In this document: one piece after another, positions 1-64,000 of the stretch
How positions within the stretch are numbered: the first letter of the stretch is position 1
Layout of the letters: each line of letters begins with the position of its first letter
Source: Synechococcus sp. CS-1332
GTDB taxonomy: Bacteria; Cyanobacteriota; Cyanobacteriia; PCC-6307; Cyanobiaceae
Assembly: GCF_025127995.1 (NCBI RefSeq)
Contig: NZ_JAHLYP010000014.1
Location: forward strand, 1-64,000
Length of the DNA: 64,000 bases
Direction of reading: 5' to 3'
Made by a program: the position numbers and the translations under genes
The notes under the pieces: generated by a model
Told to the model about the DNA's origin: nothing
Seen by the model: only the letters and a program-made list of their open reading frames with translations
Databases searched by the model: none

Positions 1-1562
1 CCGTCACCCTGCCCCAGGCCGGCAACCTGGGCGGCGGGGGCTTCCTGCTGCTGTGGCTGCCGGGGCCCTCGCCGGCGGCGGCGCGGGGCTGCCTGGCCGC
101 CGGGGTTCCCGGTGTTGCCACCGGTGAGGGCCCGGAACGGCGCCTTGGCGGCGGCACGGCGGTGGCCGTCAATTTCCGCGAAACCGCCCCCCAGGCCGCC
201 CGAGCCGAGCTGTTCCTGGGCGCCGATGGCCAGGTGGACCGGGCCCGGGCCACCCGCAGCCTGCTCAGCACCGCCGTGCCCGGCACGGTCGCCGGCCTCA
301 CCCTGGCCCAGCGCTGCTACGGCCGCCTGCCCCTGGCCCAGGTGATGGCGCCGGCGATCACCCTTGCGGAGCGGGGCTTCCCGGTGAGCAAGGAGCTGAG
401 CGATTCGTTGACTGTCTCAGCTCCCCTGCTGCAGGCGGACCCCACCTCCCGCCGCCTCTTCCTGCCGCCGCCGCCCCCGGGGACGCGGCTGCGCCAGCCG
501 GCCCTGGCGGCCACCCTGCGGCGCATCGCCGCCGAGGGGGAGCGCGGCTTCTACCGGGGGCCGGTGGCCGACGCCCTGGTGGCTGCCATGGAGCGGGGCG
601 GCGGCCTGATCACCCGCGCCGATCTGCGCGCCTACCGGGCCCGGCTGGTGGCGCCCCTGCAGGGCCGCTTCCGCGGCCATCAGCTGCTCACCATGCCGCC
701 GCCTGGCGGTGGGCTCACCCTGCTGCAGATCCTGGCGATCCTCGAGCCCTTCGACCTGGCCGGCAGTGGCCTCAACGCCGCTGCCACCGTGCACGTGATG
801 GCGGAGGCGATGAACCTGGCCTACCGCGACCGCAATGCCCTGCTGGGGGATCCAGAGCAGGTGCCGGTCCCGGTGGAGCGACTGCTGTCGCCGGCCCACA
901 TCGAGGGCCTGCGCCGCCGCCTCGACCCCCATCGCCATACCCCGGCCCCGCAGCTGGAGGCGGCCTCCGGCCGGGAGGGCACCAACACCACCCACCTGTC
1001 GGTGGCCGACCGCCAGGGCGGGCTGGTGGCCCTCACCACCACCTTGAACTTCCCCTATGGCAACGGCATCAGCGTGCCGGGGCTGGGGTTCCTGCTCAAC
1101 AATGAAATGGACGATTTCACTGCCAGAGCGGGCAGCGCCAACGCCTTCGGCCTGCGCCAGGGGGCGGCCAACGCCATTGCCCCCGGCCGCAGGCCCCTCA
1201 GTTCAATGGCCCCCACCCTGCTGTTCCGTCCCGATGGCCGCCCCTGGATGGCCACCGGCAGCCCCGGCGGAAGCCGCATCATCACCACCGTGCTGCAAGT
1301 GCTGCTCAACCGGGTGGTGCATGGCCTCAACCTGGCCAGCGCCGTGGCGGCGCCCCGGATCCACAGCCAGCTGTGGCCCGACCGGATCGATCTGGAGCAG
1401 GGCGTGAGCCCCGACACCCGCCGACTGCTGGAGGCCATGGGCCACACGGTGCGCCTGGCCCCATCCATGGGTGCCGCCAACAGCGTTGAGGTGCTGGAGG
1501 GTGGCGGCAGCCTGGGGGCGGTGGATCCCCGCCGTGCGGAGGGCCCGGCTGTGCCCGAATGA
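1..1562 (+). CDS. ggt: Gamma-glutamyltransferase, 3' part (5' end outside window)
   Basis: Gamma-glutamyltransferase cleaves the gamma-glutamyl bond of glutathione and related amides, usually in the periplasm. The reading frame is open from base 3, so the gene starts upstream of the window; the first methionine codon at 162 is internal. The frame shows the family's GNLGGGGF segment near the start, a glycine-rich DAV-type core, and the autoprocessing site EGTNTTHLSVAD. In the family the second Thr of that TTH motif becomes the N-terminal nucleophile of the small subunit. The small-subunit motifs NNEMDDF and PLSSMAPT are also present. The gene ends 3 bp before a convergent neighbour. Family assignment is firm; the substrate is not known. 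Confidence 0.9.
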   Translation, partial: VTLPQAGNLGGGGFLLLWLPGPSPAAARGCLAAGVPGVATGEGPERRLGGGTAVAVNFRETAPQAARAELFLGADGQVDRARATRSLLSTAVPGTVAGLTLAQRCYGRLPLAQVMAPAITLAERGFPVSKELSDSLTVSAPLLQADPTSRRLFLPPPPPGTRLRQPALAATLRRIAAEGERGFYRGPVADALVAAMERGGGLITRADLRAYRARLVAPLQGRFRGHQLLTMPPPGGGLTLLQILAILEPFDLAGSGLNAAATVHVMAEAMNLAYRDRNALLGDPEQVPVPVERLLSPAHIEGLRRRLDPHRHTPAPQLEAASGREGTNTTHLSVADRQGGLVALTTTLNFPYGNGISVPGLGFLLNNEMDDFTARAGSANAFGLRQGAANAIAPGRRPLSSMAPTLLFRPDGRPWMATGSPGGSRIITTVLQVLLNRVVHGLNLASAVAAPRIHSQLWPDRIDLEQGVSPDTRRLLEAMGHTVRLAPSMGAANSVEVLEGGGSLGAVDPRRAEGPAVPE

Positions 1563-1565
1563 GCC

Positions 1566-2096
1566 TCAGGCCTGGGGCGCGGCGGGTGCCTCAGGAGGGG
1601 TGGCGGTGAGCAGGTTGAAGGCGGAGAAGGCCAGGCCGAAGCCGAACAGGGTGCCGATGGCCCAGATGCTGTCGGAGGGCCACTCGGCAATCAGCATCCC
1701 CCCCAGGACAACAGTGACGATCCCATCGAGCAGCACCAGGCCCCGGGCCGGTCCTGCGCCGGCGGCGGCGCCCGCCAGCTCCATCACCCCCTCGACAGCC
1801 AGCAGGACGCCGATGAAGAGCGTCAGGCTCACGGTGCTGGCCACCGGGAAGGCCACCAGGCCGATGCCGCCCACCACGTACAGCACCCCGGAGATGGCGC
1901 GAAACACCTTGCTGCGGGTGTCATCGGCGGAGGTGAGCCGCAGCAGCTGGGAAGCGCCCGCCGCCACCGACACCCCACCGAGGGCGATGGTGAGCAGGGT
2001 GGCCGAGACGAAAGGCAGCGCCAGAGAGAGGACGGCCGCCACAAGCAGCAGGCCGGCGGTGAGCCAGCGCAGGGTGGGGGAAGCGGGGACGGACAA
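1566..2096 (-). CDS. HdeD/DUF308-family membrane protein
   Basis: This is a 176-residue protein made almost entirely of short hydrophobic helices, about six membrane segments, with small polar loops. The pattern of paired Gly/Ala-rich helices and its length fit the HdeD (DUF308) family. The founding member is an acid-resistance membrane protein of E. coli, but in most bacteria the role is unknown. It lies convergent to the gamma-glutamyltransferase gene with a 3-bp gap and is followed upstream by a secreted small protein on the same strand. Function here is only inferred from the family. Confidence 0.75.
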   Translation of the reverse strand: MSVPASPTLRWLTAGLLLVAAVLSLALPFVSATLLTIALGGVSVAAGASQLLRLTSADDTRSKVFRAISGVLYVVGGIGLVAFPVASTVSLTLFIGVLLAVEGVMELAGAAAGAGPARGLVLLDGIVTVVLGGMLIAEWPSDSIWAIGTLFGFGLAFSAFNLLTATPPEAPAAPQA

Positions 2097-2152
2097 GGGG
2101 TTGGGGAAGCTGGTGGGACGTTAGGCCGCATTGCCGGCGGAAACCGCCGCGC

Positions 2153-2533
2153 TCATCGGGGCGGGCCGTTGAAGAGGATGGCCACCACCCGGCGACCGTC
2201 CGGGGCGATCTTGATCTCGGTTTCCGTGGTGGCCGGCAGCCCCTTGGCCTCCCAGCCGGGGGGGCCTCCCAGGAAGCGATAGACGAAGCCATCGGCATCG
2301 CTGCGCACCAGGCAGGGGTTGGTGGCCGCTGAAGTCGTGAACATGCAGTTGGCCGGGGTGTAAACCGTCAGACCGCCGTTGCTGAGCACGGCCGCGTTAC
2401 GGGCCAGGTTGAGGGCCCGGATCTCGTTGAAGGGGAGCCCCTGGGCCAGGGCCGGGGCCAGGGGGGCCATCGCCAGCAGGAGCCCAGCGGCGGCAGGGAG
2501 CAGGCGGGTCGCGGGCCGGAAGCGGAACGTCAT
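2153..2533 (-). CDS. Small secreted protein of unknown function
   Basis: The product is 126 residues with a Sec signal peptide: an Arg-rich start (MTFRFRPATR), a hydrophobic core and an APALAQ cleavage site. The mature part carries two Cys (NCMFTT and NPCLV) that could form a disulfide in the periplasm. I chose the ATG at 2533 because AAGGA lies about 6 bases upstream and the signal peptide then begins normally; a longer frame reaches 2572. I do not recognise the family. It is transcribed away from the ion-channel gene that starts at 2656, so the short gap carries divergent promoters. Confidence 0.65.
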   Translation of the reverse strand: MTFRFRPATRLLPAAAGLLLAMAPLAPALAQGLPFNEIRALNLARNAAVLSNGGLTVYTPANCMFTTSAATNPCLVRSDADGFVYRFLGGPPGWEAKGLPATTETEIKIAPDGRRVVAILFNGPPR

Positions 2534-2655
2534 CGGAGTCCTTGCGGATGTCTCCAGTCTCAGGGCGCCCACGGGATTCGCGTCTCAGGGCCGCTGGGCG
2601 CCAGAAAGCCGCTGGGCACCGCAGAGACGCGTTCTACCTTGTCGTTTCTGAGTTC

Positions 2656-3432
2656 ATGGCCGCCGTGATCCGACCTCTGGCAGCGCTGGCGACGCCGGAA
2701 GGTCTGACGCGACGGCGACACCGTTTCTACCGCCGGCTCCTGGTGCTGTGTCTGCTGGTGATGCTGAGCCTGGCGTTTCCCGGGACGCTGCGTCTGGCAG
2801 GTTCCAGCGGCTACTTCCTGATCACGGTCCTCACCACCGTGGAGCTGAGCGGTTTCCTGGCCGGCCGGGTTGGGCGTACCTGGAGTGATCGGATGTTCCT
2901 GGCGCTGGGATGCGCCAACCTCCTCTCCCAGTTGTTGTGGTTGCTGACGCCTGAGGGACGGCGCCTGTCCGGGGTTCCCCTGCTGCTGATCACCACACTG
3001 TTCATCGGCTGGAGCCTGGTGCGGCTGGTGCGGGTCCTTGGCCGTGAGCCCCGGGCCACCCAGGCGGTGGTGAGCGGTGCGGTGGCCGGCTACCTGCTGC
3101 TCGGCCTCAGTGGTGGCCTGGTGCTGAGCGTGCTGGAGACGATCCAGCCCGGCAGCTTCCTGGCCAACACCGCCGATGGCCAGGCCGCCATCGTTCGCCC
3201 CGATGCGGGGGTGGCCACTCGCAGCGTCTGGGAGCTGGACTTCGCCCGCATCAACTACTTCGCCTTCGTCAGCCTCACCACAACCGGTTACGGCGACATC
3301 ACCCCGGCACGGCCACCGGCGCGCATGGCCAGCGTGGTGCTGGGGATCACCGGGCCGCTCTATATCGCCGTGATCCTGGGGGTGCTGATCAGCCGATTCA
3401 AGGGCCCGGAGGGGGGAGCCTCCGGCGACTGA
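2656..3432 (+). CDS. Ion channel protein with K+ selectivity filter
   Basis: This 258-residue membrane protein has about six hydrophobic segments and a pore motif TTTGYGDIT at residues 208-216, the potassium selectivity filter. Only the last two helices and the pore loop resemble the two-helix ion-channel domain. The first four helices have no arginine-rich S4, so voltage gating is unlikely. There is no RCK or cyclic-nucleotide domain. I used the ATG at 2656, since upstream codons in frame read as non-coding. The 3' end overlaps the convergent NADH dehydrogenase gene by 73 bp. Confidence 0.8.
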   Translation: MAAVIRPLAALATPEGLTRRRHRFYRRLLVLCLLVMLSLAFPGTLRLAGSSGYFLITVLTTVELSGFLAGRVGRTWSDRMFLALGCANLLSQLLWLLTPEGRRLSGVPLLLITTLFIGWSLVRLVRVLGREPRATQAVVSGAVAGYLLLGLSGGLVLSVLETIQPGSFLANTADGQAAIVRPDAGVATRSVWELDFARINYFAFVSLTTTGYGDITPARPPARMASVVLGITGPLYIAVILGVLISRFKGPEGGASGD

Positions 3433-4844
3433 GACAGGCCCCCCGGCGGCACGGCCCGCTCCAGGCCCACATCGACGCCGAGGTGCTGGTCGGGCCTGCC
3501 GGTGATCAGCAGCGCCGTGCGCTGGCGGGTGGCGATCTGCCACATCCATTTGCTGAACAGGGCGATGCGGTTCTCGGTGTCGGGGATGAAGGCAAGGTGG
3601 GCCAGGGCCCAGAGCACCCAGCCCGCCAGCCCACTCACGTGCAGGCCGCGCAGATCGGCCACCGCATACCAGGGGCCGATCACGGCCATGCTGCCGAGAT
3701 CGAACCAGCGGAAGGGCTCGCTGCGGCGCCCCTCGAGGCCCGCCAGGATGTCGCGCGCCACCCAGGCGCCCATCTGCACGGCCGGGCCCGCCATGCCCGG
3801 CAGCACCTTGCCGTCGCCGGTGTGGGCGTAGTGGCAGAGGTCGCCCACCGCCCGGATCTCCGGATGACCCGGCAGCGAGAAGTCGGCCTCCACTTGCAGC
3901 CTGCCACCCCGATCGACCGGGGCGCCGGTGCGTTCCTCCAGCAGCCGGCCAAGGCGAGAGGCTCGCACCCCGGCGGTCCAGCAGATCGTGGCGGCCTCCA
4001 GGTCGCCGATTCCATCGCCGCCGGCGTTCGCCTCGCCAGCGGAGACGTCCGAGGGGCGTTTGAGAATCACCCGGCCGGGCTCGATCGCCGCCACCATCGT
4101 GTTGAGGCGCAGCTCGACGCCGGCCCGCTCCAGGTAGGCCGCCGCATCCTTGGAAAGATTGGCGGCCATCGCCGGCAGCACCCGGTCGACCGCATCCAGC
4201 AGGATCACCCGGCACTGGTCACGATCCAGCTGTTTGAAGTCCCGGGCCACAGCGCGGTGCATCAGCTCGATCAGTGAGCCGGCCAGCTCGCAGCCCGCCG
4301 GCCCCGCCCCCACCACCACCACCGACTGAAGGAAGCGGCGCCGCTCGGGGTCCCGGGTCTGCTCGGCCTCCTCCAGGGCCATCAGCAGCCGGCGGCGGAT
4401 CTCATCGGCGTGCTCAAGGATCTTCATCGGCGGGGCCAGGGGGCGCCATTCCTCGTGACCGAAATAGGTGCTTCCCGAGCCGCTGGCCAGGATCAGGTGG
4501 TCGTAGGCATAGCGGTGGTCGTTGAACACCACCTCCCTGGCCTCGGTGTCGATGTCGACCACCTCGCCCAGCAGGATCTGGATGTTGGCGGCCTCCCCCA
4601 CCATCTGGCGCAGGGGCGAGGCCACGTCGGCCTCCGACACCAGACCGGAGGCCACCTGGTACAGCAGGGGCTGAAACAGGTTGAAGTTGCGCTTATCGAT
4701 CAGGGTGACGCGCACCGGCTTGCCGGCCAGGGCATTGCAGGCCTTGAGCCCGGCGAAGCCACCGCCCACGATCACCACGTGGGGCCAGGCGCGCATGGCG
4801 TCCAGGGGCGGATCCAGCTGGAGGAAAAAGCGTTCCGGGGCCAT
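3360..4844 (-). CDS. Type II NADH dehydrogenase (NDH-2)
   Basis: This is a single-polypeptide, non-proton-pumping NAD(P)H:quinone oxidoreductase that attaches to the membrane and passes electrons to plastoquinone. It is 494 residues long. The FAD-binding Rossmann motif VVIVGGGFAGLKA lies near residue 22 and the NADH-binding VVVVGAGPAGCELAG near residue 175. The quinone-side motif NLFQPLLYQVA and the FAD motif RAVGDLC are typical of NDH-2. The C-terminal third has the amphipathic/hydrophobic membrane-anchoring segment. The tail after about residue 460 is Pro/Ser-rich and poorly conserved. It overlaps the 3' end of the ion-channel gene head-on. Confidence 0.92.
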   Translation of the reverse strand: MAPERFFLQLDPPLDAMRAWPHVVIVGGGFAGLKACNALAGKPVRVTLIDKRNFNLFQPLLYQVASGLVSEADVASPLRQMVGEAANIQILLGEVVDIDTEAREVVFNDHRYAYDHLILASGSGSTYFGHEEWRPLAPPMKILEHADEIRRRLLMALEEAEQTRDPERRRFLQSVVVVGAGPAGCELAGSLIELMHRAVARDFKQLDRDQCRVILLDAVDRVLPAMAANLSKDAAAYLERAGVELRLNTMVAAIEPGRVILKRPSDVSAGEANAGGDGIGDLEAATICWTAGVRASRLGRLLEERTGAPVDRGGRLQVEADFSLPGHPEIRAVGDLCHYAHTGDGKVLPGMAGPAVQMGAWVARDILAGLEGRRSEPFRWFDLGSMAVIGPWYAVADLRGLHVSGLAGWVLWALAHLAFIPDTENRIALFSKWMWQIATRQRTALLITGRPDQHLGVDVGLERAVPPGGLSQSPEAPPSGPLNRLISTPRITAI

Positions 4845-4951
4845 CTCACGCCATCCTCACAAGGCAACCGTAGGCAGCCCGCCATGACGGGGGGGTAGTG
4901 AAGGACGCGGTTTGCGTTGAAGCGCAGACGCAGATCCGGTGGCTGCTAACT

Positions 4952-4967
4952 TGATAATGATTCCCAA
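4952..4967. promoter_or_regulatory. Possible Zur/Fur box upstream of metal-binding lipoprotein
   Basis: TGATAATGATTCCCAA matches one half of the AT-rich palindromic Zur/Fur operator (TGATAATnATTATCA) well, but the second half is degenerate. It sits about 90 bp before the start of a zinc-type substrate-binding protein in otherwise GC-rich DNA. Function is inferred from sequence likeness and position. Confidence 0.45.
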
Positions 4968-5045
4968 ACCCGGCTCTGACACGCCAGGTCCCTGCCCCAT
5001 GGCCTCCGGAGGGGATCCGTGAACCCGTTCCGGAGGTTTTGCCCC

Positions 5046-6011
5046 ATGAGCCCGTTCCCATCCCCTCGTCCCCTGCTGGCCCTGGCCGTGGGTCTGTCCT
5101 CCTTCCTGCTGGCGTGCCGTCCGGCGGTGGAGTCAGCAGCACCCCAGGCCGGCCGCGCCGATCGCCCCAAGGTGGTGACCACCTTCCTGCCGATCACCCT
5201 GTTCACCCGCGCCGTGGCCGGTGACTGTGCCGAGGTGACAGCCCTGATCCCCGCCGCCAGCGGCCCCCACGATTTTCAGGCCAAGCCGGGGGATGTGGCG
5301 GCCATCAGGAACGCCAGGGTGCTGGTGAAGAACGGCCTGGGCATGGAATCGTTCCTCGACAAACTGGTGCAAGGCGCCGAGAACCCCACTCTCAAGGTGA
5401 TCGATTCCAGCCGGGGCATCGCCACCCTGGAGAGCACCGACGAGCCCGGTGGGGAGCACGCCGATGGCCTCGATGACGATCACGACCACGGCCCGATCAA
5501 TCCCCACATCTGGCTTGATCCTGTCCGCGCCGCCCAGCAGGTGGACAACATCCGCGATGGTCTGATCGCGGCCGATCCGGCCTGCGCCGAGGGCTACCGA
5601 CGCAATGCCGCCGCCTTCAGCGGCGAGCTGCGCCAGCTCAATACGGAGTTCGCCAAGCAGCTGGCCCCGTTCCGGGGCAAGACCTTCGTGGTGGTGCATG
5701 ACTTCGCCCCCTATGTCGCCGAGCGCTACGGGCTCATGGCTGAGCACCTCGTGGATGTGCCCGAGCAGAACCCCTCCCCGGCGGATCTGGCACGGGTGGC
5801 GGACACGGTGAAAAACACCCAGCTCAGGGCGCTGCTCAGCGAACCCCAGCAGGGCAACCGTTCCTTCAACGCCCTGGCCGGGGATCTGGGGATCCGCATC
5901 AGCGTCTTCGATCCGATGGAGGCCGGCACCGAGGAGGCCTCCAAGATCCCGGCCACCTATGGCGCGGTGATGCGCCGCAATGTCACCGACCTGGTGAGGG
6001 CGTTTCGCTGA
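5046..6011 (+). CDS. Zinc/manganese-type ABC transporter substrate-binding lipoprotein
   Basis: This periplasmic lipoprotein belongs to the cluster A-I (ZnuA/MntC/TroA) metal-binding family. From ATG 5046 it is 321 residues with a lipobox ending LLAC (Cys24). A GTG at 5019 also has a GGAGG-type ribosome site, so the start is not certain. The mature part shows the metal-ligand regions: GPHDFQ, then a His/Asp-rich loop with DDDHDHG before NPHIWLDP, then VVVHDFAPY, and a late FDPME. The His-rich loop is typical of zinc-binding members. No permease or ATPase gene is adjacent, so it is an orphan component here. The possible Zur box upstream fits zinc control. Its 3' end overlaps the convergent exonuclease gene. 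Confidence 0.85.
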   Translation: MSPFPSPRPLLALAVGLSSFLLACRPAVESAAPQAGRADRPKVVTTFLPITLFTRAVAGDCAEVTALIPAASGPHDFQAKPGDVAAIRNARVLVKNGLGMESFLDKLVQGAENPTLKVIDSSRGIATLESTDEPGGEHADGLDDDHDHGPINPHIWLDPVRAAQQVDNIRDGLIAADPACAEGYRRNAAAFSGELRQLNTEFAKQLAPFRGKTFVVVHDFAPYVAERYGLMAEHLVDVPEQNPSPADLARVADTVKNTQLRALLSEPQQGNRSFNALAGDLGIRISVFDPMEAGTEEASKIPATYGAVMRRNVTDLVRAFR

Positions 6012-6579
6012 CCGCCGCCAGCACGATGTTGGCGCAGGCCTCGGCATCGGAGAGGGCGTCGTGATGCTGGAGCGCTAGACCCAGATGGCGGCACACATCC
6101 GGCAACTTGGTTGGACGAAGGTTCCAGGCCTTCCTGGCCACCTGCACCGTGCAAACAAAGGGTTGGCTTGGAGGGCGCAGCCCGGCCTGATCGCAGCAGG
6201 CCCGCATCACACCGGCATCAAAACTGGCGTTGTGGGCGGCGATGAATCGCGCCCCATCCAGGCAAGACGCCAGCTCCGGCCAGAGTTCAGCGAATGTGGG
6301 TGCCTGGGCCACCTGCGACCAACTGATGCCGTGGATGGAAGTGAAGAGGAACGTGCGCCGCGGCGGGCGAATCAACCGGTGCTCGCGGTGCACGATGCTT
6401 CCCTCCTCAACGCGTACCAGGGCGATCGAGCAGGCGCTGTCCCGGCCCTGATCCGCGGTCTCGAAATCCAGGGCCACGAAACAATCCTGCTGAACATCCC
6501 TCAAGCTCGTGCGATTCGATGCGGCAGGCGATCGCTGGAACTGGGGCATGACGGGCGGCGTTCTCTCGTTGCTGTTCAC
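5983..6579 (-). CDS. DnaQ-like 3'-5' exonuclease
   Basis: This is a 198-residue exonuclease of the DEDDh family, related to the epsilon proofreading subunit of DNA polymerase III. The metal-binding motifs are seen in order: FVALDFETA (Exo I Asp and Glu), AHNASFDAGVM (Exo II Asp) and HHDALSDAEA (Exo III His and Asp). The product is a stand-alone domain, so it may act in repair or RNA/DNA trimming rather than replication. The start at 6579 overlaps the stop of the upstream barrel-fragment frame by 4 bp. An internal ATG at 6549 is an alternative. It overlaps the metal lipoprotein gene at the 3' end by 29 bp. Confidence 0.85.
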   Translation of the reverse strand: MNSNERTPPVMPQFQRSPAASNRTSLRDVQQDCFVALDFETADQGRDSACSIALVRVEEGSIVHREHRLIRPPRRTFLFTSIHGISWSQVAQAPTFAELWPELASCLDGARFIAAHNASFDAGVMRACCDQAGLRPPSQPFVCTVQVARKAWNLRPTKLPDVCRHLGLALQHHDALSDAEACANIVLAAVSETPSPGR

Positions 6580-7151
6580 CGGAGGCGTCGGTTTGTCGGG
6601 GGGGCGTGTTCGGATGGAGTGGATACGGGTGCTCCGACGTCCAGCCTGGCCGCGGCCCCGTCCTTGGAGACGACAGCGCGGGGAGCACCGCCAAAGATCC
6701 AGCGCAGACCACCACCGTAGCTGAGTTCATTGATATCTCTCGGGAAAGAGCCCCCCACTCCGGCGTAGAGGGAGAACTGATCGAAGGTTTCCAGTTCCAC
6801 GTTCAGGGCAACGTTTAGGCCGATGGCCCCACGGTTCTGCCCCAGCACATTGATGGCACCAAGGGCCGGCATTTCGGCGAAGGACGCCGTCAGTCGGTGC
6901 TCCTCACTGGGATGGGTGCCGGCAGAAAAGTCATGGTCGTAGCCCACCGCCAGCCGGGGGATCAGGCGTGTATGGCTGGCCAGTTGCAGGGGTGTTTCCA
7001 GTGTGAAGCCGTTGCCAATCCAGTTGGCCGAGGCGATGCGGTTAAGGCTGCTGAAAGACTCTGGACCAGCTGTGAACTTCCGAACCAGGAACTCTGCCGG
7101 AAGTCCGTGGCTCCATTGCAGCCGCACAGGATCGTGCCAGGAGCGAAACAC
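6576..7151 (-). CDS. Outer-membrane beta-barrel (autotransporter-type) fragment
   Basis: The frame reads as amphipathic beta strands with small-residue turns: TPLQLASHTRLIPRLAVGYDHDF, EEHRLTASFAEMP and SLYAGVGGSFPRDI. This is like the last strands of an autotransporter barrel. A complete barrel needs about 250-300 residues plus a signal peptide and passenger; this frame has 191 residues, begins at a GTG without a signal sequence, and is closed by stop codons just upstream. It also lacks a C-terminal aromatic, running on instead into a basic tail. I read it as the remnant of a larger exported protein gene. Codon use looks less GC-biased than its neighbours. Confidence 0.5.
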   Translation of the reverse strand: MFRSWHDPVRLQWSHGLPAEFLVRKFTAGPESFSSLNRIASANWIGNGFTLETPLQLASHTRLIPRLAVGYDHDFSAGTHPSEEHRLTASFAEMPALGAINVLGQNRGAIGLNVALNVELETFDQFSLYAGVGGSFPRDINELSYGGGLRWIFGGAPRAVVSKDGAAARLDVGAPVSTPSEHAPPTNRRLR

Positions 7152-7232
7152 TGAGAGAGATCGACGGTATAGATCGTGCCGTCAACGTCACTTCCAGCGG
7201 TGCGGCAGCGGCAGGCCATCGGTAGAAGCCGG

Positions 7233-7742
7233 CTACTGCACTTGTCTGACTTCGATGCTCGCCATGTCCAGTTGGTTGCTGGCCTTGCAGGTGGCAGAAC
7301 CCTTGCCAGTGCCTCCATTCGTGTCCCGGCTGGAGAATGTCCACTCGAAGCTGCGTTGGGCCCCATCAGCGCTTGTCTCAGTAAAGCCGCTGACCAGTTT
7401 GTAGCTGGCTGGATAAAGGAGTTTGTTCTTCACAAGTTTCTCGCAAGCCGCCTGTTGCTCCGGTCGTCGGTCTTTGATCAGGGTGGCAGGTGATGGTGGG
7501 GTTGAAAAGGCAAACTTGCCCAGCAGCCCCACACTGGCCATCAGGATCACTCCCGTGGAAAAGAACAGGGCCATGACCCACCGAGGTTGTCCAGCTCCTT
7601 GTGCTCGTCGGAAGTGCAGCAGCCTGGGCAGCTGGCCAGATCTTCGGCTCTGGGTTTTTCGGGTCAGATTCGGTTTGCGTGGCTTACGCAGCCGCCTGCG
7701 TCGCTTCAGCCACGACGTCAATGGATTGCTCAGATCAACCAT
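7233..7742 (-). CDS. Hypothetical membrane-anchored protein
   Basis: This 169-residue protein has a strongly basic N-terminus (WLKRRRRLRKPRKPNL), one membrane helix around residues 55-75, and an exported C-terminal domain. That domain holds two Cys (AACEKLV and SATCKAS) and a segment around YPASYKLVSGF. The pattern suggests an inner-membrane anchor with a periplasmic domain. I do not recognise the family. The barrel-fragment frame lies just downstream on the same strand, and this gene's 3' end overlaps frames that could be decayed upstream parts of that gene. Confidence 0.5.
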   Translation of the reverse strand: MVDLSNPLTSWLKRRRRLRKPRKPNLTRKTQSRRSGQLPRLLHFRRAQGAGQPRWVMALFFSTGVILMASVGLLGKFAFSTPPSPATLIKDRRPEQQAACEKLVKNKLLYPASYKLVSGFTETSADGAQRSFEWTFSSRDTNGGTGKGSATCKASNQLDMASIEVRQVQ

Positions 7743-8056
7743 TGCGGTGGTCTGCTGAGTGGCGGAGGGGAGGCCATTCCATAGGAATGAATCTGTGGAT
7801 CATCAATGATTACCTTCCAGCAAGGTTCGGGACATTGGCAGGCCTCATCAACTCAAGCTTTCCTCCCCCATCACAGGGGGTCGTATGGGGCCGTGGAGAG
7901 ATCGGCTCAGATGGGACATTGTCCTTGTGCCGACCCCATTGTCAAGCCCGAAGATGGTTCCTTCAGGGGCCCGCTTGCCGTTGCTCGGATCGATGATCGA
8001 GCAGGACCATCCGCCCGCAGGCCTCTGCTCAGGAAGGGGAAATCCGGGAACTTCGC
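7743..8056. other. Intergenic region without a supported gene
   Basis: About 314 bp lie between two minus-strand genes. I see no convincing coding frame, RNA gene or terminator. It is somewhat less GC-rich than its surroundings and probably carries the promoter of the hypothetical membrane protein. Confidence 0.4.
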
Positions 8057-8983
8057 CTAGAGCCCAGCACCGCAGTACTTGCAGTGAAGTGCATCGGTGT
8101 CATGGCCGTTCTTCCTGCAGTCCCCACACACCACCGGCCTGGGCGGCTCCTGTTCCTGGGGGGAGGGAGAATCAGCCGATGCGCTTGCTGTGGGTTCGGG
8201 CGGCCGCAGTACCGAGAGGCCGATCTCGGCGCTTAGGATACCGGTGGGCACAGCGATGATGCTGTAGCCGATCAGCATCACAACTGAGGCCATGAAGCGC
8301 CCCAGCGGCGTCACCGGGGCCACGTCGCCGTAGCCCACCGTGGTGATGGTGACGCAGGCCCAGTAGATGCCCACCGGGATGCTGCGGAAGCCGTCATTGC
8401 CGGCCTCGATCACGTACATCAGGGCGCCGATCACGATCACCAGCGTCACCATCGCCAGCAGGAACACCGTGATCTTGCGCCGGGCGGCGATCAGGGCGCT
8501 CCAGAGCAGCTCCGCCTCCTGCAGGTAGGCCCCCAGCTTCAGCACCCGGAATACCCGCAGCAGCCGCAACACCCGCACCACCAGGAACAGTTGCCCCCCG
8601 CCGATCAGCAGCCCCAGGTAGGTGGGCAGAATTGCCAGCAGATCCACCACCCCGAAGAAGCTGGTCGCGTAGCGCCGCGGCTCGGCGACGACCAGAAGCC
8701 GCAGCAGGTATTCGAGGCTGAACAGCAAGGTGAAGCCCCATTCCAGCCGCAGGAAGGTGGCGGACCAGCGCTGCCGCAACAGCGGATCGCTCTCCAGCAC
8801 CACCGCCAGCACACTCAGGGCAATCGCCAGCATCAGCAGGGCGTCGAAGACCTTGCCGGAGGTTGTTTCCGTTTCGAGGATTGTGCGGCCCAGCCACGGA
8901 CGGCCGACGAGTCGCACCAGCCCCAGGGCCAGGACGACCAGGCCGGCCAGCAGCAGAGGCAGCAGCAGCATCCCTTGATCCAC
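8057..8983 (-). CDS. Voltage-gated-type potassium channel with C-terminal zinc ribbon
   Basis: This is a six-helix Kv-like channel of 308 residues. The S4 segment has regularly spaced arginines (Arg137, 140, 143 and 146 in VVRVLRLLRVFRVLKL), and the selectivity filter TTVGYGD is at 214-220. After the last helix comes a Pro/Ser-rich linker and then two CxxC knuckles, CGDC at 286-289 and CKYC at 301-304, which should form a small zinc ribbon. The ribbon is unusual for the family and may control assembly or redox gating (inference). The gene ends an otherwise separate minus-strand run; the livF homologue starts its 3' end 5 bp away. Confidence 0.88.
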   Translation of the reverse strand: MDQGMLLLPLLLAGLVVLALGLVRLVGRPWLGRTILETETTSGKVFDALLMLAIALSVLAVVLESDPLLRQRWSATFLRLEWGFTLLFSLEYLLRLLVVAEPRRYATSFFGVVDLLAILPTYLGLLIGGGQLFLVVRVLRLLRVFRVLKLGAYLQEAELLWSALIAARRKITVFLLAMVTLVIVIGALMYVIEAGNDGFRSIPVGIYWACVTITTVGYGDVAPVTPLGRFMASVVMLIGYSIIAVPTGILSAEIGLSVLRPPEPTASASADSPSPQEQEPPRPVVCGDCRKNGHDTDALHCKYCGAGL

Positions 8984-8988
8984 TCCCC

Positions 8989-9705
8989 TTATCCGCTCCC
9001 CAGGTAAGTTGCCCGCAGAGCCTCGTCGGCGAGCAGGGCGTCGGCGCTGCCCTCCAGGCTGATGCTGCCGCCCTCAAGCACCACGCCGCGGTCGGCGATC
9101 TCCAGGGCGGCGGTGGCGTTCTGCTCCACCAGCAGCATCGACAGCCCCTCCCTGTGCAGCGCGGCCAGGGCGGCCATCACCTCGGCCACCAGCTTCGGCG
9201 CCAGACCCAGGCTGGGCTCATCCAGCAGCAGCAGGCTGGGCCGGCCCATCAGGGCCCGGGCAATCGCCAGCATCTGCTGCTCGCCCCCGGACAGGTTGCC
9301 GGCCAGCTGGCGGCGCCGTTCCGCCAGGCGGGGGAAGAGGCCGTAGCAGCGCTCCAGGTCGGCGGAGATGCCGGCCCGATCGCGCCGCAGCCAGGCGCCC
9401 AGCTCCAGGTTGGTGGCCACGGTCTGCCGCGCCAGCACCCGCCGCCCCTCCGGGCAGTGGCCGATGCCGAGCCGCACCGTGCGGTGGGTGCGCATCCCCG
9501 CCAGGTCGGCGCCGCGCCACAGCACCTGGCCGGCGGCGGCGCCGACCAGAGCGGAGATGGCCCGCAGGGTGGTGCTCTTGCCGGCGCCGTTGGCCCCCAG
9601 CAGGGTCACCAGCTCGCCCTGGTGCACCTGCAGATCGAGGCCCCGCAGGGCAGTGAGGGCGCCGTAGCGCACCGTGAGCTTGCGCAGCTCCAGCAGCGGC
9701 GTCAT
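8989..9705 (-). CDS. livF: Branched-chain/neutral amino-acid ABC transporter ATPase (LivF type)
   Basis: This is the second ATPase of a high-affinity LIV-type importer, 238 residues. Walker A GANGAGKST, the LSGGEQQ signature, Walker B LLLLDEP and the H-loop-equivalent LLVEQN (Gln in the switch region, usual for LivF) are all present. It is the last gene of a minus-strand run and its start overlaps the livG stop by 4 bp, so it is translationally coupled. Cyanobacterial homologues are known as the N-I neutral amino-acid system and as urea transporters; the linked binding protein favours amino acids. Confidence 0.9.
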   Translation of the reverse strand: MTPLLELRKLTVRYGALTALRGLDLQVHQGELVTLLGANGAGKSTTLRAISALVGAAAGQVLWRGADLAGMRTHRTVRLGIGHCPEGRRVLARQTVATNLELGAWLRRDRAGISADLERCYGLFPRLAERRRQLAGNLSGGEQQMLAIARALMGRPSLLLLDEPSLGLAPKLVAEVMAALAALHREGLSMLLVEQNATAALEIADRGVVLEGGSISLEGSADALLADEALRATYLGSG

Positions 9706-10547
9706 CGCCCCTCTCCAGCGGCGCTTCCCTGGCCGCCGCCCGAACCCCCACCCGAACCCCCCAGGTAGGCCTCAATCACTCGCGGATCCGTGCGCACCTC
9801 GGCGGGGCTGCCCAGGGCGATCCGTTCGCCGAAGTTGAGCACCGCCAGCCGGTCGCAGAGGCGCATCATCAGCGGCACGTGGTGCTCGATGATCAGCACC
9901 GTCAGGGCGAAGTGGTCGCGGATCCGGCTGATCAGCTGCCGCAGGTCGTCCTTCTCGGCCGGGTTCATGCCGGCGGCGGGTTCATCCAGCAGCAGCAGCC
10001 GTGGCGCCGTCGCCAGGGCCCGGGCGATCTCCAGCCGGCGGCGGTCGCCGTAGGGCAGATCCCCGGCCCGCTGCTCGGCCAGGGCTGCCAGCTCCAGCAG
10101 CGTCAGCAGCTCCATGGCCCGGGCCTCCAGCCGCTCCTGGTGGCGGCGAAAGGCGCCATTGCCCAGCAGGGCCCCCAGCAGGGGGGCGCGGGCGGCGTGG
10201 TGCAGGCCCACCAGCACGTTCTCCCGCACCGACAGGCTCTCGAACAGGCGCAGGTTCTGGAAGGTGCGGGCGATGCCGAGCCGGTTGAGGCCGCACGGCC
10301 CCAGTCCTGCGGTGGGCACACCCCGCCACAGGCAACGGCCGCCGCTGGGGGTGGTGAGGCCGGAGATCACGTTGAACAGGGTTGTTTTGCCGGCGCCGTT
10401 GGGTCCGATCAGGCCGAAGATCTCGCCTTCCGCCAGCTCCAGACTCACCTGATCGAGGGCCAGCAGGCCGCCGAAGCGGCAGCTGATGGCCTCCACCTGC
10501 AGCAGGGGTGTGGTGGCCGCGGTGGAGCCATCGGGGCTGGCGCTCAT
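9702..10547 (-). CDS. livG: Branched-chain/neutral amino-acid ABC transporter ATPase (LivG type)
   Basis: This ATPase has 281 residues with Walker A GPNGAGKTT, a LivG-type Q-loop segment (GIARTFQNLRLF), the region PYGDRRRLEIARALA in place of a strict LSGGQ, Walker B LLLLDEPAAGMNP and the switch motif IIEHH. The degenerate signature and the AAGMNP motif are normal for LivG. The C-terminus is a Gly/Ser-rich tail. The gene overlaps livM and livF by 4 bp on either side, so the transporter subunits should be made together. Confidence 0.9.
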   Translation of the reverse strand: MSASPDGSTAATTPLLQVEAISCRFGGLLALDQVSLELAEGEIFGLIGPNGAGKTTLFNVISGLTTPSGGRCLWRGVPTAGLGPCGLNRLGIARTFQNLRLFESLSVRENVLVGLHHAARAPLLGALLGNGAFRRHQERLEARAMELLTLLELAALAEQRAGDLPYGDRRRLEIARALATAPRLLLLDEPAAGMNPAEKDDLRQLISRIRDHFALTVLIIEHHVPLMMRLCDRLAVLNFGERIALGSPAEVRTDPRVIEAYLGGSGGGSGGGQGSAAGEGR

Positions 10548-11464
10548 GGGGTCTGCGGCGCCTGGTGGCCCCGGCCGCGGCTACGGCCCAGCACGGCGGC
10601 CAGTCCCCGCAGCCGCTCCGCCGTGACCAGTCCCTGGGGAAAGAACAGTGGTCCGAGCAGGATCACCGCGCCGAACAGGATCAGGCGCAGGTCCCCCACC
10701 GGTCGCAGCAGCTCCGGCAGGGCGGTGAGCGCCAGGCCCCCCAGCACCGGCCCCAGCCAGAACCGGGAACCGCCGAACACCACGAAGGCCAGGGTGGTGA
10801 TGCTGGCATCGAAGCTGCCGGCCCGGGCGTTCCAGGAATTGAAGAAATGGGCCGCCAGCGCCCCGGTGATGCCGGCGAGCACGGCGCTGGCCACGAAGGC
10901 GATCAGCTTGGTGCGCGGCGTGTCGATGCCCACGCTGGCGGCCGCCAGTTCGTCGTCGCGGATGGCGGCCATCGCCCGCCCCAGCCGCAGGGCCTCCAGC
11001 CGCTGGCACAGCCAGCTGGCCACGGCCAGCAGAGCCAGGGTGAACAGCACGTAGCCGCCGGCGTGCTCGAAGGGCTGGGGGATGCCGAAGATGCCCATGG
11101 CCCCGCCGGTGAAGGGCAGGTTGAGGTTGAGCACCCGCAGGATCTCCACCAGGGCGATCGTGGCGATGGCCAGGTAGATGCCCCGCAGCCGCAGCACCGG
11201 CCGGCCGATCGCCAGGGCGATCAGGCCCGCCAGGGCCCCGCCGAGTGCCATCTCCGCCAGCAGGGCCGGCAACGGCGAGGTGGCGCCGCTGCCGGCGAAG
11301 GCGGGAACGCCGGTGGAGAGCAGGGCGGCCACGTAGCCCCCCACCGCATAGAAGCCCGGGGTGGCCAGCGACAGCTGGCCGCAGCGCAGGGGCAGGTAGA
11401 CCGAGAGCGCCAGGAGGGCGCCGAGCAGCATCTGTTCGAGCAGGGCGGCGTCCATGGTCCTCAC
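10544..11464 (-). CDS. livM: Branched-chain/neutral amino-acid ABC permease (LivM type)
   Basis: This is an inner-membrane permease subunit of 306 residues with 8-9 hydrophobic helices. The LivM features visible are LATPGFYAVGGYVAALLS near the N-terminus, RDDELAAASVGID (the EAA-like coupling loop that contacts the ATPases) and a GGxGxxxGP-like helix pair near the end (GGSRFWLGPVLGG). It sits between livH and livG with 4-bp overlaps. Confidence 0.88.
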   Translation of the reverse strand: MRTMDAALLEQMLLGALLALSVYLPLRCGQLSLATPGFYAVGGYVAALLSTGVPAFAGSGATSPLPALLAEMALGGALAGLIALAIGRPVLRLRGIYLAIATIALVEILRVLNLNLPFTGGAMGIFGIPQPFEHAGGYVLFTLALLAVASWLCQRLEALRLGRAMAAIRDDELAAASVGIDTPRTKLIAFVASAVLAGITGALAAHFFNSWNARAGSFDASITTLAFVVFGGSRFWLGPVLGGLALTALPELLRPVGDLRLILFGAVILLGPLFFPQGLVTAERLRGLAAVLGRSRGRGHQAPQTP

Positions 11465-12390
11465 ACCTTGGTGGGCAGGGGCCGGCCCAGCAGCCCCCGG
11501 GGCCGCAGCAGCAGCACCAGGAACAGAAAGCCGTAGCTCACCGCATCTTTGTAACCCGACCAGTCGGCCGGCACGAAGGCTTCCGCCAGGCCGACGATCA
11601 GCCCCCCCAGCACCGCCCCCGGCACGCTGCCCAGCCCGCCCAGCACCAGCACCGCCAGGCCCTTGAGGCCGTAGCCGATGCCGAAGTAGGGCCCGGCGAT
11701 GCTGACGCTCAGCCCCACCAGCCCGCCGGCCACCCCGGCCAGGAAGCCGCTGAGCCCGAAGGCCAGACGCACCATCGCCGTGCTGTCGATGCCCAGCAGC
11801 TGGGCGGTTTCAGGGTCTTCGGCCACCGCCTGCAGACCCTTGCCGTTGCGGCTGCCCTCCAGCCAGAGGGTGAGCAGGGCCAGCAGCAGCACCGCGATCC
11901 CCAGCAACAGCGCCTGCACCGTGCGTACCCTCGCGCCCAGCAGGGGGAACGAGGCCGGTAGGCCGCCGAGGGCACCCGTGGGGATGGCATAGCTTTCGGC
12001 TCCCACCAGCAGCTGGATCAGGTTCACCAGGATCACGCCGGCCCCGAGGCTGGTGATCAGGGCCAGCAGCGGGTCGGCCCGGCGGCGGCGCAGGGGGCGG
12101 AACGCCACCCGCTCCACCAGCAGGGCCACCAGGGCCGCCCCCAGACCCGCCAGGGGCAGGGCGCCCCAGAAGGGCAGGGCGACGGGAAGCTGGAAGCCGG
12201 CCAGCAGACCGTTGGCCCCCACGGCGCCGCCGATCAGCAGGTAGGTGAAGTAGGCCCCGAGGGTGAACACGGCCCCATGGGCGAAGTTGATCACCCCCAG
12301 CACCGAGAACACCAGGGTGTAGCCCAGGGCGAACAACCCATAGACCGCCCCCACCGAAAGACCGTTGACCAGGATCTGGATCAGGTCCAC
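11461..12390 (-). CDS. livH: Branched-chain/neutral amino-acid ABC permease (LivH type)
   Basis: This is the partner permease, 309 residues. It opens with the characteristic VNGLSVGAVYGLFALGYTLV and INFAHGAVFTLGAY, has about eight membrane helices, and carries the coupling segment EDPETAQLLGID that contacts the ATPase subunits. GGLGSVPGAVLGGLIVG near the C-terminus is also typical. The gene begins 7 bp after the substrate-binding protein and overlaps livM by 4 bp. Confidence 0.9.
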   Translation of the reverse strand: MDLIQILVNGLSVGAVYGLFALGYTLVFSVLGVINFAHGAVFTLGAYFTYLLIGGAVGANGLLAGFQLPVALPFWGALPLAGLGAALVALLVERVAFRPLRRRRADPLLALITSLGAGVILVNLIQLLVGAESYAIPTGALGGLPASFPLLGARVRTVQALLLGIAVLLLALLTLWLEGSRNGKGLQAVAEDPETAQLLGIDSTAMVRLAFGLSGFLAGVAGGLVGLSVSIAGPYFGIGYGLKGLAVLVLGGLGSVPGAVLGGLIVGLAEAFVPADWSGYKDAVSYGFLFLVLLLRPRGLLGRPLPTKV

Positions 12391-12397
12391 CCGGTGA

Positions 12398-13593
12398 TCA
12401 CTTCAGCAAGGCGAAGCGTCCGCTGCGCCCGCCAGGATCCATGCGCACCTGGGCCACGAAGAACTGGCTCTGGATCACCTCACCCTCCGGGGTGAAACGG
12501 ATCTCGCCCAGGGGGGTGGCATAGGTGCCGGCCAGGATCTCCTGCATCAGCTGCTTGCGGGCCGCCGCCAGGGTGGCGCCGGCCAGGGGCTGGCGTTTGT
12601 CGAGGCGCACCAGGGCCTCGCCGATCACCTGCAGGGCCGTGTAGGCCTGGGCGGTGAGCTGGGGCGGGATGGCGCCCCCCTTGGCCGCCTGGAAGGCCTT
12701 CAGGAAGGCCGCATTGGCGGGGGTGTCAAGTTCGGGGCTGTAGGCCTGGGCGATCAGCAGCCCGTCGCAGTATTTCTGGCAGATCGGGTAGATGTTGGGG
12801 GTGTTCATGCCGTTGCCGGCCACGATCAGGCCCCGGTAGCCCAGTTCCCGCAGCTGGCGGATCAGGTTGCCCCCATCCACCGCCTGCAGCGATAGCACGA
12901 TCAGATCAGGCTTCTCCCGCAGGGCCGCGCTGATCTGGTTCTGGAAGTCCTGGTCGTTGAGCTGGGTGCGCTGCACCGTCACCGGATCGAGCCCCCGCTC
13001 CTTGAGGGCCTTCTGGAAGATGGTGGTTTCGGCGGTGCTGTAGGCGTCGTCCTGGGCGTAGAACACCGCCGCCCGCTTCAGCCCCGGCTGGATCTTCAGG
13101 GCCTGTTCGATGGCCAGGGGCGCGATCACCGAGCTCTGGGCCGACACCCGGCTGATGAAAAAGCCGATCTCCGGGATGCCGGTGGCCGTGTTGGAGGGGG
13201 CCACCACTGGAACACCGCGGCGCTGGGCGATGGGGTCGGCGGAGAAGGCCTGCTGGGAGAGGGTGGGGCCGATCAGGGCCAGCACCCCCCGGTTGATCTG
13301 CAGGGTGAAGGCCGCGTTGGCCCCCGGTTCGTCGCTGCCGCTGTCCTCCAGGGCCAGCTTCAGGGGCTTGCCGTTGATGCCGCCGCCGCCGTTGCGCTGC
13401 TGCAGGGCCAGCTCCAGGCCGATCTTCTGGTCCTGGCCGTAGACGTTGGCGTTGCCGGTGAGGGCCAGCACCGCACCCACCGGCACGCCGCCGGCCACGT
13501 CGAGGGGCTGGTTGCCGGGATCGGAGGCACAGCCTGCGAGCAGCAGGGTCAGGGTCAGCAGCCCCGTGCCGACCCGCAGGAGACGACCGACGC

Positions 13594-13597
<4 letters not shown>
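12398..13597 (-). CDS. Amino-acid ABC transporter substrate-binding lipoprotein
   Basis: This periplasmic binding protein of the LivJ/NatB family has 399 residues with a lipoprotein signal ending LLAGC. The mature part starts with [18 protein letters not shown], the ligand-pocket region of peripheral-type binding proteins. It continues with the two-lobed fold segments [14 protein letters not shown] and [10 protein letters not shown]. It most probably binds a neutral or branched-chain amino acid; it does not look like the urea-binding UrtA. The start is a GTG whose GTGA overlaps the hemL stop, so translation follows hemL directly. Confidence 0.87.
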
Positions 13598-14949
<1,352 letters not shown>

Positions 14950-15045
14950 TCGTTTCCCATCCTGACCCAGAAGGGTGCCGGGGTGCCTGGCCTCAGTAAG
15001 TTCGGAAGCAATGCCCCTCCTCCCCCGGCCCACAGGAGCCCCTGC

Positions 15046-16548
15046 GTGACGATCGACTGGGCCGCGATGGAGCGCCACTGCCGCGCCCTGCTGCCGGCGC
15101 GGGCGGTGGTGGCGGCGCCCCAGGAGCTGCTGGCCTACGACTGCGACGGCCTCACCCTGCATCGGGAACAGCCCTCGCTGGTGGTGCTGCCGGAAACCAC
15201 CGCGCAGGTGGCCGCCGTGCTGCGCCTCTGCCACGCCAAAGGCGTGCCCTTCGTGGCTAGAGGCAGCGGCACCGGCCTCTCCGGTGGCGCCCTGGCGGAG
15301 AACGGCGCCCTGGTGATCGCCACCACGCGGATGCGCTCGATCCTGAAGGTGGATCTGGCCAACCGGCGCATCACCGTGCAGCCGGGGGTGATCAACGGCT
15401 GGGTCACCCGGGCGGTGAGCGGCGACGGCTTCTACTACGCCCCGGATCCCTCCAGCCAGGTGGTGTGCTCGATCGGCGGCAATGTGGCCGAAAACTCCGG
15501 TGGGGTGCACTGCCTCAAGTACGGCGTCACCAGCAACCACGTGCTGGAGATGGAGGTGGTGCTCCCCGACGGCACCATCACCACCCTGGGCAGCGGCCTG
15601 GCCGAGTCCCCCGAGCTCGATCTGCGCGGGGTGTTCATCGGCAGCGAAGGCACCCTTGGCATCGCCACCGCCATCACCCTGCGGCTGCTGCGGGCGCCCC
15701 AGAGCGTGGCGGTGCTGCTGGCCGATTTCACCGCCATGGAGGCCGCCGGCGAGGCGGTGCGTCTGGTGACGGCGGCCGGCGTGCTGCCGGCGGGGATGGA
15801 GATCATGGACAACTTCACGATCAACGCCGTCGACGATCTGTTCGGCCATGACGAGTACCCCCGCGATGCGGCGGCGGTGCTGCTGATCGAACTCGACGGG
15901 CAGGAGCGGGAGGTGACGGCCGCCGTGGAGATCGCCGGTGAGCTCTGCCGCCGGGCCGGCGCCCGCACGATCCGGCGGGCCTCGAGTGAGGTCGACCGGG
16001 CCCTGTTGTGGAAGGGCCGCAAGTCCGCCTTTGCCGCCGTCGGCCGTATCACCCCCACCTATTACGTGCAGGACGGCGTGGTGCCCCGCAGTGCCCTGCC
16101 CGCCGTGCTGGCGGCGATCGAGGCGCTGAGCCGCCGCTACGAGCTGCCGGTGGCGAACGTGTTCCATGCCGGTGACGGCAATCTCCACCCCCTGATCCTG
16201 TATCGGGCCGACGAGCCCGGCGTGATCGAGCGGGTGCAGGCGCTGGGGGCCGACATCCTGCGTCTCTGCATCGAGGCCGGCGGCAGCATCACCGGTGAGC
16301 ATGGGGTGGGTAGCGACAAGCGCTGCTACCTCGACTGGATGTTCGCCCCCGACGACCTGGCCACGATGCGGCTGGTGCGAGAAGCCTTCGACCCGGCTGG
16401 CCTGGCCAACCCCGGCAAGATCTTCCCCACCCCGCGCAGCTGCGGCGAATCGGCGCGGCGCCAGGCCTCGTCGCTCAGTGTGCGGCTTGACGGGCCAGTC
16501 AGCGATGGCGTTCTGACGCCGAGCCTGGAGCCCCTGGACGTCTTCTGA
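15046..16548 (+). CDS. glcD: FAD-linked oxidase, glycolate oxidase subunit GlcD type
   Basis: This is the flavin subunit of a glycolate (or D-lactate) dehydrogenase, 500 residues. In cyanobacteria glycolate dehydrogenase oxidises photorespiratory glycolate. FAD-binding (PCMH) motifs are present: [34 protein letters not shown] and [12 protein letters not shown]. The C-terminal region has [11 protein letters not shown] and [14 protein letters not shown] chose GTG 15046 because AGGAG precedes it by 9 bases; a frame from 14983 has no such site. It is divergent from hemL. The iron-sulfur subunit (GlcE/F) is not next to it. Confidence 0.87.
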
Positions 16549-16601
16549 TCCTGGCTGAGGCGTCGGATCTACGTTGAAGGGCCTTCCACGCTCCGCGCTC
16601 C

Positions 16602-16895
16602 ATGAACATCCGTCTGGTGGCCATCCTGGGTGTGGCGGCTGTGCTGGTTGCCTCGACCCCCGCCCGGGCCCAGGCGCAGGCACCGGTCGTCAACCTGGTG
16701 GCCAAAAGGGTGGTCGAGCGTTTTCAGAAGTCCAGCTGCGAGCAGCTGTGGGCGGCCCGCAGCGAGCGGCGTGGGTCGCAGGAACAGCGGGTGCTCGACA
16801 TGCTCAATGACGAGCCCCAGATGCGCCAGGCCTTTCTCGATCAGATCTCCGGTCCGGTGATGAACAAGCTGTTCGTCTGCGGGATGATCCCCTGA
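16602..16895 (+). CDS. Small secreted protein of unknown function
   Basis: This 97-residue protein has a clear signal peptide ([18 protein letters not shown], cleavage near PARAQAQA). The mature part is helical and charged and carries two Cys (KSSCEQLW and LFVCGMIP), possibly a disulfide pair. I cannot name the family. It stands alone between the glcD-type gene and the convergent chrA gene. Confidence 0.65.
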
Positions 16896-16904
16896 GCCAC
16901 CCAC

Positions 16905-18254
16905 TCAGCCACCCGCGGTGAGCCACCAGCGTCCCAGGCCCACCACGGTGGCGGCGCCGATCACGGGCAACGCGCCGAGGCCCCGGCCCAGCAGCACCAC
17001 AGCCGCCAGCAGCATCAGCACTGCGCCGCCATCGAGGCGGCCTGCAGGAGCCAGGGCCGGTCCGGCCAGGTAGAGCGCCAGGCTCAGGATCACCCCCACC
17101 ACCGCGGCGGTGATGGAGGTGAGGGGGGCGCCGACGCGCAGGTCCTCGCGGCTCGCTTCCACCAGGGGACCTCCGGCCAGGATGAACAGGAAGGAGGGCA
17201 GGAAGGTGAACCAGACCACCACCAGGCCTGCCACCACCCCGGCCGAAAGGGTGCCGCTGGCGTTCCAGCCCCCCATGAAGCCCACGAAGGCCACCACCAT
17301 GATCAGCGGCCCCGGCGTGGTCTCCCCCAGGGCCAGGCCGTCCACCATCTGGCCGGCCTCCAGCCAGCCGTAGGTCTCCACCGCCCCCTGGGCCACGTAG
17401 GGCAGCACGGCATAGGCGCCCCCGAAACTGACCAGGGCCACCTTGGTGAAGAAGCGGGCCATGGTGGCCAGCTGGCCATTCCAGCCGCCCGCCAGGCTCA
17501 GCAGGGTCAGGGGCAGGCCGAGGGCCACACCGCCCCCCAGCAGGGTGAGGGCGAGGCGGCGCCAGTGGAAGCGGGCGTGGGCGGGGGTCGGCGTGTCGTC
17601 GCCGTGCAGGGCGATGCAGGGTGTGGCGTCGGCCGTCGCATCGGCAGTGGCGCTGGCGACGTGTCGCGACGGGGCCTGGAACAGGGCCGGTCGCAGCCGG
17701 CCACCAATCCAGCCCACCAGGGCCGTGGCGATGATCAGAGCCGGGTAGGGCACCCGCCCCACCGCCAGGGCCAGGCAGGCCGCCGCCGCGATCAGCAATA
17801 GCGCCGGGTTGTGGAGCGTGCGCCGCCCCAGCCGCCAGGCGGCCTGGAGCACGATTCCGAGCACTGCCGGTTTTAGTGCCCAGAACACCGCCACCAGAAC
17901 CGGCAGCTGGCCCCAGAGGGCATAGATCGCCGAGAGGCCCAGCAGCACCAGCACCGAGGGCAGCAGGAACAGGCCCCCGGCGATCAGGGCGCCGCCCAGG
18001 CCGTGCATCAGCCAGCCGAGATAGGTGGCCAGCTGGGTGGCCTCCGGCCCCGGCAGCAGCATGCAGTAGTTGAGCGCGTGCAGGAAGCGCCGCTCCGACA
18101 GCCAGCGCCTCCGCTCCACCAGCTCGGTATGTAGCAGGGCGATCTGGCCGGCCGGCCCGCCGAAGCTGACCAGTCCCAGCTGCAGCCAGAAGCGGGCGGC
18201 GGTGGCGAGGGGGACCGCTGGCGATGACGCCGGTAGGGAGGTGGCCGGGGTCAT
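16905..18254 (-). CDS. chrA: Chromate transporter ChrA, two-domain form
   Basis: This CHR-family membrane protein has 449 residues with two homologous halves. Both carry the family motif: FWLQLGLVSFGGPAGQIALLH near residue 22 in the first and FTKVALVSFGGAYAVLPY in the second. Further marks are LLPGPEATQLATYLG in the first half and LGETTPGPLIMVV in the second. The family exports chromate in some bacteria; in cyanobacteria its physiological substrate is often unproven. Chromate enters cells through sulfate transporters, and a sulfate-uptake cluster lies about 0.8 kb upstream. Its ATG overlaps the amidotransferase stop by 4 bp. Confidence 0.9.
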   Translation of the reverse strand: MTPATSLPASSPAVPLATAARFWLQLGLVSFGGPAGQIALLHTELVERRRWLSERRFLHALNYCMLLPGPEATQLATYLGWLMHGLGGALIAGGLFLLPSVLVLLGLSAIYALWGQLPVLVAVFWALKPAVLGIVLQAAWRLGRRTLHNPALLLIAAAACLALAVGRVPYPALIIATALVGWIGGRLRPALFQAPSRHVASATADATADATPCIALHGDDTPTPAHARFHWRRLALTLLGGGVALGLPLTLLSLAGGWNGQLATMARFFTKVALVSFGGAYAVLPYVAQGAVETYGWLEAGQMVDGLALGETTPGPLIMVVAFVGFMGGWNASGTLSAGVVAGLVVVWFTFLPSFLFILAGGPLVEASREDLRVGAPLTSITAAVVGVILSLALYLAGPALAPAGRLDGGAVLMLLAAVVLLGRGLGALPVIGAATVVGLGRWWLTAGG

Positions 18255-19054
18255 TCGATCTCCGTTGCTCGACCCATCGGATCGGTGTGGCGGACCACCT
18301 CACCGCCTCGCAGCAACAAGGCCTCCCCGGGATCCAGGGGGATCCAGCGCTCATCGGTGGTCAGGGGTTCGGTGCTCACGATCGTCACCACGTCGTTGGG
18401 GCCGGCAAGCTTGGCGAAGTCGACGCTGAGGTCGTCGTCGGCGAGGGTGGCCCTGGCGAAGGGAGCCCTGCGGGTGATGCGGTGCAGCTTGGTGCTGGCG
18501 TAGGCAAAGAGCCAGCGGCCGTTGCTGATCAGGCCGTTGAAGATGCCGGTGGCGGCCAGTCGGCTGGAGGCGACCGCCAGGGCCTCGAACAGTCCGGCTT
18601 CATCCTCCGCATCAAGGCCAGCCCGCTCAAGCTCCCCGAGGATCCAGCAGAAGGCGGCCTCGCTGTCGGTGGAACCTTCCGGACGGAACACGGGCGTTTC
18701 CGGCAGTGGCCCTTCGAGGTGGCCGTTATGGGCGAACACCCACTCCTGGCCGTGCCAGCGGCGATGGAAGGGGTGGCAGTTCTGAAGGGCCACCACACCC
18801 TGGGTAGCCTTGCGGATGTGGGCGATCGAACAGTGGGCCTTGAGGTCGAGGGCCGCCACCTGGGCGGCGATCTTTGAGAAGGCCGCCGGGGCGTCCTCCC
18901 GGTACAGATACACGCCGCGGCCGTCGGGGTCGAAGCTGGCCACCCCCCAACCATCCCCATGGCAACCGGTGGCTCCGCCCCGGCGGGTGAGGCCATGGAA
19001 GGAGAAGCGCATGTCGGTGGGGGTGTTGGCGCTGAGGGCCAGCAGTTCGCACAT
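18251..19054 (-). CDS. Class II glutamine amidotransferase
   Basis: This 267-residue Ntn-hydrolase begins MCELLALSA, so Cys2 is the predicted nucleophile once Met1 is removed. The oxyanion and substrate-binding segments typical of the YafJ/EgtC-like group follow: GGATGCHGDGWGVA, IAHIRKAT and FAHNGHLEG. No synthase domain is attached, so the ammonia acceptor or the actual peptide substrate is unknown. It is translationally coupled to chrA by a 4-bp overlap. Confidence 0.85.
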   Translation of the reverse strand: MCELLALSANTPTDMRFSFHGLTRRGGATGCHGDGWGVASFDPDGRGVYLYREDAPAAFSKIAAQVAALDLKAHCSIAHIRKATQGVVALQNCHPFHRRWHGQEWVFAHNGHLEGPLPETPVFRPEGSTDSEAAFCWILGELERAGLDAEDEAGLFEALAVASSRLAATGIFNGLISNGRWLFAYASTKLHRITRRAPFARATLADDDLSVDFAKLAGPNDVVTIVSTEPLTTDERWIPLDPGEALLLRGGEVVRHTDPMGRATEIE

Positions 19055-19102
19055 CGTCTGGCAGCCACCGTCGCCACCATTGTCTTCGCAGGGGCGCCCG
19101 GA

Positions 19103-20215
19103 TCAGCGCGAGCTGCTGAACAGCTGGTCCCAGACCCCGTTCTTGCCGAAGAAGGTGGCGTTGATCTTGTCCCAGCCGCCGAAGTCGCTGGCCGAGAACA
19201 GTTGCTTCACGGGGGCGAAGCGGCCCTTCACCCGGCTCCAGACGCCGGGACTGACCGGGCGGAAGCCCTCCTCAGCGAAGATCTCCTGGGCCGGTTCGCT
19301 CTGCAGATAGGCGGCCAGGGCTTCGGCGGCCTTGCGGGTGCCTTTGCGGTCCACGTTGCGGTCGACGACGGTCACCGGGCCCTCGATGCGGATGTTCACC
19401 TCAGGCACGATGAAGGGCGCTTTGAGATCACCGGTCCGTTTCGCCAGGATCGCCTCGTTCTCGTAGTTGAGCAGCACGTCGCCCTGGCCGCGCTTGAGGA
19501 ACACATCGCTGGCCTCGCGGGCGTCCTTGGGCAGGTTGTCCACGTTGCGGTAGACGGAGCCCACGTAGGCCTTGGCCTGGGTTTCACTGCCCCCGGTCTG
19601 GCTGATCGAGCCCCAGAGGCCCAGGAAGTTCCAGCGGGCGCCGCCGGAGGTCTTGGGATTGGCCGTCACCACGGTGATGCCGGGCTTGGCCAGATCCGCC
19701 CAGGAGCGAACCCTGCGGGGATTGCCATCGCGGGTGACGAAGGCCACCACCGAGTGGGTGATGATCGAGCCGCCGGGCACGTCCTTCTCCCAGCCTGGCT
19801 GCACCAGGCCCGCCTCCTGGAGCTTGAGAACATCACCGGCCAGGGCCAGGGTGGCCACATCGGCATCGAGGCCGTCAATGATCGCCCGGGTCTGGGAACC
19901 GGAGCCGCCGTAGCTGGTCTTCACCGAGATCGCCTGGCCGGTTCGGGCCTTCCAGTCGGCTTCGAACGTGGGCAGGATCCGAGCGTAGGCCCCCTTGGTC
20001 ACGGCGTAGCTCACCAGCAGCAGCTCCTGGGGAGCACCGCCTGCACCGGCAGCGCCCTCGGGCCGGGGGCTGCAGCCCGTCAGGGCCAGTCCCCCCACCA
20101 GGACAGCGGTCAGGGCGAGGGGGGGGAGTTGCGCGGCCGAAGGGATGAACCACGGTTCTCTGATCGACAATCCGCCAGAGCCTACATCGGTCGCCTGATC
20201 GGCTTCATCACTCAC
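19103..20215 (-). CDS. Sulfate ABC transporter substrate-binding lipoprotein
   Basis: This is a sulfate/thiosulfate-binding protein of the Sbp/CysP family, 370 residues. The family anion-binding segments are present: LLVSYAVTKGAY, TSYGGSGSQTRAIIDGL, HSVVAFVTRDGNP and NPKTSGGARWNFLGLWG. A lipobox ALTGC follows a hydrophobic stretch, but about 25 residues precede it, so the true start may be the TTG at 20170. It lies directly downstream of a second, non-lipoprotein paralog on the same strand with a 36-bp gap, and the two are clearly homologous along their length. It may extend the ligand range or anchor sulfate capture to the membrane. Confidence 0.9.
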   Translation of the reverse strand: MSDEADQATDVGSGGLSIREPWFIPSAAQLPPLALTAVLVGGLALTGCSPRPEGAAGAGGAPQELLLVSYAVTKGAYARILPTFEADWKARTGQAISVKTSYGGSGSQTRAIIDGLDADVATLALAGDVLKLQEAGLVQPGWEKDVPGGSIITHSVVAFVTRDGNPRRVRSWADLAKPGITVVTANPKTSGGARWNFLGLWGSISQTGGSETQAKAYVGSVYRNVDNLPKDAREASDVFLKRGQGDVLLNYENEAILAKRTGDLKAPFIVPEVNIRIEGPVTVVDRNVDRKGTRKAAEALAAYLQSEPAQEIFAEEGFRPVSPGVWSRVKGRFAPVKQLFSASDFGGWDKINATFFGKNGVWDQLFSSSR

Positions 20216-20251
20216 CCCGTCGCGTGCGGGCTCGGGGTGAGCAGGCCGGCC

Positions 20252-21331
20252 TCAGCGGGATTTGGAGAAGATCGAATCCCAGAGCCCTCCTTTGCCGAAG
20301 AACCGCTTGTTGATGGTGTCCCAGCCGCCGAAGTCCTTGGCGGTGAACAGCTTCGAGACCGGAGCAAACCTCCCCTTGGTCTCGGCCCTCACCTTGGCGT
20401 TGATGGGGCGGAATCCTTCCTCGGCAAAGGTCCGCTGGGCTGGTTCGCTGTAAAGGTAACTGGCGAAGGCTTCCGCCACCTTGCGGGTTCCCTTGCGGTC
20501 CACGTTCTTGTCGACCACGGCAATCGGTCCCTCGATCAGGATGTTCGTGGTGGGCACGATGTAGGGGGTTTTCCAGGTGCCGCTCTTCCTGGCCAGGATC
20601 GCTTCGTTCTCATAGTTGAGCAGCACATCACCCTGGTTGCGTTTCACGAAGACGTCGGTCGCCTCCCGGGCATCCTTGGGCAGGGTTTCCACATTGCGAT
20701 AGACGTTCGTCACGAAAGCCCGTGCCTTGGCTTCATTGCCGCCGGTCTCGTTCACCGAGCCCCAGAGGCCCAGGAAGTTCCAGCGGGCGCCGCCGGAGGT
20801 CTTGGGATTGGCGGTGATCACCTCCACATTCTTGTTGTCGAGATCGTTCCAGGTGCGGATCTTCTTAGGGTTGCCCGGCCGCACGAAGAACGCCACCACC
20901 GAGTTGGTGATGATGCTGTTGTTGGGGTTCTCCTTCTCCCAGCCGGGACGGATCAGGCCCGCCTCCTGGAGCTTGAGGGTGTCGGCCGTCAGGGCCAGGC
21001 CCACCACATCCGCCGCCAGGCCGTCGATCACCGCCCGGGTCTGGGAGCCGGAGCCGCCGTAGCTGGTGCGGATGACGACGCTCTGACCGGTCCGCTTCTT
21101 CCAGTCGGCCGTGAATCGGGGAATGATCTTGTCGTAGGCCGCCTTGGTGACGGCGTAGGAGACCAGCAGCAGTTCCTGATTTTTCGCCGGTTGCTGGGCC
21201 TGGGCCTGCAGGGGCAGCAGGGTGCCGGAACCCCCCAGGGCGACGGCGACGGCCAGGGGGGCGGCCACCAGGCCGGGAAGCCACCGGCGGCGAGCGGCTG
21301 GGGTGGTCGGCGAGGAGAACGAACGAAGCAC
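20252..21331 (-). CDS. sbpA: Sulfate ABC transporter substrate-binding protein
   Basis: This periplasmic sulfate-binding protein is 359 residues with an ordinary Sec signal ending near PLQAQAQQ and no lipobox Cys. Conserved family segments are LLVSYAVTKAAYDK, RTSYGGSGSQTRAVIDGL, NSVVAFFVRPGNPKK and NPKTSGGARWNFLGLWG. It is the first gene of a tandem pair of sulfate-binding proteins. The divergent Rrf2 regulator starts 143 bp away and the shared gap should contain the control region. Confidence 0.92.
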   Translation of the reverse strand: MLRSFSSPTTPAARRRWLPGLVAAPLAVAVALGGSGTLLPLQAQAQQPAKNQELLLVSYAVTKAAYDKIIPRFTADWKKRTGQSVVIRTSYGGSGSQTRAVIDGLAADVVGLALTADTLKLQEAGLIRPGWEKENPNNSIITNSVVAFFVRPGNPKKIRTWNDLDNKNVEVITANPKTSGGARWNFLGLWGSVNETGGNEAKARAFVTNVYRNVETLPKDAREATDVFVKRNQGDVLLNYENEAILARKSGTWKTPYIVPTTNILIEGPIAVVDKNVDRKGTRKVAEAFASYLYSEPAQRTFAEEGFRPINAKVRAETKGRFAPVSKLFTAKDFGGWDTINKRFFGKGGLWDSIFSKSR

Positions 21332-21474
21332 GGTTATCCGATGGGTAAACTGTTGAAAACTATCCGGCGTTCCGACAGGTCGATGTAGGGCGGATTACAA
21401 CGGCATGGGCGTGGCAGGCGGCTTGGGCACGGACAGGGGCTGCCACAATCCCCGTAAGACAACCGTGGATTCCC

Positions 21475-21906
21475 TTGCCCTTCAGCGCGAAAACCGGTTA
21501 CGGCCTCGTCTCGCTCATCGAGCTGGCCGCCATCCATTCCCGCGGCGGCGTGCTGCAGGTGGCGGAGATCGCCCAGCGCCAGGACATTCCCGACCGTTAT
21601 CTGGAGCAGATGCTCGCCAGCCTGCGCCGGGGCCAGATCCTGCGCAGCATCCGGGGCCCGAAGGGGGGCTACCAGTTGGCCCGGCCGCCGGCGGAGATCC
21701 GTGTCGATGACGTGGTGAGCTGCCTGGAGGGGGACGTGGCCCCCCGCGCCAGTGGCGAAAGCGCCACTCCCGAATTCGAGGTGCTGGGCCGATTGGAGCA
21801 GCGGCTGGAGGAGGCCCGACTGGGGATTCTCTCGGGCACCACCCTGCAGGATCTGCTCGACCAGCGGGATCACCTGGCCCAGGCCCAGGCCATGTATTTC
21901 ATCTGA
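21475..21906 (+). CDS. Rrf2-family transcriptional regulator
   Basis: This 143-residue winged-helix regulator has the Rrf2 layout: FSAKTGYGLVSLIELA at the N-terminus, a recognition region QVAEIAQRQDIPDRYLEQMLASL, and the wing IRGPKGGYQLARPP. Members with cluster-binding Cys (IscR, NsrR) have three Cys in the middle; here only one Cys is present (VVSCLEG), so an iron-sulfur sensor role is unlikely. CymR-type members control sulfur metabolism. The start is a TTG at 21475, which gives the usual family N-terminus. It is divergent from sbpA and is a candidate regulator of sulfate uptake. Confidence 0.85.
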   Translation: MPFSAKTGYGLVSLIELAAIHSRGGVLQVAEIAQRQDIPDRYLEQMLASLRRGQILRSIRGPKGGYQLARPPAEIRVDDVVSCLEGDVAPRASGESATPEFEVLGRLEQRLEEARLGILSGTTLQDLLDQRDHLAQAQAMYFI

Positions 21907-21933
21907 GGACCAAGCTCGGATCGTTAAATAGAC

Positions 21934-21955
21934 CACATTGTCGATGGGGAATGTG
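21934..21955. promoter_or_regulatory. Inverted repeat between two regulators, possible operator
   Basis: CACATT and AATGTG form a 6-bp inverted repeat separated by 10 bases, about 130 bp upstream of the Crp-type regulator. The arrangement resembles a degenerate Crp-family site. It is short and could be chance. Confidence 0.25.
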
Positions 21956-22081
21956 AGGTATGGTGTTGGGGTCCCCGCAGGCTCCCCATGTGCTGTTGTC
22001 GGCGAATGCCTGTTGCCAGCGGATCGCTGGCCGTTTGCCCTGCCCAGATGACCCCGACCCCATCCCTTCTTTCCTGCGGCC

Positions 22082-22633
22082 ATGACCACCTCACGCCCAC
22101 CCCAGGCTCTCCGCCTCACGCTCCTGCCCCATGACGTCCTGCCCGATGGGCTGCACTGGAGAATCCAGGACGGCTACATCCGCACCGCGTCCCACGACGA
22201 GGAAGGCGAGTCCTTCACCCTGGGTCTCTGGGGCCCGGGCGACTGGGTGACCAATGCCTACTCAGCCCTGCGGCCGGTGGAGATCCAGTGCCTGTCCACC
22301 GTCGTGGTGGAGCAGGGCCATCCCAGCGAGGCCGAGATCCTCGCTTTTCTGCACCACCAGATCCGCAACACCGAAGAACTGTTCGAGATCAACCGGGTCC
22401 GGGGCGCCGACTCGCGGCTGCTGAGGCTGCTGCGCTGGATCGGCATCCGCTTCGGGCAGGTGAGCAGCCGCGGCTACCGGCTGTCCCTGCGGGACATGAA
22501 CCTCACCCATCAGGCCCTGGCGGAGATCTGCGGCCTCACCCGGGTGACGGTCACCAAGACCCTCAACCATTTCAAGCGCCTCGGCCTGCTGCATCAGGTG
22601 AGTGACACCGACCTGATGGTCAGCATCCCCTGA
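22082..22633 (+). CDS. cysR: Crp/Fnr-family regulator, probable CysR
   Basis: This 183-residue regulator has a reduced cNMP-fold sensor half and a C-terminal helix-turn-helix at about 141-171 (LTHQALAEICGLTRVTVTKT). The sensor half (FTLGLWGPGDWV) lacks the Arg-Ser phosphate-binding cassette of true cAMP receptors. In Synechococcus elongatus a Crp-family protein, CysR, encoded within the sulfate-permease cluster, is needed for the response to sulfur starvation. Location and size make this the likely orthologue, but that is inference. It lies between the Rrf2 gene and the cysA/cysTW genes. Confidence 0.75.
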   Translation: MTTSRPPQALRLTLLPHDVLPDGLHWRIQDGYIRTASHDEEGESFTLGLWGPGDWVTNAYSALRPVEIQCLSTVVVEQGHPSEAEILAFLHHQIRNTEELFEINRVRGADSRLLRLLRWIGIRFGQVSSRGYRLSLRDMNLTHQALAEICGLTRVTVTKTLNHFKRLGLLHQVSDTDLMVSIP

Positions 22634-22713
22634 GGCGCCAGAGAGATTTCGCACCCCTTCTCAACCCCCACCCATCCTTTCCAACACCCATCCATCCCAG
22701 CACCCCGATACCC

Positions 22714-22866
22714 ATGGCCGCCCAGTACTTCCGCTCCAGGCTCAGCGAGCCCCAGCCCCAGCGCTTCACCCTCGTCTTCCGCAACGGTGAGCTGCTGCGC
22801 CACCAGGACCCCCTGGCCGTCGCCCAGTACCTCGCCGATGCCCGGCTTGCGGCTCAGATCGAATAA
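22714..22866 (+). CDS. 50-residue small protein in the sulfate-uptake cluster
   Basis: The frame starts [13 protein letters not shown] and ends RLAAQIE with a TAA stop. It is basic and then helical, with [17 protein letters not shown] in the middle. The ATG is followed by codon use normal for this genome. Its 3' end overlaps the convergent cysA gene by 13 bp. Small proteins of similar size are encoded within cyanobacterial sulfate-permease clusters (for example in Synechocystis), which supports it being real. Function is unknown; an accessory or regulatory peptide of the transporter is a guess. Confidence 0.55.
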
Positions 22867-23876
22867 TCCGGCTGGAAGGCGTGGGCCTGGCGGCTGATCA
22901 CATGCAGTCGGTCGCCGGGCTTCAGGTTGTCGTAGTCGACCTCCTCACGGGGGAACTGGGCCACCACCACTTCTTCCGTGTCAAGCACCAGTTCCGCCTG
23001 CAGGTCGCGGCCCATGTGGGTGAGGCGCCGCAGGCGTGCCGGAACGGTGCCCGGCTGGGGAGTGGCATGCACCTGCACGTGGTGGGGGCGAACGAAGATC
23101 CGCCCGTCCGACGGCAGCGGCGGCACGGCATCGCGCCGCACGGGCAGGGCGCCGCTGGGTAGCTCGTTGACGGCGCCCACGAAGCTCATCACGAAGGGGG
23201 AGGCTGGATGGTCGTAGATCTCTGCAGGAGAGCCGATCTGCTCCACCCGCCCTTCGTTCATCACCACGATCCGATCGGCCACCTCCATGGCTTCCTCCTG
23301 GTCGTGGGTCACGATCACGGTGGTGACGTGCATCTCGTCGTGGAGATTGCGCAACCAGGCGCGCAGCTCCTTGCGCACCTTGGCATCGAGGGCGCTGAAG
23401 GGTTCATCGAGCAGCAGCACCTGGGGCTGCACCGCCAGGGCCCGGGCCAGGGCCACCCGCTGGCGCTGGCCGCCGGAGAGCTGGGAGGGGAAGCGGCTGC
23501 CATAGCCCCGCAGGTGCACCAGGTCGAGCAGCTCGTCCACCCGGCGGCGGATCGCCTCGGGCTTCCAGCGGCGCAGCTCGAGGCCGAAGGCCACGTTGCG
23601 GCGCACATTGCGGTGCTTGAACAGGGCGAAGTGCTGGAACACGAAGCCCACCTGGCGCTCCTGCACCGAGCGCTCGGTGGCCTCCTCGCCGGTGATCCAG
23701 ATGCGACCGACATCGGCCTCCTCCAGGCCAGCGATCAGGCGCAGCAGGGTGCTCTTGCCCGATCCGGACGGCCCCAGCAGGGCCACCAGGGAGCCGCTTT
23801 CCACGTCGACGCTGACGTCGTCCACGGCGCGGAAATCGCCGAAGCTCTTGCTGACGTTGGCGACGCGAATGCCCAT
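22854..23876 (-). CDS. cysA: Sulfate/thiosulfate ABC transporter ATPase CysA
   Basis: This 340-residue ATPase drives sulfate import with CysT and CysW. Walker [14 protein letters not shown], the Q-loop region [11 protein letters not shown], the signature [15 protein letters not shown], Walker [14 protein letters not shown] and the switch VTHDQEEA are all present. A C-terminal TOBE-like domain follows, with [10 protein letters not shown]. The [19 protein letters not shown] stretch is typical of sulfate rather than molybdate ATPases. The gene is divergent from cysT, unlike the co-oriented arrangement in many bacteria. Confidence 0.93.
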
Positions 23877-23992
23877 CGGAGCGGCCTGGGTGGCGGTGGA
23901 GTGCCGACTATACCGGTAAACACACCGCTGAACCGCGCTTTAAGCCGGCTACGGTGATACGGTCAGCGCCACCCCGCCGATCCGGCGCCCCG

Positions 23993-24844
23993 ATGACCCC
24001 CGCCCCGCTGCGCCGCTGGCGCCCGCCTGCCCTGAGCCTGCCCAGCTGGCCCTGGCGCATCACCTGGACCTACCTGGGCCTGATCCTCTTCCTGCCCCTG
24101 GGGGCCATGCTGCTCAAGGCCGCCCGCGTGGGGCCCGTCGGGTTCTGGGAGATGGCCACAACCCCGGAGGCCCTCGCCACCTACCGGGTCAGCTTCGGCC
24201 TCGCCCTGGTGGCCAGCCTGATCAATGGTGTGTTCGGTCTGGTGGTGGCCTCGGCCCTGGTGCGCAGCCGCTTTCCCGGCCAGCGGCTGCTGGATGCCCT
24301 GATCGATCTGCCCTTCGCCCTGCCCACCGCCGTGGCCGGGTTGGCGCTCACGGCCGTGTACAGCACCAACGGCTGGCTGGGGCAACCGCTGAATGAGGCC
24401 TTCGGCCTCAAGGTGGCCTTTGCCGCCCCCGGGGTGACGGTGGCGATGGTGTTCATCTCGCTGCCCTTCGTGGTGCGGACGGTGGAGCCTGTGCTGCGTT
24501 CCCTGGAGAAGGAGCAGGAGGAAGCCTCCTGGTGCCTGGGGGCCTCGCCATTGCAGACCACCGTGCGGGTGGTGCTGCCCCAGCTGCTGCCGGCGATCCT
24601 CGGCGGGGTGGCCCAGGGCTACAGCCGGGCCGTGGGGGAATACGGCTCGGTGGTGATGATCTCCAGCAACGTGCCCTTCAAGGACCTGATCACCCCCACC
24701 CTGATCATCCAGAAACTCGAGGAGTACGACTTTGAGGCCGCCACCGTGATCGGTTCGGTGATGTTGATCTTCTCCCTGTTCAGCCTGCTGGTGATCAATC
24801 TGCTGCAGGTCTGGGGCCAGCGCTACCAGGGCAATCAGGCCTGA
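23993..24844 (+). CDS. cysT: Sulfate ABC transporter permease CysT
   Basis: This inner-membrane subunit has 283 residues from ATG 23993 (an upstream in-frame start at 23954 would add 13 residues). It has six membrane helices and the EAA coupling loop EEASWCLGASPLQTTVRVVLPQLLPAILGG. IDLPFALPTAVAGLALTA and the tail region SRAVGEYGSVVMISSN are hallmark CysT segments. It pairs with CysW, whose gene begins 36 bp downstream, and is divergent from cysA. Confidence 0.92.
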   Translation: MTPAPLRRWRPPALSLPSWPWRITWTYLGLILFLPLGAMLLKAARVGPVGFWEMATTPEALATYRVSFGLALVASLINGVFGLVVASALVRSRFPGQRLLDALIDLPFALPTAVAGLALTAVYSTNGWLGQPLNEAFGLKVAFAAPGVTVAMVFISLPFVVRTVEPVLRSLEKEQEEASWCLGASPLQTTVRVVLPQLLPAILGGVAQGYSRAVGEYGSVVMISSNVPFKDLITPTLIIQKLEEYDFEAATVIGSVMLIFSLFSLLVINLLQVWGQRYQGNQA

Positions 24845-24880
24845 TTTCCCTCCAGCTCCTTTTCTGCTGTTTCGACCGCC

Positions 24881-25786
24881 ATGACCATCGTCGTCCCCAC
24901 CCTGGAGACCCCCAGGCCCACTCCCGAACCAGGGAAAAGGTCACGCCGCCGAGGCCTCGACCTGCCGGGGATCCTGATACCGCTGATCGCCTGCCTCTAT
25001 GTGGGGGTGGTGATCCTGCTGCCGGCCCTGAGTGTGGTGGTCTCGGCCTTCGCCAAGGGGGTGGGCCCCTTCCTGGAGAACTTCCGTTCCCCAGAACTGC
25101 TCTCGGCCCTGAGGCTCACCCTGTTCGCCACCGCCGTGGCCGTGCCCTGCAACGTCATCTTCGGGCTGGCTGCAGCCACCGCCATCGCCCGCCGTGAGTT
25201 TCGCGGCAAGGCGTTGCTGCTCAGCGTCATCGACCTGCCCTTCTCGATCTCGCCGGTGGTGGTGGGCCTGATGCTGGTGCTGCTCTACAGCCCCAACCAC
25301 GGGTTGCTGGGGGGTGTGGTGGACAGTCTGGGCTGGCGCATCATCTTCTCCTGGCCGGGAATCGTGCTGGCCACGATCATCGTCACTTTCCCGTTCATGG
25401 CCCGGGAGGTGATCCCGTTGCTGGAGGAGGAGGGCTGGGACCAGGAGGAGGCCGCCCGCACCCTCGGCGCCACGGACTGGCAGGTGTTCTGGAAGGTGAC
25501 GCTCCCCTCGGTGCGCTGGGCCGCCCTCTATGGCCTGATCCTCACCACCGCCAGGGCCCTGGGGGAATTCGGGGCCGTGGCGGTAGTCAGCGGCAACATC
25601 GAGGGCCAGACCCAGACCCTGCCACTGTTCGTGGAGGACGCCTACAAGAACTACCAGACCGAACTGGCCTTCGGCGCGGCGATGGTGCTGGGGGGTGTGG
25701 CGATCGTGTCGTTGCTGCTCAAGATCCTGGTGGAGCAGGTCCTGGAGCAGGACAAGAAGGCGAGCCGGATGGAGCAGGAGGGCTGA
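24881..25786 (+). CDS. cysW: Sulfate ABC transporter permease CysW
   Basis: This is the second sulfate permease, 301 residues with six helices. The family marks VIDLPFSISPVVVGLMLVLLY, the EAA loop EEAARTLGATDWQVFWKVTLPSV, and ARALGEFGAVAVVSGNI are present. The last residues after helix six are charged (QVLEQDKKASRM). It completes the CysA-CysT-CysW transporter served by the two binding proteins nearby. Sequence composition drops in GC immediately after its stop codon. Confidence 0.93.
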   Translation: MTIVVPTLETPRPTPEPGKRSRRRGLDLPGILIPLIACLYVGVVILLPALSVVVSAFAKGVGPFLENFRSPELLSALRLTLFATAVAVPCNVIFGLAAATAIARREFRGKALLLSVIDLPFSISPVVVGLMLVLLYSPNHGLLGGVVDSLGWRIIFSWPGIVLATIIVTFPFMAREVIPLLEEEGWDQEEAARTLGATDWQVFWKVTLPSVRWAALYGLILTTARALGEFGAVAVVSGNIEGQTQTLPLFVEDAYKNYQTELAFGAAMVLGGVAIVSLLLKILVEQVLEQDKKASRMEQEG

Positions 25787-25981
25787 GGCGTGTTCCTTTC
25801 GCCTGGCAGCACGAAATTCCAATCGCGACCGGTCGACGGATGGTATGCGATGAACATGGCATGAAATAGATCCTGCCTGCCACTCCTTTACTTTCAACCA
25901 GTCACCAATTTGCTTTCTCCGTCATCTCGAAGAACGGTCGCCATAATGATAGGCTGGTCATCCTCTTGATATGAGGCTGGT

Positions 25982-27001
25982 GTGGCCAAGGATGACATCA
26001 TTGACCTGATGAAGGGAAGGAGAATTCTGATCCATGTGGGCCTCCATAAAACGGCTTCAACATTTCTGCAGCAGAAAGTATTTCCCTCATTCACTCAGTA
26101 TGAATTTCTTGGCAAGTCGTACCTGGGCTACAACTCCGCGTTCAATCGCCTAATCTATGGGGACGACACCCTGTATCAGAGTTCAGAGATTCGCCAAGAG
26201 TTGAGGTTGATTTGCGATCGCATGGTGTCTACTGGCGCATCGGGTTTGATCCTTTCTGAGGAGGAGTTCTCCGGGCATCCCGAGTACAATTATATGAACC
26301 GGGGTACGGTGGCACGAAGACTGGCCGAGATTTTTCCAAACGCAGAAATTCTACTCGTCCTACGTGGCCAGCTGGATATGATCTGCTCTTTGTACAATCA
26401 GTTCGTGAAAGTGGGGCGTTTCACAGGACATCTGGATCGGAATTTCCTCCATTCTTCCCACGAAGGGATGACCTTGGCTGAATGGTTTGATGGTAAAAAT
26501 CCACACATCAGCGGTAGGTTTATCAATCATCAGTCTTTCATGATACCTGATCATTTCCGATACTCGGCCATCTATTCTTTCTATGCAAGTCTCTTCCCGA
26601 AGGTGCATGTCCTTCTTTTCGAGGAGCTCCAGGCAGCCCCGATGATCTTCATGGGCAAGCTTGCATCCATCCTTTCGGCTCCTCTCCCGGAATCGCTTCT
26701 TGCTCCCGTCATGTATCGAGAGCTTGTCAATGAAGGAGTATCATCTCGGCGACTCAACGCGCTTCTTCTCTACCATCGTCTGGTCCAGTTGGGTCTGCCC
26801 TTGCGCCAGGGAAGGAGATTGGACCGACTGATGCAGTTTCTGACAGGGTTCATGCCTGATCGAAGTGCAATGGGCCGCGAGTATGTTGCCAGGCAATTGC
26901 GTGATCGGGATGTCGTCGCCGATAATCAACGCTTGGATGACCTGCTTAGCCTTGGCATGGGCCGATTCTCCAAACAATATTTCGATTTGCCCTTCGGATG
27001 A
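25982..27001 (+). CDS. Sulfotransferase-like protein
   Basis: This is a 339-residue cytosolic protein with a P-loop-like 5'-phosphosulfate-binding motif near the N-terminus (HVGLHKTASTFLQQ), typical of PAPS-dependent carbohydrate sulfotransferases. A 3'-phosphate-binding-like segment may be LLVLRGQLDMICSLYNQFV, where Arg and Ser follow a beta strand. It would move sulfate from PAPS to a glycan hydroxyl. The GTG start at 25982 is tentative; MKGRRILIHVG at 26009 is an alternative. The DNA is clearly lower in GC than the cys genes, which suggests acquisition by transfer. It begins about 200 bp after cysW. Confidence 0.75.
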   Translation: MAKDDIIDLMKGRRILIHVGLHKTASTFLQQKVFPSFTQYEFLGKSYLGYNSAFNRLIYGDDTLYQSSEIRQELRLICDRMVSTGASGLILSEEEFSGHPEYNYMNRGTVARRLAEIFPNAEILLVLRGQLDMICSLYNQFVKVGRFTGHLDRNFLHSSHEGMTLAEWFDGKNPHISGRFINHQSFMIPDHFRYSAIYSFYASLFPKVHVLLFEELQAAPMIFMGKLASILSAPLPESLLAPVMYRELVNEGVSSRRLNALLLYHRLVQLGLPLRQGRRLDRLMQFLTGFMPDRSAMGREYVARQLRDRDVVADNQRLDDLLSLGMGRFSKQYFDLPFG

Positions 27002-27090
27002 ATAGAAGCGGGCTCTTTGGCAGGCATTCATCTCCGAAGTCTCGTCCAGGTCCAAGAGTCGTTGCCAATACGATCACAATCCCTTAAGCT

Positions 27091-27930
27091 TTGAAAAGGG
27101 AAGAGGTTTCCATCTTGGAATGGGAAGAGCTTCAGCGAGCTCCCGCCTTCTGCATCAATCTGGAGCGCCGTGACGATCGCCGTGAGGGGTTGCTCGATCG
27201 GCTCCGGGGCGCCGGCTTTGAGCAAGTTTCGATCTGGCCTGCGGTGGATGCCCAATCGGAGAATCTCGAAGCGCTCTTCGAGACCCACGGGCTGGGAACA
27301 CTGATCGATGTGGATCGATTTCCGGCCCGCCGTGGTTCCCAGGGGGCGTTGCTCTCCCATCTTGGTCTGCTGGCCCATGCCATCCAGCACGAGCTGCCAT
27401 TGGTCCATATCTTTGAGGATGATGTTGTCTTTCCTCCCATCTGGACAAGCCATGCAGAGGCGTTTTATCGCGCCACCCCAATGGATTGGGATGTCCTCTT
27501 TCTCGGCTCCCAGCTCCTTTACAAGCATCTGCCCACCCCAAGTCTTTTTCGCTTTCTCCAGCGACATCCTCGCCTGAAGTCAGCCTCCAGCCGAGTGATT
27601 TCTCGGCCAACGCAGCTGCTTCAGGACATCGTGCGCTGCCCCCTGTTCTGCACCCATGCTTACACCCTGACCCAGGCAGGCTGCCGCCTGTTGTATGGCT
27701 GGCTCACCAGCCAACCTGTGGTCTACGGGTATGACTACATGATCTGCGATGGCATGAGGAACTCCTCCCGTGTCAGCCCTTTGCCGCTGAAGTGGTACGC
27801 CTGGAACAGCCTGAGGTTGTTCCCCGATGAACCCTCCAGAGGTGTGGATCCAGCCATCACCCAGCGCAACCGGGGCCTGGTCTTTCAGTTGGAGGAGGAT
27901 GGGCCCCTCTGGGGGGGAGACAAGCTCTAG
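27091..27930 (+). CDS. Glycosyltransferase family 25 protein
   Basis: This 279-residue protein has the GT25 (LOS/LPS galactosyltransferase) layout: AFCINLERRDDRREGL at the start, GSQGALLSHLGLLAHAI, and the metal-binding HIFEDDVVFPP in the middle. GT25 enzymes usually add galactose or a related sugar to surface glycans. No ATG lies near the predicted N-terminus: TTG 27091 or TTG 27115 are the candidates. It overlaps the convergent glf gene by 4 bp at the 3' end and is part of the glycan island. Confidence 0.8.
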   Translation: MKREEVSILEWEELQRAPAFCINLERRDDRREGLLDRLRGAGFEQVSIWPAVDAQSENLEALFETHGLGTLIDVDRFPARRGSQGALLSHLGLLAHAIQHELPLVHIFEDDVVFPPIWTSHAEAFYRATPMDWDVLFLGSQLLYKHLPTPSLFRFLQRHPRLKSASSRVISRPTQLLQDIVRCPLFCTHAYTLTQAGCRLLYGWLTSQPVVYGYDYMICDGMRNSSRVSPLPLKWYAWNSLRLFPDEPSRGVDPAITQRNRGLVFQLEEDGPLWGGDKL

Positions 27931-29111
27931 GGCCTCAGGCGGCTGCCGGAGGCGACAAGTTGGCGGCGAAAGCCCTCGGGGAAGATGGGTCTGGGCTGGC
28001 CTGCGGCGATCGCGGTGATGAAGTCTCGAGCCAGGGAAAGGGATTCGGCGATCACCTGGTGCATGTCCATGTAGGTGTACAGACCCAGCCGGCCCATGAA
28101 ACTGGTGCGTTCAGTCTGCATGCAATCGCTCAGATAATCGTTCATCAAGGCCTTGTCTGCAGTGAGTCGTTTTGGGTAGTAGGGCTCATCCTCAAGCCCC
28201 GTTTCCTTGCTGTATTCGGTGAACACGATGCTCTTGTCGAATTGCTTCCAGTACTCGTAATGCTTGTGCTCTCTTCGGCGGGTGAAGCTGACATCCATCG
28301 AAGGAAAATTGATGCCTGGATGGCCCAGGACATCTCCGGTTTCGATGTGTTCTTCCCAGAACACTGTGCGATAGCCAAGCCGGCCCCTACGGTGACCATG
28401 GAAGCCATCGAGGGGGCCTGAATAGAAGACGTGGTCATAGGAGCGGCCATCGTCCGGTTGCCAGCGATGGTTGAGGGTCAGTGAGAGGCGTGGGTGATCG
28501 AGGAGGCGTTCGAAGATGGCTGTGTAGCCGCCTTTGGGAATGCCTTGATAGAGGGATGAATAGTAGTTGTCGTTGTAGTTGAAGCGCAGTGGCAGTCGTT
28601 TTAACACGGAGGCTGGAATCTCCCTTGGTTCGCACCCCCAGTGCTTTTTGGTGTAGCCATGGAAAAAGGCACGGTAGAGGTCTTCCCCCATGAAGTGCAG
28701 GGCCTGCTCTTCGAAGTTCTGAGGCTCAGTGATGTCCTGACGGCGGATCGCGTCGATGAATTGTCTGGCTTCTAACGGCGAAAACTTCTTGGCATAGAAT
28801 TGGTTGATGGTGTGCAGGTTCACGGGCAGACTGAAGATTCCCTTTTCGATGCTGGCCTTGGGCCTGTTGATGAAAGGCATCATTTCAGTGAACCGATGTA
28901 TGTACTTCCAGACATCAAGATTGCTGGTGTGAAAGATATGGGCTCCGTACCGATGAACAGTGACACCCGTTTCTGATTCTTTTTCCGTGTAGCAGTTGCC
29001 GCCGATGTGGTCTCTTGCTTCGACCACGTCAACATGGTGCTCGCTGTGATCAGCGATTTCCCTTGCCAGCACAGCGCCTGCAAAACCGGATCCAACCACA
29101 AGAAAGCGCAT
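27927..29111 (-). CDS. glf: UDP-galactopyranose mutase
   Basis: This flavoenzyme interconverts UDP-galactopyranose and UDP-galactofuranose, supplying galactofuranose for surface polysaccharide. It is 394 residues. The FAD motif VVGSGFAGAVLAREIA opens the protein, and RDHIGGNCYTEKE and HRYGAHIFHTSN are the next conserved blocks. YTKKHWGCEPREIPASVLKR and the late RLGLYTYMDMHQVI are also family hallmarks. The neighbouring glycosyltransferase may use the UDP-galactofuranose product (inference). Confidence 0.93.
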   Translation of the reverse strand: MRFLVVGSGFAGAVLAREIADHSEHHVDVVEARDHIGGNCYTEKESETGVTVHRYGAHIFHTSNLDVWKYIHRFTEMMPFINRPKASIEKGIFSLPVNLHTINQFYAKKFSPLEARQFIDAIRRQDITEPQNFEEQALHFMGEDLYRAFFHGYTKKHWGCEPREIPASVLKRLPLRFNYNDNYYSSLYQGIPKGGYTAIFERLLDHPRLSLTLNHRWQPDDGRSYDHVFYSGPLDGFHGHRRGRLGYRTVFWEEHIETGDVLGHPGINFPSMDVSFTRRREHKHYEYWKQFDKSIVFTEYSKETGLEDEPYYPKRLTADKALMNDYLSDCMQTERTSFMGRLGLYTYMDMHQVIAESLSLARDFITAIAAGQPRPIFPEGFRRQLVASGSRLRP

Positions 29112-29202
29112 GATCAGGATCAGAAGGAAAGCGGTGAGTGACGATGTTCAGGCTGAATGGTTGCTTTGATTCCCGTTTGATGGGTGAGCGAATCTAATTC
29201 CA

Positions 29203-29994
29203 TCAGAAAACGATCCACTCCGGCAATCTGGTTTCCACGAAATTTCTGTACTCCGACAGCGTGGTGACAGGTCGGATCTCAAGCGACTTGGAGGCCTTGT
29301 CGTAATGGCGGAAGCGCTTCAAAGTGCCATGGAAATACTGGTTGTCGGTGGAATCCATGTAGTCGATGGGATTTTCATCCTTGAGGCCGTGATAACGGAT
29401 TGTCCAGCAGAGATGACTCGGCAGGAAGGACTGGAATCGCATGTAGCCGAACTCGCAATGATTCCACTGGGTGATGTGCTTGTCGAGGCCGGTTCTGCCT
29501 TTTGGCGTCAGGATTCGATTCGTTCCGACCACATTGGCGGGATCCTCGTCGGTGAGCAGCAGCAGCTTGCCGAGGTCATGCAGCAGGGCCAGCAGCAGCA
29601 GATCATCGTCCAGAACGCCATCGCGGCGCATGGCCTCGATGACCTGCAGGCTGTGGGTCAACTGGCTGGCACAGCCCAGCAGATTGTCTGTGGGATCGAG
29701 GCATTCCCCCAGCATCTGAAACAGATCCATCGGGCGGACGCTGCCGAAAACGGGCGTCTGGTATCTGTCGTTCAACGCCTCCACATCGGCAATCGACTGC
29801 TGGTCGTGGGACTCCAGGATCTGCCGCTGAAGGGCCCGTTGCTCCTGTGCTGCACGGTGCTCGGGTGATCCGGGGGCATCGAGCTTCGTCAGCCCAAGAC
29901 CGACAACGGAGAGGCCCTTCTCAAGGCCCCGCCTGACCTGCCCTTTCAGCTTGGGCAGCAGGTGCGTCGGCAGCAGTGGAGGCGATTGGCTCAA
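29203..29994 (-). CDS. Myo-inositol oxygenase-like diiron protein (HD-domain fold)
   Basis: This is a 263-residue protein. Aligning by eye with myo-inositol oxygenase, all six diiron ligands appear in order: His114 (QLTHSL), His139-Asp140 with Lys143 (LLHDLGK), His179 (QWNHCEFGYM), His202 (TIRYHGL) and Asp232 (RHYDKAS). The first spacing, 25 residues, equals that of the mammalian enzyme (His98 to His123); the next is shorter. It could oxidise an inositol or another polyol/sugar to an uronic acid. The location among galactofuranose, GT25 and sulfotransferase genes favours a surface-glycan role. HD phosphohydrolase activity is the alternative. Confidence 0.75.
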   Translation of the reverse strand: MSQSPPLLPTHLLPKLKGQVRRGLEKGLSVVGLGLTKLDAPGSPEHRAAQEQRALQRQILESHDQQSIADVEALNDRYQTPVFGSVRPMDLFQMLGECLDPTDNLLGCASQLTHSLQVIEAMRRDGVLDDDLLLLALLHDLGKLLLLTDEDPANVVGTNRILTPKGRTGLDKHITQWNHCEFGYMRFQSFLPSHLCWTIRYHGLKDENPIDYMDSTDNQYFHGTLKRFRHYDKASKSLEIRPVTTLSEYRNFVETRLPEWIVF

Positions 29995-30019
29995 GGCTTC
30001 TGCTCAAACCACAGGTTGT

Positions 30020-30946
30020 TCAGTTTATCGAGGTTCGGTTCTCCGGTTCTCGGGTTGTCCGGCTCTCCGAGCAGCCCCCGGGCGGTTCGATCTGGATCGT
30101 GCTGTGGGTGATGCCCAGGTCGGCCAGCCGTTGCTGGGCCAGCTGCAGCAGTTCCCCATCCTCTCCGCCAGCGGGAGCGCGGCCCAGGTGGGCCGTCAGG
30201 GCGGTCCGGGAGGTGCTCATGCCCCAGACATGCAGATGGTGCACGTTCTCCACGCCGGGCAGGCTGCGCAGGGCCGCCTCCACCTCGGCCAGGTTGATGT
30301 CCCGTGGCACGGCGTCGAGGGAGGCACTGAGGGCCTCACCCAGCAGCTCCCAGCCGCTCCAGGCCACGGCCAGCCCCACGCCGATGGCGGTGGCGGCATC
30401 CAGCCACATCCAGCCCACCAGCCCCACCAGCACGGCGCTGACCAGGACCGCGGCCGAGACGGCGGCATCGGTGAGCAGGTGCACCACCGCCGCCCGCCGG
30501 TTCAGATCGTGGTGGTGACCGCTGCCGAACAGGCGGGCCGACAGCAGGTTCACCACGATCCCGGCCGCCGCCGCCCAGGCCACCGGGCCGCTCACCACCG
30601 GCACCGGATCGAACAGACGCTGCACCCCCTCCACGATCACTACTCCGGCCGCCATCAGGATCAGGGCCGCGTTCATCAACGAGGCCAGCTGGGTGCTGCG
30701 TCCGAAGCCGTAGGTGAAGCGGGCCGTGGCCGGCCGGGCGCTGAGCCGTTCGGCCCCCCAGCCGAACAGCAGCCCGGCCACGTCACCAAGGTTGTGAATG
30801 GCATCGCCGATCAGGGCCAGGGAGCCGAAGCCGATGCCGATCGCCAGCTGCAGACCCGAGAGGCCGCTGTTGAGCAACACCCCCCAGAAGAAGGCCCTGG
30901 GTGCGCCCCGCTGGTGATCGTGCGGGGAGTGGGAATGGGTCGCCAT
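30020..30946 (-). CDS. Cation diffusion facilitator (Zn2+/Co2+ efflux type)
   Basis: This is a 308-residue CDF family antiporter that exports divalent metal in exchange for protons. Six membrane helices are visible. The metal site motifs are DAIHNLGD in helix 2 and HLLTDAA in helix 5, both HxxxD, which is the Zn-type pattern. The N-terminus is His-rich (THSHSPHDHQRG) and the C-terminal cytosolic domain has the CDF fold with HHLHVWGMS. It is a single gene; the next upstream gene starts beyond 31194 on the same strand. Confidence 0.9.
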   Translation of the reverse strand: MATHSHSPHDHQRGAPRAFFWGVLLNSGLSGLQLAIGIGFGSLALIGDAIHNLGDVAGLLFGWGAERLSARPATARFTYGFGRSTQLASLMNAALILMAAGVVIVEGVQRLFDPVPVVSGPVAWAAAAGIVVNLLSARLFGSGHHHDLNRRAAVVHLLTDAAVSAAVLVSAVLVGLVGWMWLDAATAIGVGLAVAWSGWELLGEALSASLDAVPRDINLAEVEAALRSLPGVENVHHLHVWGMSTSRTALTAHLGRAPAGGEDGELLQLAQQRLADLGITHSTIQIEPPGGCSESRTTREPENRTSIN

Positions 30947-30981
30947 GCAGGCGTCTTAGCAACGCCGGCGCCCGGGGGCCC

Positions 30982-31194
30982 TCAGCTTTTGTAGTGGGAA
31001 TCAACCCAGCAGCGGGGCAGGGCCTCGCCAGAGGGGAAGATCAGATCGGCCTTGGTGAAGTTCCCGGGGTCCTGGAGCTCTTCGCCGCCGTGCAGCCGGG
31101 CCTGCACCCGCTCCTCGAAAGGATTGAACAATTGCTTGATGTTCAGGACCTCCACAAGGCTGGCGTCATGGTCGTGGCGTACCTTCAGAAACAT
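30982..31194 (-). CDS. Small conserved cyanobacterial-type protein, unknown function
   Basis: This is a 70-residue soluble protein: MFLKVRHDHDASLVEVLNI at the start, then QLFNPFEERVQARLHGGEE and PSGEALPRCWVD. I recall similar small proteins in other cyanobacteria, but no role is known to me. It has one Cys. It sits 35 bp upstream of the CDF gene on the same strand and might be co-transcribed with it. The divergent sulfide:quinone reductase begins 116 bp away. Confidence 0.65.
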   Translation of the reverse strand: MFLKVRHDHDASLVEVLNIKQLFNPFEERVQARLHGGEELQDPGNFTKADLIFPSGEALPRCWVDSHYKS

Positions 31195-31310
31195 CTCCCA
31201 GCACCGGTTGTGGTTCCCTTCAGTCTGTTGGTGCTTCGGTGCCTCGAAGGAACAGGACCGAAACGATTCCCCTCGCCGCTGCCGGGCCCTTCGCGTCTGA
31301 TCTCCGTTCC

Positions 31311-32543
31311 ATGGCTCATCACCAGATCCTGATCGTCGGCGGAGGGGCAGCGGGCCTCACCGTGGCCAGCCAGCTCAAGCGGGCGCGGCCGGGCCTGGAG
31401 ATCGCCATCCTCGAGCCCTCGCCCGACCACTACTACCAACCGGGCTGGACCCTGGTGGGCGCTGGTGTCTTCACCCTGGAGCAGACGCGCCGCTCTGAGG
31501 CTGATCTGATTCCCGAGGGGGTGCGCTGGATCCGCGCCGCCGCCGCCGGTTTCGATCCGGTGGCCGGCACCGTGGCCTGCTCCGATGGCGAAACGCTCCA
31601 CTACGACGTGCTCGTGGTGGCCACCGGCATCCAACTCTGCTGGGACCGGATCAAGGGTCTGCCGGAGGCCCTCGGCAGCCATGGCATCACCAGCAACTAT
31701 TCCAAGGATCTGGTCGATTACACCTGGAAGACGATCCAGTCCTTTTCAGGCGGCAACGCGATCTTCACCTTCCCTGACACGCCGATCAAGTGCGCCGGGG
31801 CGCCCCAGAAGATCATGTACCTGGCCGACGACGTCTTCAAGCGTTCGCCAGCGGTGGCCGCGGCGACCAAGGTGATCTACGCCACGGCCACACCGGGGAT
31901 CTTCGCCATTCCCACCTTCGCCGAGCCCCTGCGCCAGGTGGTGGCCCGCCGCGGCATCGAGCCCCGCTACCAGCACACCCTCAAGGAGGTCCGCGCCGCC
32001 AGCAAGGAGGCGGTCTTCGCCGTCAAGGACGGGGACACGGTGCGCGAAGAGGTGCTCCCCTTCGGGATGCTGCATGTCACCCCGCCGATGGCGGCCCCGG
32101 AGGTGGTGGCCTCCAGCCCCCTGGCGGTGGCCGGACCGGGCGGCTGGGTGGAGGTGGACAAGTTCACCACCCAGCACGTGCGCCATCCCAACGTCTTCTC
32201 CCTGGGCGACGTCTCCTCGCTGCCCAACTCCAAGACCGCCGCCGCGGTTCGGGGCCAGGCCCCGGTGCTGGTGGCCAACCTGCTGGCCCACCTCGATGGC
32301 CAGCCCTTGGCCGCCCGCTACGACGGCTACGCCTGCTGTCCGCTGATCACCGGCTACGGGCGCGTGATCATGGCCGAGTTCAACTACGAGGGGCAGCCCG
32401 TTCCCTCCTTCCCCCTCGACCCCACCCAGGAGCGCTGGAGCATGTGGGTGGTGAAGAAGGACGTGCTGCCCTGGATCTACTGGAACCGCATGCTCAAGGG
32501 AGCCCCCCACGAGCGGCGCTTCATGCCTGGGGTGGCTGGCTGA
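31311..32543 (+). CDS. sqr: Sulfide:quinone oxidoreductase, type II
   Basis: This membrane-associated flavoprotein (410 residues from ATG 31311) oxidises sulfide and reduces quinone. FAD-binding motif ILIVGGGAAGLTVASQL; the substrate-site Cys161 lies in PIKCAGAPQKIMYLADD, and a second Cys pair is in YACCPLITGYG. FSLGDVSSLPNSKTAAAVRGQ is the C-terminal FAD motif. Type II enzymes lack one of the three Cys of type I and mainly detoxify sulfide. The C-terminus (VVKKDVLPWIYWNRMLKG) is the amphipathic membrane anchor. Its presence suggests the cell meets sulfide. The 3' end overlaps the convergent cNMP-domain gene by 23 bp. Confidence 0.9.
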   Translation: MAHHQILIVGGGAAGLTVASQLKRARPGLEIAILEPSPDHYYQPGWTLVGAGVFTLEQTRRSEADLIPEGVRWIRAAAAGFDPVAGTVACSDGETLHYDVLVVATGIQLCWDRIKGLPEALGSHGITSNYSKDLVDYTWKTIQSFSGGNAIFTFPDTPIKCAGAPQKIMYLADDVFKRSPAVAAATKVIYATATPGIFAIPTFAEPLRQVVARRGIEPRYQHTLKEVRAASKEAVFAVKDGDTVREEVLPFGMLHVTPPMAAPEVVASSPLAVAGPGGWVEVDKFTTQHVRHPNVFSLGDVSSLPNSKTAAAVRGQAPVLVANLLAHLDGQPLAARYDGYACCPLITGYGRVIMAEFNYEGQPVPSFPLDPTQERWSMWVVKKDVLPWIYWNRMLKGAPHERRFMPGVAG

Positions 32544-32937
32544 GGGTGTCCCCAGCGGTAGGCGGAAGGTGGCCCAGGCGCCTCTCTAGGTTGTGGAGCA
32601 TCTCCAGGGCGAACATCGGCAGTTCCTGAAGGGCGAACAGGAACTGTTCCCGGTCCATTTCCAGCAGCTGCGTGTCCCGCAACGCCGTGGCGGTGCCGAC
32701 GCGTCGATGCTGGTAGTCCAGCAGCGCTCCCACCCCGAAGCTGCTGCCGGGACCGAGGATCTCACTGTTGCGTGCTTCGGCCCAGTCGATCCTGACCTCG
32801 CCATCGACGATGCCGAACACCGATGCACCCATATCGCCGGCCCGGAAGATCACCTCACCCGCCGCGAGGGTCCGCAGGCCCCGGTCCTGGGCCAGGAGCC
32901 GCATGGTGGTCAGGGCGCCTGGGGTTGGGGAGGTCAT
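32521..32937 (-). CDS. Stand-alone cyclic-nucleotide-binding-domain protein
   Basis: This is 138 residues from ATG 32937 (an upstream in-frame start would give 150). The jelly-roll cNMP domain is recognisable in LAAGEVIFRAGDMGASVFGIVDGEVRI, followed by GSSFGVGALLDYQHRRVGTATA. The last segment corresponds to the phosphate-binding cassette with Arg residues but is not a strict match for cAMP. No helix-turn-helix follows, so this is a sensor domain without a DNA-binding half. It overlaps the 3' end of sqr and lies downstream of glgP on the same strand. Confidence 0.8.
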   Translation of the reverse strand: MTSPTPGALTTMRLLAQDRGLRTLAAGEVIFRAGDMGASVFGIVDGEVRIDWAEARNSEILGPGSSFGVGALLDYQHRRVGTATALRDTQLLEMDREQFLFALQELPMFALEMLHNLERRLGHLPPTAGDTLSQPPQA

Positions 32938-32982
32938 GGGGGACTCCTGGATGGGACCACCATGCTGACGCACGGTTAAGGA

Positions 32983-35508
<2,526 letters not shown>

Positions 35509-35579
35509 GGCTGCACGGTCATGGGCACAGCCTCACCCTCACCAGGGATGGTTAAGACCCGGGGGAAGCGGCATCAACG

Positions 35580-37583
35580 ATGGCTTGGGAAGATGGGTGT
35601 GCATGCCAGTGTTCCATTCCCGACCCTTCAGCCCATCCCGGGGTGGCAAGCACTCCGTCCTCCGTTCCCGGGGCGTCCTGCCCAAGGGAAGGGTCGGTGC
35701 TGATCTGTGGCCTCGGATCCCTCGGCCAGGCCTGCCTGCTGCGCCTGCTTCCCTTTGATGTGCCGCTGCGCTGCCTGGATCGTGCGCGACCGGATTGGCG
35801 CGATCCCCGCCTGGAGGAACGCTTCGGTTCCACGCTGGTGCTGGGGGATATGCGTCTGCCCCATGTGCTCTCCCAGGCCGGGGTCGAGACCGCCCGGGCC
35901 GTGCTGCTGCTGAGCACCGAGAGCACGGTGAACATGGAGGCGGCCCTGCAGGTGAGGTTGCTCAATCCCTCAGCGGACCTGGTGGTGCGCTCCTCCGGCC
36001 AGCTGGCCAGCCTCGGGGCCCTGCTCGAGGAGCGCTTGCCCGGGGTGGCCGTGGTGGATCCCCTGCTGCTCACGGCCGGGGCCGTCACCGAGGCCCTGCG
36101 GCCTGGCCACCAGGAAGCCTGCTTCCGCGTCGATGGTCAGTCGTACCTGGTGGTGGAGGGAAAAGACCTGGATCGACGGCAGCAGCGCTGCCTGCGCCAG
36201 GCCTCGGCGGACCAGGCCCGACCCCTGCAGGTGATTCCGATGGGGTCACACCACCACCGTTCGTCGGATGCCGTCCCCGCCACGACGGCCAGGGGCCGGT
36301 GGATGGCCCTTGGCCGCGGCCTGGGGGCACCGCTGCGGCTGTGGCGGCAGTGCAGCCGGCTCCAGCAGGGCGGATTGCTGGGACTCGTGGCGATCATGGC
36401 CCTCGGCCTGGCCCTGTTTTCCGCCGGCGGAGGCTGGCGCCAGGGGATGTTCGTCACGTTGTCCCTGCTGAAGGGGGAGTACGTCGATCCGGTGAACGTG
36501 ATGCTGCACCCGGAGGACGGCATCGCCGCCGCGGCCCCTTGGCTGATCGGCGTCACCCTGCTGTATTCCCTGGTGGGCACCCTGCTCACCTCCGCCTTGG
36601 TGGCGGTGATCCTGGAACGGTTGCTGCGGGAGCGTTTCGGCTTGGGCCATCCCGGCCGTTTCCGTCGTGGCAGCCGCTGGATCCTGCTGGCCGAAGGGGA
36701 GGAACTCGCCGCGCGGGTGGCCGACAACCTGGTCAGGGATGGCCTGCAGGTGCTGCGGATCGATACGCGACCCGTGACGCCACTGCACCGGTCGGGGATG
36801 GTGGTCTTCCATCGCTGGGAAGCGGCCCTCGCCGCGCTGCAGCACTGCCGGCTGGAGGGGATCGGCCTGCTCTCCGTCGATCTGCTCGCCAATCTTCAGG
36901 AGACATTCCAGCTGCAGAAGTCCTGGCCTGAGGCCCGTTACGTGATCCTCTCCCATGCGGTCGAGGCGGCCGAACGGCTCGGCGACCTGCTCGGCGGCAT
37001 GGCGGTGATCTCCAGCATGGATCTGGTGGCCGATGCGGTCGTGGCCACGGCGTTCGGCGAACGGGTGGAGGAGATCTGCCGGATCGATGGGGCCAACCAT
37101 CTGCTGGTGCGCTACCGGATTCAGCAGGGCGATGCTCTGTGGGGTCTGAACCTCTCCAGGGTCGAGCAGGGCTACGGAATCACCACCATCCATCTGCTGC
37201 GTCCCGGCCGCGGTTCCCCCCTGGTGTTGCCCTCCCTCGATCTGGTGCTGGCGGCGGGCGACCAGCTGGTGGTGCTGGCCACCCTGGCTCAGCTGCGGCG
37301 GGTCGAGCTGGGCCGTCCGGATCCGCCTGGATGGCGCCTGCGTCTGCAGGGTGCCCCCAGGGAAGAAGGTCGCTTCGAGGCCTTGCAGTCCCTGGCCAGG
37401 CATCTGGGGGGCGCGCCGGGGACGATGGCCCCTCTGCTTGATGGGGCGGAGCATGTCACCCCGGCCCTCGACCGCGATCTTGCCGAACAGCTGGCAGAGG
37501 AGTTGCGTCGGCAGGGCGTGCACTGTGGTGTGGAAGCCGTGGCCGTGCGTGACGCCAGCGCCACCGAGGTCCTCCTGCCATGA
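35580..37583 (+). CDS. Membrane protein with two RCK/TrkA-N domains (ion-channel-like)
   Basis: This is 667 residues. The N-terminal domain (about 40-200) is a Rossmann RCK fold starting VLICGLGSLGQACLLRL with acidic strand end CLDRARPDW. Two membrane helices lie at about 262-282 and 322-345. Between them the pore-loop position reads VTLSLLKGEYVDPVN, so no TxGYG filter is present. A second RCK domain begins about 362 (WILLAEGEELAARVADNLV), with RCK-C-like segments to the end. The plan resembles bacterial RCK-gated channels of the CASTOR/POLLUX kind, but the ion is unknown. Its stop overlaps the ATG of the pyruvate-kinase-like gene, so they are coupled. Confidence 0.7.
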   Translation: MAWEDGCACQCSIPDPSAHPGVASTPSSVPGASCPREGSVLICGLGSLGQACLLRLLPFDVPLRCLDRARPDWRDPRLEERFGSTLVLGDMRLPHVLSQAGVETARAVLLLSTESTVNMEAALQVRLLNPSADLVVRSSGQLASLGALLEERLPGVAVVDPLLLTAGAVTEALRPGHQEACFRVDGQSYLVVEGKDLDRRQQRCLRQASADQARPLQVIPMGSHHHRSSDAVPATTARGRWMALGRGLGAPLRLWRQCSRLQQGGLLGLVAIMALGLALFSAGGGWRQGMFVTLSLLKGEYVDPVNVMLHPEDGIAAAAPWLIGVTLLYSLVGTLLTSALVAVILERLLRERFGLGHPGRFRRGSRWILLAEGEELAARVADNLVRDGLQVLRIDTRPVTPLHRSGMVVFHRWEAALAALQHCRLEGIGLLSVDLLANLQETFQLQKSWPEARYVILSHAVEAAERLGDLLGGMAVISSMDLVADAVVATAFGERVEEICRIDGANHLLVRYRIQQGDALWGLNLSRVEQGYGITTIHLLRPGRGSPLVLPSLDLVLAAGDQLVVLATLAQLRRVELGRPDPPGWRLRLQGAPREEGRFEALQSLARHLGGAPGTMAPLLDGAEHVTPALDRDLAEQLAEELRRQGVHCGVEAVAVRDASATEVLLP

Positions 37584-39442
37584 ACGCCCCCACGCCCGCA
37601 CCGTCCCATTGGCTGCTTGACACGCTGCAGTCCCTGAGGAGCACCCTGGAGCGCATCGAGGTGGAGGAGGCCGCCTGCCTGGAGGCCATTCACCCCGACT
37701 ACCGGGCCAGTGCCCGCAACCTGCTGCATTTCATCGCCTTCCATCGCCATGCCCATCCGGACCTGCCGAAGGCGCTGCGCCAACGGGGACTCTGTGCTCT
37801 CACGGATTGTGACGCCCACCTGCTCTCCAACCTGGAGGCTGTGATCACCGCCCTCAAAGCGCTCGAGGGTCTGGGGCCATCGCCGGCATCTGGGCAGCAG
37901 GACCATCCCCGCGGCCCTTCTGGCCTTGGCGGCCCTTCTGGCCTTGGCGGCCCGGACGTCCTTCAGCAGCACTGCGACCGGTTATTCGGAGCCCTGGCCG
38001 CCGCGGGGGTCGCCGGAATCATGGTCACCCTGCCGGCGGAGGCGGCCGAGCGCCCCGCCCTGGTCGCCGATCTGCTGGAGGCGGGGATGACCATCGCCCG
38101 CATCAACTGCGCCCATGACGACCCCGTGGTCTGGGGCCGGATGGTGGAGGCCCTCAGCCAGGCCCGGCTGACCACGGGCCGCCCCTGCGCGATCGCCATG
38201 GACCTGGCGGGCCCGAAGCTGCGCACCGGCCAGCTGGCCCTCCAGCCCGCGGTGATCCGCGCCCGTCCCCCCCGGGACCGGATGGGGCGACCCACCCAAC
38301 CGGTGAGGATCCTGGCGGTGCAGCCTGGAGCCGCGCCCCGGCCGCAGGACTCGGAAGCCGTGCTGTTGCCGGCGCGTCTGTCGAAGGTGAAGCGGCTGAA
38401 GCAGGGGGATCGCCTGCAGGGGCGGGATGCCTCCGGCCGCCGCCGGACCCTCAGCGTGGTTCGACGCGGCCCCGATGGGGTTCTGCTGCTGCAGGCCGAC
38501 AAGACCTGCCACTTCACTTCCGGCCTGGTGTTCCGCCAGCGGCACGGCAAGGCCCGGCTGGTCGTGGGGCCGCTGGCGCCCGTGAGCGGCGAACGGCTGC
38601 TGCGCCCGGGCGACGCCATCCGCCTCACACCGGAGCCGGACCAGGGCGGCGGCACGCTCCCCTGCACCCTGCCGGAGGTGTTCGGCGATCTGCGCCTCGG
38701 TGAGCGGGTGCTCTTTGACGATGGCCGCATTGGCGGCGTGATCCGGGGGTTGTCAGACCGGGAGGTGCGACTCGCGATCACCGTGGCGCAGGCCAGGGGC
38801 AGCCGGCTCCGCTCCGACAAGGGGATCAATTTCCCCGACAGCGACCTGCGCACGCCGGCCCTCACCGCCAAGGACATCGAGGACCTGGCGTTCGTGACGC
38901 AGCACGCCGACATGATCAGCTATTCCTTCGTGCACAGGGATTCCGATATCCAGACCCTGCGCCAGTGCCTGGAGGACCGGGGCCGGGGCGAACTGGCGGT
39001 GGTGCTCAAGATCGAAACCCGCCAGGCCTTTCTCAACCTGCCCCGGCTGCTGCTCGCGGCCATGGGCCATGGCGCCCCGGTGGGCGTGATGATCGCCCGG
39101 GGCGATCTGGCGATCGAGTGCGGCTGGGAGGCCCTGGCGCCGATTCAGGAGGAGATCCTGCGGATCTGCGCCGCGGCGCATGTGCCCTGCATCTGGGCCA
39201 CCGAGGTGCTCGACACGCTGGCCCAGCACGGCCATCCCACCCGCGCCGAGATCACCGATGCGGCCATGGGGGGCCGGGCCGATGCGGTGATGCTCAACAA
39301 GGGACCCAACATCACGGCCACCGTGAAGGTGCTGGAGGCGATCGTGGCCCGCAGCGCCAGCGACCGGAGTGATCGCAGCAAGCCCCTGATCACCTGCCTG
39401 GAGTTCCGGAGCAACTGTGAACCTGACGACCCGATGCCTTGA
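37580..39442 (+). CDS. Atypical pyruvate kinase-like protein
   Basis: This is 620 residues. A helical N-terminal region of about 125 residues not found in standard pyruvate kinase comes first. The barrel then shows MTIARINCAHD, AMDLAGPKLRTG, DKGINFPDSD, ISYSFVHRDSD, VLKIETRQAF, MIARGDLAIE and PCIWATEVLDTLAQHGHPTRAE, all matching catalytic segments. Differences: the GETA motif is replaced by VMLNKGPNI; the K+-ligand positions read Ala and Leu instead of Ser and Thr; and the usual C-terminal allosteric domain is absent. It may be a monovalent-cation-independent kinase or a related phosphotransferase. Translation is coupled to the RCK protein upstream. Confidence 0.75.
   Translation: MNAPTPAPSHWLLDTLQSLRSTLERIEVEEAACLEAIHPDYRASARNLLHFIAFHRHAHPDLPKALRQRGLCALTDCDAHLLSNLEAVITALKALEGLGPSPASGQQDHPRGPSGLGGPSGLGGPDVLQQHCDRLFGALAAAGVAGIMVTLPAEAAERPALVADLLEAGMTIARINCAHDDPVVWGRMVEALSQARLTTGRPCAIAMDLAGPKLRTGQLALQPAVIRARPPRDRMGRPTQPVRILAVQPGAAPRPQDSEAVLLPARLSKVKRLKQGDRLQGRDASGRRRTLSVVRRGPDGVLLLQADKTCHFTSGLVFRQRHGKARLVVGPLAPVSGERLLRPGDAIRLTPEPDQGGGTLPCTLPEVFGDLRLGERVLFDDGRIGGVIRGLSDREVRLAITVAQARGSRLRSDKGINFPDSDLRTPALTAKDIEDLAFVTQHADMISYSFVHRDSDIQTLRQCLEDRGRGELAVVLKIETRQAFLNLPRLLLAAMGHGAPVGVMIARGDLAIECGWEALAPIQEEILRICAAAHVPCIWATEVLDTLAQHGHPTRAEITDAAMGGRADAVMLNKGPNITATVKVLEAIVARSASDRSDRSKPLITCLEFRSNCEPDDPMP
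37913..37948 (+). repeat. Tandem 18-bp repeat in pyruvate-kinase-like gene
   Basis: Two perfect adjacent copies of an 18-bp unit starting GGCCCTTCTGG encode a duplicated Gly-Pro-Ser-Gly-Leu-Gly step in the linker between the N-terminal helical region and the catalytic barrel. The length is a multiple of three, so the frame is kept. Confidence 0.9.
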
Positions 39443-39486
39443 TCACCGCACCAGGGTGATCGGCGGAACGGGATCGGCGGCACGGA

Positions 39487-39714
39487 TCAGCCGTTGGAGG
39501 TGTCGAAGAGGGAATCCCGGGTGAATTTGAGCCCTTTCCAGATCTTCTTGATTTTCGCGTAGGCCTCGTCCTGGCTCATCTTGCCGTTGGCCTGCAGGCC
39601 GACGATCAACCCCACCTGGTCGGCGAAGGACTCCAGATTCTGGTGAAACATCAGCCGCTCCGGGCTCCAGTCGCTGCCGCGGTAGCTGCCATGGGCCTCC
39701 ATGGGGGAGATCAC
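39487..39714 (-). CDS. Small conserved cyanobacterial protein (DUF7219-like)
   Basis: This is about 75 residues and soluble. The sequence ISPMEAHGSYRGSDWSPERL is followed by helices (QNLESFADQVGLIVGLQANG) and KIKKIWKGLKFTRDSL. The segment around EAHGSYRG and the length recall a small family I know only from cyanobacteria and photosynthetic lineages; its role is unknown. A GTG at 39714 with GAGAG upstream seems the better start; the ATG at 39702 is possible. The frame stays open far upstream, but that part is antisense to the CorA gene. Confidence 0.65.
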   Translation of the reverse strand: MISPMEAHGSYRGSDWSPERLMFHQNLESFADQVGLIVGLQANGKMSQDEAYAKIKKIWKGLKFTRDSLFDTSNG

Positions 39715-39897
39715 ATCGCTCTCATGCCGGCCGAGTTCGGGGTTGGATGGTCCCGTGGAGGGCTGGTTGGTCAACGCACGGTCGCTGGCAGTCGTTGAGC
39801 GTAGCCAGACTGTTTTAAGACCTTGTAAAGGCCTGGGGGCACCGCCTCGGCCCCACGCCTGGCGCCATTCCCACCGCCTGGCAGCTGCGGTTGAATC

Positions 39898-41019
39898 ATG
39901 GCAACAACCGGGATCCCCGTGGTGCGACTCACCCCTGGGGCGCTGAACTCCCAGCGCCTGGAGCAGCGTCCGGCGGGCTTTCCCACCCATCTTTACGTCC
40001 ATGGCGGACTCGGGCCCACCCGGGCCGATGCGGTGTTGTTCCTTGATTCCGGACCGGTGCGGACCCCCGCACCCGCCATCGAGCAGCTGGCCAGCCTGCG
40101 CCAGGCGGGCACCCCCCTGTGGCTGCGTCTCCAGGGGCTCGGAGATCGCCGCTACATCGAACAACTCCTGGATCGCCTGGAGGTGCCGGCAGTTCTGCTG
40201 GCGCCCCTGCTCGAGGTGCCCCAGCGGCCCCAGGTGAATGGCCTGGAGGATGTGCTGCTGGTGGTGCTGCACCGGCTCAGCTTCGCCAAGGACCCGGCCC
40301 ATCTGGTCAGCGAGCAGGTGGGCCTGGTGCTGTTGCCCGGCTTGCTGATCACCATGGAGGAAGGCTGCGGCGGTGATCCCTTCCCGGATCTCACCGACTG
40401 GCTGCTGTCCAAGTCGGGGTCCGTGGCCGACAGGGACCTGGACGACATCCTGCATTTCGTCATCGATGACCTTCTCGATGATCTGTTCCCGATGCTGGAG
40501 GCGATGTCCCAGAGGCTCGATGCGCTGGAGGAATCCTCCCTGCGCAATCCGCGTCCCTTGATCCTGCGCCGCTCCTACGAATTCAGGAGCAACCTGCGCA
40601 TCATTCGCACCTTGATCTGGCCCCTGCGCCACCAGATCGGTCTGCTGCTTCGCCAGCGGCAACGACTGCTGGGCACCGAGGCGCTGGAAGGCTTCAGGGA
40701 CATGGCCGAGCTCGTCGACCAGCTGTTCGAGGCCTGTGGATCGCTGCGGAATCAGTGCGATGCCATCACCCAGTCCTATGCGGCCAGCGTGGGCAACAGG
40801 ATGAACCAGGTGATGAAGACCCTCACCATCCTCACCAGCATCTTCGCGCCGCTCACGTTCATCGTTGGCGTCTACGGCATGAACTTCGAAAACATGCCCG
40901 AGCTGAAGTGGCATTACGGTTACGCTTTCGTCATGTTGTTGATGCTCCTGATCGCCATGCTCCAGGCCTGGTGGCTCTGGCGGCGGGGCTGGTTCCAGGA
41001 CTGGACTGGGCAGGGCTGA
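39898..41019 (+). CDS. corA: CorA-family Mg2+/divalent metal transporter
   Basis: This inner-membrane channel has 373 residues. The large cytoplasmic N-terminal domain is followed by a long helix (about 190-300) and two C-terminal membrane helices joined by the signature YGMNFENMPEL; the GMN motif forms the ion pore entrance in the family. The C-terminus RRGWFQDWTGQ is basic. CorA members carry Mg2+ or Co2+, and the related ZntB transports zinc, so the substrate is not fixed by sequence. It stands alone as a transcription unit between the small conserved gene and sphX. Confidence 0.9.
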   Translation: MATTGIPVVRLTPGALNSQRLEQRPAGFPTHLYVHGGLGPTRADAVLFLDSGPVRTPAPAIEQLASLRQAGTPLWLRLQGLGDRRYIEQLLDRLEVPAVLLAPLLEVPQRPQVNGLEDVLLVVLHRLSFAKDPAHLVSEQVGLVLLPGLLITMEEGCGGDPFPDLTDWLLSKSGSVADRDLDDILHFVIDDLLDDLFPMLEAMSQRLDALEESSLRNPRPLILRRSYEFRSNLRIIRTLIWPLRHQIGLLLRQRQRLLGTEALEGFRDMAELVDQLFEACGSLRNQCDAITQSYAASVGNRMNQVMKTLTILTSIFAPLTFIVGVYGMNFENMPELKWHYGYAFVMLLMLLIAMLQAWWLWRRGWFQDWTGQG

Positions 41020-41056
41020 GGTGGCACCTGGTGGAAAGCGCCCTCCCTGATACAGC

Positions 41057-41075
41057 CACAATCTTTCCTTAACCC
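41057..41075 (+). promoter_or_regulatory. Possible Pho box upstream of phosphate-binding protein
   Basis: CTTAACCC at 41068-41075 matches the cyanobacterial PhoB-binding unit (CTTAACCT) in 7 of 8 bases, and 11 bp upstream CACAATCT matches it in 5 of 8. Cyanobacterial Pho boxes are 8-bp direct repeats spaced by 3 bp. It lies about 60 bp before the ATG of a phosphate-binding protein. Confidence 0.5.
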
Positions 41076-41135
41076 AACCCCTCGGCTTGCTGGTGCAGGA
41101 TCGGCGCAGCGTCCGTCCTTCGCTGGTCTTGAACC

Positions 41136-42212
41136 ATGGTCCTGAAGCTGCCTGCGACAGTTCTGTCGAGGGGCGTGATGGCCTGCAGCGGCCTCGGCGT
41201 CCTGCTTGGGGGCTGGCTGGCGCCGTCCCTGGCTCCCCTGCCGGTCCAGGCCCAGACGGGGACGGCTCCGGTAGTGCGGATCGAAGGTTCCAGCACGGTG
41301 TTCCCGATCATGGAAGAGGCCGCCAAGGCCTTCATGAAGCGCCAGGGTGATCGGCCGGTCAGCATCGCCCTGAAGGAGACGGGCAGCTCGGCCGGGATGC
41401 GCAGCTTCTGCCGCGGCGAGATTCCGATCAGCAACTCCTCCCGACCGATCAGCTCCAAGGAACTCAAGGCGTGCGCTGCCAAGGGGGTCACCTTCATTGA
41501 ACTGCCGCTGGCCTTCGATGCCATTTCGGTGGTGGTCCATCCCAGCAACAGCTGGGCCAGCCGCATCAGCACGGCCGAGCTCTCCACCCTGTGGAACCGC
41601 AAGGCGCAGGGACGCATCAAGCGATGGAAGCAGGTGAATGCCTCCTGGCCGGATCGGCCGATCAATCTGTGCGGCCCGGGGGCCGATTCAGGAACGTTTG
41701 ATTACTTCAATAAGGCGATCAATGGGGATTCCCGAAATTCCCGCACCGATTACACCGCCAGTGAAGACGATAACGTTCTTGTACGTTGTGTTGAGAAAAA
41801 CCCTCTGGCGCTGGGCTATTTCGGCTTTTCCTACTATCGCGCCCAGGCCGGCAAGCTGAAGGCGCTCGCCATCACAGGTCCCAAGGGAACCTGGCCACCG
41901 ACCATCGACAACGTGCAGCAGGAGCGCTACGTGCCCCTGTCGCGCCCTTTGTTCGTCTACATCAACGACAAGGATCTCAGGGACCGGCCCGAGGTGCGTC
42001 GCTTCATCACCTTTACGGTCCAAGGCGGGTTGCGGTTCAGCGAGAAGGCTGGGGTGATCCCCCTGCCTCCGGACACCTATCGTGTGGTTGAGTCCAAGCT
42101 TTACCGCCACCTGATCGGCACCTCCTTCGGGGGCGATCTGCCCATCGGGCTCTCGATCAATGAAGCGATCCGGCGCAGCTTCGAGCAGATCCGTTCGAAA
42201 TCACCCCGCTGA
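41136..42212 (+). CDS. sphX: Phosphate ABC transporter substrate-binding protein (PstS/SphX)
   Basis: This periplasmic phosphate-binding protein has 358 residues with a signal peptide ending near APLPVQAQT. VRIEGSSTVFPIMEEAAKAF is the PstS N-terminal block, followed by LKETGSSAGMRSFCRGEIPISNSSR, the phosphate-binding loop, and CGPGADSGTFDYF. This SSTVFP form with the GEIPISNSSR step is that of SphX, the phosphate-regulated binding protein of cyanobacteria. No pstCAB is nearby. It is followed 18 bp later by the CHAD-domain gene and then the PtrA/PhoB/PhoR genes. Confidence 0.88.
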   Translation: MVLKLPATVLSRGVMACSGLGVLLGGWLAPSLAPLPVQAQTGTAPVVRIEGSSTVFPIMEEAAKAFMKRQGDRPVSIALKETGSSAGMRSFCRGEIPISNSSRPISSKELKACAAKGVTFIELPLAFDAISVVVHPSNSWASRISTAELSTLWNRKAQGRIKRWKQVNASWPDRPINLCGPGADSGTFDYFNKAINGDSRNSRTDYTASEDDNVLVRCVEKNPLALGYFGFSYYRAQAGKLKALAITGPKGTWPPTIDNVQQERYVPLSRPLFVYINDKDLRDRPEVRRFITFTVQGGLRFSEKAGVIPLPPDTYRVVESKLYRHLIGTSFGGDLPIGLSINEAIRRSFEQIRSKSPR

Positions 42213-42230
42213 GGCCTTCGGGCCCCTCCC

Positions 42231-43190
42231 ATGGCCAGCCCGCACGATGACCCCCCGTTCAGTAACGGAGCGTTCGCCGTCGATCTGATCGGTCGCTTCA
42301 CCCACAAGCTGGCATCGCTGCAGGGGCCCGTGCTGGCCGACAGCGACCCCGAACCCCTGCATCAGATGCGGGTGGCGTTGCGGCGGCTGCGCACCTGCCT
42401 GTACCAGTTCGCCCCCGCCCTGCAGTTGCCCAAGGCCGTCGCTGACCCCCGACTGGCCAAGACAGTGCGGCGGCTCGGCATGGCGCGGGACCTGGATGTA
42501 CTCAGGGAACGGCTCGAGAGGGATCTGATGCCGGAGTTGCCGGAGGCGGAGCAGAAGGCTCTCAAGCCTGTGTTGAAGCAGCTGCGGCGTGAGCGGGCCC
42601 TGGCCTACGAGCAGGTGGTGAGCACCCTGCAGAGCGGCGGGTACCTGAAGCTGCTGTCCCAGCTGCAGGCCTGGCTGCGCCATCCCGAGCTCACACCCCT
42701 GGGGGAGCTGCCGCTGCTGGGGTGGACCCTGGAGTGGCAGGCCCCGATGATCGCCGAGCTGTTCCAGCACCCAGGCTGGTTCGTCCTGGAGTGGGAGGGG
42801 GACATGGAACGCGTCCACGACCTGCGCAAGCGACTCAAGACCGCCCGCTACGGACTCGAGAATCTCGGGGCCGTCACCGGCTCCCGCAGCCGTCAGTGGG
42901 TGGCCGAACTGAGGGATCTCCAGGAGCTGTTGGGGGAACTCAACGATCTCCATGTCCTGGAGAAGGCGATCGATGATCAGTTGCCGTCCGGGTTGGCGAA
43001 GAGCGTGCCTGCGCTTGACGCCCTGTTGCGCCGCAAGGCCCAGGGCTGCTGGGACCAGTGGCGGCAGCGGGCTGATGGGCTGATCCTGCCCGAGCGGCGC
43101 CGCAGCCTGTGGATGGACCTCTGGCTCGAACGACGCTTCGACAGCCCCACCGAACCTGCCCTGTTGGCCCAACCCTTACCAAGCTCTTAA
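42231..43190 (+). CDS. CHAD-domain protein
   Basis: This 319-residue helical protein has the two-part CHAD fold. PLHQMRVALRRLRTCLYQF in the N-half and RVHDLRKRLKTARYGLENLG in the second half each bear the conserved His and basic residues that line the polyphosphate-binding surface. CHAD proteins bind inorganic polyphosphate, and many are found next to polyphosphate or phosphate genes. Here the gene lies 18 bp after sphX and just before a PhoB-type regulator set, which fits polyphosphate handling. No CYTH triphosphatase domain is fused. The last 25 bases contain repeats that may be the promoter of the next gene. Confidence 0.88.
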   Translation: MASPHDDPPFSNGAFAVDLIGRFTHKLASLQGPVLADSDPEPLHQMRVALRRLRTCLYQFAPALQLPKAVADPRLAKTVRRLGMARDLDVLRERLERDLMPELPEAEQKALKPVLKQLRRERALAYEQVVSTLQSGGYLKLLSQLQAWLRHPELTPLGELPLLGWTLEWQAPMIAELFQHPGWFVLEWEGDMERVHDLRKRLKTARYGLENLGAVTGSRSRQWVAELRDLQELLGELNDLHVLEKAIDDQLPSGLAKSVPALDALLRRKAQGCWDQWRQRADGLILPERRRSLWMDLWLERRFDSPTEPALLAQPLPSS

Positions 43191-43204
43191 CCAAAGCACT
43201 ACCA
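43175..43204 (+). promoter_or_regulatory. Pho-box-like tandem repeats upstream of PtrA-type regulator
   Basis: CTTACCAA (43175), CTTAACCA (43186) and the weaker CACTACCA (43197) recur every 11 bp, the spacing of cyanobacterial PhoB boxes. The second unit is the best match. The array overlaps the stop codon of the CHAD gene and lies 64-93 bp before the ATG of the Crp-type regulator, so PhoB control is likely. Confidence 0.65.
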
Positions 43205-43267
43205 GCTCTTTGCTCGATTGACGGGTGTTGCTGCATACAGTTCGCTGCATCCGACGCGCTTTTCCCG

Positions 43268-43900
43268 ATGGTATTCACGCCCTCCCGTGAATCCGGCAGC
43301 AAGGATGGATTCCGCGAACTTCTCGAAGCCAATTACCAGAAACGAAGTCTGGTCCATGTCAGCGCTGGCAGCAATGTGCCGTTGCTGAAGAACAACGTCT
43401 GGCTTGTGGTTCGGGGCATGGTGAAACTCAGTGCCATCACGATTAACGGCGACGACATGCTGCTGGGGCTGGCCGGACCCAACGAACCCTTCGGCGATCC
43501 CCTCAACGGCGTCGAGGCCTATGCCGCCACCACCCTGGTCGATACCGACCTGCTCTGCCTGAGCTGCAGCGAGATCCGCCAGGACGGCGCCCTGGCCGTG
43601 GCCATGCTCGAAGCCCTCGGCCTGCGCATCCAGCAGAGCCAGGCCCTGCTGGCCTTGATGGGTCTCAAGCGCGTCGATGAACGGGTGCGCGGGTTCCTTG
43701 AACTTCTGGCAAGCGAGTATGGCCAGCCCTGCGAATCAGGTCTGCGCCTCAACCTGCGCCTCACCCACCAGGAGGTGGCCAGCGCCCTGGCCACCACCCG
43801 CGTCACCGTCACCCGCGTGATCGGCGCCCTGCGTGATGAGGGCTGGTTGCAGCTGGACGGCCAGCGCCGCCTGGTGGTCAGCTATCTCCCACGCCGTTGA
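43268..43900 (+). CDS. ptrA: Crp/Fnr-family regulator, PtrA-like
   Basis: This 210-residue regulator has a cNMP-type sensor fold in the first 110 residues (VVRGMVKLSAITINGDDMLLGLAGPNEPFGDPL) and a helix-turn-helix at about 166-195 (LTHQEVASALATTRVTVTRV). The cAMP-binding Arg/Ser signature is absent. In marine Synechococcus a Crp-family protein, PtrA, is controlled by PhoB and governs the later phosphate-stress genes; this gene sits next to phoB-phoR and behind Pho-box-like repeats. I chose ATG 43268 because the in-frame codons upstream run through the repeats and the CHAD gene. Confidence 0.75.
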   Translation: MVFTPSRESGSKDGFRELLEANYQKRSLVHVSAGSNVPLLKNNVWLVVRGMVKLSAITINGDDMLLGLAGPNEPFGDPLNGVEAYAATTLVDTDLLCLSCSEIRQDGALAVAMLEALGLRIQQSQALLALMGLKRVDERVRGFLELLASEYGQPCESGLRLNLRLTHQEVASALATTRVTVTRVIGALRDEGWLQLDGQRRLVVSYLPRR

Positions 43901-43944
43901 GACAATTCTGGGATCTGCCCCCCGTAGACCCTGATAATGCCGGG

Positions 43945-44637
43945 ATGCATCCCCCCCTCCTGGTTGTCGAGGACGACGACACGATCCGCGAAACAATCCG
44001 TGACGTCCTCGTTCTGGAGGGGTTCTCCGTCACGGCCTGTGGCAATGGCCGTGAAGCCCTGCGCACCCTGCAGGAGTGCCCGCCGGGCGAGGAGTTCTCC
44101 CTGGTGGTGCTGGATCTGATGCTGCCGGGCCTGGGCGGGCTGGATCTCTGCCGCCAGCTGCGCTCCGCCGGCAACCAGACCCCGATCCTGGTGGTCAGTG
44201 CCCGCGACAGCGAGACCGACCGGGTCTTGGGGCTGGAGGTGGGTGCCGACGACTACCTGATCAAGCCCTTCGGCCTGCGCGAGCTGGTGGCCCGCTGCCG
44301 GGCCCTGCTGCGCCGCAGCCGCTCCGTGGAGGTCAGCGCCAAGGTGTTCCACCACGCCAACCTCAGCCTCTTCCCCGAGGAATGCCGGGTCACCCGCGAT
44401 GGCCTCGAGATCAATCTTTCGCCCAAGGAATACCGGCTGCTGGAGCTGTTCATGCAGAACCCCCGCCGCGTCTGGAGCCGCGACAAGTTGCTGGAGCGGG
44501 TCTGGGGCTACGACTACTTCGGTGACAGCAAGACCGTCGACGTCCACATCCGCTGGCTGCGCGAAAAGCTGGAGGCCAATCCCTCCGCCCCCGAGCATCT
44601 GATCACCTTCCGGGGCTTCGGCTACCGCTTCGGCTGA
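43945..44637 (+). CDS. phoB: Phosphate-regulon response regulator PhoB
   Basis: This OmpR-type response regulator has 230 residues from ATG 43945. The receiver has the acidic pocket EDDD at 9-12, the phosphoacceptor Asp57 in VVLDLMLPG, and the later Thr/Ser and Lys sites (VVSARDS and LIKPFGLREL). The C-terminal winged helix has SPKEYRLLELFMQNP and VDVHIRWLREKLE, the DNA-recognition helix. It is followed directly by phoR with no gap (stop then ATG). It is preceded by the PtrA-like gene with a 44-bp gap. Confidence 0.92.
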   Translation: MHPPLLVVEDDDTIRETIRDVLVLEGFSVTACGNGREALRTLQECPPGEEFSLVVLDLMLPGLGGLDLCRQLRSAGNQTPILVVSARDSETDRVLGLEVGADDYLIKPFGLRELVARCRALLRRSRSVEVSAKVFHHANLSLFPEECRVTRDGLEINLSPKEYRLLELFMQNPRRVWSRDKLLERVWGYDYFGDSKTVDVHIRWLREKLEANPSAPEHLITFRGFGYRFG

Positions 44638-45738
44638 ATGGGGTTGTGGCTGGCGGGGCTGGTCGGGCTTGCCCTCGGTTGGCTGCTGGCCCGCCGCCGC
44701 AGCCGGCCCGGGCAGAGCCTGACCGGACTTTCACCTCGTCAGCTGATGCGCTGGATCGCCGAGGCTCCCGATGGCTGGTTGATTCTCGATGGGGCCGATC
44801 GGATCCAGCTGATCAACCTGCGGGCCGAACGGCTGCTGGACGTTCCCGGGGCGGGGCTGCGCCGTCAGGAACCGCTCAAGCGAGTCTGCCCTTCTCCTCA
44901 GCTGCTCGAAGGGATCCGCAACGCCCGCCGTCGGGAGCGTCCCCAGCGCTTGGATTGGGAGCCCGGCAACCAGCAACTGGCCGTGTTCGTCCTGCCTGGC
45001 GAGGGCGGCTGGGTGGCGGTGCTGCTCCAGAACCGTCGTTCGCTCGAAGCGCAGCTGGAGCAGCAAGAGCGCTGGGTGAGCGATGTGGCCCACGAACTCA
45101 AGACGCCCCTCACGGCCCTGCTGCTGGTGGGCGACAGCCTGTCTGCCCACGTCAATGACGCCAATGCGGTGCTGGTGGAACGGCTGCAGCGGGAGTTGCT
45201 GCGGCTGCAGCGGCTCGTCGGCGATCTGATGGAACTCTCCCGGCTGGAGAACACCCTGCCCGAGGGGATGCGCCAGCGCAGCCGCGTCGATCTACCCCAA
45301 CTGGTGCAACAGGTCTGGCAGGGTCTGCGCCCCTTGGCCGAGCGCCGTTCGATCCGTCTGCAGCTGACGGCCGAGGCCCCCCTCACGGTGTTGGGCGATG
45401 GCTCGCGGTTGCACAGGGCCGTGCTCAACCTGCTCGACAATGCCCTGCGCTACAGCCCGGACGGGGGCACGGTGCAGGTGGAGATCGACGCGACGTCGGG
45501 GTGGTGCACGCTGACCATCCGCGACGAAGGCCCTGGCTTGAGCGTGGACGACCTGGAGCACATGTTTGAGCGTTTCTACCGCGGTGATCCCTCCAGGGTG
45601 CGCAGCGACCGGGGTGGCAGCGGTCTGGGGCTGGCCATCGTCCAGCAGATCGCCGTCACCCACGGCGGTCGCATCCAGGCCTCCAACCATCCCGACGGTG
45701 GGGCCGTGATGGAGCTTCTCTTGCCGTTGGTGGCCTGA
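44638..45738 (+). CDS. phoR: Phosphate-regulon sensor kinase PhoR
   Basis: This histidine kinase has 366 residues. One N-terminal membrane helix (3-20) anchors it. A PAS-like region lies at about 38-130 (APDGWLILDGADRIQLIN). The phosphorylated His152 is in SDVAHELKTPLTAL; then NLLDNALRYSPDGG, DEGPGLSVDDL and GGSGLGLAIVQQIA give the ATPase domain. No periplasmic sensing loop is visible, as in other PhoR/SphS proteins, which sense through the Pst system. It follows phoB without a gap. The product ends 1 bp before the truncated aminotransferase start. Confidence 0.92.
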   Translation: MGLWLAGLVGLALGWLLARRRSRPGQSLTGLSPRQLMRWIAEAPDGWLILDGADRIQLINLRAERLLDVPGAGLRRQEPLKRVCPSPQLLEGIRNARRRERPQRLDWEPGNQQLAVFVLPGEGGWVAVLLQNRRSLEAQLEQQERWVSDVAHELKTPLTALLLVGDSLSAHVNDANAVLVERLQRELLRLQRLVGDLMELSRLENTLPEGMRQRSRVDLPQLVQQVWQGLRPLAERRSIRLQLTAEAPLTVLGDGSRLHRAVLNLLDNALRYSPDGGTVQVEIDATSGWCTLTIRDEGPGLSVDDLEHMFERFYRGDPSRVRSDRGGSGLGLAIVQQIAVTHGGRIQASNHPDGGAVMELLLPLVA

Positions 45739-45739
45739 G

Positions 45740-46600
45740 ATGGGGCCGGTTTTCCCGAGGGCGGCGGGGCGGATGGCGGCGGTGGCCGATCCGGTGATCG
45801 CCCAGGTGGGTGGCCTGCTGCGCCAGGGCCCCGAGGCCCTCTCCCTGGCCCAGGGCATGGTGGCCTGGGCGCCACCGCCAGGGGTGCGCCGGGCCGTGGC
45901 CCTGGCGCTGGCGGAGCCGGATCGGCGACTCGATCGCTATGGGCCGGTGCAGGGGGAGCCGGCCTTGCTGGAGGCCGTGCGGCGCGAGCTCAGCGAGGAG
46001 CGGGGCCTGGATCTGGAGGGCAGCGACCTGCTGGTGACCGCCGGCAGCAACATGGCCTTCAACGCCATCGCCCAGGTGCTCTGCGACCCCGGCGACGAGG
46101 TGCTGCTGCCGCTGCCGTTCTATTTCAACCACGCCATGGCGATACGCCTGGCCGGCGGCGTGCCCGTGCCGGTGGCGGCGGGGCTGGTGCCCGATCCTGA
46201 CCGACTGGAGGCGGCCATCACCTCCCGCAGTCGCGCCATCGTCACCATCTCCCCCAACAATCCCAGCGGCCTGGTGACGCCGCCGGAGGTGCTGGCGGCC
46301 ATCAACGGCCTCTGCCACCGCCATGGGTTGGTGCATGTCAGCGATGAGGCCTATGCCGACTTTGTCCATGGCACGGTGCCCCATCGGGGTCCTGGCCGGC
46401 TGCCCGGCAGCGGTGGCCACACGGTGTCCCTGTTCTCCCTGTCCAAGGCCTACGGCATGGCCGGCTGGCGGGTGGGCTATGCGGCGGTCCCCCGCCAGCT
46501 GATGGGCGCCCTCGCCAAGGTCCAGGACACGGTGCTGATCTGCCCGCCCCAGGTGAGCCAGAGGGCGGCCCTGGCGGCCCTGGATGGTCCCGGCCGCTGA
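45740..46600 (+). pseudogene. PLP aminotransferase (class I/II), C-terminally truncated
   Basis: The frame gives 286 residues of a class I/II aminotransferase. It includes LSLAQGMVAWAPPPGV, TAGSNMAFNAIAQVLCDPGDEV, ISPNNPSGLV, SDEAYADFVHG and the PLP-lysine region SLSKAYGMAGWRVGYA. Family members are about 380-390 residues; this one stops at ALDGPGR, so about 100 C-terminal residues, which normally close the substrate pocket, are missing. The stop lies 13 bp from a convergent ExbB/ExbD-type operon. I infer a rearrangement at this point; a functional shortened enzyme is less likely. Confidence 0.7.
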
Positions 46601-46613
46601 TTCCTGTCGCCCC

Positions 46614-47330
46614 TCAGGGGTTGGCGCTGACCGTTTTGCTGTGGCCCGCGGCGGCCAGCATCCAGAGCCCTGTCCCCTCCGGCCACAGCAGCAGCAGCTT
46701 GCCTCCGGAGAGGACGGCGAGGGGATCACTGAAGGGCAGCCCGGCGGCGCGTGCCTTGGCCAGGGGCAACCGCCGCCATTCCAGGCCGTCCGCCGGCACG
46801 ACCATCCCGTCGGGAGACTCCCCTGTGGCCGTTGCCTGCTCCCACAGACCCGCCAGGGCCGTGGCTTCGGACGGCTCGACGGGCCGGGCCTGCAGGGCGA
46901 GGGCGAGCAACTTGCTGGCCGCGGTTGGTTCCGCGCCGGCCCTGGAGAGTGAACGGTCCTGGGCGGCCCCCCGCTCCGCCGCCGTGGCGGTCGTCGCCAA
47001 CCGGTCCTGGGACCTGGTGGCGCGGGCGTCGTTGCCACGCCGGCGGCCGGCGGTCCCGGCGCGCGGTTCGGCCGGCAGATCGGTCGGCGGTGGCGGTGGC
47101 AGGGAGCTCAGGGAAGGCAGGGCCAGCAGGGGTAAGGACGGCTCCCGGGCCTGCTGGCGGCTGAAGCGCAGCAGCTCTGGGGTGTCGTCCGCCGTCGCTG
47201 CCGCCCTGTTGGGTGCCGGGCGCTGGGAGGTCCGCAGGGTCGGCAGCAGCAGCAGCCCGTTCAAGGCCAGGGCCACCAGCAGGGGCAGTTGGAGACGCCG
47301 CCAACCGGGAAAGGACAGGATGGCTTTCAT
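46614..47330 (-). CDS. Uncharacterised membrane-anchored protein in ExbBD operon
   Basis: This is 238 residues: a short cytosolic start, one membrane helix (about 14-32) and a long exported part rich in Pro, Arg and Ala (SLPPPPPTDLPAEPRAG) before a folded domain at about 150-238. This is the topology of TonB, but the C-terminal TonB beta fold is not seen. It occupies the last place of an exbB-exbD-exbD operon with 4-bp overlap, where a tonB-type energy transducer would be expected. It could be a diverged transducer; this is inference. Confidence 0.55.
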   Translation of the reverse strand: MKAILSFPGWRRLQLPLLVALALNGLLLLPTLRTSQRPAPNRAAATADDTPELLRFSRQQAREPSLPLLALPSLSSLPPPPPTDLPAEPRAGTAGRRRGNDARATRSQDRLATTATAAERGAAQDRSLSRAGAEPTAASKLLALALQARPVEPSEATALAGLWEQATATGESPDGMVVPADGLEWRRLPLAKARAAGLPFSDPLAVLSGGKLLLLWPEGTGLWMLAAAGHSKTVSANP

Positions 47331-47692
47331 GGCAGCTGCAGTTCCAGGGGCAGGTCCGAGCGGCCCAGCTGCCCCATCAGCCGCTGCACCACCCCCCAGG
47401 GCACGTCGCGATCAGGGACCAGCCGCACGGTGGGCTGTCCCTTGCCGGCTTCGAGTCTCTGGAGCACGCCGATCAGCTGCACGCTGGGGATTGGCTGGTT
47501 CCACAGCCGCAGCTGCCCATCAGCGGCCAGGTGCAGTCTGACGATGCCCTGGCTCGCCGGCCGTTGGGCCAGCCGCTGGGGAACCAGGACCAGTGCCAGG
47601 GTCAGCAGTGCCAGTCCCGTTGCCATCGCCCCCAGGGCGAGGGCGTCCAGCGATGGCAACCAGGGCCCGTTGGGGTCGGTTTCGGCGTTCAT
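47327..47692 (-). CDS. exbD: ExbD/TolR-family protein (second copy)
   Basis: This is 121 residues with one N-terminal membrane helix (about 17-38) and a periplasmic domain (IVRLHLAADGQLRLWNQPI, PTVRLVPDRDVPWGVVQRLM). The latter follows the ExbD/TolR pattern of two strand-helix units. ExbD works with ExbB to use the proton gradient to drive outer-membrane transport. The Asp of the helix that carries protons in ExbD is not obvious: the SLDALALGAM stretch has an Asp at its start. Starts and stops overlap neighbours by 4 bp. Confidence 0.7.
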   Translation of the reverse strand: MNAETDPNGPWLPSLDALALGAMATGLALLTLALVLVPQRLAQRPASQGIVRLHLAADGQLRLWNQPIPSVQLIGVLQRLEAGKGQPTVRLVPDRDVPWGVVQRLMGQLGRSDLPLELQLP

Positions 47693-48042
47693 GGCCCCTT
47701 GCCCGGCAGGGCCAGCACCACCGGCCGGGGGCTGATTGAACGCAGATGGGCCAGGGAGCCGCTCACCTGCCCCAGCGGCAGCGTGGCGGTTGGTAGGAAA
47801 CGGATTTCGGTGCTGGCCGGCTGGGAGGCCAGCAGGCCCGGCAGCCGGCCGCGGGACACCGGCTCCCCGTTGACGAACCAGCGATCCTCAGCCGCCTGCA
47901 CGATCCACAGGGCGCCGGTGAGGGCCTGCCCGCCCTGGGGGCGCAGCCGCGGCTGGCGTTCCCGGGCCAGGTCGGCCAGGGCCGCGACCGATCCGCACAG
48001 CAGCAGGGTCAGCCCAACGAGAGAGGCAAGGGCGTAGGTCAT
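47689..48042 (-). CDS. exbD: ExbD/TolR-family protein (first copy)
   Basis: This is 117 residues from ATG 48042, which overlaps the exbB stop by 4 bp (a frame from 48105 is longer). One membrane helix (about 3-22) is followed by a basic stretch and a periplasmic ExbD-like domain (ALWIVQAAEDRWFVNGEPV). It is diverged: the pattern is weaker than in the second copy, and a membrane Asp is at helix end (ALADLARERQ). Two ExbD-like subunits in tandem suggest a mixed complex. Confidence 0.6.
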   Translation of the reverse strand: MTYALASLVGLTLLLCGSVAALADLARERQPRLRPQGGQALTGALWIVQAAEDRWFVNGEPVSRGRLPGLLASQPASTEIRFLPTATLPLGQVSGSLAHLRSISPRPVVLALPGKGP

Positions 48043-48647
48043 GTCTGGGGGGCCCAGGGCCGCCCGAGGCGCTGCAGCCGCAGGCACTGGCTGCGCCGCA
48101 GCCATTGGTTGGCGACCAGGCTCGTGCTGGCGATCAGGCTGATGATCAGCCCCAGGGCTGTGCTCAGCAGCACCTGGCCGAAACCGGCCAGGTTGGCGCC
48201 CGCCGGCAGCAGCAACTGGGGGCCAAGGCTGGAAAGCACCTGCATCAGACCGAGCACGGTGCCCACCAGCCCCAGCAGGGGTGCCAGCACCACGGCGGCC
48301 TGAAGCAGCGGTTCACCGAAGCGCATCTCCAGGTCCCAGTCCTCCAGCCTCCGTCCGGCGGCAGGGCCCCCCTGCTCCGCCAGCAGCCGCTCCCACTGCT
48401 GCCGGCGGGAGACTCGAGTTCGCCACCAGTTCCACCAGTAGCGGCCCCGGTCGAGGGCCACCGTCACCACGGCGATGGAGAGCAGCAGAAGGAGCAGGGC
48501 GACGGGCCCATTGATCCCGGGGATCGTTGTCTTCACCCCTGGCGACGTTCCATGGCTAAGGCTGATCGTATGGGCCGGTGTCGCCGGCACGACGTGCCGC
48601 AGCTGCTTGACAGTCTTCTGCGCGCGAACGCTGTCTAAGGTGCCCAT
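48039..48647 (-). CDS. exbB: MotA/TolQ/ExbB proton-channel family protein
   Basis: This is 202 residues with three membrane helices: the first near 48-65 after an N-terminal tail, then the family block LLQAAVVLAPLLGLVGTVLGLMQVL and STALGLIISLIASTSLVANQW. These last two helices hold the conserved pore Thr residues. The protein forms the proton channel with the ExbD partners encoded directly downstream. A GTG at 48536 (VKTTIPGINGPVA) is an alternative start; with the long form the gene is only 23 bp from divergent cysK, leaving little promoter space. Confidence 0.82.
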   Translation of the reverse strand: MGTLDSVRAQKTVKQLRHVVPATPAHTISLSHGTSPGVKTTIPGINGPVALLLLLLSIAVVTVALDRGRYWWNWWRTRVSRRQQWERLLAEQGGPAAGRRLEDWDLEMRFGEPLLQAAVVLAPLLGLVGTVLGLMQVLSSLGPQLLLPAGANLAGFGQVLLSTALGLIISLIASTSLVANQWLRRSQCLRLQRLGRPWAPQT

Positions 48648-48670
48648 GGACCGGATCTTGAGGGAGCGCC

Positions 48671-49651
48671 ATGAGCCCCATCCACGCCGATAACAGCCTC
48701 AGCATCGGGCAGACCCCGCTGGTGGAGTTGCATCGCGTCACGGAGGGTTGCGGAGCTCGGGTGCTCGCCAAGATCGAGGGCCGCAACCCGGCCTATTCGG
48801 TGAAGTGCCGCATCGGCGCCGCGATGATCTGGCAGGCGGAAAAGGACGGTCTGCTGGGGCCCGGCAAGGAACTGATCGAGCCCACCAGCGGCAACACCGG
48901 CATCGCCCTGGCCTTCGTGGCCGCCTCCCGGGGCATCCCCCTCACGCTCACGATGCCGGAGACGATGAGCCTGGAGCGGCGCAAACTGCTCACGGCCTAC
49001 GGCGCCAACTTGGTTCTCACCGAAGGTCGGCTCGGCATGGGCGGGGCGATCGGCGCGGCCCGGGAGCTGGCCGAATCCGATCCGGACCGCTGGGTGATGC
49101 TGCAGCAGTTCATGAATCCGGCCAATCCCCGCATCCACCACGACACCACAGGGCCAGAAATCTGGAAGGACACCGACGGTGTTGTGGATGCGTTGGTGGC
49201 GGGCGTCGGCACGGGCGGCACCATCACCGGCGTCAGCCGCTACATCAAGACCACCCTGGGTAAGCCCCTGGTGTCGGTGGCGGTGGAGCCGCTCAACAGC
49301 CCCGTCATCCGTCAGACCATCGCCGGCGAGGACCTCAAGCCTGGCCCCCACAAGATCCAGGGCATCGGCGCCGGATTCGTGCCCGCCAACCTGGATCTCA
49401 GCCTGGTCGATCGGGTCGAGGCCGTCAGCGACGAGGAGGCGGTGACCATGGCCCGCCGCCTGATGAAGGAGGAGGGGATCCTGGCCGGCATCTCCTGCGG
49501 CGCCGCCACCGTGGCCGCCCTGCGACTGGCCAGGGAAGAGGCTTTCGCGGGCCGCACGATCGTGGTGGTGCTGCCCGATTCCGGCGAGCGCTACCTCAGT
49601 TCGGTGCTGTTCGAGGGCATGTTCAACGAACGGGGCCTGGCCGCCGTCTGA
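48671..49651 (+). CDS. cysK: Cysteine synthase (O-acetylserine sulfhydrylase)
   Basis: This PLP enzyme joins sulfide to O-acetylserine to make cysteine, the last step of sulfate assimilation. It is 326 residues. The Schiff-base lysine is Lys45 in [11 protein letters not shown]. Further motifs are [29 protein letters not shown] and the PLP-phosphate pocket, and [11 protein letters not shown] near the C-terminus. It fits the sulfate-uptake cluster elsewhere in this window. It is divergent from exbB. Confidence 0.95.
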
Positions 49652-49672
49652 TCCCTTTCGAGGCCACCGACG

Positions 49673-50107
49673 ATGAGTTATCTGCGCCAGATCATGCAGC
49701 GGCTCCACGACCGCTCCACCCCGTTGCCGATGGCTGAGCGGGGTGAGGCCCAGGGCCGCCTTGATGAGCATCTGGCCCTCTACGGCGCACGCCTCGAGTC
49801 CTGCAGCGACGCCATGCTCCAGTACGAGGCCGCCTGGCTGGAGCAGCACATCGAAACCCTAGAACTCTGTGGGAGCCAGCCCACCATGCTGGCCAGTGCC
49901 GGTGGTGCCGAACGGGTCCAAGCGCTGCTGCAGGAAAGCCTCCGCTTCCGTGAGCGGCTTGAGCTCTGCCGGGGGCAGCGGGGGTTGGAGGGAGATGGCG
50001 TGCGGGCCGCCGTCGTGGCCAGTGAGCATGCCTGGGAGCTCTCCGATCCCGCCCTGCGGCGGGCCTGGGGCTTCCCCACCGACCCGCCCACGGGCCTTGC
50101 CGCCTGA
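49673..50107 (+). CDS. Hypothetical protein, helical
   Basis: This is 144 residues, mainly amphipathic helices ([37 protein letters not shown]) with a Pro-rich end. I do not recognise the family and see no membrane helix or signal peptide. It starts 21 bp after cysK on the same strand and may be co-transcribed with it. Confidence 0.65.
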
Positions 50108-50202
50108 GGCGAGCGTGTGCACGGTCGCGCACGCTGTACGCCTCGATACACCCCCCGGGCCAGGGCTCCCCAAGGATTCCTTGCGATCTCTTCAGCGGCG
50201 CC

Positions 50203-50484
50203 ATGGCCAGCTTCACGATCAGCCTGGAAGGAGGCAAGTCCTTCACTTGTCCTGACGACACCTACATCCTTGATGCGGCTGAGGAGCAGGGCATCGATCT
50301 GCCCTATTCCTGCCGCGCCGGGGCCTGCAGCACCTGTGCCGGCAAGATCCTCTCCGGAAGCGTCGACCAGTCCGACCAGAGCTTCCTCGACGATGAACAG
50401 ATCGGCGAAGGCTTTGCCCTTCTCTGCGTCAGCTACCCGCTCTCCGACTGCACCATCAAGCCGGGCGTCGAAGAGGATCTCTGA
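50203..50484 (+). CDS. Plant-type [2Fe-2S] ferredoxin
   Basis: This is 93 residues. The four cluster ligands are Cys37, Cys42, Cys45 and Cys75 with the usual spacing (CRAGACSTC then LLCVSYP). It carries electrons, usually from photosystem I to FNR and other acceptors. The C-terminus GVEEDL keeps the acidic end but is diverged (CTIKPGVEE), so this may be an isoform rather than the main photosynthetic ferredoxin. It is convergent with glutathione reductase. Confidence 0.9.
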
Positions 50485-50499
50485 TCGGCTTGAGCCCGA

Positions 50500-51858
50500 T
50501 CAGCCGGGCATGGTGACGAACTCCTCGGCCACCGAGGGGTGCAGGGCCATGGTGCGGTCGAAGTCGGCCTTGGTGGCCCCCATGCCGATGGCGATCGCCG
50601 CCATCTGAATGATCTCGGCGCTGTGCTCGCCCACCATGTGGCAGCCCACCACCTTGTTGGTGGCGGTTTCCACGATCAGTTTCAGCAGCACCCGGGGGCC
50701 GCGGGCCGGCAGGGCCTGGGCCATGGGCCGGAAGCGGGCCCGGTGGACGCGGATGCCGTCGGTGCTGAAGCGTTCGATCGCCGCTTCCTCGCTCAGTCCC
50801 ACCCCGGCCAGTTCCGGCTGGCTGAACACGGCACTGGCCACCAGGTCGTGGTTCACCTGGCGGGGTTTGTTCCCATACACCGTGTCGGCGAAGGCGCGAC
50901 CTTCATCCACCGCCACCGGCGTCAGGTTGATCCGGTCGGTCACGTCACCCACCGCATGGATGTGGGGCACGTTGGTGGTCTGGTCGGCATCCACCGGGAT
51001 GCGATGGCCTTCCACTGCCACCCCCGCGGACTCCAGCTGCAGCCCGTCGAGGAAAGGCCGGCGGCCGGTGGCCAGCAGCACGCCGCCGCAGGGGAGCACC
51101 TCGCCGCTCTGGGTGACGAGCTCCAGGGCTCCGGGCACGCCGGTGATGGCGGCGGGGCTGTGGGCGAAGCGGATCTCGATGCCTTCGGCCTCCATGGCCT
51201 CCTGCACGGCCGAGGAGGCCTCCCGATCGAAGCCCCGCAGCAGGTGATCGCCCCGCACCAGCAGGGTCACCGCCACGCCCAGGCCATGCAGGATGCAGGC
51301 GAACTCGCAGGCGATGAAGCCCGCTCCCACCACCACCACGCGCTCCGGGAGGCTCTCCTGCAGGAACATGTCGTCGCTCACCCAGCCCAGTTCGGCCCCG
51401 GGGAACACGGGCCGGTGTGGGCGGCCGCCGGCGGCGATCAGGATCCGTTCCCCCTTGAGCCGTCGGCTGACGGTGGATCCTTGGACGACATCGATGTGGT
51501 GGGGATCGGCGAAGCGGCCCCAGCCCCGCACCAGCTCGACGCCGGCCTTTTCCAGCAGGCCGATATGGAGCTCATTGAGCCGGTCCACCTCGCGGCGCAC
51601 GTTGGCGAGCAGCACCGCGGCATCAGGCCGGAAGCCATCCAGCTGCCAGCCGTAGCTGGCCGCATCGGCCAGCAGGTGCCGGTAGGCCGAGCCATAGACC
51701 AACAACTTCTTGGGCACACAACCGCGGATCACGCAGGTGCCGCCCACCCGATCGCCCTCCACGATCGCCACCGAGGCCCCGTAGGAGGCCGCCCGTTTGG
51801 CGGCGGCGAGGCCACCAGAGCCCGCCCCCAGGACGATCAGATCGAAGCAGTCGGTCAT
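50500..51858 (-). CDS. gor: Glutathione-disulfide reductase
   Basis: This FAD/NADPH enzyme keeps glutathione reduced. It is 452 residues. The redox-active disulfide is in GGTCVIRGCVPKKLLVYGS. FAD-binding LIVLGAGSGGLAAAKRA opens the protein; VVVVGAGFIACEFACILHGLG is the NADPH fold and the interface motif LHPSVAEEFVTMPG ends it with the catalytic His-Glu pair. Glutathione-related genes also occur elsewhere in the window (gamma-glutamyltransferase and a GST-like protein). Its start overlaps the stop of the pentapeptide gene by 4 bp. Confidence 0.94.
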   Translation of the reverse strand: MTDCFDLIVLGAGSGGLAAAKRAASYGASVAIVEGDRVGGTCVIRGCVPKKLLVYGSAYRHLLADAASYGWQLDGFRPDAAVLLANVRREVDRLNELHIGLLEKAGVELVRGWGRFADPHHIDVVQGSTVSRRLKGERILIAAGGRPHRPVFPGAELGWVSDDMFLQESLPERVVVVGAGFIACEFACILHGLGVAVTLLVRGDHLLRGFDREASSAVQEAMEAEGIEIRFAHSPAAITGVPGALELVTQSGEVLPCGGVLLATGRRPFLDGLQLESAGVAVEGHRIPVDADQTTNVPHIHAVGDVTDRINLTPVAVDEGRAFADTVYGNKPRQVNHDLVASAVFSQPELAGVGLSEEAAIERFSTDGIRVHRARFRPMAQALPARGPRVLLKLIVETATNKVVGCHMVGEHSAEIIQMAAIAIGMGATKADFDRTMALHPSVAEEFVTMPG

Positions 51859-52511
51859 GGCAGCAGGGCGTCGTGGAGCAGGGTGCCATCCAGCATGGCG
51901 TCCCGTAGATCGGTGTCCCGCAGGTCGCAGCCGCTCAGGTCGGCGTCGCGCAGATCGGCCCTCTCCATGTTGGCGCCGTAGAGGCAGGCGCCGCGAAGGT
52001 CACTGCCCTGCAGCAGGGCCCCCTGCAGCAGGGCGAAGCTGAGATCGGCCGCCTGGAAATCGGCCCCGCCCAGGTCGGTGCGCTGGTCGAGCCCCCCCCG
52101 GAAGTCGGCCTCCACAAGCCGGGCGGTCCGCCAGCGGCTGTGGGCCCCCAGGACGCCCCGCAGGCAACAGCGGTGCATCAGGGCGCCGCCGAAATCGGCC
52201 CCCTGCAGCCGGGCCGCCGACAGGTCGGCGTCGTGCCAGAAGGAGCCGCTGGCCGCCACGGCCGAGAGGTCGGCCCCCCAGAGCAGCGCCTGCTGGAGGC
52301 AGGCGCCCTCCAGGTTGGCTCCCGCCAGGCGGGCATGGCCGAACCGCCCTTCTTTGAAGCAGGCACCGCTCAGGTTGCAATCGCCGAGATCGAGGGCGAC
52401 CCCATCGAGATCACCCAGCCGCAGGCCGGCAAAATCGCGTCGGCCCTCGGCCAGGGCGCGTTTGAGGGCGTCCAGGTCGGCGGGGAGGTCAGAGGATGGC
52501 CGCAAGGGCAT
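51855..52511 (-). CDS. Pentapeptide-repeat protein
   Basis: This is 218 residues of tandem five-residue repeats of the A(D/N)LXX type: GACLQQALLWGADLSAVAAS, GADFQAADLSFALLQGALLQGSDL, then LRDADLSGCDLRDTDLRDAM. The sequence predicts a four-sided right-handed beta helix. Its role is unknown; such proteins are abundant in cyanobacteria. It overlaps both neighbours: 4 bp with gor and 23 bp with the ArsR-type gene, suggesting one transcript. Confidence 0.88.
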   Translation of the reverse strand: MPLRPSSDLPADLDALKRALAEGRRDFAGLRLGDLDGVALDLGDCNLSGACFKEGRFGHARLAGANLEGACLQQALLWGADLSAVAASGSFWHDADLSAARLQGADFGGALMHRCCLRGVLGAHSRWRTARLVEADFRGGLDQRTDLGGADFQAADLSFALLQGALLQGSDLRGACLYGANMERADLRDADLSGCDLRDTDLRDAMLDGTLLHDALLP

Positions 52512-52794
52512 CGAGTTGCTGACGGCGGGAGGCGAGCATCAGCTTTCTGGCCTGAACCAGGAGCTGGAAGACGCCCTTGTCGATGACTTCATAGAACACC
52601 AGGCTGCCTTCGGGACGGCGGCGCACCACACCGGCGATCGTGAGCAGCTTGAGATGCTTGGACACCAACGCCTGGCTGAGGCCGGTCTTCTCGACGACGG
52701 CGGTCACATTCAGCGGTCCCGGACGCAGGGTCTCCAGCACGGTGAGGCGGTTGGGTTCGGAGAACACCTTGAAGTAGTCGGCCAGGGATTCCAT
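52489..52794 (-). CDS. ArsR-family winged-helix regulator
   Basis: This is 101 residues from ATG 52794, preceded by GGAG; a GTG at 52833 would add 13 residues. The helix-turn-helix is VTAVVEKTGLSQALVSKHLKLL. There are no Cys at all, so the metal-binding sites of ArsR/SmtB are absent and another signal must be sensed. It is divergent from acsF, with a perfect inverted repeat between them. In Synechocystis the low-oxygen acsF-type operon is activated by ChlR, a MarR-family protein; this gene could be the functional replacement (inference). It precedes the pentapeptide and gor genes. Confidence 0.8.
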   Translation of the reverse strand: MESLADYFKVFSEPNRLTVLETLRPGPLNVTAVVEKTGLSQALVSKHLKLLTIAGVVRRRPEGSLVFYEVIDKGVFQLLVQARKLMLASRRQQLDALAAIL

Positions 52795-52824
52795 CGACCG
52801 CTCCAGTGCCTGGGATGGAGCAAA

Positions 52825-52834
52825 TGATACCACG
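52825..52834. promoter_or_regulatory. Degenerate copy of the acsF operator half-site
   Basis: TGATACCACG differs by one base from TGATACTACG, the core of the right arm of the inverted repeat upstream of acsF. It lies 31 bp before the ArsR-type start codon, so the regulator could control its own gene. It is short. Confidence 0.35.
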
Positions 52835-52893
52835 CTGTCGTCTCAGACCAGTCATGCAGAATCGTGAAAACAGCCTTCTGCATCAACTGGAAC

Positions 52894-52931
52894 ACGTAGT
52901 ATCACGTTGTCGTTATGACGTGATACTACGT
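52894..52931. promoter_or_regulatory. Perfect 14-bp inverted repeat, operator between ArsR-type gene and acsF
   Basis: ACGTAGTATCACGT at 52894-52907 and its exact reverse complement ACGTGATACTACGT at 52918-52931 are separated by 10 bp. The spacer and the start of the right arm contain CGTTATGACGT, found again with one change upstream of heme oxygenase. The repeat ends 10 bp before the acsF ATG and fits an operator for the divergent regulator. Confidence 0.7.
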
Positions 52932-52941
52932 CGCCACCCTG

Positions 52942-53970
52942 ATGACAGCCACCCTCTCCTCCGGCGCCGCGGCCCCGCACCTGCACGAGGACCTGCTGAC
53001 GCCGCGCTTCTACACGACCCAGATCGCCAAGGCGGCCCGCACCGACCTGGAGCAGCAACGGCCGGCCTTCGACGCGATGCTGGCCGAGATGGAGGCGGAC
53101 TACAACCGGGAGCATTTCGATCGCAAGGCACCGCTGGATCGGCTCCGGGATCTCAGCCCCGAGGAGAAGCAGGCCTACGAGAGCTACCTGGTGCGTTCCT
53201 GCGTGTCGGAGTTCTCCGGATTCCTGCTGTTCAAGGAGCTCTCGCGCCGGCTGTTCCAGGCGCAGCGCCCCGAACTGGGGCGGCTGTTCCAGCTGATGGC
53301 CCGCGATGAGGCCCGCCATGCCGGCTTCCTCAACCGGGCGCTGGTGGCCGAAGGCATCGAGATCGACCTGCCCAGCCTGAGCACCAAGCGACCGATCACC
53401 TGGTTCCCCCTGAGCTGGGTGCTCTACAGCGTCTTCCTGTCGGAAAAGATCGGCTACTGGCGCTACATCCTGATCGACCGCCATCTCAAGGACCATCCCG
53501 ACAGCAACGTCGCGCCCCTGTTCGATTTCTTCGAACCCTGGTGCCAGGACGAGAACCGCCATGGCGACATCTTCAACATGCTGATCCGCTGCTGGCCTGG
53601 CCTGCGCCAGGGGTTTCGCGGCAAGTTGCTGAGTCGTTTCTTTCTCTGGTCGGTGTTTCTCACCCACAGCCTCACGGTGTGCGAGCGCGGTGACTTCTAC
53701 CAAATTCTGGGCATGGATCCGCAGCGGTTTGATGCGGAGGTGATGCGCCAGACCAACCGCACGGCCCGCCGTGCCTTCCCCTGGGTCTTCGACCTGGACA
53801 ACGGCCAGTTCATCGCCCTGCGCGATCGCCTCGTCGCCTGCTTCCAGGAGATGGGCACCGCCCGCCGCCAGGGGGACTCTCCGCTGCACCAGCTCGGCCT
53901 GAAGCTGCGCTTCGGTGGGTTGCTGTGGCGCCAGTTCTTCCAGCCGATGCTGCGGGTGGAAACGGCCTGA
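52942..53970 (+). CDS. acsF: Mg-protoporphyrin IX monomethyl ester oxidative cyclase
   Basis: This aerobic diiron cyclase (AcsF/ChlA/Ycf59) makes the isocyclic ring of protochlorophyllide. It is 342 residues. Diiron ligands are seen in SEFSGFLLFKELSR, MARDEARHAGFLN (DExRH) and CQDENRHGDIFNM (ExNRH). YYxILGMD-like and the C-terminal FPWVFDLDNG match the family. Cyanobacteria often carry two copies: one for normal air and one for low oxygen. The regulator, inverted repeat and nearby fermentation genes suggest this is the low-oxygen copy, but a second copy would lie outside the window. Confidence 0.93.
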   Translation: MTATLSSGAAAPHLHEDLLTPRFYTTQIAKAARTDLEQQRPAFDAMLAEMEADYNREHFDRKAPLDRLRDLSPEEKQAYESYLVRSCVSEFSGFLLFKELSRRLFQAQRPELGRLFQLMARDEARHAGFLNRALVAEGIEIDLPSLSTKRPITWFPLSWVLYSVFLSEKIGYWRYILIDRHLKDHPDSNVAPLFDFFEPWCQDENRHGDIFNMLIRCWPGLRQGFRGKLLSRFFLWSVFLTHSLTVCERGDFYQILGMDPQRFDAEVMRQTNRTARRAFPWVFDLDNGQFIALRDRLVACFQEMGTARRQGDSPLHQLGLKLRFGGLLWRQFFQPMLRVETA

Positions 53971-54013
53971 GGGCGCGGGCTCGACACGCCAGTCGTTCCC
54001 CAGCGTCCACGCC

Positions 54014-55054
54014 TCAGAAACCCGCCTCGTCGAGCATCCCCCGCAGTACTTCAGCGCTGTGACGCAGTTGCCCCATTTCCTTCTCGGTGAGGGCCATCTG
54101 CACCAGGGCGGCAGCGCCGCTGTCGTTGACGATCGTGGGCAGGCTGAGGCAGACATCGGGCAGGCCGTAGTGGCCGTGGCTGCGGCTGCTCACGGTGAGC
54201 ATCTGGTCCTTGCTGCGCAGCACCGCCTCGACGATCTCGGCGGTGGCTAGCCCGATCGCCCAGGAGGTGCTGCCCTTGAGCCGGATGATCTCGTAGGCCG
54301 CCTGGCGCACCTCGCCGTGGAACAGCTCCTGAAGCTCAGGATCCGCCAGGGTGCGGCTGCCCTCCCAGCCGCCATCGATCAGCCCCGAGCCGGCCACCAT
54401 CACCCGGCTCCAGACCGGCACCTCCGAATCTCCGTGTTCGCCGATCACGCAGGCCTGGACGTCGTGGGGATCGATCCCAAGACGGCGACTGATGGCCATG
54501 CGGAAGCGGGCGGAATCGAGCACGGTGCCCGAGCCGATCACCCGGTGCGCAGGGAAGCCGCTCAGCTGGCCGGCGATGTGGGTGAGCACATCCACCGGGT
54601 TGCTCACCACCAGCAGCACCGCCCGGGGGCAGTGGCTGGCGATCGGTGGCACGAGCCTGCGGAACAGGGCCGCATTGCGCTCGATCAGCTCCCGCCTTGA
54701 CTGTCCGGGCTGCTGGGCCACACCGGCGGTGATCACCACCAGATCGGCGTCCCGGCCCTCCTCCTCCACGGTCCCGGCCCGCAGATCGGTGCGGGGCAGG
54801 AAAGGCAGGCCATGGCAGAGGTCCATCACCTCCCCCTCCAGCCGGTCATGGGCCACATCCACCAGCACCAGGTCCTCCTGGCAGCCCCGATGCAGGATCG
54901 CCACGGCGCAGGCCATCCCCACGGCGCCGCAGCCCACGATCACCACCTTGCGGCCGGGCAGGGTGCGCCCCCGCGCCTGGGCGCCGGTGGGCAGCAGCAG
55001 GTTGCAGAACGGGGCTGCTGAGGCGTCGCCGACGGCCGGGGTGAGATCAGGCAA
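54014..55054 (-). CDS. ldh: L-lactate dehydrogenase
   Basis: This NAD-dependent enzyme has 346 residues and reduces pyruvate to lactate in fermentation. The Rossmann motif is KVVIVGCGAVGMACA. The substrate-specificity loop reads GVAQQPGQSRREL; a Gln at this place marks lactate rather than malate dehydrogenase, where it is Arg. The catalytic His is in VIGEHGDSEVPVWS. The start overlaps the TerB-like stop by 8 bp. An anaerobic or dark-fermentation role fits the low-oxygen genes around it. It is convergent with acsF. Confidence 0.9.
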   Translation of the reverse strand: MPDLTPAVGDASAAPFCNLLLPTGAQARGRTLPGRKVVIVGCGAVGMACAVAILHRGCQEDLVLVDVAHDRLEGEVMDLCHGLPFLPRTDLRAGTVEEEGRDADLVVITAGVAQQPGQSRRELIERNAALFRRLVPPIASHCPRAVLLVVSNPVDVLTHIAGQLSGFPAHRVIGSGTVLDSARFRMAISRRLGIDPHDVQACVIGEHGDSEVPVWSRVMVAGSGLIDGGWEGSRTLADPELQELFHGEVRQAAYEIIRLKGSTSWAIGLATAEIVEAVLRSKDQMLTVSSRSHGHYGLPDVCLSLPTIVNDSGAAALVQMALTEKEMGQLRHSAEVLRGMLDEAGF

Positions 55055-55493
55055 CGGTTTCCCCGATCAGAACATCGCGCTGCAGCAGTGTCATGACCTC
55101 CTGGATCTGGGCGGCCCGGCCCGGTGGCATGGAAAGCTCGTCGCCCAGGGTGGTGAGGAAGGTCGCCTCCTCGGGTTTCACCACCCGATCGCAGAGCACC
55201 AGCTGGACGGCCAGGCCGAAGGCCACCTCCTGCTGTGCGGCCGTGAGGGCCGGTACGGCCTGGCGGATCAGTTCCTGCCAGTGATCGCGGCGGAAGAGGT
55301 GCAGAAGTCCATCAATGAGCTCGCCGAAAGCCAGCGGCGTCATGCTCCTGTAAGGGGAGCGATGGATCAACTGCTCCTTGAGGAGGCGAGCCTCTTCACG
55401 TCCGAAGTTGCTGTCACAGCAAACGGCAGCCAGAGGAATGGCCGCGAAAGCCTCGGCGGGGGTCAAGGTGCATCCCTGATCATTTGCATGCAT
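55047..55493 (-). CDS. TerB-like helical protein
   Basis: This is 148 residues from ATG 55493, with GGGGAG about 6 bases upstream. The all-helical pattern (AVCCDSNFGREEARLLKEQLI; VLCDRVVKPEEATFLTTLGDEL) with paired acidic residues resembles the TerB tellurite-resistance fold, whose members bind metal or sense membrane stress. The two Cys in AAVCCDSNFG are notable. It overlaps ldh and likely shares its transcript. Confidence 0.7.
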   Translation of the reverse strand: MHANDQGCTLTPAEAFAAIPLAAVCCDSNFGREEARLLKEQLIHRSPYRSMTPLAFGELIDGLLHLFRRDHWQELIRQAVPALTAAQQEVAFGLAVQLVLCDRVVKPEEATFLTTLGDELSMPPGRAAQIQEVMTLLQRDVLIGETVA

Positions 55494-55665
55494 TGCAGCT
55501 CCCCTCTGTGAATCAGGAAGCCACTGTGACACAAACCTTGGTAAACTCCACTTTCAGTGCTTTCGCCTGCCAGCAGCATCTTTTCCCTTATGGAGTGCAT
55601 GGAAGCTCTCCCGTCAAGCTGCCTGGGACACCCTCCTCGGTGATGCCCGATGCGAGGATCTGACG

Positions 55666-56101
55666 ATGACTGCGGCGCAGGTTTCTAACGGCAGCAGCGC
55701 CCACCCGGGCGCCGCGGTGACGCCGGAAGGCATGAACTTCTGCGTCTATTCCAAGTTCGCCACCCGGGTCGAACCGCTGTTGTTCGATCGGGAGAACGAC
55801 GCTGTCCCTGGGCTCCTCGTCGCGTTGGATCCAGTGGGGCAGCGCACCTACAACTATTGGCATTGCCAACGCCTACTGGGAGGGTCTGGAGTTCCAATTG
55901 CCGCCTGCCTACAGGGGCGGCATCCCCTGGCGCCTGTGGATCGACACCGCCCTGCCCTCCCCGCTCGACATCAGCGACTGGGGGAGCGCGCCTGCGGTCA
56001 CCGCCACCTACTACCGGGTGGAGGCCCGCTCGGGGGTGGTGCTCTTCGTGCCGCTCAGCGGCGACGGGGCCGATTCCGGTACGCCCATCGCCCGATCCTG
56101 A
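55666..56101 (+). pseudogene. glgX: Internally deleted glycogen debranching enzyme (glgX) remnant
   Basis: Two ends of a GlgX-type isoamylase are joined. From ATG 55666 the frame gives the N-terminus (GAAVTPEGMNFCVYSKFATRV and ALDPVGQRTYNYWH). At about 55856-55866 the homology jumps, in the next frame, to the C-terminus (IANAYWEGLEFQLPPAYRGG, then WIDTALPSPLDISDW and YYRVEARSGVVLFVPLSG). A full GlgX is about 700 residues, so around 550 residues, including the whole catalytic barrel, are missing. It cannot encode an active enzyme. Confidence 0.85.
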
Positions 56102-56264
56102 AGCCACAGAGCTCCACTGCCGCTCCCTTGCGCAGACGGGGCGGCGCTCCTCGATCATTTCACGCAAGGCCCTGAAGCCACCCCGGGCTGTGCAGTGTCC
56201 CCGCATCAACAGGGTCGCTGCCGGCCTCTGACAGCGGCTTCTTCCACTGGCTCACCTGGATCGG

Positions 56265-57554
56265 GTGCGCCACATGGTCGCCTCCATGGCGAGCTTGGCC
56301 TTAGCTTCAGGAGTGAAATCGCTGCTGATGCCACTGCCTATGCCGAGAGCAATGGTGGTAACTAAATCCATGGTCTATTCGCTGGTGGTGGCTTCCGCCG
56401 GTGCATTTTTGAAGAATCACACCCCTAACTATGGGTGGTGCAGGAGCATCCCAGACCTTCGGGCTCTGCTGTTGAAATCCCATGCTGAACTCGCCTTTCA
56501 GACTGTTACCTCAGTCATGCGCCCATCTCTCCATATCGAGAAGGAGCTCGGAAAGGCCTGTGGTGAATCATGCTTGAATCTCTACTATGACCTGGCTTAT
56601 TTTTCGGCGTTACTTTTTGGTGTTCTGCTGTTATCGAGAACCCTTTTTCGCATCCTTCAAGCGCCAACGCAACTCCCACACGAGCAGCGCTGGGCCCGAT
56701 GGATTCTCTTCATTCTACCCGTCTACATTATATTGTTTTCAGGCGGGTCATTTGTCGATGCCTTATATCCTGCGTCAATCATAGGTCTGCTTGCCTTGAT
56801 TCACTTGGACGGCGGAAAACGTGTCAGCGTTTCGGTTGGTGCTTCGGCCTGCTTGCTTGCCTTGTTCTTCACATATTCTGCAGACATGTCGAGGCCCTAC
56901 GCTCCCTATGTCCTGGCATTAATTCTCTTGTCTTCGATGCTGAATAGAAAATTATTGGTGACTTCAGGGCTTCTGCTTGGACTTCTTCTGGCATCGCCCT
57001 ACCATGTCAACCAGTATCGCCTGATTAATACATTCACACTTACAAACTACACGGGCTGCAATCTTGCTGAGGTCTTCATTTATGCACCGAACATTAAAGT
57101 CGGCATCGATATGTCGATGCACAGCGGAATTGAGGTGGCAGAGTATTGCAATGAAAACCAGCATATCATCAAGAGCTATATCCTGTCTGATCCACTGAGC
57201 GCCATGAGGGATGTTCTGGAGCCTCAGCGCTTGGCACGAATTGTTTTTCCGGCGCCCTTTTCACCATGGAAGTACATCCGGCTTCCCAGTCCAGCCAGGC
57301 TTGAGGAGGCGCTGCAATGGCTTATGTGGGTAGCTCTTTGCATTTTTCTCTACTACCCTCTTCTGCGCATGATTCTTGCCAATCTCTGGAAAAGCGTGAG
57401 CAAAAGGGGATTGGCATTCTCGGCGTTAGCCTGCTTCGCTCCTCTCCTCTTTACGATTGTGGGCAATGGCGGGCAAGAGGCTGGCCGCCTAAGTCTGGCC
57501 TATATCCTGCCCTTGGCATTCTTTTTCTCCTGGCTACAATTAAAAAGACATTAA
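56265..57554 (+). CDS. Multi-pass membrane protein of unknown function
   Basis: This is 429 residues with 9-11 hydrophobic helices and a large hydrophilic loop at about 270-330 (AEVFIYAPNIKVGIDMSMHS...). The shape resembles GT-C type membrane glycosyltransferases or polysaccharide-handling proteins, but I see no diagnostic motif. The DNA is clearly richer in A and T than its neighbours, with codons unlike the host, which suggests recent transfer. The N-terminal part up to about residue 30 reads poorly and the start may be later. It lies between the glgX pseudogene and transposase remnants. Confidence 0.55.
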   Translation: MRHMVASMASLALASGVKSLLMPLPMPRAMVVTKSMVYSLVVASAGAFLKNHTPNYGWCRSIPDLRALLLKSHAELAFQTVTSVMRPSLHIEKELGKACGESCLNLYYDLAYFSALLFGVLLLSRTLFRILQAPTQLPHEQRWARWILFILPVYIILFSGGSFVDALYPASIIGLLALIHLDGGKRVSVSVGASACLLALFFTYSADMSRPYAPYVLALILLSSMLNRKLLVTSGLLLGLLLASPYHVNQYRLINTFTLTNYTGCNLAEVFIYAPNIKVGIDMSMHSGIEVAEYCNENQHIIKSYILSDPLSAMRDVLEPQRLARIVFPAPFSPWKYIRLPSPARLEEALQWLMWVALCIFLYYPLLRMILANLWKSVSKRGLAFSALACFAPLLFTIVGNGGQEAGRLSLAYILPLAFFFSWLQLKRH

Positions 57555-57639
57555 ATAACCGCCAATAGTGTTTCGTATTCAAGCTGTTCCGCATTCAAGG
57601 CTGAGGCTTTTACTGTGACTTCCCTGCTCCAGCTGCGCG

Positions 57640-58090
57640 TTACGGACTGGATGCGGTCAGACGCCAAGAAGCAAGGAGGGCGCCAGCGATTCTGTTCGGT
57701 TCGGAATCATTCCTTCCATGGGACACGCTTCTGCCCCTGATCTCGTCCACTTCTCACCAGGTGATCGTCAAAGAAGGTCGTCTCCGTTTCCTTTGGAGGT
57801 GATGCCGCAGATCCACCTGCTGCAGCCATGGTTCACCCTCTAGGACCCACTGATGCAGGAGATGCTGATCGAGAAAGGCTAGCTTCCGTTGTTATACCCA
57901 GTATGGATAGGAGCGTAGGCCAGATTCTGGATAACATCATGATCTGGCCTTCCGTCATTGCTTCCACTGCTGCGCATAAGGCTTTGTCTTTTGGATGCAT
58001 TGCCATATCGAGGTTGATGCTGCATCTGACTTGGTGCACTCTTTTGTCAGGACTGCTGCCAATGTGCCTGAGGGGAACACAGCTGTGCAG
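57640..58090 (+). pseudogene. Decayed IS5-type transposase remnant
   Basis: Pieces of an IS5-family transposase occur in shifting frames with stop codons. These are SFLPWDTLLPLISSTSHQ near 57715-57770, SPFPLEVMPQIHLLQPWFTL followed by a stop at about 57785-57840, then DPLMQEMLIEKAS at about 57845-57885, and near the end HIEVDAASDLVHSFVRTAANV at about 58000-58062, the conserved segment around the second catalytic Asp. The order matches the family, with internal deletion. No terminal inverted repeats were identified. Confidence 0.7.
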
Positions 58091-58125
58091 ACCCATTTGG
58101 AAGTGGGACGATTCGACAGCTCTCC

Positions 58126-58365
58126 TTGGCAGCCTGGGGCCGGCGGCAGATCGGCAAGGAACTGCCCAACGCGGCCCTGGCGACGGTGCGATTTGAGACG
58201 CCACCGGGCCGGCAGCTGCAGGCCGGCTTTGGCCAGTGCATGGTGAGGATCGGCAGCGAGCGGATGCGGATGCACCTGGCGGTGCTCACCCAGGGGTACT
58301 CGTGCCGGCTGCTGGTGCGGGCGTTCCGCGGCGAGATGCAGAACTGGCCGTCCTCGCTGAGCTGA
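58126..58365 (+). pseudogene. IS21-type transposase (IstA) fragment
   Basis: The 79-residue frame contains ATVRFETPPGRQLQAGFGQC followed by MVRIGSERMRMHLAVLTQGYSCRLLVRAFRG. This corresponds to the start of the IstA catalytic core in IS21 elements (consensus ETxPGxQLQxDFG, where the first catalytic Asp is now Gly). It stops early, and no istB is present. Together with the IS5 remnant this marks an old insertion zone directly before the heme oxygenase promoter. Confidence 0.7.
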
Positions 58366-58438
58366 CGCAGGGGACCCACCGGAAAGGAGAGGGCACCAAG
58401 GGGTGCCGGGTGCGGATGCGGGGGGTGCAACAAATTTA

Positions 58439-58477
58439 CTGCAATTGCAGCATGTAACAACAGTAGCGTTATAACGT
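58439..58477. promoter_or_regulatory. Palindromes upstream of heme oxygenase, shared motif with acsF
   Basis: CTGCAATTGCAG at 58439-58450 is a perfect 12-bp palindrome, flanked by TTAC and GTAA. CGTTATAACG at 58467-58476 is a perfect 10-bp palindrome; with the next T it matches CGTTATGACGT in the acsF operator in 10 of 11 bases. Both lie upstream of the preferred heme oxygenase start (58526). Confidence 0.6.
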
Positions 58478-58525
58478 ATGAAGACGTGCCCCCTGGGCCC
58501 CGATTTCCCCTTGGCACCGTTCCCC

Positions 58526-59215
58526 ATGACCACTGCCATCCCTGCCGCCATCTCCGATCACGCCAGGCCTGCCGATGTGCTGGCTCGCAAGGGTTTCGGC
58601 CCCCGGGTGCGCCGGCTCCATGCCCGCATCGGTGCCGCCCACCACCAGGCCGAGGGCATGTCCTTCTCCCGGTCGCTGCTGGCGGGCCAGGCCCACCCCC
58701 GCCAGCTGGCGGCCCTGGTCCGTGCCCTCGCCCCTGCTTACGAACTGATCGAGGTCCAGGGCCCCCTGCTGGCTGCCGCCCTTGGGGCCGAGGGCTTCCC
58801 CTGGGCCGACCTGGCCCGCAGCCAGGCCCTGCGCCAGGACATCGCCAGGCTCGCCGTTGTCCCGGCCACGCCCGCTTCTGCGGCGGCCGGGATCTGGTTG
58901 GAGCATCTGCAGCGCCTGGCCCAGCAGGCCCCGCACCGGTTCATGACCCACATCTACGTGCGCTACGGCGGCGATCTCTCCGGTGGCCAGCAGCTGGCAG
59001 AGCAGGCCAAGGCCATCCTCGCGGGCCAGGGCTTGCCGCCCCTGCAGTTCTGGGAGTTCCAGCGCCCCATCCCCGAGCTGAAGCAGGTGCTGCACGACGC
59101 CATCGAACGGATGGAGCTCAGCGAAGACGAGGAGCGCGAGCTGCTGGAGGAATCGGTGGTCGCCTTCCTCGACACCCAGCGGTTGCTGGCGGAGCTCGGG
59201 GACCTCGCCGCCTAG
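58526..59215 (+). CDS. ho: Heme oxygenase
   Basis: This enzyme opens heme to biliverdin with release of CO and iron, feeding phycobilin synthesis. It is 229 residues from ATG 58526; a frame from 58478 adds 16 residues but would place the palindrome at its edge. The proximal His is His39 in AAHHQAEGMSFS, and the distal-helix motif is YVRYGGDLSGGQQL. In Synechocystis the second copy, ho2, is expressed at low oxygen next to chlA-II and hemN. Position before hemN (45-bp gap) suggests this is the ho2 type. Confidence 0.9.
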   Translation: MTTAIPAAISDHARPADVLARKGFGPRVRRLHARIGAAHHQAEGMSFSRSLLAGQAHPRQLAALVRALAPAYELIEVQGPLLAAALGAEGFPWADLARSQALRQDIARLAVVPATPASAAAGIWLEHLQRLAQQAPHRFMTHIYVRYGGDLSGGQQLAEQAKAILAGQGLPPLQFWEFQRPIPELKQVLHDAIERMELSEDEERELLEESVVAFLDTQRLLAELGDLAA

Positions 59216-59260
59216 CCGCCCCGCCTGAACCCCTCTACCCCTTGCCCCCTCCCCCCTCCC

Positions 59261-60631
59261 ATGACCCCAGCGGCCACTGCCTCATCGCCCAGCGCCACCA
59301 CGATCGATCTGCTGCTCAAGCACGACCGGCCCGTGCCCCGCTACACGAGCTACCCCACGGCCGCGGCCTTTCACGGGGGTGTCACGGCGGCCGATCTGGG
59401 GGCCCAGCTGGCCCTCCCCACCGGCGAGCCTCTGTCGCTCTATGTGCATGTGCCCTTCTGCCGCAACGCCTGCTGGTTCTGCGGCTGCAACCGCGTCACC
59501 ACCGGCGCCGGTTCGAAGGTGGTGGGTCCCTACCTGGAGGCCCTGGCCGCTGAACTGGAGCTGATCTCGCGCCACTCCGCCCAGCGGCGGCGCCTGGCCC
59601 AGCTCCACTGGGGCGGGGGCACCCCCAACTACCTGACGATCCCTGAGCGCGAGAGCCTCTGGCGGTTGATCGAGCGTCACTTCGATCTGGAGGACGACCT
59701 GGAGGCCTCCATCGAGGTCAATCCGGAGGTCCTCAGCCGGGAGGATGTGGTCGCCCTGCGTCGCCTGGGCTTCACCCGGATCAGCTTCGGTATTCAGGAT
59801 GCCGACCCCCAGGTGCAGCAGGCGGTGAACCGGGTGGTCCCGGTGGACCAGCTCCGCTTGGCCATGGTCTGGATGCGGGAGGCTGGCTTCGACAGCGTCA
59901 ACGTGGATCTGATCTGCGGTCTGCCACTCCAGACCCCGGAGCGTTTCGACGCCACCCTGGCCCTGGTGGAGGACCTGCGCCCCGATCGGGTGTCCCTGTT
60001 CTCCTTCGCCTACCTCCCCGACCAGCTGCCCCTGCAGCGCAAGATCGCCCGGGACGATCTTCCTTCCCAGCGGCAGCGGCTGCAGATGCTGGAGAGCGCC
60101 GCCTCCCGGCTGGGGGGGTGCGGCTATGACGCCATCGGCATGGATCACTACGCCCTCTCCGGCGACAGCCTGGCCGTCGCGGCGCGGCAGGGGCGCCTGC
60201 ACCGCAACTTCCAGGGCTACACCACCGGCGGAGAGCTGGAGCTGCTGGGGGTGGGGCCCACGGCCATCAGCCAGTTTCCCGGGCTGTTCAGCCAGAACCA
60301 GCGGGATCTGAAAGCCTATGGGGCCAGCATCGCCGCCGGCCAGTTGCCGGTGGAGCGGGGCTTGCTGGTCAGCGATCCGGAGGTGCTGGAGCGGCGGGAA
60401 CTGATCCGGGAGGTGATGTGCCAGTTCCGGGTGGCGATCGATCCGCAGCGCTTCAGCCGCGAATGGGACGATCTGACGCTTCTTGCCGATGACGGACTGG
60501 TGCGGCTCAGCCAGGCCGATGGCCAGGGCCTGGTGGAGGTCACCGCGTCGGGCCGTTGGCTGATTCGCACCGTGGCGGCCGTGTTCGACCCCTCCCAGCG
60601 CCAGGCAGCTTCGGGATCGCGCCTGATATGA
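59261..60631 (+). CDS. hemN: Oxygen-independent coproporphyrinogen III dehydrogenase
   Basis: This radical-SAM enzyme converts coproporphyrinogen III to protoporphyrinogen IX without oxygen. It is 456 residues. The cluster motif is Cys67-xxx-Cys71-xx-Cys74 with an extra Cys76 (FCRNACWFCGCNR), as in true HemN rather than HemW. RYTSYPTAAAFH at the start and WGGGTPNYL are typical. It follows heme oxygenase as part of the low-oxygen heme pathway. Confidence 0.95.
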   Translation: MTPAATASSPSATTIDLLLKHDRPVPRYTSYPTAAAFHGGVTAADLGAQLALPTGEPLSLYVHVPFCRNACWFCGCNRVTTGAGSKVVGPYLEALAAELELISRHSAQRRRLAQLHWGGGTPNYLTIPERESLWRLIERHFDLEDDLEASIEVNPEVLSREDVVALRRLGFTRISFGIQDADPQVQQAVNRVVPVDQLRLAMVWMREAGFDSVNVDLICGLPLQTPERFDATLALVEDLRPDRVSLFSFAYLPDQLPLQRKIARDDLPSQRQRLQMLESAASRLGGCGYDAIGMDHYALSGDSLAVAARQGRLHRNFQGYTTGGELELLGVGPTAISQFPGLFSQNQRDLKAYGASIAAGQLPVERGLLVSDPEVLERRELIREVMCQFRVAIDPQRFSREWDDLTLLADDGLVRLSQADGQGLVEVTASGRWLIRTVAAVFDPSQRQAASGSRLI

Positions 60632-60757
60632 GCCGGCCTCAGCCCTCCAGCAGGCCGATGATCTTCAGTTCGAAGGGCACGGCGCTGGGAGGCTTCACGC
60701 ACCCCGAGGCTGAGCCGTTGGCCTTCGTCCAGGCCCCTCCCGGCTCCGCGGCTCCAC

Positions 60758-60792
60758 AACAAAAAAGGAGCTGACCCTGGTGGGCAGCTCCT
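60758..60792 (-). terminator. Rho-independent terminator after PII gene
   Basis: On the minus strand AGGAGCTG and CAGCTCCT form an 8-bp stem with an 11-base loop, followed by six T. It lies 34-68 bp after the PII stop codon and ends the amt-PII transcript. Confidence 0.85.
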
Positions 60793-60825
60793 CGGAACGC
60801 GCTCGCAGGCGCCGGCAACCGGTGA

Positions 60826-62626
<1,801 letters not shown>

Positions 62627-62692
62627 GGTGGAGGGGGGGGAACCTATGAAAAGTTCATGGGAACACGATCCGCTGCGACGTTGCATCGCTAT

Positions 62693-62706
62693 GTAGCGAA
62701 ACGAAC
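62693..62706. promoter_or_regulatory. Weak NtcA-like site upstream of amt
   Basis: On the plus strand GTA, eight bases, then AAC. Read from the minus strand this is GTT-N8-TAC, one base from the NtcA consensus GTA-N8-TAC. It lies 67-80 bp before the amt start; no clear -10 element follows at the usual distance. Confidence 0.25.
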
Positions 62707-62734
62707 AAAGTTTCCCGTTGGCAAGCGAACGGTC

Positions 62735-62767
62735 ACAAAAAAAGGCCGGGACGCTGGCCCCGGCCTT
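62735..62767 (-). terminator. Rho-independent terminator directly after cpcB
   Basis: On the minus strand AAGGCCGGG and CCCGGCCTT form a 9-bp GC-rich stem with an 8-base loop, followed by a run of T (bases 62743-62737). It begins about 30 bp after the cpcB stop codon, so cpcB is a single-gene transcript at its 3' side. Confidence 0.88.
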
Positions 62768-62797
62768 GATTCTCTTGGTGAAAGATCCCTGAGCGGA

Positions 62798-63316
62798 TCA
62801 GGAGACAGCAGCGGCGGCCCGGTCGAAGTAGGTGCCCACTTCGGACATCAGGGCGGCGCAGTCCCCCTGGGTGATGCCGTTGCGATCGCTGGCGATGGCG
62901 ATGGCGGCCTCCTTCATTTTGCGGATGCCTTCGGCCACGGAAGCGCCGGGGACGCCGAGAGCCAGGTAGGTCTCGCGCAGACCGTTGAGGCAGCGATCCT
63001 CAAGAACGGAGGCATCGCCCGTGAAGATCGCGTAAGTGATGTAGCGCAGAACGATCTCCATGTCGCGCAGGCAGGCGGCCATGCGGCGATGGGTGTAGGC
63101 GTTACCACCGGGGGCGATCAGGGCGGGCTGCTGATCAAACAGGTCGCGGGCCGCGTTGGTGACGATCTTGGAGGCGTTGGAGGTGATGCGGTTGACGGTG
63201 TCCATTCGCTTGTTGCTCTCGGCCACCATGGCCGCCAGCGCATCAATCTGACCGGGGCTGAGGAATTCGCCGCGGGCGTCAGCCTGGGCCACGAGCTTGG
63301 TGAAGGCGTCGAACAT
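62798..63316 (-). CDS. cpcB: Phycocyanin beta subunit
   Basis: This rod protein of the phycobilisome has 172 residues. It carries [19 protein letters not shown], the Asn72 region GGNAYTHRR and chromophore Cys82 ([10 protein letters not shown]). The second bilin site is Cys153 (QGDCAAL). It pairs with CpcA, whose gene normally follows it directly; here a strong terminator and then amt follow. It is convergent to nothing and divergent from the GST-like gene. No linker, lyase or alpha subunit gene is within the window. Confidence 0.95.
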
Positions 63317-63436
63317 GGGGTGTGGCTGGGGAGCGTGGGTAGAGCGACTTTAGGTTCGTTCTCCGTGGGGGTGCGAGGGCCCGGGCAGAGAAACCTCCCG
63401 ATGGCGTGTCTAGGCTGACCTGCCCTTTTGCCCCTC

Positions 63437-64000
63437 ATGGCCGGCGTCGCATCCGAGCGTTTCGAGCCGTTGGACTGGGAGGCGCTGACCTCTGAAGCGG
63501 CGCCAGCCCTGGCGTCGCTGGCCTTCAGGGATCCCGCCACAGGTCCCACCAGTGCCCAGGCCCTGTGGCGTCTGTTCGGCCGTCCGGAAGGGGAGGTCCG
63601 GGTGACGCTGTACCGGGACCACCACGCCTGGTGCCCCTACTGCCAGAAGGTCTGGCTGTGGCTGGAGGAGAAGCAGATTCCTTATCGGATCCGAAAGGTG
63701 ACGATGTTCTGCTACGGGCAGAAGGAACCCTGGTACACCGATCTGGTGCGGGGCGGCATGCTGCCGGCCCTTGAGCTGGATGGCCGTCTGATCACAGAAA
63801 GCGATCGCATCCTGGAGGCCCTGGAGGTGGCCTTCGGTCCTATGGGCCTGGGGATGAATTCTCGCGAAGCGCTTCCCCTGCGGCAACTGGAGCGTCAGTT
63901 GTTCCGGGCCTGGTGCCAGTGGCTCTGTGTCCCGAGCTGTGGGGCCGCTGAGGAGGCCCGGGGCCAGCAAGGCTTCGATCGCTTTGCCGAGCGCTTGGCG
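63437..64000 (+). CDS. Glutathione S-transferase-like protein, 5' part (3' end outside window)
   Basis: From ATG 63437 the frame runs to the window end (188 residues). A 55-residue N-terminal lead precedes a thioredoxin-fold GST domain: [28 protein letters not shown] with a CPYC motif, then [23 protein letters not shown], the glutathione-binding cis-Pro and Glu-Ser steps. The CPYC active site is like omega-class or glutaredoxin-type GSTs that reduce glutathione mixed disulfides. Starts divergently from cpcB. Confidence 0.88.

Follow-up and report, generated by a model that had tools for sequence, protein, structure and literature searches.

What could an enzyme related to myo-inositol oxygenase (MIOX) be doing in a freshwater cyanobacterium, in a cassette that also holds genes for a UDP-galactopyranose mutase (UGM) and a glycosyltransferase? 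The question is raised by MIOXL, a gene in a stretch of 64,000 nucleotides from Synechococcus sp. CS-1332 (contig NZ_JAHLYP010000014.1; the whole stretch analysed is called the window below). The original prediction, made from the letters of the window, saw in its product a bacterial myo-inositol-oxygenase-like protein that may oxidise a sugar or polyol of the envelope. The analysis presented here leads us to favor, on balance, the explanation that MIOXL is a diiron oxygenase working in the galactofuranose (Galf) branch of surface-glycan synthesis. The relevant features are listed in Table 1.

Table 1. Features of the MIOXL cassette, its flanks and two other genes of the window
Feature	Position	Strand	Remarks
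MIOXL, MIOX-like diiron oxygenase (predicted)	29203..29994	(-)	263 aa, TTG start; PF05153, fold, ligands
glf2, second, cassette-specific UGM	27927..29111	(-)	394 aa; bacterial Klebsiella-type
GT25-family glycosyltransferase	27091..27930	(+)	Pfam; in all six carriers
Sulfotransferase-like ORF	25982..27001	(+)	seen in this genome only
Stretch between cysW and CDF gene	25787..30019	(.)	the two abut in 10 genomes of the genus that lack the cassette; GC contrast
cysW, cassette flank	24881-25786	(+)	
CDF gene, cassette flank	30020-30946	(-)	
Sulfide:quinone reductase-like (SQR) gene	31239-32543	(+)	
Protein with two-fold internal repeat	18959-21388	(+)	809 aa

Family, fold and active site of MIOXL

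The family named in the original prediction is borne out by a Pfam profile match of MIOXL to PF05153, the MIOX family (56.6 bits against a cut-off of 25, E 3.9e-15), and by its fold. Comparison of a predicted structure with MIOX had been proposed as a check; an AlphaFold2 model built on a nine-row alignment (pLDDT 86.6) adopts the MIOX fold, with Z 24.6 and rmsd 2.8 over 213 residues to the mouse enzyme (2huo, about 20% identity) and Z 22.8 to the human one (2ibn). The phosphonate oxygenases PhnZ (Z 11.5 and below) and TmpB (Z 10.7) come next, and the remaining matches among the 50 listed reach Z 7.5 at most. The sole NCBIfam match at E 0.001 or lower is to Phn-HD (TIGR03276), at 20.1 bits with a cut-off of 214.6, and a weak Pfam match to HDOD also lies under its cut-off. 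Phmmer matches to designed pentatricopeptide repeats were set aside as the sum of many weak repeats. We also dropped a candidate conserved amphipathic helix at the N-terminus: among six proteins, only the segments from genome G714 and from the window exceed shuffles (p 0.0 and 0.043, respectively; 0.19-0.95 in the other four).

Residue conservation was read from an alignment of 11 MIOXL rows, a degenerate twelfth copy (genome G002) being left out. The diiron ligands H114, H139, D140, H179, H202 and D232 are invariant in all 11, and profile alignment with mouse and human MIOX confirms that the six ligands and K143 follow the mammalian order, as had been claimed. The first ligand spacing, said to be identical, is 25 residues, the same as in mouse MIOX; in one full-length cyanobacterial MIOX the spacing is 24. 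From the HD motif to the third His, MIOXL has 40 residues as against 70 in one full-length cyanobacterial MIOX. Invariant in all 11 rows, too, are the residues of two lid pairs, D100/K143 and D103/K236 (a comparison of residues only, not of distances); in the profile alignment D100, D103, K143 and K236 fall on mouse D85, D88, K127 and K257. In mouse MIOX, lid salt bridges over the inositol are described for D85/K127, D88/K257 and a third pair, D92/R39 (PMC2584100); the comparison covered the first two, and both have counterparts in MIOXL. The original prediction was silent on K236 and on D100 and D103.

Other pocket positions are more variable. At position 158 (mouse D142) the 11 rows have T, M, L or R, and at position 203 (mouse S221) they have G, S or N; N159 is N in 10 of them. 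Mouse D142 and S221 belong to the inositol pocket, and D142 has a role in inositol binding. Since the ligands and lid residues are invariant and positions 158 and 203 vary, the alignment indicates that the iron site and lid of MIOXL are kept and that part of the pocket is altered. Three residues before the first His, all 11 rows have Gln (Q111) rather than the conserved Arg that HD-domain phosphohydrolases typically carry there (PMC8177086), and the phosphohydrolase alternative, which the original prediction had set against its own reading, loses support accordingly. The YxxE substrate loop that precedes the first His in PhnZ and TmpB (PMC8177086, section 1.4) is absent as well, there being no Tyr in MIOXL residues 85-113. 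We consider it very probable that MIOXL is a MIOX-type oxygenase: a shortened relative of a known kind of enzyme, in a genomic context that apparently has not been reported.

The cassette and its distribution in Cyanobium

The UGM and the GT25 glycosyltransferase named as neighbors of MIOXL in the original prediction are both upheld by Pfam matches. The UGM gene, glf2, lies 91 nt downstream of MIOXL on the same strand. Its product matches PF03275 at 192 bits (cut-off 26.3) and the structure 3gf4 at 2.2e-126, stays just under the TIGR00031 cut-off (285.1 bits; 303.75) and, in an alignment judged by eye, keeps 8 of 8 active-site residues of the Klebsiella UGM, R174 and R280 among them. The GT25 gene is convergent with glf2, their 3' ends overlapping by 4 nt, which rules out one operon for all three cyanobacterial genes. 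Gene order is identical in all six carriers of the cassette. MIOXL starts 25 nt past the stop codon of the CDF gene, and read-through into it from CDF is possible. The sulfotransferase, which had been counted as part of the same glycan island, fared less well: the ORF matches PF13469 below threshold only (E 0.0052, 17.5 bits, cut-off 27), the stretches fetched around the five other cassettes show no copy of it, and it does not belong to the conserved core of the cassette.

MIOXL is present in six of 42 genomes of the genus (Cyanobium). Five were found by a PF05153 search over all 42; the sixth, G002, whose degenerate copy this search missed, came from a protein search over 37, and a family-wide search returned the same six carriers among 380 genomes. 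One relative of the window's MIOXL is 79% identical to it. The co-occurrence with glf that the original prediction had proposed to examine across genomes turned out, within the genus, to be exact for a second glf. Two glf genes are found only in the six MIOXL carriers; of the other 36 genomes, 24 have one glf and 12 none. A GT25 orthologous to that of the window (75-79% identity in the other carriers) is likewise limited to the same six, the best elsewhere in the genus reaching 50%. The chance of six matching six among 42 would be 1.9e-7 for independent genomes, which these are not. As a separate observation, six genus genomes (G030, G036, G342, G004, G018 and G001) have a single, lower-scoring glf (E about 1e-54) that replaces the common type (about 1e-74 to 1e-85).

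The six cyanobacterial copies occupy one common site and are not independent. We examined 30 CDF loci, among 50 places listed: six have the cassette, 10 have cysW against the CDF gene (in G340 only a cysW fragment), and 14 lie in other surroundings and are uninformative. Thus, cysW abuts CDF in 10 of 10 comparable loci without the cassette. Beyond GT25, G002 has a different flank and G011 shows no cysW on the fetched contig. The GC content is 0.59 for GT25, 0.545 for glf2, 0.587 for MIOXL and 0.50 for the sulfotransferase-like ORF, against 0.666 over the whole window; two relatives show a weaker contrast (cassette 0.58-0.67, two flanking genes 0.68-0.70). A tree built from the CDF and SQR flank proteins of 16 genomes, which like the MIOXL tree has many weak forks, calls for four gains or losses of the cassette, two of them forced by well-supported branches, and the cassette is no more clustered on it than in shuffles (as low in 117 of 500). 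Given these repeated gains or losses and the lack of clustering, the three genes appear to be gained or lost as one. In G002 (L008/L025), MIOXL has lost a 12-residue segment bearing the HD motif and has N at D232, and glf2 and GT25 are kept beside it; these two genes can hence persist without an intact MIOXL.

Homologues in Actinobacteria and elsewhere

One scan of genome contigs gave homologues in three actinobacterial MAGs, G343 (L011), G344 (L012) and G345 (L013). Searches at class and order level added G499 (296 genomes) as well as G714 and G672 (397 genomes); a phylum search (396 genomes) added none, the query's own genome G343 being the only carrier. The actinobacterial counts are lower bounds, since in many genomes only the best few candidates were scored; the sampling was small and several subjects were MAGs. 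Of the 296 genomes, 33 had matches; in 30 these were weak only (1e-5 to 1e-3), and we discarded them, together with a second weak match in G344 (6.2e-4), as generic HD matches. No MIOXL relative was found among 68 pattern matches in viral contigs, and one query against plasmids gave no match.

A UGM or UGM-like gene lies directly downstream of MIOXL, on the same strand, at 10 of the 12 MIOXL loci: six are of the bacterial type, three of the eukaryotic type and one is divergent. In G343, G344 and G345 the next same-strand gene encodes a UGM of the Trypanosoma/Aspergillus (eukaryotic) type. The L011 protein matches the T. cruzi UGM (4dsg) at 7.3e-145, the G344 and G345 proteins were typed by similarity to it, and the three are mutually 60-76% identical; in NCBIfam, the UGM of the G343 unit matches PRK07208 models only, below cut-offs. 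Bacterial and eukaryotic UGM classes are known distant homologues, and BLAST between the glf2-type and the eukaryotic-type proteins aligned 38 residues (E 0.003). In G714, MIOXL is followed by a flavoprotein gene and then by a GT2 gene (PF00535, 71.1 bits), relatives of which come after the UGM in G343 (44%) and G344 (42%); the G345 contig ends inside the UGM gene, so that a downstream GT2 is unreadable there. The G714 flavoprotein is divergent (Aspergillus UGM at 3.4e-12; 25-26% identity where it aligns) and shows no counterpart of the C-terminal motif found in the other two eukaryotic-type UGMs compared, which makes its mutase activity appear doubtful.

The fetched stretches around MIOXL in G499 and G672 hold no UGM match. 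Membrane proteins adjoin MIOXL in both, with no meaningful Pfam or NCBIfam match and no match to each other; lacking a family match, and with a single-sequence model of the G672 protein at pLDDT 43.2, they are not claimed here as glycosyltransferases. The G672 gene (L097:9483-10316 (-)), next to a polytopic membrane protein, lies near gyrase-like genes (named by eye) and has no UGM neighbor. Its product starts with a twin-arginine-like stretch, which would fit export. A PGA_cap capsule-synthesis-family gene and a polysaccharide pyruvyl transferase gene are found near actinobacterial units (L011:5873-7147 (-) and L092:3621-4415 (+)), the latter about 6 kb from the MIOXL unit in L092.

A search of 292 cyanobacterial genomes gave full-length MIOX in two, which belong to the same genus; three weak PF05153 matches were dropped. 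In a tree with many weak forks the full-length MIOX lies a very long branch away from MIOXL, and the 19.9 kb around one such gene (G177, L134), a control of one, contain no UGM match.

A probable role in galactofuranose metabolism

The link to an envelope sugar proposed in the original prediction has become firmer, the co-occurrence with glf and GT25 and the UGM neighbors pointing to Galf; the oxidation itself is something we infer. Two very distant UGM classes stand beside one oxygenase, and this leads us to favor Galf as the substrate. That one class has been replaced by the other beside the same oxygenase in two phyla suggests, moreover, that the furanose itself matters. MIOXL thus probably acts in the Galf pathway. 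One could picture the following sequence. UGM, as its conserved active site suggests, would turn UDP-Galp into UDP-Galf, and a dedicated transferase, GT25 in Cyanobium and GT2 in Acidimicrobiia, would attach Galf to the glycan. Under a MIOX-type lid, MIOXL would bind a vicinal diol of Galf at a mixed-valent Fe(II)/Fe(III) pair and, if it resembles MIOX, PhnZ and TmpB in this respect, would carry out a four-electron oxidation with O2 and without external reductant.

The most natural target would be the exocyclic C5-C6 diol, which is present in galactofuranose and absent from galactopyranose; removal of C6 from galactofuranose leads to the L-arabinofuranose (L-Araf) series. In HD oxygenases one iron binds the substrate, and O2 activated at the second iron serves to break a C-C or C-P bond (PMC8177086, section 1.4). 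Combining this chemistry with the exocyclic diol and the product series, we tentatively suggest, as a possibility worth entertaining, that MIOXL cleaves the C5-C6 diol, on the glycan or on UDP-Galf, to yield an L-arabinofuranuronate-type residue. After such a cut the residue, 162 Da before, would be an L-arabinofuranuronic acid of 146 Da or its 5-aldehyde of 130 Da, and formaldehyde or formate would be set free.

Several observations count against the Galf explanation: the G499 and G672 loci without UGM, the divergent flavoprotein of G714, the degenerate MIOXL of G002, the position of GT25 on the opposite strand and the rarity of MIOXL in the actinobacterial phylum. The two loci that show no UGM would suit an enzyme that oxidises some other polyol or sugar of the same glycan (e.g. 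glycerol, a sugar acid or an inositol-containing lipid) while UGM makes a different unit, and so would the association with glycan assembly in general, as represented by GT25, GT2 and the pyruvyl transferase of L092. We think this rather unlikely, since UGM is the closest and most constant partner of MIOXL and comes in two very distant forms.

The presence of two such forms is also hard to call incidental, as it would have to be if MIOXL were an ordinary myo-inositol oxygenase (EC 1.13.99.1) making glucuronate from inositol and perhaps feeding UDP-glucuronate into the glycan. Although family, fold and lid residues are as in MIOX, about 30 residues are missing between the HD motif and the third His relative to one full-length cyanobacterial MIOX, itself so long a branch away, and the position of mouse D142, involved in inositol binding, is altered; an ordinary MIOX therefore strikes us as improbable. 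An HD-domain phosphohydrolase or a non-catalytic remnant, to which membership of the HD superfamily, the loss of the HD motif in G002 and the sub-threshold HDOD match might be taken to point, is very hard to reconcile with the six oxygenase ligands, none of which varies in the 11 rows, with the absence of the phosphatase Arg and with a Z to MIOX about twice that to PhnZ and, among the 50 matches listed, over threefold that to the best HD hydrolase.

The Galf explanation places MIOXL between known systems. Fold, six diiron ligands and the counterparts of lid pairs D85/K127 and D88/K257 are common to it and to MIOX (2huo, 2ibn); low identity, the shorter stretch before the third His, the changed D142 position and gene neighbors that, unlike those of MIOX, are UGM and glycosyltransferase genes set it apart. 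PhnZ and TmpB share the HD diiron scaffold with its H...HD...H...H...D ligands (PMC8177086, section 1.4), from which MIOXL differs by the lower Z scores, the Phn-HD score far under its cut-off and the missing YxxE loop. Galactofuranose gene clusters likewise have glf/UGM beside a glycosyltransferase, and the cassette adds a MIOX-like oxygenase as a third member; no link of such an oxygenase with UGM or galactofuranose clusters was found in the titles and abstract openings searched. To our knowledge, no HD-domain oxygenase has been known in glycan biosynthesis, and MIOXL would be the first if the 5,6-diol reaction is real. If so, there would be an oxidative route from D-Galf to the L-Araf series. 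The HD-domain oxygenases listed in a review of 2020 are MIOX, PhnZ and TmpB, and it considers further ones likely (PMC8177086); if another such enzyme serves galactofuranose, C-C cleavage by diiron centres would reach surface glycans as well. Because the cassette is compact, with three genes, occurs in a free-living cyanobacterial genus and has a natural HD-less carrier for comparison, the question is directly testable.

Other features of the window

The best NCBIfam match of the SQR-like protein is to selenoprotein type III SQR, at 229.5 bits, below the cut-off of 525. The 809-aa protein has no Pfam match and contains a two-fold internal repeat (about residues 45-379 and 432-722), both copies of which match the same stretch in relatives.
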